In this document: positions 1-37,062 of the stretch, in pieces | Layout: each line of letters opens with the position of its first letter | Position numbering within the stretch: position 1 is the stretch's first letter | Assembly: GCA_004292855.1 (NCBI GenBank) | Contig: RDXN01000086.1 | Coordinates: 1 to 37,062, forward strand | Source: Cytophagales bacterium | Lineage (GTDB): Bacteria > Bacteroidota > Bacteroidia > Cytophagales > Spirosomataceae | Direction of reading: 5' to 3' | DNA length: 37,062 nucleotides | Program-made: the position numbers and the translations under genes | The notes under the pieces: model-generated | Told to the model about the DNA's origin: nothing | Database searches by the model: none | Seen by the model: the letters and a program-made list of their open reading frames with translations, nothing else

Positions 1-21
1 GGTATCTGAAACGGGTGAGTT

Positions 22-1749
22 TTGGCTTGCCTAATTTTAAGCATTTGCGACTCCGGGTGCTGGCGCAAGCTATCTAACCCCAGAAATTGTCAAAGAACCG
101 AAATGTCTGTGGGTTTAGTGAGTTCCCGATTGTTGCTGGAAGGCCCCTTACGTTTGAAAGGAAAAGAAGCCTCTTATATGTTTTCGGCACGTAGTTCTTA
201 CTTTTCCTTATTCACTTTACCACTACTCGTCAGCCAACGAATACGCAAGCAAGGTAGCTATGCCAATTATTGGCTATATGATATTAATGCGAAAACAAAC
301 TATAAGCTTAACCTAAAAAGCCATCTTTATATTAGCTTCTATAATGGACACGACATTTGGCGGTCCACTGACCGATCATCCAGTAGTCTCTCCGGCTTTG
401 GGTTAGGTTGGGGGAACACAACATTCTCTACCCGTTATACGCAAATATTATCTCAGAGATTATTTTTTCAATTCATTGGAACCTACTCTCAATATCGATA
501 CGGGATTCGGACTGATGCGAAAACACAAGAAGATAAGCGTTGGCAAACAGATGATTTCCTGGCGGTCGCGTCGCGTATTCAGGATATTTCGGGTAAAGTA
601 GGGTTGGAGTGGTACGTTAGCCCGTTACAGAAATTTCAGATTGGATTAGAAGCGATCCGACACAAGTTTAATCCGACTCAGGTTAGCACTTCGTTTGGGA
701 TTCCTGTCGATACACTACTGCAAATAAACCGTCCTGTTTTTGCAACGGAGTTAGCTTCCTATGCAGAAAGTGAAACGAATATTAGTCATTGGCTAACCAT
801 TAAGGCTGGGTTTCGGGCTGTTTCCTATTCAACCTCAAATAAAATTTACCCATCATTTGAACCTCGGCTTACTATGCAACTTTCGTTAGCCCCCCGGTTG
901 ATTTTCAAGGCGGACTATTCCAAAATGAGACAGTTTATTCATCTGTTGTCTAGTAACAGCGTTGGTCTGCCTAATGACATATGGGTGCCAGCAACGGCCA
1001 GAACTCCTCCACAATCTGCTCGTCAAGTATCGTTTGGGTTAGGTTATCAATCAGCAAAAGGCACTATAGATGTAAGTTTGGAAGTTTATAAAAAATGGAC
1101 AGAAGGATTAATTGATTATCCAACTGGTACAGGTTTTCTCACAGCCTTTAACAGGTCGTGGGAGTCTCTCATTGAACGAAACGGAATCGGATTAAGCCGT
1201 GGAGTAGAGTTTATGATTCACAAAAAAGCTGGAAGACTGAAAGGTTGGACATCCTACACACTGGCTAAACACCAACGTCGATTTAATAATATTGACAATG
1301 GAAAATGGTATGCTGCACCCTTTGACCGCCGACACGTGTTTTCGACAACAGGCCAATTCGCTATAAATGATCGCCTTAACTTTTCAGCTACGTGGCAGTA
1401 TCAATCTGGTCAGCCAACTACATTAGCTGTGGCACAATATCCTAACATCAATCGTGAGGCAACTGCCTATCCTCTGTTAGTCTATGCAGAAAGGAACAAT
1501 TTCCGAATGCCCGTTTTTCATCGATTAGATATTGGGGCAACATTCTCCCATCTGACCCGAAAACGGAGGTCAGCGCAGTGGGTGGTGGGTGTTTACAACG
1601 TCTACAATAGGGCCAATCCCTTCTATCTTGATTTTCGCCAACGGGTACGGTTTGATGCTGATTTCAATGTGGCTGGGTTCTCGTCAGAACTTGTCCGTCA
1701 GGGTGTTTTTCCTGTCTTACCCTATGTAAGTTATAGTTTAACCTATTGA
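22..1749 (+). CDS. TonB-dependent receptor, C-terminal beta-barrel part (5' truncated or frameshifted)
   Basis: This is the outer-membrane barrel of a TonB-dependent transporter. The 575-residue reading frame is rich in alternating aromatic and polar strands. It has the phrase GLVSSRLLLEGPL near residues 31-43, typical of the plug-to-barrel junction in Bacteroidota receptors, and it ends in an aromatic residue (SYSLTY). Full receptors of this class are usually 750-1000 residues with a signal peptide, a carboxypeptidase-like domain and a plug; all of these are absent. The frame has stop codons at 7-9 and 16-18, and the first ~24 residues do not look like a plug, so the listed TTG start is only the limit of the open frame. 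The gene is either continued in another frame outside the window, interrupted, or decayed. It is followed 7 bases later by a DUF4249 lipoprotein gene, its usual partner. The substrate is unknown. Confidence 0.8.
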   Translation: MACLILSICDSGCWRKLSNPRNCQRTEMSVGLVSSRLLLEGPLRLKGKEASYMFSARSSYFSLFTLPLLVSQRIRKQGSYANYWLYDINAKTNYKLNLKSHLYISFYNGHDIWRSTDRSSSSLSGFGLGWGNTTFSTRYTQILSQRLFFQFIGTYSQYRYGIRTDAKTQEDKRWQTDDFLAVASRIQDISGKVGLEWYVSPLQKFQIGLEAIRHKFNPTQVSTSFGIPVDTLLQINRPVFATELASYAESETNISHWLTIKAGFRAVSYSTSNKIYPSFEPRLTMQLSLAPRLIFKADYSKMRQFIHLLSSNSVGLPNDIWVPATARTPPQSARQVSFGLGYQSAKGTIDVSLEVYKKWTEGLIDYPTGTGFLTAFNRSWESLIERNGIGLSRGVEFMIHKKAGRLKGWTSYTLAKHQRRFNNIDNGKWYAAPFDRRHVFSTTGQFAINDRLNFSATWQYQSGQPTTLAVAQYPNINREATAYPLLVYAERNNFRMPVFHRLDIGATFSHLTRKRRSAQWVVGVYNVYNRANPFYLDFRQRVRFDADFNVAGFSSELVRQGVFPVLPYVSYSLTY

Positions 1750-1756
1750 AATAGCT

Positions 1757-2677
1757 GTGAGAGCAACGTTAGTCATCCTACTTCCTCTATCAATATTAAT
1801 AGCTGCCTGTACTAAAGTGCTGGATGTGCCAACTCCATATGTAGGCGATAAACTGGTTATTGTAGGAGTACTAACGCCCGACAGCATCCCAACGTTGCTG
1901 GTCACCCGTACTTTCCAGACAGTTGGAAATATTGATCTGAAGGCAAACATCATCTCAAATGCCCAAGTCTATTTACTTGAGAATGGGCAACAAATCGGGC
2001 AACTCATCCATAGAGCAAACGGGCAGTATGAAGCACCTGCAAAACTTAAAATTCGGGAGGGGAAAGCCTATAGTTATTCTGTGGTGGCGGCTGGTTTCCC
2101 CTCTGTACATTCAAGTTACGAAGAGGTCCCCTCTCCACCTTTATCTTTTAGTGTTGATCTCGGCGAATTAATATCTTCTCCTTTCGGTTCATCAGCCGAC
2201 AACCGTAGAATTCGTTGTCAGTTTGTTGATGACCTAACAACAAAAGATTACTATTCCATTAGCTTTGAGTTATATAGTCAATCATACTCGCTTGCATTTA
2301 ACTCATTTGGTATGGACCGGCCTGATGATATAGAGGACGGATGTGGCTTTCGGAGCCGAGGCCAACCCAATGAATATAACCTAACGGATTTATGTTTTAG
2401 TAAAAATGTAGGTACTTTGGTGGTTGGTGTTGATTTAGAGGGCTTTGCTCGGACAAAAGATTCTCAAATTTTAAAGTTAAAAGCACAATCTATTGTCGTT
2501 TCCTTACGCCGAACAAATCAAGGTTATCAGGAATATAGTCGTACCTTTTCCATAGAATCAGATGATATTTTTCAGGCTTTTGATCCACCAAAAGTTCGCT
2601 ATTCTAATGTGCAAGGTGGTTATGGATTCATTGGAGTGTATAGTCAACGAAAGATCTCTGTTAAGCTGACACCTTGA
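1757..2677 (+). CDS. DUF4249-family outer-membrane lipoprotein
   Basis: The 306-residue product starts with a lipoprotein signal, with lipobox LIAAC and the acylated Cys at residue 18, followed by [15 protein letters not shown], which resembles the opening of DUF4249 proteins. DUF4249 lipoproteins usually sit beside a TonB-dependent receptor and are thought to be accessory surface lipoproteins of that transporter. The GTG start lies 7 bases after the receptor stop, so the two are very probably one transcript. Like the receptor, the gene is AT-richer than the DNA that follows. Family assignment is from sequence memory; the role in uptake is inferred from the pairing. Confidence 0.8.
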
Positions 2678-2717
2678 GGGAAGTGCTGACTACCGCACAT
2701 CCCTCAACCAAAAACCG

Positions 2718-2725
2718 TATCTTTG
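2718..2725 (+). promoter_or_regulatory. Bacteroidota -7 element (TATCTTTG) upstream of accD
   Basis: TATCTTTG matches the TAnnTTTG -7 consensus of the Bacteroidota primary sigma factor. It lies 26 bases before the accD start at 2752. No convincing -33 TTG was found at the usual spacing. Confidence 0.5.
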
Positions 2726-2751
2726 CCAGTCTAAATAACTGGCAAAACGCA

Positions 2752-3594
2752 ATGTCTTGGTTTATACGCAAGGATAAAGGTATTCAGACCCCAACCGAAA
2801 TGAAGCGGGAAGCTCCCGATGGGTTGTGGTATCAGTGCCCGAACTGCAAAAAAGCGATGTACACCCGCGAGCACGTACAGAACGCGTACACCTGTGTACA
2901 TTGTAATTACCACGAGAAAGTTGGCTCCGACGCCTATTTCTCGATCCTCTTCGACGATAATCAGTTCACGGAGTTAGACGCGATGATGATCTCCGCCGAC
3001 CCCCTGAATTTCAAAGATACCAAAGCCTACCCCGACCGGGTGCGGGCCACGATCAGCAAAACGGGTATGCGCGATGCCGTTCGGACGGGATACGGCAAAA
3101 TGAACGAAGCCGATATCACTATCGCCTGCATGGATTTTGGGTTTATTGGCGGCTCAATGGGGTCGGTGGTGGGTGAGAAGATTGCGCGGGCCATCGACCA
3201 TTCACTGAAAACCAAAACGCCGTTTTTGATGATCTCTCGTTCGGGGGGGGCGCGGATGATGGAGGCCGGTTTCTCGCTCATGCAAATGGCCAAAACCTCA
3301 GCCAAACTCGCCCTGCTCGCCGAAGCCAAAATTCCGTACATCTCGCTCCTGACCGATCCCACAACCGGGGGCGTTACGGCCTCGTTTGCCATGTTGGGCG
3401 ATTTTAACATTGCCGAACCCGGCGCGTTGATCGGCTTTGCCGGACCGCGTGTGATCCGCGAGACTATCGGCAAAGACTTGCCTAAAGGGTTTCAGAGTGC
3501 CGAGTTTGTGCTCGAACACGGTTTTCTGGATTTCATCGTTGACCGTAAAGACCTGAAAGAGAAATTAGGTGGTCTGTTGCAAATGCTGAAATAA
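2752..3594 (+). CDS. accD: Acetyl-CoA carboxylase carboxyltransferase subunit beta
   Basis: AccD is the beta subunit of the carboxyltransferase that moves CO2 from carboxybiotin to acetyl-CoA to make malonyl-CoA, the first committed step of fatty acid synthesis; it acts in the cytoplasm with AccA. The start chosen at 2752 gives a 280-residue protein beginning [10 protein letters not shown], as in the family, rather than an upstream start overlapping the previous gene. A four-Cys zinc ribbon is visible at C29, C32, C48 and C51. The crotonase-like core follows, with [24 protein letters not shown] and [15 protein letters not shown], all standard AccD blocks. The stop codon overlaps the start of the downstream radical SAM gene (TAATG). 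Confidence 0.97.
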
Positions 3595-4571
3595 TGCGTC
3601 TGGTACGTCACCCTGTTCTCTGCAATTACTACGTGACGTATCGCTGCAATGCGACCTGCGGGTTTTGCGACATCTGGGAGCGACCCTCGCCTTATGTGAC
3701 CCCCGAAAATGTGCGTGAAAACCTGCGCGACCTGCGCCGGTTGGGCGTTCGGGTGGTCGATTTCACTGGGGGCGAACCCTTACTCCACCGCCAACTTGCC
3801 GAATTACTGACCGAAGCCAAGCAACAGGGGTTCATCACAACCATTACGACCAATGGACTCCTCTATCCTAAACAAGCCGAACGGTTGCGGGGCCTGGTCG
3901 ACATGCTCCACTTTTCGCTCGATTCGCCGGTAGCCGAGGAACACGACCGCTCGCGGGGGGTGAAGTGCTTCGATAAGGTGATGGAGTCGATAGCGATTGC
4001 CAAATCGCTGGGTGAACGCCCCGATATTCTGTTTACGGTATTTGAGCACAACGTCCATCAGATTCGGGCGGTACATGAGGAAATCTGCCAACCTAACGAT
4101 CTGGTACTGATTCTAAATCCCGTGTTCGACTACAAAGATGTCGAAACGGGTGGACAGTTTTCCGAGGCTTCGCTGGTCGAGATGACCCGCTGGGGTCGCC
4201 AGAAAAATGTGTACCTGAACGACGGCTTCGTGGAGCTTCGGCGCGACGGGGGCAACCACATCGACAAGCCCGTTTGCCGGGCCGCAAGCACCACGCTCGT
4301 GATCTCCCCCGAAAATAAACTCGTGCTTCCCTGCTATCATCTTGGGTTGAAAGAACTGCCCATCGACGGAAATCTATACGACCTGTACCGCTCTGGCGAG
4401 GTGCAAAAACTGGTCGCTCTGGAAGGGCGTTTACCCGAATGTGAGGGTTGCGCCATTAATTGTTACATGCAACCGTCTTTTGCCGTTGAGCTGTCGAAAT
4501 ACTGGTGGAAGGCTCTGCCAAGCACGCTCAAGTATAATCGAATTAAAGGAACCTGGAAACAACTTTTGTAA
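3594..4571 (+). CDS. Radical SAM protein with SPASM-like C-terminal cysteine cluster
   Basis: A 325-residue radical SAM enzyme. The CxxxCxxC motif that binds the SAM-coordinating [4Fe-4S] cluster is C18-C22-C25, and the SAM-binding GGEP is at residues 59-62. The C-terminal region has Cys 228, 247, 283, 286 and 290 in a pattern resembling a SPASM/Twitch auxiliary cluster domain (C-x18-C, then CxxCxxxC), so a second cluster is likely. SPASM proteins often modify peptides, but no precursor peptide gene is visible nearby and the substrate is unknown. Its ATG overlaps the accD stop, implying translational coupling and shared expression with fatty-acid synthesis; whether the functions are linked is not known. 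Confidence 0.88.
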   Translation: MRLVRHPVLCNYYVTYRCNATCGFCDIWERPSPYVTPENVRENLRDLRRLGVRVVDFTGGEPLLHRQLAELLTEAKQQGFITTITTNGLLYPKQAERLRGLVDMLHFSLDSPVAEEHDRSRGVKCFDKVMESIAIAKSLGERPDILFTVFEHNVHQIRAVHEEICQPNDLVLILNPVFDYKDVETGGQFSEASLVEMTRWGRQKNVYLNDGFVELRRDGGNHIDKPVCRAASTTLVISPENKLVLPCYHLGLKELPIDGNLYDLYRSGEVQKLVALEGRLPECEGCAINCYMQPSFAVELSKYWWKALPSTLKYNRIKGTWKQLL

Positions 4572-4703
4572 TGCCGGATAGTATCCGGTATGGCCGAAAG
4601 GCCAACAAAGCTTTACTACACACAATCTGGCACTATCTTTAAATGACCTGTTATTTTATTCCAAACTCATTGGCCTTTCGGCCATGCCGGTTGCTAACCG
4701 GCA
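4572..4703 (+). repeat. REPIN-like inverted pair of double-hairpin elements (family A)
   Basis: The left element (4572-4604) is palindrome A, TGCCGGATAGTATCCGGTA, directly followed by palindrome B, TGGCCGAAAGGCCA. The right element (4671-4703) is the same unit inverted: TGGCCTTTCGGCCA, then TGCCGGTTGCTAACCGGCA. Each palindrome can fold on its own, and the two halves can also pair with each other across a 66-base spacer. A second pair of the same family lies at 28049-28198. The right half lies inside the SGNH hydrolase reading frame. Confidence 0.85.
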
Positions 4704-5329
4704 TAACGATCTACCTGATCTCGTTAACGACTTTCGCCCAAACCCGCCGGTTTGAGTCGGAGATTCAAAAATTTGAGCAAACCGATGCCAAAACGCCCCC
4801 CCCGGCAAATCCGGTTTTGTTTACGGGGAGTTCGTCCATCCGGCTTTGGGACAATTTGCAAACGTATTTTCCGGGCAAGACGGTGTTGCAGCGCGGCTTC
4901 GGGGGCTCCAATCTAACCGACGTGCGGTATTATGTAGACCGGGTTATTATCCGTTACCAACCCAAACAGGTGGTCCTGTACGCGGGCGAGAACGACATTG
5001 CCGCCGGTGCCTCTGCCGATTCGACCTACGACCGCTTCGTCGATTTGTTCCGCTACGTGCGCAAACGCCTGCCCAAAGCACGTTTCACGTTTATTTCGAT
5101 CAAACCCAGCCCGTCGCGCCGGAAGTTTCGGCCCGTTGTAGACGAGACAAACGCGCGGATTCGACGTTTTCTGGCCCGCCGACGCAACACCGATTATGTG
5201 GACATTGTGCCCGTAATGCTCGGTCAAAACGGCCAACCCATCCCCGAACTTTTCCGGGCTGACAGTCTGCACATGACTCCGAAAGGGTATGTATTGTGGG
5301 GGGCGGCTATGCAGGGAGTTGTTAAATGA
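4643..5329 (+). CDS. SGNH/GDSL-type hydrolase, exported
   Basis: A 228-residue SGNH-fold esterase or lipase-like hydrolase related to the platelet-activating-factor acetylhydrolase type. Blocks visible are FTGSSSIRLW (nucleophile Ser probably residue 64, with Ser in place of the usual Asp before it), GFGGSN at 85-90, GEND at 115-118, and DSLH with D207 and H210 as the catalytic acid and base. A hydrophobic segment ending TTFAQ at residues 21-33 looks like a signal peptide, so the protein is probably periplasmic. The n-region of that signal (residues 10-20) is encoded by the right half of a palindromic repeat. A promoter-like TATCTTTA at 4634-4641 abuts the ATG, so a leaderless message or a TTG start at 4670 is possible. 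Substrate unknown. Confidence 0.85.
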   Translation: MTCYFIPNSLAFRPCRLLTGITIYLISLTTFAQTRRFESEIQKFEQTDAKTPPPANPVLFTGSSSIRLWDNLQTYFPGKTVLQRGFGGSNLTDVRYYVDRVIIRYQPKQVVLYAGENDIAAGASADSTYDRFVDLFRYVRKRLPKARFTFISIKPSPSRRKFRPVVDETNARIRRFLARRRNTDYVDIVPVMLGQNGQPIPELFRADSLHMTPKGYVLWGAAMQGVVK

Positions 5330-5374
5330 GATTCATTTTTCGTATCTATTATCCATTTTCTAGGCAAGGTTCTG

Positions 5375-5382
5375 TAATTTTG
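5375..5382 (+). promoter_or_regulatory. Bacteroidota -7 element (TAATTTTG) upstream of ahcY
   Basis: TAATTTTG, followed by C, fits the TAnnTTTG consensus and stands 72 bases before the ahcY start in a 125-base gene-free gap. No clear -33 TTG at the usual spacing. Confidence 0.5.
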
Positions 5383-5454
5383 CACTTTATTTAGAAAACA
5401 CCCCGCCAATTGTTTGCGAAACCGCTTCCTTTTGGCCCATAACTGTTCGTTGAA

Positions 5455-6765
5455 ATGCAAACGTCCACGTACGTTCCGTACAAAGTAAAAGACATCGCGC
5501 TGGCCGAATGGGGCCGCAAAGAAATCAAGTTGGCCGAGGCCGAAATGCCCGGTTTGATGGCCCTCCGCAAGGAATTTGGACCCTCGCAGCCGCTGGCTGG
5601 TGCCCGGGTTGCGGGCTGTCTGCACATGACCATCCAAACGGCGGTACTGATCGAAACGCTCGTTGAACTTGGAGCCGACGTTACCTGGTCGTCGTGCAAC
5701 ATTTTCTCAACGCAGGACCACGCGGCTGCGGCTATCGCGGCTGCGGGAATCCCCGTATATGCCTGGAAAGGCATGACCGAAGAAGAGTTCAACTGGTGCA
5801 TTGAGCAGACGTTGTTCTTCGGCGAAGATCGTCAGCCCCTGAACATGATCCTGGACGACGGTGGCGACTTGACCAACATGGTGTTCGATGTTTATCCTGA
5901 GCTGATTTCGGGCATCAAGGGTCTGTCAGAAGAGACCACGACGGGTGTTCACCGGTTGTACGAGCGTATGAAGAACGGCACGCTACACCTGCCTGCCATC
6001 AACGTGAACGACTCGGTAACGAAGTCGAAGTTCGACAACAAGTATGGTTGCCGGGAGTCGCTGGTTGATGCCATTCGTCGCGCTACGGACTTGATGCTAG
6101 CGGGTAAAGTGGCCGTTGTAGCCGGTTACGGCGATGTGGGCAAAGGCTCGGCAGAGTCGTTGCGCGGGGCTGGTTGCCGGGTTCTGGTAACCGAAATCGA
6201 CCCGATCTGCGCTCTTCAAGCGGCTATGGACGGTTACGAGGTGTTGCCGATGAGCGAAGCCGTAACACGTGCCCAAATTTTCGTGACTGCAACGGGTAAC
6301 GTTCGGATTATCAAGGACAAGCACTTCCGGGCCATGAACGATAAGGCCATTGTTTGTAACATTGGTCACTTCGACAACGAGATCGACATGGCGTGGTTGA
6401 ACGAGAACTACGGTCACTCGAAAAGCCAAATCAAGCCACAGGTCGATATGTACGAGATCGACGGTAAAGAGATCATCGTGTTAGCCGAGGGCCGTCTGGT
6501 AAACCTGGGTTGTGCGATGGGCCACCCCTCGTTTGTTATGTCGTGTTCGTTCTCGAACCAAACCCTTGCCCAACTCGAACTGTGGGCTAACTCCGACAAG
6601 TACGAGAACAAGGTGTACGTTCTGCCCAAGAAACTCGACGAGAAGGTAGCTGCCATGCACCTTGCCCACGTGGGTGCCAAATTGGAGCCTCTGGAGCAGG
6701 AGCAAGCCGACTACATCGGTGTTCAGGTCGAAGGGCCGTTCAAGGCAGAGATGTACCGGTATTAA
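5455..6765 (+). CDS. ahcY: Adenosylhomocysteinase (S-adenosylhomocysteine hydrolase)
   Basis: AhcY reversibly splits S-adenosylhomocysteine to adenosine and homocysteine, removing the product that inhibits SAM-dependent methyltransferases; it is a cytoplasmic NAD+-containing enzyme of the methyl cycle. The 436-residue length is normal. Visible family blocks are [16 protein letters not shown] (residues ~54-69), [15 protein letters not shown] (79-93), [11 protein letters not shown] (185-195, substrate-binding Lys and Asp), the NAD Rossmann motif GYGDVGKG (224-231), and a C-terminal end KAEMYRY matching the KxxxYRY tail that closes the neighbouring subunit's NAD site. It appears to be a single-gene unit, with its own promoter-like element upstream and a hairpin-plus-T terminator at 6871-6902. 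Confidence 0.98.
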
Positions 6766-6769
6766 TCCG

Positions 6770-6861
6770 AACTGTGATTACGCTGATTTATTTGATTAAT
6801 CATGATGCCTGACGTTGAACAACAATCATAGTTAATCAAATAAATCAGTGTAATCATAGTT
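6770..6861 (+). repeat. 30-bp imperfect inverted repeat downstream of ahcY
   Basis: The arms at 6770-6799 and 6832-6861 match at 28 of 30 positions in reverse complement, with a 32-base loop. Both differences are of the type that still pairs as G-U in RNA. The arms contain the phrase CTGATTTATTTGATTAA. It lies before the ahcY terminator. Confidence 0.85.
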
Positions 6862-6870
6862 CAGAAATAG

Positions 6871-6902
6871 GCGCGACTCTTTCGGGGGGCGCGCTTTTTT
6901 TT
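6871..6902 (+). terminator. Rho-independent terminator of ahcY
   Basis: GCGCG (6871-6875) pairs with CGCGC (6890-6894), with further C-G and wobble pairing inside, and is followed by eight T at 6895-6902. The orientation fits termination of the ahcY transcript. Confidence 0.75.
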
Positions 6903-6950
6903 GGCATATGCCCAATCGTGGTAAATTCCACAAAGCCGCAAAGTGAGCCG

Positions 6951-6958
6951 TATCTTTG
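6951..6958 (+). promoter_or_regulatory. Bacteroidota -7 element (TATCTTTG) upstream of the FAD/Fe-S oxidase
   Basis: TATCTTTG matches TAnnTTTG and lies 24 bases before the ATG at 6983, just after the ahcY terminator. Confidence 0.5.
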
Positions 6959-6982
6959 GGAGAATTTTGAACCTGCTACCCG

Positions 6983-9900
6983 ATGTTCCGAATTACCCCA
7001 CAACTTCCCTTTGCCCAACTCCGCCAATCGTTTGAGGGTGACCTGTATTTCGACCCGTCGCCCGAACACACGGCCCAACGCAAATTGTACGCGACCGATG
7101 CCTCGGTGTATCAGGAAATACCGATTGCGGTGGCCTTACCCAAAACGGTTGAGGATCTGAAACGGTTGGTGCGGTTCGCCAAGCAACACAGCAAACCGGG
7201 CGAACCGGTGGGCCTGATTCCCCGTGCGGCAGGCACCTCGTTGGCCGGGCAGGTGGTAGGGAGCAGTATCGTGGTCGACATCTCGAAATACTTTGGGCAA
7301 ATTCTGGAACTGAACGTGGCCGAACGGTGGGTGCGTGTACAGCCGGGCGTTATCCGCGACGACCTCAACAAGTTTCTCAAGCCCCACGGCCTGATGTTTG
7401 GGCCGGAGACCAGCACCGCGAGCCGCGCTATGATCGGCGGCATGATTGGCAACAACTCCTGCGGCTTACATTCCATCGTTTGGGGCACTACCCGCGACCA
7501 CCTGCTCGACGTTCGGACGGTTCTAAGCGACGGTGCCGAGGTGACGTTTGGCTCGCTGACTACCGACCAATACGAGGCCAAGTGTCGGGGAGAACACGTG
7601 GTTAGTCCACTCGAACAGCGGCTTTACGAGCAGTTCAAGACCTGGCTTTCCGATCCAACCATTATCCAAAATATCCGCGAGGGCTACCCCAAGCCCACCG
7701 TAAAACGCCGGAACACGGGGTATGCGGTTGATGCATTGTTGGCAGGAAAGGAGGAAGGGAGGAAAGGAGGAAAGGAATTCGAGATATTAAATCCTTTCCT
7801 CCTTTCCTCCTTTCCTGCTTCCTCCTTCAATTTTTCAAACCTCATTGCTGGTTCCGAGGGCACACTTTGTTTTATCACCGAGGCCAAGCTGAATCTGTTG
7901 CCCGTGCCCTCGGACGATGTCGCGCTGGTTTGTGGGCATTTCCAGACCCTGCGCGAATCATTGGAAGCCAATTTGGTGGCGTTGGAGCATGGGTGTGATG
8001 CCTCGGAGCTGGTGGATGATTATATTCTGCAACTGACCAAGACCAACATTGAGCAGGCCAAAAACCGGGCGTTTGTCGAGGGAGACCCCAAGGCAGTGCT
8101 TATGGTGGAGTTTTTTGCGGGTGGCGGAGGTGCGGCAGGAGAATCCCGGAAGAGCCAAAGCGCACGGGAGAAAGCCGAAGCGTTCGTGGCCGACCTCCGG
8201 GCGCGGGGCATGGGCTATGCGCACCCCATTTTGCAGGGTGAAGACACCCTCAAGCCCTGGGCGTTGCGCAAGGCCGGTCTGAGCATCATGTACAACATTC
8301 CCGGCGACGATAAGCCCGCCAACGTAATCGAAGATTGTGCCGTTGACCCCGCCGACCTGCCCGATTATATGGACGAGTTGGAAGCGATGGCGATGCAAAA
8401 ACACGGTCTCTCGCTCGAATATTCAGCCCACGCAGGGGCGGGTGAGATTCACGTGTTACCGTTAATCAACCTGAAATCGGGCGAGGGGCGGGCCAAGTTC
8501 CGGGCGTTGTTGGCCGATACGGCGGCTTTGGTCAAAAAATATGGCGGGTCACTCTCCGGCGAACACGGCGACGGACGGCTCCGGGGCGAGTTTATCCCGT
8601 TTATGTTGGGCGAAGCCAATTATCAGCTCTGCCGCGATATCAAGACCCTGTGGGACCCGAACGGCATTTTCAACCCCGGCAAAGTGGTCGACACGCCCCC
8701 GATGAACGAGTTTTTGCGCTATGAGGCCGACCGCCCCGTGCCGCAGCCCAAAACCACCTTCGATTTTTCGCGCGATGGGGGCCTGCTCGAACTTGCTGAA
8801 AAGTGTTCAGGGTCAGGCGATTGCCGCAAAACCGAACTCTCCGGCGGAACCATGTGCCCCAGCTACATGGCCACCCGGCGCGAAAGCGATACCACGCGGG
8901 CGCGGGCCAACATACTCCGCCATTTTTACACAGACCAAACCCAGCCCTCAGCCCACGAATTTGCCGAAGTGAAGGAGGTGATGGATCTCTGCCTGTCGTG
9001 CAAGGCCTGTAAAGCCGAATGCCCCAGCAGTGTCGACATGGCCCGGATGAAGGCTGAGTTTACGCAGCAGCTTTATACCCAACAGGGTGTGCCGTTACGG
9101 GCGCGGCTGGTTGGAAATTTCACTCGCCTGATGTCGCTGGCGAGTTTGGTGCCCTGGGCCTACAATGCCATCTACGACCAGCCCGCCCTCCGCCGACTGG
9201 CCAACCGGCTCGTGGGCTTCCACCCCGACCGGACCATGCCGAGGCTGGAAAAATTTCGGATTTGGAACGGTCCGCCGTCGCGGTTCGGATTTCGGAAGGA
9301 GCCGGGCCACACTTGGCTGACACAAGCTAATCTCCCAAAATCCGAACCCCCAAATCCCAAATCCGAAATCTTACTTTACATAGACGAATTCACCAACTAC
9401 AACGACGCATCGGTTGGGCAAAAAGCCGTGATGCTGTTGGAGCGGCTGGGCTATGCCGTTCAGATACCCAAAACCCTCGAAAGTGGCCGAACCTACCTCT
9501 CGAAGGGCTTGGTTGAGGACGCCCGCAAACTGGCAATTCGGAACGTGATGCTGCTGAAAGACCTTGTTTCGGAGCAAAACCCGCTGGTGGGTCTCGAACC
9601 CTCAGCTATTCTGACCTTCCGCGATGAATACCCCGATCTCGTTCCTGACAATCTCAAGGCTGCTGCTCTACACATCGCCAAACACACGTATTTGTTTGAG
9701 GAGTGGCTGGCCTTGGAAGCCGACGCTAAGCGCATTCGCCCTGAGCAGTTCACGACCGAACCGCGACTGGTGAAAGTTCATGGGCACTGCCACCAAAAAG
9801 CCTTGTCGAGCATGGTGCCGGTGAAGAAGGTGTTATCATTACCGAAAAATTACACGGCCCAACTTATTCCGTCAGGGTGTTGCGGCATGGCCGGGTCGTT

Positions 9901-10090
9901 TGGCTACGAGCGCGAACACTACGACCTCTCCATGCAGATTGGTGAGTTGGTCCTGTTTCCGGCGGTTCGGGCCGTTGCCGACGACGTCTTGATTGCCGCC
10001 CCCGGCACATCGTGTCGTCATCAGATCAAAGACGGTACAGGCCGAAAAGCGCACCATCCGGCAGAGATTTTGTTTGACGCGCTCGCCTGA
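6983..10090 (+). CDS. FAD-binding and [4Fe-4S]-binding oxidoreductase (D-lactate / 2-hydroxyacid dehydrogenase type)
   Basis: A 1035-residue fusion enzyme. Residues ~40-260 form an FAD-binding (PCMH/VAO) domain with PRAAGTSLAGQ and GGMIGNNSCG; the cap domain follows LIAGSEGTLCFITEAK. A ferredoxin-like part has C608 and CLSCKACKAEC (C670, C673, C676, C680), and the C-terminus carries CCG-type motifs GHCHQKA (C936) and SGCCGMAGSFGYE (C966, C967). Homologues oxidise D-lactate or related 2-hydroxyacids and pass electrons through the clusters to the respiratory chain; the exact substrate here is not determinable. The protein is slightly longer than relatives because two palindromic DNA repeats lie in frame: residues 254-279 (Lys/Glu/Gly-rich, then Ser/Phe-rich) and about 757-796 (linker before the CCG domain). 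The frame is intact across both. Confidence 0.9.
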   Translation: MFRITPQLPFAQLRQSFEGDLYFDPSPEHTAQRKLYATDASVYQEIPIAVALPKTVEDLKRLVRFAKQHSKPGEPVGLIPRAAGTSLAGQVVGSSIVVDISKYFGQILELNVAERWVRVQPGVIRDDLNKFLKPHGLMFGPETSTASRAMIGGMIGNNSCGLHSIVWGTTRDHLLDVRTVLSDGAEVTFGSLTTDQYEAKCRGEHVVSPLEQRLYEQFKTWLSDPTIIQNIREGYPKPTVKRRNTGYAVDALLAGKEEGRKGGKEFEILNPFLLSSFPASSFNFSNLIAGSEGTLCFITEAKLNLLPVPSDDVALVCGHFQTLRESLEANLVALEHGCDASELVDDYILQLTKTNIEQAKNRAFVEGDPKAVLMVEFFAGGGGAAGESRKSQSAREKAEAFVADLRARGMGYAHPILQGEDTLKPWALRKAGLSIMYNIPGDDKPANVIEDCAVDPADLPDYMDELEAMAMQKHGLSLEYSAHAGAGEIHVLPLINLKSGEGRAKFRALLADTAALVKKYGGSLSGEHGDGRLRGEFIPFMLGEANYQLCRDIKTLWDPNGIFNPGKVVDTPPMNEFLRYEADRPVPQPKTTFDFSRDGGLLELAEKCSGSGDCRKTELSGGTMCPSYMATRRESDTTRARANILRHFYTDQTQPSAHEFAEVKEVMDLCLSCKACKAECPSSVDMARMKAEFTQQLYTQQGVPLRARLVGNFTRLMSLASLVPWAYNAIYDQPALRRLANRLVGFHPDRTMPRLEKFRIWNGPPSRFGFRKEPGHTWLTQANLPKSEPPNPKSEILLYIDEFTNYNDASVGQKAVMLLERLGYAVQIPKTLESGRTYLSKGLVEDARKLAIRNVMLLKDLVSEQNPLVGLEPSAILTFRDEYPDLVPDNLKAAALHIAKHTYLFEEWLALEADAKRIRPEQFTTEPRLVKVHGHCHQKALSSMVPVKKVLSLPKNYTAQLIPSGCCGMAGSFGYEREHYDLSMQIGELVLFPAVRAVADDVLIAAPGTSCRHQIKDGTGRKAHHPAEILFDALA
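7742..7818 (+). repeat. Purine/pyrimidine inverted repeat inserted in frame in the oxidase gene
   Basis: The left arm (7742-7776) is built of GGAGGAAA-like units and the right arm (7792-7818) of the complementary CCTCCTTT units. The 27-base right arm matches the left arm in reverse complement except for one extra 8-base unit on the left; the loop is 15 bases. The element encodes residues 254-279 of the oxidase without breaking the frame. Confidence 0.88.
9253..9369 (+). repeat. Second inverted repeat inside the oxidase gene
   Basis: ATTTCGGATTTGG at 9253-9265 and GGTTCGGATTT at 9282-9292 reappear inverted, as AAATCCGAACC at 9338-9348 and CCAAATCCGAAAT at 9357-9369. The pairs are nested in mirror order. 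The region encodes a linker of about 40 residues before the CCG domain. Confidence 0.8.
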
Positions 10091-10124
10091 AAGATATATT
10101 AGAAAATATTATAAAGCTTTGCAA

Positions 10125-12218
10125 ATGAGAAGTTTGGTCCTGTTTTTACCCCTTCTCTTACTTACTTATTTGGCAGCCTGTCAAATACCCCATGCGCCGA
10201 TACGGCTGCATTGCAACAAGGCTTTTTACCAACCGCAGGACACGGTTTACTTTAAGCTGTACAGCCTACCTGCTCCCACGACAGAACATGAGCCTTCGAG
10301 TCAATTAATCCATGTCGAGTTGTTTTCTGATGGAGGCAAACTGCTTCAGAAACAACAGCTTTACGCCGAAGCGGGACACGTTAACAGCTTTTTTGCCATA
10401 AATTCACCGGCCGATACGGCCTTGTATTACTTAAGAGCCTATACCCAATTACAAAAAAACAACGCTGATACACTTCTGTTGGTTGAGCCGATCATCGTTT
10501 GTGCTCCTCCCTTTCATTTCGTTGAAAAGCCGTCCATAAAGCTTCATTTTAGTCCACACAGTACCCATTTAGTTGAGGGTTTGCCAGCTATGATTGATGT
10601 GTATGCCACGAATGATTTTGGCCATCTGTTTACTGGCAAGGGATATATCGCTGATCAGGAAGGGAACAGGGTGGCAAATTTTGATACGGGCAACCCGTCG
10701 GGCAGTCAATTTCTTTTCGTTCCTGTTGCAAATAAAACCTATACGGCAACCCTGGCTGTTCGCGGTAAGATCGTGACGCAACCGTTTATCAATGTACAGA
10801 AACAGGGGGCAAGTCTGTACGCGCTGAATGTAACAGCCGATACCGTTTCTTTCCGGTTTTACAGCAATTTCAAGTCGCCCAAAAAAACGATTACTGTTCT
10901 TCACGACAATCAGATTCTGTGGGCAGCCGAAGACACAACGAATCGTAACGTATTGAGATTCACCATCTCTCAAAACGTATTTCCACCGGGTCGCTCGCAG
11001 GTAGTGGTAGCCGCTGATTCAGGTCGGATTTTAAGTCGGTATTGGTTTGAACAGTCAAAAAATGGTAGATGCATCAGCAGGTACGATGCTGAACAAGAGC
11101 GGATTGTAATTACTACTAACACGCCCGCTCACCTTTCCGTATCCCTTTCGGATACGGTCGTAAAACAACGTACTAAAAAAAGGTACGCCCCGGACGCAGC
11201 CCAATCACGATCAGAAAATGAACCAGGTATCGACGTAAGCGGTACGGCTATGCAAGAGCGGGATAAGCCCTACGCCAATGGAGACCTGATGGTTTTTAAT
11301 GCGGTGACTAAACGGAATTTTATCATCAAAACGAATGAAAACGCAGCATTTTCATTCGTAGATGAGCTAAGTGAAGATACATTGGTTTACTTTGTACAAG
11401 GGTTGAATCGGAATGGCAAGCCCGTTAAAGTGACTGTTCGTTTGAAAGCCAATTCAATACCCTTCAGAATCCCATCGAACCCCTACTCATTCGTCCGAAA
11501 GACCCATTTTTCTGCTTCCAACTCAAAATCCGTAAACCAGGGTGCGGAGGTAAAGGGCGAAAAAGTCATAGATCTTTCAAGTGTAGAAGTCAAAGCCAAA
11601 GCTCCCTCCAAGTACCTGGATAGCAAGTCCAAGCTTTTTAAAGCTGACGTTACCATCAATCAAGAAGAAATCAAACAACGTGTCGGCTCACGGGCGGCAA
11701 CCAATTTGGAGGAATTATTGATTGGGCGTGTTCCCGGTCTTGAGTTGGTTGGGGGCAGGATACGAATTAGAGGACCCCAGTCTTTTGGGTTAAATACTCC
11801 TCTTTTGATTCTCGTAGATAACGCTCCAGCCGATTACTTGTTCGTAGAGGAATTGATGCGAAACTGGCAACTAATCGAAAAAATAGAAGTAGTCAAAAGC
11901 CTCGCTGGTAGTGCTTTGTACGGTTCAAGAGGGGGCGGGGGTATTGTTGCCATAACCACCAAAAACCTGCTTAAAGCTACCCAAACCCCGCCTTCTCAAT
12001 ACTCACTGGGGACTATTCTAAAAGTGGCCGGATTGACCCCTTCGCTCGGGCAAAAAAACGTGGATAGGTGGTATGCCTTCGTTGAATCAGATGGCATCAA
12101 TCCCGTATTCATCCCATTAAAAAAAGCGGATTTACAATTGAGTTCTTATCTACAAATAGAAGGAGTTTCGCAAGACGGGCATATTTTTTCGTTTCAACAG
12201 CGACTAGAAATAAAGTGA
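10125..12218 (+). CDS. Lipoprotein with macroglobulin-like N-terminus and isolated TonB plug domain
   Basis: The start at 10125 gives 697 residues beginning with a lipoprotein signal (LLLTYLAAC, Cys19). Residues ~23-130 (IRLHCNKAFYQPQDTVYFKLY) resemble the MG2-type domain found at the start of large Bacteroidota envelope proteins. Residues ~480-650 form a TonB receptor plug: SSVEVKAKAP, then IRIRGPQS, TPLLILVDNAP, IEKIEVVKSLAGSALYGSRG and GGIVAITTK. No beta-barrel follows; the protein ends about 45 residues later. Such plug-without-barrel proteins are known in the phylum, but their function is not established; surface or periplasmic scaffolding is a guess. The gene is AT-richer than its neighbours. 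An upstream in-frame extension to 9993 overlaps the oxidase gene and lacks a signal, so it was not used. Confidence 0.78.
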   Translation: MRSLVLFLPLLLLTYLAACQIPHAPIRLHCNKAFYQPQDTVYFKLYSLPAPTTEHEPSSQLIHVELFSDGGKLLQKQQLYAEAGHVNSFFAINSPADTALYYLRAYTQLQKNNADTLLLVEPIIVCAPPFHFVEKPSIKLHFSPHSTHLVEGLPAMIDVYATNDFGHLFTGKGYIADQEGNRVANFDTGNPSGSQFLFVPVANKTYTATLAVRGKIVTQPFINVQKQGASLYALNVTADTVSFRFYSNFKSPKKTITVLHDNQILWAAEDTTNRNVLRFTISQNVFPPGRSQVVVAADSGRILSRYWFEQSKNGRCISRYDAEQERIVITTNTPAHLSVSLSDTVVKQRTKKRYAPDAAQSRSENEPGIDVSGTAMQERDKPYANGDLMVFNAVTKRNFIIKTNENAAFSFVDELSEDTLVYFVQGLNRNGKPVKVTVRLKANSIPFRIPSNPYSFVRKTHFSASNSKSVNQGAEVKGEKVIDLSSVEVKAKAPSKYLDSKSKLFKADVTINQEEIKQRVGSRAATNLEELLIGRVPGLELVGGRIRIRGPQSFGLNTPLLILVDNAPADYLFVEELMRNWQLIEKIEVVKSLAGSALYGSRGGGGIVAITTKNLLKATQTPPSQYSLGTILKVAGLTPSLGQKNVDRWYAFVESDGINPVFIPLKKADLQLSSYLQIEGVSQDGHIFSFQQRLEIK

Positions 12219-12324
12219 CTGTGCCCGGCGCGTTGGTATCAACCATTCGTGTGTTCAGCCCAAACCCGAAGTAGCTTTAAAACGTAGTTTCGGCTATCTT
12301 GCGTCGGTACTATTAGGCCACCCT

Positions 12325-15300
12325 ATGCGCTGCCTGCTTTTTTGTTTACTTCTCACTACCAACTGCATAGCGCAGCGGCAACTGACTAATTTCCGGTCGT
12401 CTGACCCCGTTGGCTCGAACCCGGCGGGTTTTGTGACGTTTGCGGGGCGGGGCTATTTTCTGGCTACGGATGCCGCGCATGGGCGTAACCTCTGGACATC
12501 GGATGGAACGCCCGAAGGCAGTCGGTTTTTCTACGAACTCGAACCAAACAAACCCACATCTGCCGAATTTATCCCGTTCGTCACCGACGACTATCTGTAC
12601 ATTTTTTCGCGCAGCAACCTGTTCCGAATCGACAACCAGCATACGATCACCCGCCTGAGTTCGCTGTCCCTCACACAACCGGCGCGGCCCGAACGGATTG
12701 GGGATCGACTCTTTTTCGATGCCTTTCAGTACGTTGATCTGACAACCGGCCTGATCCAAACCGAAGACCCGACCCGGCCCCTACCGTCAACGATCTATTT
12801 CCAATCGTACCGAAGCGAAACTGCTCGTATGATGTATAGTTGGCAAGGTGCTCTGTACAGGCTTCAAACCGCAAAGGGAAATGGGCAGACACTTAGTTTG
12901 CCTTCGAGTGAGCGGGCGTTCGACATTCGGCAACTACTGGAGTGGGGCGGCAATTATTATGTTCTCTCGACGCAGTGGGTGCTGTATGCCATTGAGAACG
13001 GGACGTTCCGGCGGCTCGATACCCCGTTGATGAACTTTCAAACCTACAGATACGATGCCCAAACCGGCGTTTTTGCCGGACTCACTACCTCCGGGCAAAC
13101 GTTTGAAACCTACCGTTTCGACGGCGTCGAACTCAAGCTGATTGATCGAAAAGAGACGCTGCTCCAGAACATCCAGCCCCTGCTAATCGAAGAAACGAAT
13201 GCCTACGTGCTAACCTCCTACAAATCGGCTCGCAACGAACCCGTACAGGCTTTGCTTCGGCTACAACTTGGTTTGGGTAAGATCGATACGTTGGCCCTAC
13301 CGAACACAACTCTACAGCAAGCCTCAGAACCGATAACGGTGCAACGTATGCGCCGGACCGGGCCGTGGTTGAACACAACGGTTCGGATTGGTTTCGGGAG
13401 TCGGCCAACGACCCGGACGTGGTTGTTGAATACAGAGACAGGTCAGTTTATAAACACCCCCTACACTGATTTTTGCTGGCTCCCGGATACCCGGACGGGC
13501 CTTGTGGCCAAACCGCTTTCTTCAGACATAACCCTGCCGACCACCGAATTATATGCGTTCCGAAACGGGCAGGATCAGCTACTGCGCGACGAGCCGGGGG
13601 TGTTCCCCAACCTGATGTCGTTTGGCACTAACTTCAATCGTGATGCTGCGTATCTGGCTCTGAATGAGAGCCGTGTGGGGGCGGCCCTGTATAGACTGAA
13701 CGTTGCGAATACTGATTTACAGCGCGTTTATCAAAACCCCAACGAACGCTTTTATGTAGATTATGGCCTGTCGCCAACGGCGGGGGTGTACGTAACAGAA
13801 GATATTGGGGTTATAACGTTCGGTACGGAGCCGCAATTCACTTACCTCTACGAGTATATGGCAAACCGGTTGCGCGTACTCGCCGAACCTTCAGGCGCAA
13901 TGGTCAATCTGCCACCTGCCCTGTCGACTATCAGCCTGCCTTCTGGACCATCGTACCTGTTGCGCGAGTCGGGCGTATTTATCCAGATAACGCCCGCCGA
14001 CGCCCCGGTGCTTGTTATCCCGGTTCGTGTCGGAGCGGGAGGACCAACCTTCAAGATCAACAACAAACTGTTTTTCATGGCCGACGACGACCGGTTTCCG
14101 AAGCATCTGATGGTGTTCGACCCCCGGAAAGGCCTTAGTCGGGTGTTTGATCAGCCGGTGAAGGAAATCAGGATGTTTCGGGACCAATTGCTGGTCTCCA
14201 CCCAAGACAGGCTGTATTTGGTTGAAACGCATGGCAATCATGAAGTGCGCTACCTGACAGACCTGCACTGGGAGCAGCACTTTAACGTTCGGTCGACCCC
14301 GGAGTTTGCACTCATCACCACCGAAAATGAAGTTTGGTACACCGACGGAACCTGCCAGCGAACCCAAAAACTGCATACGGGCGAGACGTCCCGTTGGGCC
14401 GAGTTGCTTGATCCCCTGCCCAATCAGCGGGAGTTTTTGTACCGATTCGATGGCACGGTGTACGTGTTCGACGGCAACACGCCCAGGAAATTCAGTACCG
14501 AGCTTAAAACGCTGCTTGGCCGCACGCCCACCTATTTTTACTGGTCAAATTACGGCACCAATTACGCATCAACAGATATTGGGGGGGATTTAGTCGTTTA
14601 CCGTACCCACCTCAAAACATTTAAGACGGAAACCCTAATGACCGTGCCGAGGGAGCGTTTCAACCCCTATACGATCTCGATGTCGACCCAGCGTTTTCTG
14701 GAAATTGTAGAGGGGAAGAAGTGGCTTTTTTTCTGGGATAGATCAGTCTATGAATTCAGCGATACCGACGACTATCGGCTCGCTCAAAATCACCCGACCC
14801 CGGTGTATTTCACCCTACTAGGCAGAAACAACGGGCGGGCCTTATTGCGCCGAAACTTTACCCTTGTTGCCTACGAGAACGGCATGTTTCGCGACCTCAC
14901 GGCAGAACTGACTTTTGCCAGTCTGAGCGAGGGCATGAGTAGTCAGGATTACCGCTATTTCCTGACATCTACCCCCGGTTCGCCAAAGCCCGATAACCTT
15001 ATGCGGGTGTCGCTTAACGATTTCAGTGTTGTTCAAAAAAAACTGCCTTTTGCCCCCCAGCAGATTCGTACCAGAAACGACATTGACCGACCTTACCCGC
15101 TTGTAGCACTGACTACCGGCCTGTACGGCATTCTGGAAACGCCCGGTTCGGGGCAGCAACTGTGGTTGCTCGACGAAGCCCGCCAAACGTTCCCAACGGC
15201 GCAAACGGTGGCCTACGAAGCCTTCTCGCCCGTCAGTTGGTGTACGGCTACCTCCGAAACCGTCAATCAGCCGGTGCCGACGGAGTTCGAGGCCGAAGCG

Positions 15301-15549
15301 GGCGTTTTCCCCAACCCAACCAACCGGTATGTGTATGTGAACCTCTTTGCTGATTATGACCCGGCAACGGTGCAGCTATCCGTAATCGGCACAGACGGGC
15401 GGGTTTTGCCCACAACGGGCCTCGTCCGGTCCACGGCCTTGTCGAAGCAGGTGGTGGAGCTAAACTTAGGAGATTTACCGGCGGGTACGTATCACGTCCG
15501 GGTCAATGCAGGGGGGCAGGTGCGGGTTTGGAAGGTGCTGTTGTTGTGA
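12325..15549 (+). CDS. Secreted T9SS-cargo protein with ELWxxDGT-type repeats
   Basis: A 1074-residue exported protein. Residues 1-17 are a signal peptide (MRCLLFCLLLTTNCIAQ). The early sequence GRNLWTSDGTPEGSRF around residues 54-69 matches the ELWxxDGT repeat found in beta-propeller-like secreted proteins; the rest is a long run of degenerate beta-rich repeats (YxFDG, LYxLRL-like). The last ~80 residues (VFPNPTNRYVYVNLF ... GTYHVRVNAGG ... WKVLLL) are a type A T9SS C-terminal domain that directs passage across the outer membrane. No catalytic motif was recognised; adhesion or surface binding is possible but unproven. Its 3' end overlaps the convergent DUF2306-like gene by 47 bases. Confidence 0.85.
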   Translation: MRCLLFCLLLTTNCIAQRQLTNFRSSDPVGSNPAGFVTFAGRGYFLATDAAHGRNLWTSDGTPEGSRFFYELEPNKPTSAEFIPFVTDDYLYIFSRSNLFRIDNQHTITRLSSLSLTQPARPERIGDRLFFDAFQYVDLTTGLIQTEDPTRPLPSTIYFQSYRSETARMMYSWQGALYRLQTAKGNGQTLSLPSSERAFDIRQLLEWGGNYYVLSTQWVLYAIENGTFRRLDTPLMNFQTYRYDAQTGVFAGLTTSGQTFETYRFDGVELKLIDRKETLLQNIQPLLIEETNAYVLTSYKSARNEPVQALLRLQLGLGKIDTLALPNTTLQQASEPITVQRMRRTGPWLNTTVRIGFGSRPTTRTWLLNTETGQFINTPYTDFCWLPDTRTGLVAKPLSSDITLPTTELYAFRNGQDQLLRDEPGVFPNLMSFGTNFNRDAAYLALNESRVGAALYRLNVANTDLQRVYQNPNERFYVDYGLSPTAGVYVTEDIGVITFGTEPQFTYLYEYMANRLRVLAEPSGAMVNLPPALSTISLPSGPSYLLRESGVFIQITPADAPVLVIPVRVGAGGPTFKINNKLFFMADDDRFPKHLMVFDPRKGLSRVFDQPVKEIRMFRDQLLVSTQDRLYLVETHGNHEVRYLTDLHWEQHFNVRSTPEFALITTENEVWYTDGTCQRTQKLHTGETSRWAELLDPLPNQREFLYRFDGTVYVFDGNTPRKFSTELKTLLGRTPTYFYWSNYGTNYASTDIGGDLVVYRTHLKTFKTETLMTVPRERFNPYTISMSTQRFLEIVEGKKWLFFWDRSVYEFSDTDDYRLAQNHPTPVYFTLLGRNNGRALLRRNFTLVAYENGMFRDLTAELTFASLSEGMSSQDYRYFLTSTPGSPKPDNLMRVSLNDFSVVQKKLPFAPQQIRTRNDIDRPYPLVALTTGLYGILETPGSGQQLWLLDEARQTFPTAQTVAYEAFSPVSWCTATSETVNQPVPTEFEAEAGVFPNPTNRYVYVNLFADYDPATVQLSVIGTDGRVLPTTGLVRSTALSKQVVELNLGDLPAGTYHVRVNAGGQVRVWKVLLL

Positions 15550-16246
15550 GCATTGGGCCGTTCCCTGCTAACTTTGCTTTATAGTAGGCCACTGTTCTGA
15601 AAATGAGCACGCTACCAACGAAAGAGGGGGCAATCCAGCTTGCCAGCGAGACCCATTCTGGCGTTCCTGCGGGAAACATACGCCCATTGTTGACCAGAAA
15701 AGCCGTGAAAGCCGCAATATAAGAGCCTGCCATGCGGGTGAAATGCTGGAAAAACCAGAACATCTGTACCGTTGGTCGCCCAAACTGCCACGCGTCGCGA
15801 CTAGAAAATACGAGTGTCAGCGTCCCGAAAAACGTGAACAGGATACTCATAAACGACGCCGATTGGCTCATCAGGAATCCCCCAAAACCAATCATTCCAA
15901 CGCTTACGATCAGTGTCAGGTACGTTAGCCATCGGTCGAAAGCCGAGGGTGTCTGGAGTGTGCGTTTGGCACGTTTCAGCAACACGGCCCGGTAGCCGGT
16001 GGTGCTCAGGTAAAAGCTAAACACGGCCACACCCGTCAGAAACAGCCGAAACAGGGAAAAGGGCTGAAACACAAACAACAGAATTGCCGACGCGGCTACG
16101 TAGGTCATGCACCAGACATACACTCGCCCCGTTCGGTTGTGTAATTGGCTTCCTTTTTTGGAAAGCATCGGAACAAGTCCAATCAAAAGGGCAATGGTTC
16201 CGGCAGCAACGTGGGTGATGAGGAGGGCGGGGATGAGCGTTTTCAT
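15503..16246 (-). CDS. DUF2306-like multi-pass membrane protein
   Basis: The 247-residue protein (start at 16246, MKTLIPALL) has about six to seven hydrophobic segments. The first part, HVAAGTIALLIGLVPMLSKKG followed by HNRTGRVYVWCM, fits the DUF2306 pattern, with conserved His residues in the first helix and before the second helix. Function is unknown for the family. The gene stands alone on the minus strand and its 3' end overlaps the convergent T9SS gene. An upstream start at 16276 would add ten polar residues and is less likely. Confidence 0.7.
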   Translation of the reverse strand: MKTLIPALLITHVAAGTIALLIGLVPMLSKKGSQLHNRTGRVYVWCMTYVAASAILLFVFQPFSLFRLFLTGVAVFSFYLSTTGYRAVLLKRAKRTLQTPSAFDRWLTYLTLIVSVGMIGFGGFLMSQSASFMSILFTFFGTLTLVFSSRDAWQFGRPTVQMFWFFQHFTRMAGSYIAAFTAFLVNNGRMFPAGTPEWVSLASWIAPSFVGSVLIFRTVAYYKAKLAGNGPMLTTTAPSKPAPAPLH

Positions 16247-16351
16247 GACAACAGTCGATTGGCGATTGATTGTCACAAAGGTGAACCAGGAAAAACTGAT
16301 ACTCCAAAAATAGGGGCGTTTGGCAGGTTTTGGGATGTTTGGAGATTTTAA

Positions 16352-17242
16352 TTACCTCTTCAAACCCGTTACCAGCGTCTCGTTGTATCGCCTTGCCACA
16401 GGCACCTCCAATTGACCATCCAGCAAATGGAGTTTGTAGCCTTGCGCATTGCCCGTTACGCGCTCCACCCGATCAAGGTTCACCACAAACGAACGGTGGC
16501 AGCGAACCAGCCGGGGGTGATCGACCAGTTGTGCTTCGAGCCGACCCAGGCTGCTTCTAAGAAGAGGCTTGTGCAGTTTTCCGTTTTGCAGATGATAAAT
16601 CGTGCAGTAATTGTCGCTCGACTCAATGTAGAGCAGGTTGGCAGGGGGGAGGCTAATGGTATCTTTTTCGTTGTCGGCAACAAGCGTGAGGGGCTGAGTT
16701 GGATCTGAATTTGTGATTAACGTTGGCTCTTCTTCGTCTTTATCTACACGCTCATTGTGCGTAACCTGCATCTGAGATGCTCCTTGCTCATATTGCCGGA
16801 GCTTCCGAACATAGCCATACAAGATGGTTCCTCCCACCGGGAAAACCCCCACCGTAAGTGTAAAGGACAAGGTCCAGAACAAGTTATCCCAGCCAAAAGG
16901 CAGTTGAAGCAAGTAACCCAAGTACAAGAAATTACCGACGGCAATACAGAGTACATTGAACAAAACGAAACCAACGCTCCGGCCAACGGTCCACCTGCGT
17001 TCGACAAAGAAGTTAGGAAAAAGAGCGGGCCAAACCACATAGGTCAGCGTTGTAATCAGAAACGTCACCAGACCGAAACCAATAAGCTTGATCTCTTTAT
17101 GGTCTGTTTGCCAGAGGTTTAGGTTAAATGGCTGAAAAATCAACAAGAAAAGGGCCACAAACACACCGATCAGAACCGCACTACGGACCTGCGCTCGTGG
17201 TGGCTCTAAAACAGCATACGGTTGGCGCAGAATACTGAACAT
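16352..17242 (-). CDS. Membrane-anchored LytTR-family DNA-binding regulator
   Basis: A 296-residue protein with four hydrophobic segments in residues ~20-150 and a charged linker, then a LytTR DNA-binding domain from ~200 to 296 (LLYIESSDNYCTIYH, LVRCHRSFVVNLDRV, the typical LytTR core). LytTR domains bind direct-repeat promoters through a mostly beta fold. There is no receiver domain, so the signal is probably sensed through the membrane part instead of by phosphorylation. It follows the rhomboid protease gene by 4 bases in the same direction, so the two are cotranscribed; a link between proteolysis and this membrane regulator is an attractive inference but unproven. Confidence 0.87.
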   Translation of the reverse strand: MFSILRQPYAVLEPPRAQVRSAVLIGVFVALFLLIFQPFNLNLWQTDHKEIKLIGFGLVTFLITTLTYVVWPALFPNFFVERRWTVGRSVGFVLFNVLCIAVGNFLYLGYLLQLPFGWDNLFWTLSFTLTVGVFPVGGTILYGYVRKLRQYEQGASQMQVTHNERVDKDEEEPTLITNSDPTQPLTLVADNEKDTISLPPANLLYIESSDNYCTIYHLQNGKLHKPLLRSSLGRLEAQLVDHPRLVRCHRSFVVNLDRVERVTGNAQGYKLHLLDGQLEVPVARRYNETLVTGLKR

Positions 17243-17246
17243 ACGC

Positions 17247-17870
17247 TTAGAACATGCGCCAGCTACCTACCTGCTGAATAAACGACCCCAACACACCCGG
17301 ATAGGCCACAATCATAAACACAATGCCGAACAAAGCACCGTACAAGTGGGCGTCGTGGTTGATGTTGCCCCGACCTTGCCGCGACTCATAAAACGAATAC
17401 GCCAGATACAGAATGCCGAAAATAAAGCCGGGAACACCTATCGGGATAAACAAGAGAAACATCTTTGTCAGCGGGCTGTACATAATAAAGGCAAATATCA
17501 CCGCCGACACGCCACCCGATGCCCCCAGCGAGTTGTAGCCGGGGTTATTCCGGTGCTTGATATACGTAGGCAAGTCCGACACCACAATGGCGACCAGATA
17601 GAACGCGATGAGCCAAATAGCATAATTCCCGCCGAATAAATAGGCAAACAACTGCTCGATCTGGCTCCCAAAAATATAGAAGCTGAACATGTTAAAGAAC
17701 AGGTGCCCCCAGTCGGCATGCAGGAACCCCGATGTCAGCAGCCGGTAATACTGTCCCCGTTGTGCCGTGATATACGGGTTCATAATCCAACGATCCATCA
17801 CACTGGGATCGTTCCAGGCCCACACGCTAATCGCGATTGTGATGCCAATAAGAATAAGGGTAATGCTCAT
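17247..17870 (-). CDS. Rhomboid-family intramembrane serine protease
   Basis: A 207-residue protein with about six transmembrane segments. Rhomboid landmarks are HADWGHLFFNM (residues 51-61), the catalytic GASGG with Ser118, and the catalytic His175 in NHDAHLYGALFG. Rhomboids cut membrane proteins within the bilayer; the substrate here is unknown. The start at 17870 (MSITLILIG) is preferred over one eight codons upstream that lies inside a palindromic repeat. It forms a two-gene unit with the LytTR regulator downstream. The polyprenyl synthase gene lies upstream in the same direction, but a 63-base inverted repeat separates them. Confidence 0.92.
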   Translation of the reverse strand: MSITLILIGITIAISVWAWNDPSVMDRWIMNPYITAQRGQYYRLLTSGFLHADWGHLFFNMFSFYIFGSQIEQLFAYLFGGNYAIWLIAFYLVAIVVSDLPTYIKHRNNPGYNSLGASGGVSAVIFAFIMYSPLTKMFLLFIPIGVPGFIFGILYLAYSFYESRQGRGNINHDAHLYGALFGIVFMIVAYPGVLGSFIQQVGSWRMF

Positions 17871-17876
17871 GTATTG

Positions 17877-17939
17877 TGTACGGCGGATTTGCAATCCGCC
17901 TGTAAGTTAGTTGAAAGCGGATTGCAAATCCGCCGTACA
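17877..17939 (+). repeat. REPIN-like perfect 23-bp inverted repeat (family C)
   Basis: The arms at 17877-17899 and 17917-17939 are exact reverse complements with a 17-base loop. Each arm itself contains a small hairpin, GCGGATTTGCAATCCGC (7-bp stem, 3-base loop), preceded by TGTACG. It fills the gap between the polyprenyl synthase stop and the rhomboid start. Confidence 0.9.
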
Positions 17940-17944
17940 GAAAA

Positions 17945-18916
17945 TCAGCTCTCGCGCTGAACGAGTTGGGTAGCAAAATCAATCAATAAGGCCTTGCGGG
18001 TTGGCTCGGCGGCAACCTGCTCGAAGTTAGCAAAGCCACGGGCGAAGTAATCGTCAATTCGGGACTCGGCCAGTTGCCGGATACCCAGTTGGTCGTAGAT
18101 GCGTGTTACGGCCTGCACTTTTTCAGCTTTGTCAAACTCGGTGCGGTTTAGCCAGTTGTGCAGTTCGGTTTTGAGAGAACCTTCGGCTTTTTCGAGGGCT
18201 TCGATGAGCATAAACGTCTTTTTATTGGCGATGATGTCGCCCCCTACCTGTTTACCAAATTTGACCGGGTCGCCATACACGTCGAGCAGGTCATCTTTGA
18301 GCTGAAAACCAATGCCGATGTTAATGCCGCCCTCGCGCAGGTGGGCCACGCTTGCCTCGTCGGCGCGGGCAATGAGGCCCCCCAATTCGAGTGCAAAACC
18401 GAGCAACACCGAGGTTTTGAGCTTGATCATCTCAATGTATTCGGCCTCGCTTACGTCGGTACGCGTCTCAAAATTCATATCGAGTTGTTGACCCTCGCAT
18501 ACCTCGGCAGCCGTCCGGTTGAATCGGGCCAGAACTTGCTTGATGATGGGCGTTTCAACGTCGAGCAAGAGTTCGTAGGCGTTCACCAGCATCACATCGC
18601 CCGACAAGATGGCGATATTATGGTTCCATTTTTCATGCACCGTGGGTTGCCCGCGCCGAAGCGGGGCCTGATCCATAATGTCGTCGTGCATGAGCGTAAA
18701 ATTATGGAACACCTCAACGGCAAGGGCGGGTTTAATGGCCTTCTGCCAGTCGTCGGTGAAGAGGTAGGTTCCCAACAGGGTCATGAGCGGGCGCAATCGC
18801 TTGCCGCCGAGGTCCATAATGTACCGGATGGGATCGTACAATTCGGCGGGATGGTCGCCGTAGTGAGTTGTCTTGATTTGGTTGGATAGGGCGTCAGCGA
18901 AAACGGCTGGGTTCAT
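17945..18916 (-). CDS. Polyprenyl (isoprenyl) diphosphate synthase
   Basis: A 323-residue head-to-tail prenyltransferase that condenses isopentenyl diphosphate onto an allylic diphosphate to make a longer isoprenoid, probably for menaquinone or another lipid. Motifs: GGKRLRP (37-43), the first Asp-rich motif DDIMD (78-82) followed by RRGQPT, LKTSVLLGFALELG, and the second Asp-rich motif DDLLD (208-212) with the usual FQLKDDLLDVYGD context. Chain length cannot be read with confidence. The start at 18916 (MNPAVFADAL) fits the family and lies downstream of a TATTTTTG promoter element; 18931 is an alternative. The longer open frame to 19057 runs into the neighbouring gene and is rejected. Confidence 0.93.
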   Translation of the reverse strand: MNPAVFADALSNQIKTTHYGDHPAELYDPIRYIMDLGGKRLRPLMTLLGTYLFTDDWQKAIKPALAVEVFHNFTLMHDDIMDQAPLRRGQPTVHEKWNHNIAILSGDVMLVNAYELLLDVETPIIKQVLARFNRTAAEVCEGQQLDMNFETRTDVSEAEYIEMIKLKTSVLLGFALELGGLIARADEASVAHLREGGINIGIGFQLKDDLLDVYGDPVKFGKQVGGDIIANKKTFMLIEALEKAEGSLKTELHNWLNRTEFDKAEKVQAVTRIYDQLGIRQLAESRIDDYFARGFANFEQVAAEPTRKALLIDFATQLVQRES

Positions 18917-18948
18917 CGGATAGGGCGGCATCCCGCAAGGTTGTGGGT

Positions 18949-18956
18949 CAAAAATA
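18949..18956 (-). promoter_or_regulatory. Bacteroidota -7 element (TATTTTTG) for the polyprenyl synthase gene
   Basis: On the minus strand TATTTTTG matches TAnnTTTG and ends 32 bases before the chosen start at 18916. This placement supports that start. Confidence 0.5.
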
Positions 18957-18968
18957 CGGAACGCATTC

Positions 18969-19802
18969 CTACCAGCCAATAACTCGTTTGTACAGTCGGT
19001 CTTCGGCAGTGCCCAATTGGCGACTAAATCGAAGCGACAATGAGAAATAACCATCACGTTTTACGCTATTGCCGCGCTGATCGCCGGGTTGCGCGGCAGC
19101 AAGACCAATCCCCAGCGCATACCGCCGGTCGGAGAGGGCACGGCCCAGGGGTTCAAGTTCGGCGAAGTCGGGGTAGACCGTGCTAACGTCGTCCAGATAA
19201 TCGCTGAACACCACCGTGTAGCCAAGTTCGGCGGCTATGCGGTAGCGGTAGCGGGTCAGCAGGGCGTGCCCGAGAGCTAGTTTCAGTACAGGGGGCACCC
19301 GGCTATACGCTACGTTTTCGGTGCGTTGTTTGGGCAAGCTTATGTACTTTCCCGCAAACCGGGTAAAGGTGTTCAGATACGTAAGGCCCAGACCGGCAAA
19401 GAGATAGGGGTTTAGAACCCGGTCGCGCTGATCGGCAGGGAACAGGTGCGTTTGGACGCCCACACAGAGTTCGGGATTGATGGCTGCAAACGAGAGGTTG
19501 TTAAACCAAACGCGGGTGTCGCGCTGCATGCCCCAAATGACGTATCCCCGTGCATCGGCCCGGAGTGCCATTCGTTCGTTGAATCGGTACAGCCCCGACA
19601 CTGCACAGGTCGCGCCCAACCGAGGCCGCTTAAGCAGGTCTTTCTCCTCGCTCATGTCGCCCGCGTAGCGCGTGGCCCCGCTCTCAAACGCTAGCCAGGA
19701 CGTTCCGGGTTTGTCTTCCCAGTATTTCCAGGGGCGGTATTGAGCCTGAGCAGTATTTGCCCAGAACAGGGCAATTAGGAGTAGTGTAATAAATCGATTC
19801 AA
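18969..19802 (-). CDS. Outer-membrane beta-barrel protein (DUF6089-like), TTG start
   Basis: About 277 residues. The chosen start is a TTG at 19802, which gives a clean signal peptide (NRFITLLLIALFWANTAQAQ after the initiator). The open frame continues upstream to 19925, but that stretch encodes tandem heptamer and REP sequence, so it is not real protein. The mature part has alternating aromatic strands (GYVIWGMQ, PYLFAGLGLTYLNTF, YRYRIAAELGYTVVFSDYLDDVST, GYFSLSLRFSRQL), consistent with a small 8- to 10-stranded barrel of the DUF6089/PorT-like type. Function unknown. It lies upstream of the polyprenyl synthase gene with a 52-base gap that contains a separate promoter-like element. Confidence 0.72.
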   Translation of the reverse strand: MNRFITLLLIALFWANTAQAQYRPWKYWEDKPGTSWLAFESGATRYAGDMSEEKDLLKRPRLGATCAVSGLYRFNERMALRADARGYVIWGMQRDTRVWFNNLSFAAINPELCVGVQTHLFPADQRDRVLNPYLFAGLGLTYLNTFTRFAGKYISLPKQRTENVAYSRVPPVLKLALGHALLTRYRYRIAAELGYTVVFSDYLDDVSTVYPDFAELEPLGRALSDRRYALGIGLAAAQPGDQRGNSVKRDGYFSLSLRFSRQLGTAEDRLYKRVIGW

Positions 19803-20113
19803 GTGTGTTACGGTACGGTTTTGGGTTAATGGGTGCAAGGTACGAAAAAAGGATGTAGGAGTGAGGAGTGAGGAGTGAGGAGTGAGGGGCCAATTATCCG
19901 CGTTACAGCCCCATCGGGGCGGCATGTTAATAGAAAAAAGTGCCGGTATTTAGTAGTAGCCCCATCGGGGCGATATGTTATTTGGCCCTCTTCACATACC
20001 GCCCCGATGGGGCTATTGGTCGCGTAAAATCCTTGATTTCTATTAACATGCCACCCCGATGGGGTTTTAGTTGAAAAGAATTCAAAAATTTGTGGGTGTA
20101 AGAGTAAAAATTT
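19803..20113 (+). other. Gene-free gap (311 bases) filled by repeats
   Basis: This gap between recQ (3' end) and the barrel gene (5' end) holds four perfect copies of the heptamer AGGAGTG at 19857-19884 and a nested cluster of four palindromic REP units at 19907-20064. I see no further gene in it. Confidence 0.8.
19907..20064 (+). repeat. Nested cluster of four CCCCATCGGGG REP units (two inverted pairs)
   Basis: Units 1 (19907-19936) and 2 (19958-19980) run forward; units 3 (19994-20014) and 4 (20037-20064) run inverted. All share the palindromic core CCCCATCGGGG followed by a tail like GGCATGTTAATAG. Units 1 and 4 match over 28 bases with one difference that would still pair G-U; units 2 and 3 form the inner pair. 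The cluster can therefore fold into a long double stem. Confidence 0.9.
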
Positions 20114-22054
20114 CTACTTTTTAATAACCAAGTTCCCCCCTGCATTGTACTGCAAAACCTCTTCGGCCAGCATTTGCTGAACGGCCTGCGCCAGAGTTTC
20201 GGTATTGGTTTGGGCGAAATAATCGGCGAGTTGGCGGGGCGAGACGCCGGTTTGGGCCGTTTGGACCACGTACTGCCGGACTTGTTCGCGCACGGCATCC
20301 GTTTGTTCGGGTCGGGGCTTTTGTTTCAGGCAGTTGTCGCAAATGCCGCACGGTTGGGAGGGGTTTTCGCCGAAATAAGCCTGCAACAGGCGCGTGCGGC
20401 ACTGCACGGGGTTCTGCACGTAGGCCACCATCGCCCGCACTTTAGTCATGGCGCGTTGCTTGCGCTCGGCGAGCAGGCGCGTGTCGATGGGCAGTTGATT
20501 GGCGTCGATTCGGGGCGTCAGGAACGTCAGTTGAGGTTTGTCTTTCTGTTGCTCGTAGATCAGAATGCCCCGTTCATGCAGTTGTTTCAACAGAGCAACA
20601 ATCTCTTTCTGGTCGATAAAGAACGCCCGCGCCAGGGCTGTTTCGGAGATGGTGATGAAGTCGGTGAACAACTCGCCCCCGTACATACGCAGGAGCAATT
20701 TTACGAACGGTTCGTAGTTCGGATTTCGTAGCTGAAACTCGTATAACTCCCTGTTGTTAAGACTCATCATAGCCCGTGAGGGCCGGAAATAGCTCTCAGT
20801 CAGGTCGATAAACCCTTCGTGTTGCAATTGTTTCAGGGCAAAGTGGGTGTCTTGCGAGGGCAGTTGAAAGGTGCTCACAAACGTGGGCATGTCGAAGTCG
20901 TAGCTCGCAAACTGCCCCCCGCCGGTAGGCACGGCGGTATAGTTGGCTAGGGCCTGATAGGTTCGTTTCAGCAGCTCAACAGGCGGGTACTGCTGCTCGG
21001 TGCGGGCCTCCACGGTTGTCAGGTCGGCGTCGGTATGGAGCAATACGGCGTAGGCTTTTTGTCCGTCGCGCCCGGCCCGGCCTGCTTCCTGGTAATAGGC
21101 TTCGGGGGTGTCGGGCACGTCGAGGTGGACCACCACCCGCACGTTGGGCTTGTCGATGCCCATCCCAAACGCGTTTGTTGCCACAATGACCCGGATACGG
21201 TCGTCGATCCAGGCCGTTTGCTTTTCGTCACGTTGCTGGGTTGTCAGGCCGGCGTGGTAAAAATCGGCAGAGATGTTGTTGCGATACAGAAACTCGGCCA
21301 CCTGCTGCGTTTGTCGGCGGCTGCGCACATACACGATGGCACTGCCGCGCACATTGCTCAGAATTTTGAGTAACCGTACTTCCTTATCACTTTCCGTCAG
21401 AGCCGAGTACGACAGGTTGGGGCGGGCAAAGGTCTGCCTGAAAACCGACGGTCCGTCGCCACGGGGGTGTCCGTCGGGGCCGGGGCGCATGACCAGCCGA
21501 TCCACAATGTCGGCCTGTACATCGGGAGTAGCCGAGGCCGTGAGGGCGATAACCGGCACCGACTGAGGCAGAATGGCGCGGAAATCGGCAATTTGCAGAT
21601 ACGGCGGGCGAAAATCATACCCCCAGGCCGAGATACAGTGAGCCTCATCGACAGCCAACAAACAGACCTTCATTTGCTTAGCCCGTTCGATAACGATTTC
21701 GGTTTGGAGCCGTTCGGGCGAGACGTACAGGAACTTGGTATTGCCGTAAATGCAGTTGTCGAGCGTGGAGTCGATCTCGCGCCAGTGCATCCCCGAATAG
21801 ATAGCCGCAGCCGGAATGCCCCTCCGTTTGAGTTGCTCCACCTGATCTTTCATGAGCGCGATAAGGGGCGTTACCACAATACAAACGCCCTCCATCACGA
21901 GCGTAGGCACCTGAAAACAAAGCGATTTACCCCCACCCGTCGGCATCAGCACCAGCGCGTCGCCCCCTTTCAGCACCGTCTGGACGATGTCTTCCTGCAA
22001 CGGACGAAACGCCGAATACCCCCAATACTGCTGTAAAACCTCGTGTGGCGTCAT
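20114..22054 (-). CDS. recQ: ATP-dependent DNA helicase RecQ
   Basis: A 646-residue SF2 DNA helicase that unwinds 3'-5' in recombination and fork repair. Visible are the N-terminal glutamine-containing region (FRPLQEDIV), Walker A MPTGGGKS (37-44), DEAH (136-139) followed by the RecQ aromatic-rich loop ISAWGYDFRP, and the helicase C motifs GMGIDKPNVR and YYQEAGRAGRDG. Then comes the zinc-binding RQC part with CRTRLLQAYFGE and CGICDNC, and a winged-helix-like end. There is no HRDC domain. A small Gly/Pro-rich insertion (PGPDGHPRGDGP) sits before the FARPNLSY segment where relatives are shorter. The adjacent DNA downstream is the REP cluster. Confidence 0.95.
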   Translation of the reverse strand: MTPHEVLQQYWGYSAFRPLQEDIVQTVLKGGDALVLMPTGGGKSLCFQVPTLVMEGVCIVVTPLIALMKDQVEQLKRRGIPAAAIYSGMHWREIDSTLDNCIYGNTKFLYVSPERLQTEIVIERAKQMKVCLLAVDEAHCISAWGYDFRPPYLQIADFRAILPQSVPVIALTASATPDVQADIVDRLVMRPGPDGHPRGDGPSVFRQTFARPNLSYSALTESDKEVRLLKILSNVRGSAIVYVRSRRQTQQVAEFLYRNNISADFYHAGLTTQQRDEKQTAWIDDRIRVIVATNAFGMGIDKPNVRVVVHLDVPDTPEAYYQEAGRAGRDGQKAYAVLLHTDADLTTVEARTEQQYPPVELLKRTYQALANYTAVPTGGGQFASYDFDMPTFVSTFQLPSQDTHFALKQLQHEGFIDLTESYFRPSRAMMSLNNRELYEFQLRNPNYEPFVKLLLRMYGGELFTDFITISETALARAFFIDQKEIVALLKQLHERGILIYEQQKDKPQLTFLTPRIDANQLPIDTRLLAERKQRAMTKVRAMVAYVQNPVQCRTRLLQAYFGENPSQPCGICDNCLKQKPRPEQTDAVREQVRQYVVQTAQTGVSPRQLADYFAQTNTETLAQAVQQMLAEEVLQYNAGGNLVIKK

Positions 22055-22076
22055 GCAACGATTATCTCCTACCGTA

Positions 22077-22084
22077 CAAATTTA
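22077..22084 (-). promoter_or_regulatory. Bacteroidota -7 element (TAAATTTG) for recQ
   Basis: TAAATTTG on the minus strand fits TAnnTTTG and lies 22 bases before the recQ start. No -33 element at canonical spacing was seen. Confidence 0.4.
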
Positions 22085-22166
22085 ACCCATCAACAGACAA
22101 TTAAGCCGAAGAATCGTTTTGTAAACACACACGCAACGATTAGATTCGGAGGTTCGTAGTGAATAG

Positions 22167-22185
22167 CTAGAGATGTCATCTCTAG
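22167..22185 (+). repeat. Perfect 19-bp palindrome CTAGAGATG-T-CATCTCTAG (family D)
   Basis: Two 9-base arms around a single T, in the divergent gap between recQ and the T9SS metalloprotease gene. The core AGATGTCATCTCT occurs again at 29852-29864, with a variant inverted copy at 29831-29844. Confidence 0.75.
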
Positions 22186-22266
22186 AATACCAGAACACGC
22201 TTTTGTATCGTTACCAGTTCAGTCCAATTTGTCTCGATTTGCTCTAACACTTTACGTTACCTTCAC

Positions 22267-24987
22267 ATGCGATTTTTGTTTGCCGCCCGACTACTGGCCT
22301 TCATCGGCTTTTGGTCTATCATGAGTACGGCACTGGGGCAAAAAACAGCTTCACGCTCTGCTTATCAGAACTTTGCCATGCAGATGCGCCTGTCCGAACC
22401 GGCGGGAACAACCTGCACCGCCCGGCTCGACAATAAAAACTTTTATTCCATTCCGGCCCCCGACGCGTTCCTGAAAGCGCGGGGCAGTGCCAACGCACGG
22501 GTAGCGGCTCCGCAAACATCCACGTTTGTGGTGACCTATAACGGCTTTCCCGAAAACGCGAAAGCCGCCTTTCAATTGGCTGTCGATATCTGGCAGTCGA
22601 TTATTGTTTCGCCAATTCCGATTCGGATACGGGCTAACTGGACTCCCCTGGGCAACCCCACCCGGAGCCGCGTAACGCTTGGTAGCGCAAGCCCGACAAG
22701 TTTTTGGCGACCGTTCGGCCCTGCCCAAAAAGTAGATGCATTCTATCCGATTGCGTTGGCCGAAAAAATATCCCGCCGAAACATCAATGGCAATACGCCC
22801 GACATCTCGGCCAATTTCAACAGCTCAGTTACAAGCTGGTATCTGGGTACTGATGGTAAACCCGGCCCAAATCAATTGGATTTCACCACTGTAGTGCTTC
22901 ACGAAATTGGTCATGGTCTCGGTTTTTTCAGTGGGCGAAGTGTGGGAAACAACAACACGGCAAGTTTGCGTCCATTTATTGTGTTCGATGCGTTTGTTGA
23001 AAACGGACAGGGGCAACGAGTAGTTGATGAGACCGTGTTTGCCCCCGGTTCAGCGGTTTTATACAACCAGTTTGTAGGCGACAATCTGTTTTTCAATGGG
23101 CCGATTCTGCAACGGAAGACAGGTCAGAAAGCCCGATTGTTTGCTCCAGCCACGTTTCAGGGTGGTTCGAGTACCTCACACCTTGACGAGCGGACGTATC
23201 CCGATGGAAACATAAACGAGTTAATGACGCCCGAAGCCAGCAATGGCGTGGCCAACTTCAATCCCGGTCCGCTCACACTGGGCATATTTGAGGACATGGA
23301 GTGGAAAACCACCTCGATTATTCATGAAGAAGATAACCGCATTCGCGATAGCGAAGATATTGTTGATCGCGTGTTGAGAGTTACCGTCACGAGCGACACG
23401 ACGCTGACACCTAACTCCGTTCGGTTGTTCATCGGTCGGGGGGCCTCCGTGACCAACACGGCCAGTTATTCGGCGGTGACGCCCACCCGCGTGGGTAATA
23501 CCGACGTGTATACCTACACCCTGCCCGCCAGCCTTGCGACGGGTCAGATTGGGTATTACTTCCAGGCACAGGATGCATCGGGCCGTACGTTTACGAATCC
23601 CGGTAAGTTCTCTGGTAGCGGTCAGCAATTTGCCTATCGCGCCACCCTCGGCCCCGACAATGTAGCTCCCAGTATTACGCAGTTGGGGCTTCGGGCCAAT
23701 GCGTTGTATACGTCGCCTGCGGCTACAACTACAGCCGGAACCAACAGCTACTATATTATTGCCGGAGCCACCGACACCCTGCAGGTAAGTGCTATTATCC
23801 GGGACGACCGCACCACAGGCGTCGATACGGCCTACGTTGAATATCAAGTTAATGGCGTAGCACAAACACCCACTCCCCTTCGATACTCGACCCAAACAAG
23901 AATTCTAACGGACGCCGAAGACGAAGTCGACAGCGTTTATATTGGTCGATTGCGTTTTTCGACAGGGTCGTTGGTGGCCGGAACACGAATTCAGTACCGA
24001 ATTGTGGCTATTGACAGTACCCGTGCGCGCAACCGGGTTGTTTTCCCGGCTACGGGTTTTTATGAGGTCGTTGTGGTGGCTCCGCAAACTACTGCCCGAA
24101 CGAGCTACAGCAACAATTTTGATAATCCAACCGCAACGGCAGCCGACTTTGCTACGAACGGCTTTAACATTGGTCAACCGTCGGGTTTCCAGAGTCCGTT
24201 GTTACAGTCGGACCACCCCTATCGCGATGGGAATACGTTCGATTTTGAGAATAACACATCGGCTCTTCTGCTGGCCCCGATTCGCCTGAAAGCGAACCCT
24301 GATAGTGCCAAAATCCGGTTTGATGAAATCGCGCTTGTCGAACCCGGCGAGTTGGGCAGTATTTACGGCTCGCCCGATTTCTACGATTACGTAATTGTGG
24401 AAGGCTCCAAAGACAACGGCCGTACCTGGCAGCAATTTGAGGTGGGTTACGACGCCACTGACTTCGCGGCCTGGGAACGCGCCTGGAACTCCAGCATCAC
24501 CGGAACGGGCATCAACACCCGCTCGTCGGCGGTGGGGGCACCAAACTTGTTCAGAAAGCAGGAGATTTCAATGCTTGAAAACGGTCTGTTCCGGCCAAAC
24601 GACGTGGTACTGATTCGGTTCCGACTCTATGCCGATCAGGGTGCGTTTGGTTGGGGTTGGGCCATCGACAACTTGCAGGTGCAAATTCCACCCCCACCCC
24701 CTATTCTGGCCGTTGAACCCACCAAGCCTACGCTGTTTTCTGTTTACCCCAACCCGTCGAGCAACGGTATCATTCGGGTAGAGGCTCAGTTGGCGAAAGT
24801 TGCCACCGAAGCAGGCCTGACGCTGACCAGCCCGATGGGTCAAACGATTCGGTCGCTCACCTTGCCTGTTCGCGGCACCACAATTAATGAGCAGGTTGAT
24901 CTGGGCCAATTGCCTACGGGTCTGTACTTCCTGCAACTCAAAGCGGGCGACACGGTGGAGACCAAGAAGATTATGATTGCGCGATGA
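22267..24987 (+). CDS. Secreted zinc metalloprotease-like protein with T9SS sorting domain
   Basis: A 906-residue exported protein. A signal peptide covers about residues 1-24 (FIGFWSIMSTALGQ). The zinc-binding motif HEIGHGLGFF is at 212-221, with His212, Glu213 and His216 as ligands and catalytic base, so the N-terminal ~330 residues are probably a metallopeptidase. The middle holds beta-sandwich regions, with a jelly-roll-like part around residues 600-810 (YSNNFDNP ... GWGWAIDNLQV). The end (FSVYPNPSSNGIIRV ... GLYFLQLKAGD ... KKIMIAR) is a type A T9SS C-terminal domain. It is probably released or attached at the cell surface; the protein it cuts is unknown. It is a monocistronic gene with repeats on both sides. 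Confidence 0.85.
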   Translation: MRFLFAARLLAFIGFWSIMSTALGQKTASRSAYQNFAMQMRLSEPAGTTCTARLDNKNFYSIPAPDAFLKARGSANARVAAPQTSTFVVTYNGFPENAKAAFQLAVDIWQSIIVSPIPIRIRANWTPLGNPTRSRVTLGSASPTSFWRPFGPAQKVDAFYPIALAEKISRRNINGNTPDISANFNSSVTSWYLGTDGKPGPNQLDFTTVVLHEIGHGLGFFSGRSVGNNNTASLRPFIVFDAFVENGQGQRVVDETVFAPGSAVLYNQFVGDNLFFNGPILQRKTGQKARLFAPATFQGGSSTSHLDERTYPDGNINELMTPEASNGVANFNPGPLTLGIFEDMEWKTTSIIHEEDNRIRDSEDIVDRVLRVTVTSDTTLTPNSVRLFIGRGASVTNTASYSAVTPTRVGNTDVYTYTLPASLATGQIGYYFQAQDASGRTFTNPGKFSGSGQQFAYRATLGPDNVAPSITQLGLRANALYTSPAATTTAGTNSYYIIAGATDTLQVSAIIRDDRTTGVDTAYVEYQVNGVAQTPTPLRYSTQTRILTDAEDEVDSVYIGRLRFSTGSLVAGTRIQYRIVAIDSTRARNRVVFPATGFYEVVVVAPQTTARTSYSNNFDNPTATAADFATNGFNIGQPSGFQSPLLQSDHPYRDGNTFDFENNTSALLLAPIRLKANPDSAKIRFDEIALVEPGELGSIYGSPDFYDYVIVEGSKDNGRTWQQFEVGYDATDFAAWERAWNSSITGTGINTRSSAVGAPNLFRKQEISMLENGLFRPNDVVLIRFRLYADQGAFGWGWAIDNLQVQIPPPPPILAVEPTKPTLFSVYPNPSSNGIIRVEAQLAKVATEAGLTLTSPMGQTIRSLTLPVRGTTINEQVDLGQLPTGLYFLQLKAGDTVETKKIMIAR

Positions 24988-24993
24988 TGGATT

Positions 24994-25084
24994 GGAACAC
25001 GGATTGAACAGATTTAACGGGTATAAACAGATTTTTTAGGAAGCAATCCGTTTCAATCTGTTAGATCAGTTCAATCCGTGTTCC
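24994..25084 (+). repeat. Inverted repeat with GGAACACGGATTGAAC ends
   Basis: GGAACACGGATTGAAC at 24994-25009 is exactly complementary to 25069-25084; the interior has further partial repeats (ACAGATT, twice forward and once inverted as AATCTGT). It fills the gap before the carboxypeptidase gene and may also act as a terminator for the T9SS gene. Confidence 0.82.
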
Positions 25085-25127
25085 CATCTTTGCGTTTCTG
25101 CTTCAGCAGACAACGCTTATTAACAAG

Positions 25128-26405
25128 ATGCGCTACCTACCTGCCATTATAATCTTATTCATAATTGGTTGCTCGCCTGCCAAACGGCTGAGCCGCGAAC
25201 TCCGCACGAGTCCTCAATTTGAAGACCATTTTACGGGGTTTGCTCTGTACGACCCCCAAAGCGGCCAAACGCTCATGGCCCATAATGCCGACAAAGGGTT
25301 TGTACCAGCCTCTAATACCAAACTGTTCAGCCTGTATGCGGGCCTGCTCACCCTGCCCGATTCGCTGCCTGCCCTGCGTTATGTGGTTCGGGGCGATTCG
25401 CTCATCTTCTGGGGAACGGGTAACCCGCTCTTGCTCAACCCCAACCTGCCCGACAACACGGCTCTTCGCTTCCTGAGCAGCCGCCCCGAACGACTGTTTT
25501 ATTCGGCCAGCAACTACTCCCCTACACGGCTGGGACCGGGCTGGGCCTGGGACGATTACAACGAAGATTATTCCTGCCAAACAGCCCCACTGCCCCTCTA
25601 CGGTACCTTTGTGCGGTTTACCTTCCCCGACCGTGTTCCGCAGGTAAGTATTCAGCCGCCTTTTTTTGCTGATAGCACCATTGTGTCGACGGACCGACCG
25701 GCCCCGCGTGAGGTTGTGCGCGACGAACATTGGAATCGCTTCGTTCGGCCTCAAAACCTACGCCCGTTCCGGCAGGATGTGCCTTTCCGGTGGTCGCCCG
25801 AGTTAGCCGCCCGACTTTTGAGCGACACCCTGAACCGGCCTGTTGGTTTGGTGTCAGTGCCGATGCCCAACAACACCCGCCTGCTTTCGGGTATACCAAC
25901 CGATTCGCTTTACAAACGCACCGAATACGTTAGCGACAATACGTTGGCCGAGCATATCCTGTTGATGGCTTCGGCCCAACAAGGCGATGCCGTTCTGAAC
26001 CCCGACCGCATCCGCACGCTCACCGATTCGGTGGGGTTGGGCCGCTATCCCGGCATTCGGTGGGTCGATGGGTCGGGTATGTCGCGTTACAACCTGTTCA
26101 CACCCAATAGTTTAATTAAGTTGTTGATACAACTCCGGGTGAAGGTTCCGCAAGAGCGATTATTCTCTTTGCTCCCCTCGACCGGAACCGCTGGCACGTT
26201 ACAGGGATTGTTTGGAACCGAAAAACCCTACGTCTTTGCCAAATCGGGGTCGATGACGGGCGTTTATAACTTAAGCGGCTACCTTGTTACGCGGAAGGGG
26301 CGGGTATTGCTGTTCAGCATGATGCACAACAATTTTGCCGGGTCAGTTTCGGATATGCGGCAACGCACGGCCAAATTTCTGGAGCAAGTTCATAATCAGT
26401 TCTAA
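25128..26405 (+). CDS. dacB: D-alanyl-D-alanine carboxypeptidase/endopeptidase, PBP4 type (peptidase S13), lipoprotein
   Basis: A 425-residue penicillin-binding protein of class C that trims or cleaves peptidoglycan peptide stems and cross-links. The three active-site motifs are present: S62-x-x-K65 in PASNTK, S269-D-N in YVSDNT, and K372-S-G in AKSGSM (the KTG box with Ser). The first 15 residues form a lipoprotein signal (IIILFIIGC, Cys15), so it is anchored in a membrane facing the periplasm. It is followed 12 bases later by an SGNH hydrolase gene in the same direction, suggesting one transcript. A near-consensus CATCTTTGC lies upstream at 25085-25093. Confidence 0.9.
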   Translation: MRYLPAIIILFIIGCSPAKRLSRELRTSPQFEDHFTGFALYDPQSGQTLMAHNADKGFVPASNTKLFSLYAGLLTLPDSLPALRYVVRGDSLIFWGTGNPLLLNPNLPDNTALRFLSSRPERLFYSASNYSPTRLGPGWAWDDYNEDYSCQTAPLPLYGTFVRFTFPDRVPQVSIQPPFFADSTIVSTDRPAPREVVRDEHWNRFVRPQNLRPFRQDVPFRWSPELAARLLSDTLNRPVGLVSVPMPNNTRLLSGIPTDSLYKRTEYVSDNTLAEHILLMASAQQGDAVLNPDRIRTLTDSVGLGRYPGIRWVDGSGMSRYNLFTPNSLIKLLIQLRVKVPQERLFSLLPSTGTAGTLQGLFGTEKPYVFAKSGSMTGVYNLSGYLVTRKGRVLLFSMMHNNFAGSVSDMRQRTAKFLEQVHNQF

Positions 26406-26417
26406 ACGGCTTGAACC

Positions 26418-27035
26418 GTGACCTCGCCCTCCCACCAACTTAATTTCTTGTCCCTCGGCGACTCCTACACCATTGGCGAGGGCGTTCTCAGGCCCGACCG
26501 CTGGTGTGTGCAACTCGCCGGTATGCTCCGGGCTAACGGCGTTGACATGTCTGATCCCGATATTATTGCCCAAACCGGCTGGACCACCGACGAGCTACAG
26601 GTTGCCATTCAGAACGCCAACAATACCAAAATCTACGATTACGTCTCGTTGCTGATTGGTGTAAACAATCAATATCGCGGGCAGAGTCTGGAAAAATACC
26701 GTACGGAGTTCCGGCAACTGCTCCAAACGGCCACGCAATTTGCAGGTGGCAATTCAGATCGCATGTTTGTTCTGTCCATTCCCGATTGGGGCCGGTCGGC
26801 GTTCGCTGAGGGGCGCGACAAAGCGCAGATAAGCAACGAAATTGACGCCTTCAACGCCGTTGCCGAAGAAGAATGCAAACTGACAGGCATCACGTATATT
26901 GACATTACGCCCATCTCCCGCAGGGCCGAGGGCGACGCCACTCAATTCGCCGACGACGGCCTGCATTATTCCGGCAAACACATGCGACAATGGGCTGAAA
27001 AAGCGTTCTTATGGCTTCAACACCACCTTCATTAA
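26418..27035 (+). CDS. SGNH/GDSL hydrolase (cytoplasmic, GTG start)
   Basis: A 205-residue SGNH hydrolase without a signal peptide. Catalytic blocks: GDSYTIGEG with Ser16, the block II region around AQTGWTT (51-57), GVNNQY (81-86) as block III with Asn in place of the usual Asp after Asn, and DGLH with D180 and H183. The family hydrolyses esters or acyl groups from many substrates; none can be assigned. It probably shares a transcript with the upstream carboxypeptidase gene (12-base gap). Its last 27 bases overlap the 3' end of the convergent dehydrogenase gene. Confidence 0.88.
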   Translation: MTSPSHQLNFLSLGDSYTIGEGVLRPDRWCVQLAGMLRANGVDMSDPDIIAQTGWTTDELQVAIQNANNTKIYDYVSLLIGVNNQYRGQSLEKYRTEFRQLLQTATQFAGGNSDRMFVLSIPDWGRSAFAEGRDKAQISNEIDAFNAVAEEECKLTGITYIDITPISRRAEGDATQFADDGLHYSGKHMRQWAEKAFLWLQHHLH

Positions 27036-28043
27036 CCCTTTTTCGTGATTGTAAAGCCGGTCGAACCAGGCTGCTCCCTCACTCAGGGGCACCTCGGCAC
27101 TCAGGATGGCCCCGACGTCGATTTTACCGGACGAGATCAGGGCAAGCGACGCTTCGTATTCGCCGTTGATGGCGCAGGAGCCTTGTAATCGCAGTTGCTC
27201 CGTTACAATTTTCTGCATCGGAATCTCAACTGTGGGCGTGAGGTTGCCCACGAGCGTGATGGTCGCGCCCTTGCGAACGCACGAGATGGCTGTATTGATC
27301 GTCGCATTGGCCCCAACTACTTCAAAAGCTACGTCGGCTCCGCGCCCGTGGGTGAGTTCGCGGACTTGCGCGGGTACGTTGGCGTCGGTGCGGGCGTTGA
27401 GCGTGTGGGTGGCACCGAGTTTTCGGGCAAGGGCCAGCCGGTCGTCGTCAAGATCAATAGCGATTATGGGGCTGCACCCGGCCAATTTCAGGGCCTGCAC
27501 CACAAACAGGCCGATCATACCCGCACCCACAACCACGGCAGAGTCGTTAAGTTGGATAGGCGTGAGGCTAACGGCATGCAGAGCCACGGCCACCGGCTCA
27601 ACCATGGCGGCCTGCGTAAAGGTCACGTTGTCGGGAACGTGGTACAGAATATGCTGCGGGACCGTAACAAACTCAGCGAAAGCCCCGTGCCGCCGAAAAT
27701 TTGGTGTTGAAACACCCACCACCTCGCGGCCATCGCTCAGGTTGTACATACCCCGACGACTATACCAATCATCAAGCGCGTACACGGTTGAATCGAAGGT
27801 GACGCGGTCGCCGGTGGCCCAGGCGTGAACATCGCTGCCTACTTCGGCAATGATCCCCGATGCTTCGTGGCCCATAATAATTGGCGGAACGCGTCGGCCA
27901 CTGCTGCCGTCCATCCCGTGAACATCGGAGCCGCAAATGCCTACGGCCTGCACCCGAATCAAGACCTCGTTAGGGCCGGGTTGCGGCACGGGCATCTCCT
28001 GAAAATCGAGTTGTTTGTATTGGTTAAGGACGAGAGCTTTCAT
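27009..28043 (-). CDS. Zinc-type alcohol/polyol dehydrogenase (MDR family) lacking the structural zinc site
   Basis: A 344-residue medium-chain dehydrogenase similar to galactitol-1-phosphate, sorbitol or threonine dehydrogenases, which oxidise a secondary alcohol with NAD(P)+. Catalytic zinc residues are kept: Cys37 in GICGSD, His59-Glu60 in MGHEASG, and Glu149. The Rossmann motif is VVGAGMIG (171-178). The lobe that usually holds the structural zinc (Cys pattern CxxCxxCx7C) has Ala89, Asp92, Ser95 and Ser103 instead, so that zinc cannot bind in the normal way. The reading frame is otherwise intact. The gene is monocistronic with a REP pair upstream of its start; the substrate is unknown. 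Confidence 0.9.
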   Translation of the reverse strand: MKALVLNQYKQLDFQEMPVPQPGPNEVLIRVQAVGICGSDVHGMDGSSGRRVPPIIMGHEASGIIAEVGSDVHAWATGDRVTFDSTVYALDDWYSRRGMYNLSDGREVVGVSTPNFRRHGAFAEFVTVPQHILYHVPDNVTFTQAAMVEPVAVALHAVSLTPIQLNDSAVVVGAGMIGLFVVQALKLAGCSPIIAIDLDDDRLALARKLGATHTLNARTDANVPAQVRELTHGRGADVAFEVVGANATINTAISCVRKGATITLVGNLTPTVEIPMQKIVTEQLRLQGSCAINGEYEASLALISSGKIDVGAILSAEVPLSEGAAWFDRLYNHEKGLMKVVLKP

Positions 28044-28048
28044 GATTT

Positions 28049-28198
28049 TGTAGTGCCGGTTAGTAACCGGCTCAGTCGCGGAGCGACTAACAACGTTTAC
28101 GAATGAGATACCTGTACTGTGAACGGGTTGGATGCTTACTTTTAAAGGAATGTTTTTTAGCCACTTCGTGGCTGTGCCGGTTAGTAACCGGCACTACA
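28049..28198 (+). repeat. REPIN-like inverted pair of double-hairpin elements (family A, second copy)
   Basis: The left unit is TGCCGGTTAGTAACCGGCT (28054-28072), then AGTCGCGGAGCGACT (28074-28088). The right unit, inverted, is AGCCACTTCGTGGCT (28159-28173), then the A palindrome (28174-28194). Outer ends TGTAGTGCCGG and CCGGCACTACA are exact complements. The B stem differs from that at 4591-4604 and even between the two halves, yet remains paired. The right edge provides the stop codon of the McrB-like gene. Confidence 0.85.
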
Positions 28199-29810
28199 TG
28201 GGCCGCTCATAAATTCTTGTGTACGCTTCTTTCGGAATTTGCTCAAACTCACCTGCCAACAGGTGCGGGTTGATCTCGTAGGTCACAACCTCATCCATGT
28301 CGTTGGGGTTCTCGCCGAACAGTTCACGGGATAAAGCCGGGGTGTATTGTTTCTTAACCCAAACAAGCCGTTGGTCGGGGACTTTTCCCCACGCCTTGTG
28401 GTCGCCCAAAACAAGCTGAATCTTGTGCCAATCGCCGTAAAAGTACTCCTGAAGCAGTGGAATGACAGAATCGCGGAACACGGCCCCCAACTCGGATAGT
28501 GATTGCACCGGCATCAAATACGCATGGCCGATCTGATGATCGCGGTCGTAGAGATACTCGATGCGCTCGTTCATAGTCCGTAGCAACAGGGCCAAATCAA
28601 CCCCTTCGATGGTGCCGAGTAAGGCCGGGTTGGGCAGTACTTCGCGAAAACTAAACCGCCGACGAAGGGCCAAATCGAGCAGGGCAATGGATCGGTCGGC
28701 GGTGTTCATAGAACCGACAATGTAGAGGTTGGCCGGTACGCCAAACCGTTCCTGCGAGTAGGGCAGTGTGAGCCATAGTTCGTGGTCGCGACCCAGCCGT
28801 TTGCTGTCTTCGATGAGCGTGATGAGTTCGCCTAATACACTCGCGATATTAGCCCGATTAATCTCGTCGATAAGCAGAAAATGGGGTGGAGCCAACCTGA
28901 ATCGCCGTTGTCGATTGGCGGGCGTATCGTTCAGGCAGTCGGCCATCGTGGCGTAACCAGCCTGTTGCAGGGCTGTGAGACAGGCCCGGTGAAAAATGCC
29001 TTTGCGAACCCGATAGCTGATTTGCCCGCCCAGCGTTTCGGGCCGAATACCTTCCACAAACTCCTCGTAGCTATACGACGCGTGGAACGTCACAAAATCG
29101 GCGGGGTGCGTTCGCTCGTAGCTGCCGTTGGTGCTCGCAGCGAGCCAGTTATGTTGCAGCGCAAAGGTTTTGCCTGTTCCCGGAGGGCCGTACAAAATTA
29201 AATTGCGCGGTTGATTTAGCGGTTCGGGTGGGGTTGTCTCGTATGTCGCTTCCGGTTCGGCCACGCTGTCGAACGACTCACCCAGTGCGGGGTTAGTGGC
29301 CAGGCGAAGTAGCTCCGACAGGTAGGCTTCGTCTTCAGCAGCCCGGAATACGTCGGGATTGTGCCGGGCTGTGTGCGGACCGCGTCGGCTGCTTTCGACC
29401 AGTTCGAGCAGACAATCCTCCCAACAGGTTCGCAATACCGGATGGTTGAGCAAGTGCGCATGGGCCTGTCCCACAACAACCGACACATAGTCTGATTTCT
29501 CGGACAGTGGCACCGTGTCGATCATGTCCAAATCGGCCAAACGGTCGAGACAGGAGCGTTTTACGGTCAGCCAGTATTCCTGCTCGCCATAGCGCGGGCG
29601 ATGGAGCCGAAGGGCCACAAAAAAGTTGATATTGGCCGAAATCGCCACTTTGTCGCGCCGAACCGTAAACGCCAGCCGGGCATCACCGTTGGGGAGGTTC
29701 ACGAGGTCGATCAGTTCTTTCAGCAAACCAAAAAACCGCCGAACGGCCTCCGGGTGCCCAATCGTTCGGATTCGGTCGGTTAAAAGCTGCTGATGGTCTT
29801 CGGCAATCAT
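28194..29810 (-). CDS. McrB-like AAA+ GTPase/ATPase, without an adjacent McrC
   Basis: A 538-residue protein. Residues 1-190 are an N-terminal region of unknown fold (a possible DNA- or target-recognition domain). Residues 200-400 are an AAA+ module of the McrB clade: Walker A GPPGTGKT (208-215), [17 protein letters not shown] (241-257), Walker [11 protein letters not shown] (312-321), the McrB signature MNTADRS (368-374) and an arginine finger in RRRF (383-386). McrB normally works with the nuclease McrC to cut modified DNA, but the flanking genes are a dehydrogenase and a lipoprotein, and no McrC-like frame is present. It may act alone, with a distant partner, or in a non-restriction role. 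Its last Met codon and stop fall in the REP element. Confidence 0.87.
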
Positions 29811-29814
29811 AGTT

Positions 29815-29864
29815 TAGAGATAGTTCTCATGAGATAACATCTCTGCAAACAAGATGTCATCTCT
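29815..29864 (+). repeat. Inverted AGATGTYATCTC repeats (family D) upstream of the McrB-like gene
   Basis: GAGATAACATCTCT at 29831-29844 and AGATGTCATCTCT at 29852-29864 are near-complementary and flank GCAAACA. A small palindrome, TCTCATGAGA, is at 29825-29834. The same core is at 22167-22185. Confidence 0.65.
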
Positions 29865-29965
29865 GAGCAGGTAGGCAAGAGATGGCTAAAATACCATTTT
29901 TTGCTCAGATTTCGTCTGTAATCCTACCCAAACAATGTAGATTTACAGTATCAGACAGCACCCCT

Positions 29966-30823
29966 ATGATGTTTCGTTTCCGTATACTCGCCGTATTTCT
30001 GCCCCTCTTGTTTTTTGCCTGCAAACACGACTCCGACATTCCGCAGGCCGTAATCTGCCGTGTGGTGAGCCTAACTGATCAACTCGATGTAAATGGTCGA
30101 CTGACTGATCAAATGCAACGAACGTTTACCTACTCAAACGGGCAACTTACCCAACTTGCCGAACGCAACACCGACCGCCAGGTAACCCTAACGCTCGAGT
30201 ATGGCCCAACGGGAGCCGTTTCGCGGGCCTCCGACGGCACCACTGTACTTGCACTCGGCTACACGACCCCAGCCACCCACCCCACAAGCGCGACGGTTAC
30301 CCGCAACGGAGCCGTTCAAATGACCTACGAGCTTGCCTACAACGCAGGAAGCCGACTGACGCGCCTGCTCGAAACCCGGCAGGTGATCCCGACCAACTCG
30401 CTCGTGCGCTCCCGCGAGTACACATTCGCCTACGATGCCGATGGCCTGCTCACTACTGAAAAACTCACCTCGACCCTCACCGACCGCACCACCGTCGAGC
30501 AGGAAACCGCCTTCACCTATGGCACAACTATTCACCCCCTGGGCAACTTTGCTCACGGCGGTTTGTTGAGCTTACTGGTTATGAGTCAATCAGTTGAAAG
30601 CATGCCAGGGCGGTTCTGGCAAACCCGTGCTATGCAGGAATACAAAACGTACAACGCCAAAAACGGTATACGCGGCCCCCTCCGCGAAACGGCCCTGTTT
30701 ACCACCAAGCTTGATGCCAGCGGGCGGTTGGGTACGCAGGAGCAGAATACCGTCAGCACATCGGGGAGTGGTCAGGCCAGCCAGCGGAAAAATCAGCATT
30801 CGTTTGTGTACGAGTGTCAGTGA
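29966..30823 (+). CDS. Hypothetical lipoprotein with YD-like repeats
   Basis: The start at 29966 gives 285 residues with a lipoprotein signal (LPLLFFAC, Cys19). The rest has several short tyrosine-containing repeats of the form FTYSNGQLTQL, LEYGPTGAVS, FAYDADGLLT and FTYGTT, similar to those in Rhs/YD proteins and in Bacteroidota lipoproteins of the DUF4595 type. No enzyme motif is seen. It is probably exposed at the outer membrane. The upstream in-frame extension to 29882 would precede the signal and is rejected. It lies alone between divergent and convergent minus-strand genes. Confidence 0.7.
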   Translation: MMFRFRILAVFLPLLFFACKHDSDIPQAVICRVVSLTDQLDVNGRLTDQMQRTFTYSNGQLTQLAERNTDRQVTLTLEYGPTGAVSRASDGTTVLALGYTTPATHPTSATVTRNGAVQMTYELAYNAGSRLTRLLETRQVIPTNSLVRSREYTFAYDADGLLTTEKLTSTLTDRTTVEQETAFTYGTTIHPLGNFAHGGLLSLLVMSQSVESMPGRFWQTRAMQEYKTYNAKNGIRGPLRETALFTTKLDASGRLGTQEQNTVSTSGSGQASQRKNQHSFVYECQ

Positions 30824-30888
30824 GTTAGGGGCAGGCATCAGGTACGTTTCGGATGTAAAATACAGTACGGGCTTCCTCGACTCGTGTC

Positions 30889-30920
30889 AAAAAAAAACGG
30901 CCTGTGAAGACACAGGCCGT
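30889..30920 (-). terminator. Rho-independent terminator of the atpD-atpC unit
   Basis: On the minus strand a perfect 10-bp stem (ACGGCCTGTG / CACAGGCCGT, loop of 4) at 30897-30920 is followed by an uninterrupted T run (A run 30889-30897 on the plus strand). It lies about 27 bases past the atpC stop. It lacks a T run in the plus direction, so it works for atpC only. Confidence 0.92.
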
Positions 30921-30947
30921 GGGCACAACAACTTAAGATATCGTTTT

Positions 30948-31193
30948 TCAGGCAATAACAGCCTCTGCCAGAACCAACACCCGGTTGCGCAGTACCTCCA
31001 CAACGCCACCATCGACGGTGAGGGTTTGTTGGCCGGTTGCCGTTTGAATCGTCACTGGTCCTTTGGCGAGCGTGCTAACCATAGGGGCGTGGTCGTTCAG
31101 GACTTGAAACTGCCCCTGAATACCCGGAAACGTTACCGATGAAGCTTCGCCAGTAAAAACCTTCCGGTCGGGAGTGATGATTTCGAGAGTCAT
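30948..31193 (-). CDS. atpC: ATP synthase F1 epsilon subunit (short form)
   Basis: An 81-residue epsilon subunit forming part of the central stalk of F1F0 ATP synthase. It has the N-terminal beta-sandwich sequence typical of the family (ITPDRKVFTGEASSVTFPG ... FQVLNDHAPMVSTLAKG ... VDGGVVEVLRNRVLVLAE) and then stops. The C-terminal helical hairpin found in the ~135-residue forms, which inhibits ATP hydrolysis, is absent; short epsilon subunits are usual in Bacteroidota. It starts 2 bases after atpD, so the two are cotranslated. The other ATP synthase genes are not in this window. Confidence 0.95.
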   Translation of the reverse strand: MTLEIITPDRKVFTGEASSVTFPGIQGQFQVLNDHAPMVSTLAKGPVTIQTATGQQTLTVDGGVVEVLRNRVLVLAEAVIA

Positions 31194-31195
31194 AC

Positions 31196-33060
<1,865 letters not shown>

Positions 33061-33078
33061 CAAATCTAACTCAACGTC

Positions 33079-34584
33079 ATGCTTCAACAACGCGCCAGTG
33101 GCTTGCTACTGCACATTTCTTCATTGCCCTCACCCCACGGTGTTGGCGACTTAGGAGCCGAGGCTTATCGGTTCGCCGATTTTCTGGCCGCTTCGGGCCA
33201 AACCTACTGGCAAATTCTGCCTATCACCTCCGTTGATCCGGGCGCGGGGTTCTCGCCCTACAGCAGTCCGTCGGCGTTTGCCGGCAATGTGCTGTTTATC
33301 AGTCTGGAAAAACTGGTCGATTGTGAGTTACTTTCTCCCGACGAAATAGCCTCAGCTCAACAGCCCCTGACCAACCGGGCGAATCTAACCGAGACCTACA
33401 CCCGTAAAATGCCCCTGTTGCAACGGGCGGCCAAAAACTTCCGCGAGCGGGCTACCACTACACAACGCATTGATTACGAATTGTTTTGCCGCCAAGAAGC
33501 ACACTGGCTGAACGACTACGCTCTCTTCACGGCCCTGCAACACGATACGGGTGAGTTCTGGTGGGTGCGATGGTCGCCCGAACTGGTCCGGCGCGACCCC
33601 GAAGCACTGGCCCGCGAGATCGACCGGCTGCGCGACCCCATCGAAGCCATCAAGATTTTACAATTCCTGTTTGATCAGCAATGGAGCGAACTGCGGGATT
33701 ACTGTTTCTCGAAGAAAATTCACATTGTCGGTGATATTCCGATTTATGTGCAGCACAATAGCCCCGACGTTTGGGCGTTCCAGGAGCTGTTCAAACTCGA
33801 TGAGCAGGGGATGCCCCGGTTTGTGGCTGGTGCGCCCCCCGATATGTTCAGTGCCGACGGCCAACGTTGGGGCAACCCGGTGTACGACTGGCCCAAACAC
33901 GAAGCATCGGGTTTTCAGTGGTGGATTCGGCGTCTGCGCCACCAAATGAAACTCTATAGCCTAACCCGGCTCGACCATTTTCTGGGCTTTGCCGTGTACT
34001 GGGAAATTCCGGCCCACGAACCCTCGGCGCGAATTGGCGAGTGGGTGAAGGCCCCCATCGACCATTTCCTGGAGGTGATGTACCGGCAGTTCAACAACCT
34101 GCCCGTGATTGCCGAAGACCTCGGCGAACGTGCCCCCGACGTGCAGCCGCACCTCCGGCATTTTCAGATTCCCGGTATGCGGGTGCTGCAGTTCGGCTTC
34201 GGCGACGACGTGGCAACTTCGCAACACACCCCCCACAACCACACGATCAACTCAGTAGCCTACACCGGCACGCACGATAACCCCACTACGGCGGGCTGGT
34301 GGATGGGGGCCGACGAACTGTCCCGCACCAACGTGGGCAACTACCTCGGCGTGTACGTAACAACCGACAACATAACGGCCCACCTGACCCGGCTCGCCAT
34401 GCAGTCGGTGGCGCGGCTTACGATTCTGCCTTTGCAGGATGCCCTGAACCTCGACGAGTCGCACCGGATGAACACCCCCGGCGCGGGGGGCGGCAACTGG
34501 TCGTGGCGGTACGTGCCGGAACAGATCAACGACGAAGTAGCGGCCCGGCTGCTGACCATCACGAAAATGACGGGGCGGATTTAA
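33079..34584 (+). CDS. malQ: 4-alpha-glucanotransferase (amylomaltase, GH77)
   Basis: A 501-residue cytoplasmic enzyme that moves alpha-1,4-glucan segments between maltodextrins in maltose or glycogen metabolism. The start MLQQRASGLLLHISSLPS is typical. Family residues are visible: GVGDLG and YWQILPI near the start, the nucleophile Asp299 in LTRLDHFLGF, the acid/base Glu346 in VIAEDLG, and Asp400 in TGTHDNPTT. The length matches GH77 enzymes without extra domains. It lies after the GTTTCA array and before a convergent SPFH gene; no other glycogen genes are present, so it stands alone here. Confidence 0.96.
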   Translation: MLQQRASGLLLHISSLPSPHGVGDLGAEAYRFADFLAASGQTYWQILPITSVDPGAGFSPYSSPSAFAGNVLFISLEKLVDCELLSPDEIASAQQPLTNRANLTETYTRKMPLLQRAAKNFRERATTTQRIDYELFCRQEAHWLNDYALFTALQHDTGEFWWVRWSPELVRRDPEALAREIDRLRDPIEAIKILQFLFDQQWSELRDYCFSKKIHIVGDIPIYVQHNSPDVWAFQELFKLDEQGMPRFVAGAPPDMFSADGQRWGNPVYDWPKHEASGFQWWIRRLRHQMKLYSLTRLDHFLGFAVYWEIPAHEPSARIGEWVKAPIDHFLEVMYRQFNNLPVIAEDLGERAPDVQPHLRHFQIPGMRVLQFGFGDDVATSQHTPHNHTINSVAYTGTHDNPTTAGWWMGADELSRTNVGNYLGVYVTTDNITAHLTRLAMQSVARLTILPLQDALNLDESHRMNTPGAGGGNWSWRYVPEQINDEVAARLLTITKMTGRI

Positions 34585-34595
34585 CCTCACCCCTG

Positions 34596-34620
34596 CCCCT
34601 CTCCTTCGAAAGGAGAGGGG
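34596..34620 (+). terminator. Hairpin between malQ and the convergent SPFH gene (possible terminator)
   Basis: CCCCTCTCCTT (34596-34606) and AAGGAGAGGGG (34610-34620) form a perfect 11-bp stem with a CGA loop, 12 bases after the malQ stop and touching the SPFH stop. A short TTT follows on the plus strand only, so terminator function is weakly supported; it could also be a dispersed repeat. Confidence 0.55.
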
Positions 34621-34621
34621 T

Positions 34622-35542
34622 TTAGCTCTTCGTCCGCATAGTTTCGACACCCATGAGCTGCTTCATGGTTTTCTCCATGCCCTCGGTGGAGCCGTCGAGG
34701 AAGATCACGTTGCCCTTACCGTGTTCGGCGAAGTGTTTGATGGCTTCGGTCCAGATCGAAAACAGGATCAGCGACGCGTCTAGCTCGGCGGCTGTCATCA
34801 CCCTCGCCGACTCGGCCATGCCTTTGGCAACTTCCTCACGGAACAGGGCCACCCCCTGACCGCGCAGTTGGGAGGCCGTTTTTTCGGCTTCGGCAGAGAT
34901 TTTGATGGCGTTACCTTCAGCTTCGGCTGCTTTGGTTTTGGTGATGAGCAGGGCCTGCCCTTCGTTTTCGGCGGCTGCTTTGAGGTTCGAGGAAGCCACC
35001 ACCTGCGCCATAGAGCGCATAATGACCTCATCAAAGGCAATGTCGTTCAGTTGAAGGTCGGTGAGGTGGTAGCCCCAGCTTTCGAGCAGCACGTCTAACT
35101 GAGACTTCACGTGTTCGATGATTTCGGAACGCAGGCCCAGAATTTCGGATTGGCGTTTGGTAGCCACAAAGCTCCGAATCGACCCCTCGATGGTACGGAT
35201 CAGGGCCTGCATAAACGAAGCCTCGTCGATGAACTTGAAGGCTACGTTTTTGATGGTTTCTTCTTCCTGATTCAGCACAGAGTAGACCAGCATGGCCTTG
35301 AAATTAACGTTGGCCTGATCGGCGGTGATGGCCTGAAACGCCAGTTCGACGGAGCGGTTCTGGATCGAAATACGCCGATACACGAACTCGATGAATGGGA
35401 TTCTGAAGTTCAGGCCGGGCGTCATCACGCGGGTGTACTTCCCAAAAACGGTAATCACGGCCACGGTGCCCTGCCGCACCACAACGACCGAGAAGAATGC
35501 AAGCACCAGCACCAACACAAGGATAAATAGAAACAGCGGCAT
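34622..35542 (-). CDS. SPFH/Band 7 (stomatin-like) membrane protein
   Basis: A 306-residue protein with one N-terminal hydrophobic segment (residues 2-22), then an SPFH domain (GTVAVITVFGKYTRVMTPGLNFRIPFIEFV ... through ~residue 190), and an Ala/Glu-rich coiled-coil stretch (AAENEGQALLITKTKAAEAEGNAIK). Such proteins form oligomeric membrane scaffolds, often modulating proteases or channels. No NfeD-type partner gene is adjacent. It diverges from the toxin-antitoxin pair to its right. Confidence 0.93.
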   Translation of the reverse strand: MPLFLFILVLVLVLAFFSVVVVRQGTVAVITVFGKYTRVMTPGLNFRIPFIEFVYRRISIQNRSVELAFQAITADQANVNFKAMLVYSVLNQEEETIKNVAFKFIDEASFMQALIRTIEGSIRSFVATKRQSEILGLRSEIIEHVKSQLDVLLESWGYHLTDLQLNDIAFDEVIMRSMAQVVASSNLKAAAENEGQALLITKTKAAEAEGNAIKISAEAEKTASQLRGQGVALFREEVAKGMAESARVMTAAELDASLILFSIWTEAIKHFAEHGKGNVIFLDGSTEGMEKTMKQLMGVETMRTKS

Positions 35543-35633
35543 AGAATACGATGGTTTTGAGGTTTGACGGGGGAAATGTATGAAAAATAGTGAACGCAGA
35601 CGCTACGCCCATTCGGCAGAATCAAAATAGATT

Positions 35634-35641
35634 TAGCTTTG
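35634..35641 (+). promoter_or_regulatory. Bacteroidota -7 element (TAGCTTTG) for the toxin-antitoxin pair
   Basis: TAGCTTTG fits TAnnTTTG and lies 22 bases before the antitoxin ATG. It supports 35664 as the true start of a short antitoxin. Confidence 0.55.
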
Positions 35642-35663
35642 TTGAAAAGGAAAAGAGACAAAC

Positions 35664-35894
35664 ATGGAACCAACCGTTTCCTCGCATCGCCGGGTGGTTA
35701 ACAGACACCTGTTGATTTACGAATTGTATCGGCACGGTGAATCCGTTTTTGACGGTGTAGCAAATTTTCGAACCTGGCTAGAACGACCAAACGCAGCCTT
35801 GAACGCAAGACGGCCCCTTGACCTGTTAAATTCAACACAAGGCTTCAAGGACGTTGACGACTTACTGACTCGTATCGAGTTCGGCGTTTATTAA
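35664..35894 (+). CDS. Xre/MbcA/ParS-type antitoxin, short form with DUF2384 only
   Basis: A 76-residue antitoxin. Residues ~20-76 match the toxin-binding DUF2384 domain (FRTWLERPNAALNARRPLDLL, then VDDLLTRIEFGVY). In most RES-Xre systems an N-terminal helix-turn-helix precedes this domain and binds the operon promoter; here only about 20 residues precede it. The promoter element just upstream and the tight 2-base gap to the RES toxin gene indicate that the short form is the real product and that the two genes form one unit. Autoregulation by DNA binding is therefore doubtful. It neutralises the RES toxin by covering its active site, by family analogy. Confidence 0.88.
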   Translation: MEPTVSSHRRVVNRHLLIYELYRHGESVFDGVANFRTWLERPNAALNARRPLDLLNSTQGFKDVDDLLTRIEFGVY

Positions 35895-35896
35895 CT

Positions 35897-36352
35897 ATGC
35901 TACTCTATAGGCTGGCAAAAACTGCCCGCGCTACCGACCTGACTGGCGAAGGAGCCAAACGCGCTGGAGGTCGTTGGAATTACCCCGGTACACCAGTTGT
36001 CTACTCTGCACAAACTGGTTCGTTGGCTGTTTTGGAAGTGTTGCAGTATGTTGACGTTACAGATATTCGTAAGTTTTCGATGCTTACTATCGACGTTCCC
36101 GACGAAGCACATATGCAGCGTGTTTCATTAGCGCGTTTGCCCGACAATTGGCAAAACTTCCCCTACCCGAATGAGACAAAAGAGATAGGTCGTTTGTGGC
36201 TTGAAAAGGGCGAAAGTCTTTTGCTGGAAGTTCCTTCGGCTGTATATCCCGATGAATCGAACTGGCTCATTAATCCACTGCATTCAATGGCTGATCAGGT
36301 TAGAATTGTATCGGTCAAGCCATTTGTTTTTAGCGACCGTCTGTTTCGCTGA
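35897..36352 (+). CDS. RES-domain toxin (NAD+ phosphorylase family)
   Basis: A 151-residue RES toxin. RES toxins degrade cellular NAD+, causing growth arrest. The three residues that name the family are visible: Arg26 in GGRWN, Glu47 in AVLEVLQ and Ser114 in VPSAV, plus the conserved NWLINPLH (122-129). The length is normal, so the toxin looks intact. It is encoded 2 bases after the DUF2384 antitoxin gene. The pair lies at the edge of a mobile-looking region. Confidence 0.93.
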   Translation: MLLYRLAKTARATDLTGEGAKRAGGRWNYPGTPVVYSAQTGSLAVLEVLQYVDVTDIRKFSMLTIDVPDEAHMQRVSLARLPDNWQNFPYPNETKEIGRLWLEKGESLLLEVPSAVYPDESNWLINPLHSMADQVRIVSVKPFVFSDRLFR

Positions 36353-36405
36353 TGCATTAACCCGCATTTGCTCGCGTTGACCTACCGCAAGTTGCCAGGC
36401 TCGTC

Positions 36406-36457
36406 ACTCAACGTTTTTCATGGCCTACGTACACACCCCGCGCAACGCAGCTATAAC
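36406..36457 (+). repeat. Direct repeat, copy 1 (vsr 5' end)
   Basis: 52 bases starting ACTCAACGTTTTTCATGGCC and ending CGCAGCTATAAC, matching 36877-36929 with two substitutions and one inserted base. It contains an ATG at 36420 and the first codons of a Vsr-like frame, but a one-base deletion shifts the frame. Confidence 0.88.
36420..36457 (+). pseudogene. vsr 5' fragment, copy 1 (frameshifted)
   Basis: ATG at 36420 encodes MAYVHTP, then goes out of frame relative to the intact start seen in copy 2 (MADVHTPAQRSYN). Similarity ends at 36457. It is a remnant of a very short patch repair endonuclease gene. Confidence 0.65.
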
Positions 36458-36511
36458 CGAAGCGTCGGCCCGGATGCTCGTGTTCGCAGCGAATTTGCGT
36501 ATCTTTACTTC

Positions 36512-36841
36512 ATGAGCATCGCTATTCAAGAATCGGAAGCCCTGTTAAGCCGCCTGACCCGTGCGGAAAAAGCGCAATTGCTTCAATGGATTGCGCAGGA
36601 TCTTGGCGATGCATTTCCCGGCATTGAAGCTCAACCCGGCGTTGCCGGAGGAGCCGCTTGTATCGTGCGCACCCGCATTCCGGTGTGGGTGTTGGAGCAA
36701 GCCCGCCGTTTGGGAACTTCCGAAGCTAATTTATTACTTGCTTACCCGTCGCTCCGGGCCGAAGATCTGGCCAATGCCTGGGGGTATGTCCGCTCTCATC
36801 GAAACGAAATCAGTCAGTTGATTGCCGAAAATGAGGATTAA
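36512..36841 (+). CDS. DUF433 (VapB45-like) antitoxin
   Basis: The start at 36512 gives a 109-residue protein. The second half carries the DUF433 signature: a PGVAGGAACIVRTRIPVWVLEQARRLG-like block, then LAYPSL, LANAWGYVRSHRNEI. DUF433 proteins are antitoxin-like and usually precede a DUF5615 PIN-like toxin gene with overlapping stop and start. Here an ATG overlaps the stop region (36831) but its frame ends after 13 codons, so the toxin seems lost. A TATCTTTA promoter-like element lies 4 bases before the ATG. The longer open frame from 36368 runs through the vsr fragment and is rejected. The gene lies between two copies of a vsr 5' end. Confidence 0.85.
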   Translation: MSIAIQESEALLSRLTRAEKAQLLQWIAQDLGDAFPGIEAQPGVAGGAACIVRTRIPVWVLEQARRLGTSEANLLLAYPSLRAEDLANAWGYVRSHRNEISQLIAENED

Positions 36842-36872
36842 ACTAACCGCCTGTTGGTTACGTTGCTGTTGA
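36831..36872 (+). pseudogene. Possible remnant of a DUF5615 toxin start
   Basis: The frame starting at the ATG that overlaps the DUF433 stop reads MRIKLTACWLRCC and then stops. The position and the first residues (MRIKL) are what a DUF5615 toxin start would look like, but nothing after residue 5 resembles the family. The call rests mainly on gene order. Confidence 0.35.
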
Positions 36873-36876
36873 GACA

Positions 36877-36929
36877 ACTCAACGTTTTTCATGGCCGACG
36901 TACACACCCCCGCACAACGCAGCTATAAC
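36877..36929 (+). repeat. Direct repeat, copy 2 (vsr 5' end)
   Basis: 53 bases matching copy 1 at 36406-36457. Together they bracket 419 bases that contain the DUF433 gene. Confidence 0.88.
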
Positions 36930-36995
36930 ATGAGCCGCGTAAAGAGCAAGGACACCAAACCCGAACCAGGGGAATTGCATGAAGAGCTAAGTTAG
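36891..36995 (+). pseudogene. vsr: vsr (very short patch repair endonuclease), truncated by an insertion
   Basis: The frame from 36891 begins MADVHTPAQRSYN, then MSRVKSKDTKPE, which is the conserved N-terminus of Vsr endonucleases. These nick DNA at T:G mismatches made by deamination of 5-methylcytosine. After the Glu codon at 36963-36965 the similarity stops and the frame ends at 36995. The rest of the ~130-150-residue enzyme, including its catalytic residues, is absent. The break coincides with the apparent left end of an IS element. No cytosine methyltransferase is visible in the window. Confidence 0.75.
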
Positions 36996-37062
36996 CCATC
37001 TTTGCCAGATGGATGTAGCTGAATTTTTTTTTGAGGTTGATGATCCTCGCCAAAGTGGCAAA
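36967..37062 (+). mobile_element. Left end of an ISAs1-type insertion sequence (partial)
   Basis: The sequence after the vsr break begins CAGGGGAATTGCATG, compatible with an IS end, and 42 bases later a transposase-like frame begins. The element runs beyond the window, so its right end and target duplication cannot be seen. Family assignment depends on the short transposase start. Confidence 0.5.
37009..37062 (+). CDS. ISAs1-family transposase, N-terminal fragment (runs off the window)
   Basis: Eighteen codons are visible: MDVAEFFFEVDDPRQSGK. The phrase FxxxDDPRQxGK matches the N-terminus of ISAs1 (H-repeat) transposases, where a DPR..GK segment precedes a conserved His and Leu-rich block. 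The near-consensus CATCTTTGCC just upstream could be its promoter. The catalytic DDE residues lie outside the window. Confidence 0.6.
   Translation, partial: MDVAEFFFEVDDPRQSGK

Follow-up and report, generated by a model that had tools for sequence, protein, structure and literature searches.

Two inverted repeats lie in the 37,062 nucleotides of a Cytophagales bacterium that we analysed (this whole stretch is the window; it is contig C48 of genome G000, an assembly of 6.25 Mb in 108 contigs). Each of their four halves joins a nearly constant palindrome, A, to a short stem, B, whose letters differ. What kind of element is this, and why does B stay paired while its sequence changes? The initial annotation had read the three B sequences, all paired, as compensatory change indicating selected RNA or DNA structure, and had proposed that B could act as an identity tag.

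Architecture and kind of the repeats

Both elements, e1 and e2, are inverted pairs. Reading inwards, a half opens with a foot of 4 bases; palindrome A (consensus TGCCGGATAGTATCCGGCA) comes next and is joined by a short linker to stem B, after which come the spacer and the mirror half. The commonest forms of B are GGCC-GNNA-GGCC and AGCC-GNNA-GGCT. The coordinates and stems first given for the four half-elements proved correct on re-reading of the sequence, and the features are as follows.

4568..4707, both strands: REPIN e1, complete head-to-head element
4568-4605 (+) and 4670-4707 (-): halves of e1, both with B as GGCC-GAAA-GGCC
4568..4571, +: e1 left foot GTAA; the radical SAM gene 3594-4571 stops at its TAA (4569-4571)
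4572..4590, +: e1 left palindrome A
4592..4603, +: e1 left stem B, GGCC-GAAA-GGCC
4672..4683, -: e1 right stem B, GGCC-GAAA-GGCC
4685..4703, -: e1 right palindrome A
4704..4707, -: e1 right foot GTTA
28050..28197, both strands: REPIN e2, complete head-to-head element (28049-28198 in the initial annotation)
28050-28090 (+) and 28157-28197 (-): halves of e2
28050..28053, +: e2 left foot GTAG
28054..28072, +: e2 left palindrome A
28074..28088, +: e2 left stem B, AGTCGC-GGA-GCGACT
28159..28173, -: e2 right stem B, AGCCAC-GAA-GTGGCT
28175..28193, -: e2 right palindrome A
28194..28197, -: e2 right foot GTAG; the AAA ATPase gene 28194-29810(-) stops at its TAG (28194-28196)

As single-stranded DNA, e1 and e2 fold far better than their shuffled sequences (z of -7.44 and -7.81, with 0 of 200 shuffles as good in each case), and in the predicted fold the arms of e1 form one long hairpin.

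The elements are dispersed over the genome. A pattern of foot plus A with at most 2 mismatches gave 72+75 matches against 9+11 for a reversed control; the palindromic nature of A lets a single copy count on both strands. We then built a covariance model, R1, from 29 halves, with 12 pairs in its structure; it returned 157 matches at E<=1. Picking by hand the full-length rows among the R1 matches listed, and leaving out eight reverse-strand readings, we counted at least 119 half-elements in at least 63 loci; of these 63, 38 were scored head-to-head, 16 tail-to-tail and 9 other. The spacers are unrelated: 37 of them, compared with one another, had no mutual similarity beyond 10-11 bases at E<=0.1, and the spacer was rejected as a conserved cargo. 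Among 71 aligned halves the foot reads GTAG in 43, GTGG in 1, GTAA in 12, GTTG in 10, GTTA in 4 and GTCG in 1, so that a GT[AG]G foot stands directly 5' of the palindrome in 44 and another foot in 27.

Gene ends are a frequent position of the elements. Among 69 gene ends at head-to-head or single elements, defined as open frames of at least 100 codons running into them rather than as annotated genes, 29 stop exactly in the foot and 9 elsewhere inside the element. GTAG-tagged REPs are known often to provide a stop codon (Di Nocera et al. 2013, PMC3733652; this and the other papers are cited from their accessible parts).

Many dispersed copies, inverted pairs around a short, diverse spacer, and a position at gene 3' ends with the foot as stop codon make it well supported that e1 and e2 belong to a GTAG-tagged REP/REPIN family, though the cognate transposase is missing. 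The initial annotation had described the stems without recognizing this kind, in which foot, inverted pairs and copies place them. No RAYT gene flanked by the same REP was found: the assembly has 8 Y1 transposase genes, and palindrome A is absent from the fetched flanks of all of them (1.5 kb; less on one side of L006). Losses of RAYT genes are known (PMC3733652); we therefore take the cognate RAYT to be missing from the assembly, with the REPIN kind still open to these repeats.

The likeness to published systems is close. GTAG-tagged REPs and their head-to-head dimers (PMC3733652) share the GTAG-type foot, the palindrome, the inverted dimers, the position at gene 3' ends and the TAG stop in the foot. 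Some of those dimers have stem-loops at one or both ends of the spacer, and an extra stem beside a REP is therefore not new in itself; unlike the REPs described in that source, however, nearly all halves here carry a stem with a GNNA or GNA loop after A, and related genomes have similar stems next to other palindromes. REPINs mobilized by RAYT transposases (PMC8049555; PMC3116915) have the same two inverted REPs around a diverse spacer, whereas the present family, compared with those of PMC8049555, lacks a cognate RAYT in the assembly and has B added. Tagged REPs also surround transposase genes, as here, in the RAYT/TnpAREP subclasses of Quentin et al. 2018 (PMC6006769), where REPs are subclass-specific and a Bacteroidetes subclass has atypical structures. 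The 'double foot' forms of that paper resemble two loci that have a double foot and no B, C98:34105 (scored head-to-head) and C9:4095 (scored tail-to-tail). Foot and palindrome have been tested as determinants for three enzymes (PMC8266576); PMC2817692 is a further reference to prior work.

The family has a narrow distribution. With R1 the three congeners, of which one is 71% complete, yielded no copy, and 35 further relatives yielded one match (E 0.006) whose letters read like part of a tRNA gene. Across 222 genomes of the bacterial family, matches at E<=0.001 were confined to this genome, G227 and G229, the latter two having the same architecture with other palindromes. These searches scored the best 150 and the best 30 candidates per genome, and weak scattered copies may escape them. 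G001, G002 and G003 lack e2 at the orthologous position, but their intergenic DNA there is unrelated and so provides no clean empty site. A spacer descended from ancestral intergenic DNA between two separate insertions was not visible at e2, though the congener intergenic DNA is too diverged for this to weigh against it. The flanks of e1 (4568-4707) lie in different places in the congener G002, about 60 kb apart, and e1 is therefore at a rearrangement breakpoint between species.

We made several further observations on the repeats. In tail-to-tail pairs (L074, L087, L088, L091, L097, L101, L103, L106, L107, L116, L120, L121 and others) about 17 bases separate the feet, and most of these pairs sit in a longer conserved repeat with ends like GGTGCATTTCAATCTTGTGTGTTA and TATAGGTTGCTTTAAGTAGCGACGGTTGAG. 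The head-to-head element C1:195405 holds a copy of this tail-to-tail repeat, with only TTGGCCGTAAGGCCAA in its middle. A long variant of palindrome A, GTAGTGCCGGCGGTCCGTCGCTACGGTAGTATCCGGC, occurs in 15 of the 71 aligned non-tail-to-tail halves (L070, L077, L078, L099, L104 and others). A conserved coding region contains the degenerate element L110 (around 1501, C57:15126); at this place the sequence of G002 is different and about as long.

The window holds other inverted repeats. A palindromic repeat at 19904-20069 (AGCCCCATCGGGGCGGCATGTTAATAG and its inverses) has many matches in the genome, with further ones flanking L005 (C30:67736-68023) on either side. L005 is a Y1 transposase gene, IS200-like and with motif NQEEHH; the flanking matches suggest that its subclass may also have REP-like repeats (subclass names follow a motif reading against the table of PMC6006769, without a tree). 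An inverted repeat at 17874-17942 (GTACGGCGGATTTGCAATCCGCC) looks by eye like the repeats around the RAYT gene L136 of the congener G003, and two more, at 24989-25088 and 32914-33060, have many matches elsewhere in the genome.

Pairing and covariation of stem B

Stem B is paired in nearly all copies. We based the count on 112 halves, having dropped 7 of the 119 (five at double-foot or reverse-strand places and two with a truncated A). B forms 4 or more mismatch-free base pairs in 75/82 non-tail-to-tail and 28/30 tail-to-tail halves. Those 75 are also the ones that attain the score cut-off; when the first 20 bases of each of the 82 segments are shuffled, 5.9% get that far. Because R1 favours a paired B, we chose a second sample with foot and A alone (at most 1 mismatch). 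Its 85 places comprise 71 with a fully paired B, 8 with a weak B, 4 without B (all at the two double-foot, deletion-like loci) and 2 chance matches, which are missing among the R1 matches listed and show no second half or B on reading. Leaving aside the chance matches and the halves without B, 71 of 79 halves thus have a fully paired B. A majority of genomic copies with unpaired or random B, which the initial annotation had named as the outcome that would count against it, is therefore not what we see. The variety of B was more limited than the window had suggested: the pairing of its three stem sequences holds, but most halves differ only in the loop and at one pair, 25-36, which is G-C or A-T. 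The strikingly different stems of e2 are among the 10 of 111 halves that lie outside the common register of 4 bp and 4 nt.

We then asked whether the paired positions change together. The rows of the R1 model alignment had been selected for having A intact and B short; 99.1% of its cells show pairing, and it scores 0.189 for covariation, against 0.085 in shuffles, none of 500 attaining the observed value. We widened the test by starting from the 112 halves, removing one because of its length and setting aside the 10 of 111 out of register; of the 101 that remained, the 71 non-tail-to-tail halves are all distinct. The null consisted of 80 alignments simulated on a tree with the same changes per column, our own approximation of R-scape, with the tree built from the same 38 columns. 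The best two of 630 column pairs were B 25-36 and A 11-17, both with E 0.0125, which is the resolution limit of 80 simulations; the covariation check proposed for genomic copies, in this approximate form, thus singles out one pair of B. Pair 25-36 reads GC in 39 halves, AT in 30, GT in 1 and GG in 1, and pair 11-17 reads AT in 35 and TA in 21, with 15 gaps. A 6-22 ranks third (E 0.89), and B 27-34 (8th), B 28-33 (11th) and B 26-35 (low) have no significant covariation against the tree null in the 71 halves.

The number of events behind this signal is small. By parsimony, column 25 needs 1 change and column 36 needs 3, and columns 11 and 17 need 4 each; the covariation thus goes back to few independent events. 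Recombination between halves would weaken both the tree and the null. The same parsimony counts, on a tree that comes from the 38 columns under test, speak for a view in which the apparent covariation is just a handful of subfamilies (GGCC/AGCC, A-T/T-A) copied often. We find this improbable, since a score as high as that observed was rare under the null with the same changes per column, 18/27 head-to-head elements combine both B types, and rare halves carry quite different, paired stems. Even on this view, pairing was kept in the founders themselves. That pairing of A and B is maintained is well supported, with a small count of independent compensations.

It may be due to selection, to template-switch repair, or to both. 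DNA template switching can produce paired changes in one step (PMC8794818), and if during replication it repaired one palindrome arm from the other, pairs would change together without selection on structure. Intermediates are indeed nearly absent (1 G-T and 1 G-G in 71 at pair 25-36, 0 in 56 at pair 11-17). The halves of one element also share their loops above expectation: the B loop is identical in 12/27 pairs (6.5 expected, p 0.005) and the A loop in 6/15 (1.9 expected, p 0.005), while A column 11 is identical in 12/15 (7.4 expected, p 0.03). B type is equal in 9/27 (13.4 expected, p 0.08 for fewer); the corresponding excess of unlike B types per element is not significant. Likeness of an element's halves could stem from common descent, from arm-to-arm repair, or from arms pairing in one long hairpin, as e1 folds. 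We consider mutation bias an unlikely account of the whole pattern, however, because it leaves unexplained the constant outer loop G and A and the C-G closing pair beside a changing inner loop, as well as the recurrence of a B-like stem beside other palindromes. The step from compensatory change to selected structure therefore stands in part: pairing is kept while letters change at 25-36 and 11-17, but the events are few and template switching is a possible source.

B-like stems beside other palindromes

A stem resembling B recurs beside RAYT genes whose repeats have other palindromes. The RAYT gene L135 of the congener G002 has inverted pairs on both sides, with a different palindrome (CAGTGAAGCGGTGCTTCGCTG and variants) and stems like GGCC-GATA-GGCC (an outer A-C mismatch in 1/4 halves). 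L194, a RAYT gene of G069, which belongs to another genus, has four GTAG-tagged halves in which CCAGAC..GTCTGG is followed by stems like TAGCC-(3 or 4 nt)-GGCTA, with a mismatch in 1/4; its own stop codon is the TAG of a foot. In the present genome, four halves lie at the RAYT gene L006; their palindromes resemble TGGCCGTTTGCAACGGCCA, their stem is AGCC-GNNA-GGCT, and they lack a GTAG foot. The NCBIfam model of REP-associated transposases places L006 (115 bits) and L194 (92.5 bits) above its cut-off of 80, and L135 (76.3 bits) and L008 (75.4 bits) just below it. From one family to the next A changes, but a stem of the B kind (RGCC-GNNA-GGCY) comes back next to three RAYT genes whose palindromes are different. 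The proposal that B is a variable tag telling copies apart draws on the variation of its stem and loop between copies. It runs against this recurrence with different palindromes, in other families and genera, and against the finding that most halves have one of two stems and few loops; we regard it as very improbable.

How widespread the stem is depends on the scan. B pattern RGCCGNNAGGCYAA matches this genome 53+56 times against 6+16 for the reversed control, whereas in three congeners the pattern alone gives no excess over it (27 vs 33, 17 vs 38, 8 vs 19). A scan of 30 RAYT loci detected B only at L194, to which reading added L135; many of the other loci have single tagged hairpins. A double-hairpin scan of 46 transposase loci returned L006, L135 (L181 is the same place) and L194, together with L169 and L205, which look unlike the B module; its chance level is up to 1.0 per shuffle (L194), and it missed L135 halves visible by eye, so its zeros are weak. 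Dispersed copies with a B-like stem and further palindromes are present in G069, G227 and G229. In G069 the third loop position is a pyrimidine in 11/13 tetraloops, unlike RNA GNRA loops, most copies there and in G227 having been fetched with a pattern that fixes the stem and the last loop base, so that only the first three loop bases are unbiased. A B-like stem common to different palindromes is not met in the accessible parts of PMC6006769, and the titles and abstracts we searched, a coverage that leaves out most subscription journals, contain no second hairpin common to different REP families.

A proposed single-strand role for B

B also has a loop signature. GNNA loops are found in 66/71 non-tail-to-tail and 30/30 tail-to-tail halves, and GNRA loops in 60/71 and 30/30, while a GNA loop in palindrome A occurs in 0/56 and 0/26. 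The tree calls for 14 changes at column 30 and 16 at column 31, the inner loop positions, and for only 4 and 1 at the outer positions 29 and 32. Seven head-to-head halves have triloops instead (GAA 4, GGA 1, GCA 1, ATA 1). Hairpins of DNA that close a GNA or GNNA loop with two or more G-C pairs are exceptionally stable, resist nucleases and also protect 3' ends (PMC4686876). B matches these mini-hairpins by sequence, with the same loops on a G-C stem; those described there are designed oligonucleotides. This match leads us to favour a role of B in single-stranded DNA.

The dominance of GNRA loops would also suit a role in RNA, in which hairpins A and B at the 3' end of an mRNA stabilize the message or shape its end, with pairing selected in the transcript. 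The position of the elements at gene 3' ends, where the foot provides stop codons, speaks for it, and PMC3733652 discusses roles of REPs in mRNA. We nevertheless hold this reading to be rather doubtful. Terminator-like sites (a G+C-rich hairpin followed by a T run) number 0 in 4450-4800 and 0 in 27900-28300, and an intrinsic terminator at e1 or e2 was rejected. A known RNA family was likewise rejected, with 0 Rfam matches at gathering score in the window and, at e2, only weak eukaryotic or viral families below that score. Moreover, the third loop base is free in G069, and the family was not found in the three congeners.

We therefore suggest, as the probable explanation, a GTAG-tagged REPIN family with RAYT-type processing, in which B is kept for a single-strand role and the elements persist at gene 3' ends. 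The elements would be non-autonomous mobile DNA, two inverted REP halves around a free spacer. Going by the family to which they belong, an HUH transposase of the RAYT type would read the foot and hairpin A on a single strand, and cut and join that strand. B, with its short stem, C-G closing pair and GNNA or GNA loop, may be retained for the help it gives the single strand in folding, in being recognized or in withstanding exonucleases. Judging by position, insertions would persist mainly at the 3' ends of genes, where the foot is usable as a stop codon.

A broader proposal can be put forward tentatively. The RAYT/REP systems of this bacterial family may share an interchangeable, extra-stable GNNA/GNA mini-hairpin 3' of the REP hairpin, acting at the single-stranded DNA stage as a folding aid, a second docking site or a block to exonucleases, with A providing the specificity of each family. 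We keep this at the level of a possibility because the B pattern has no excess in the congeners and the covariation rests on a small number of events. Since the stem remains similar where the palindrome that gives specificity differs, it offers a clear substrate test for REP transposases. The case also illustrates that strongly paired, covarying stems can be mobile DNA and not an RNA gene, which matters for the finding of RNAs by covariation.
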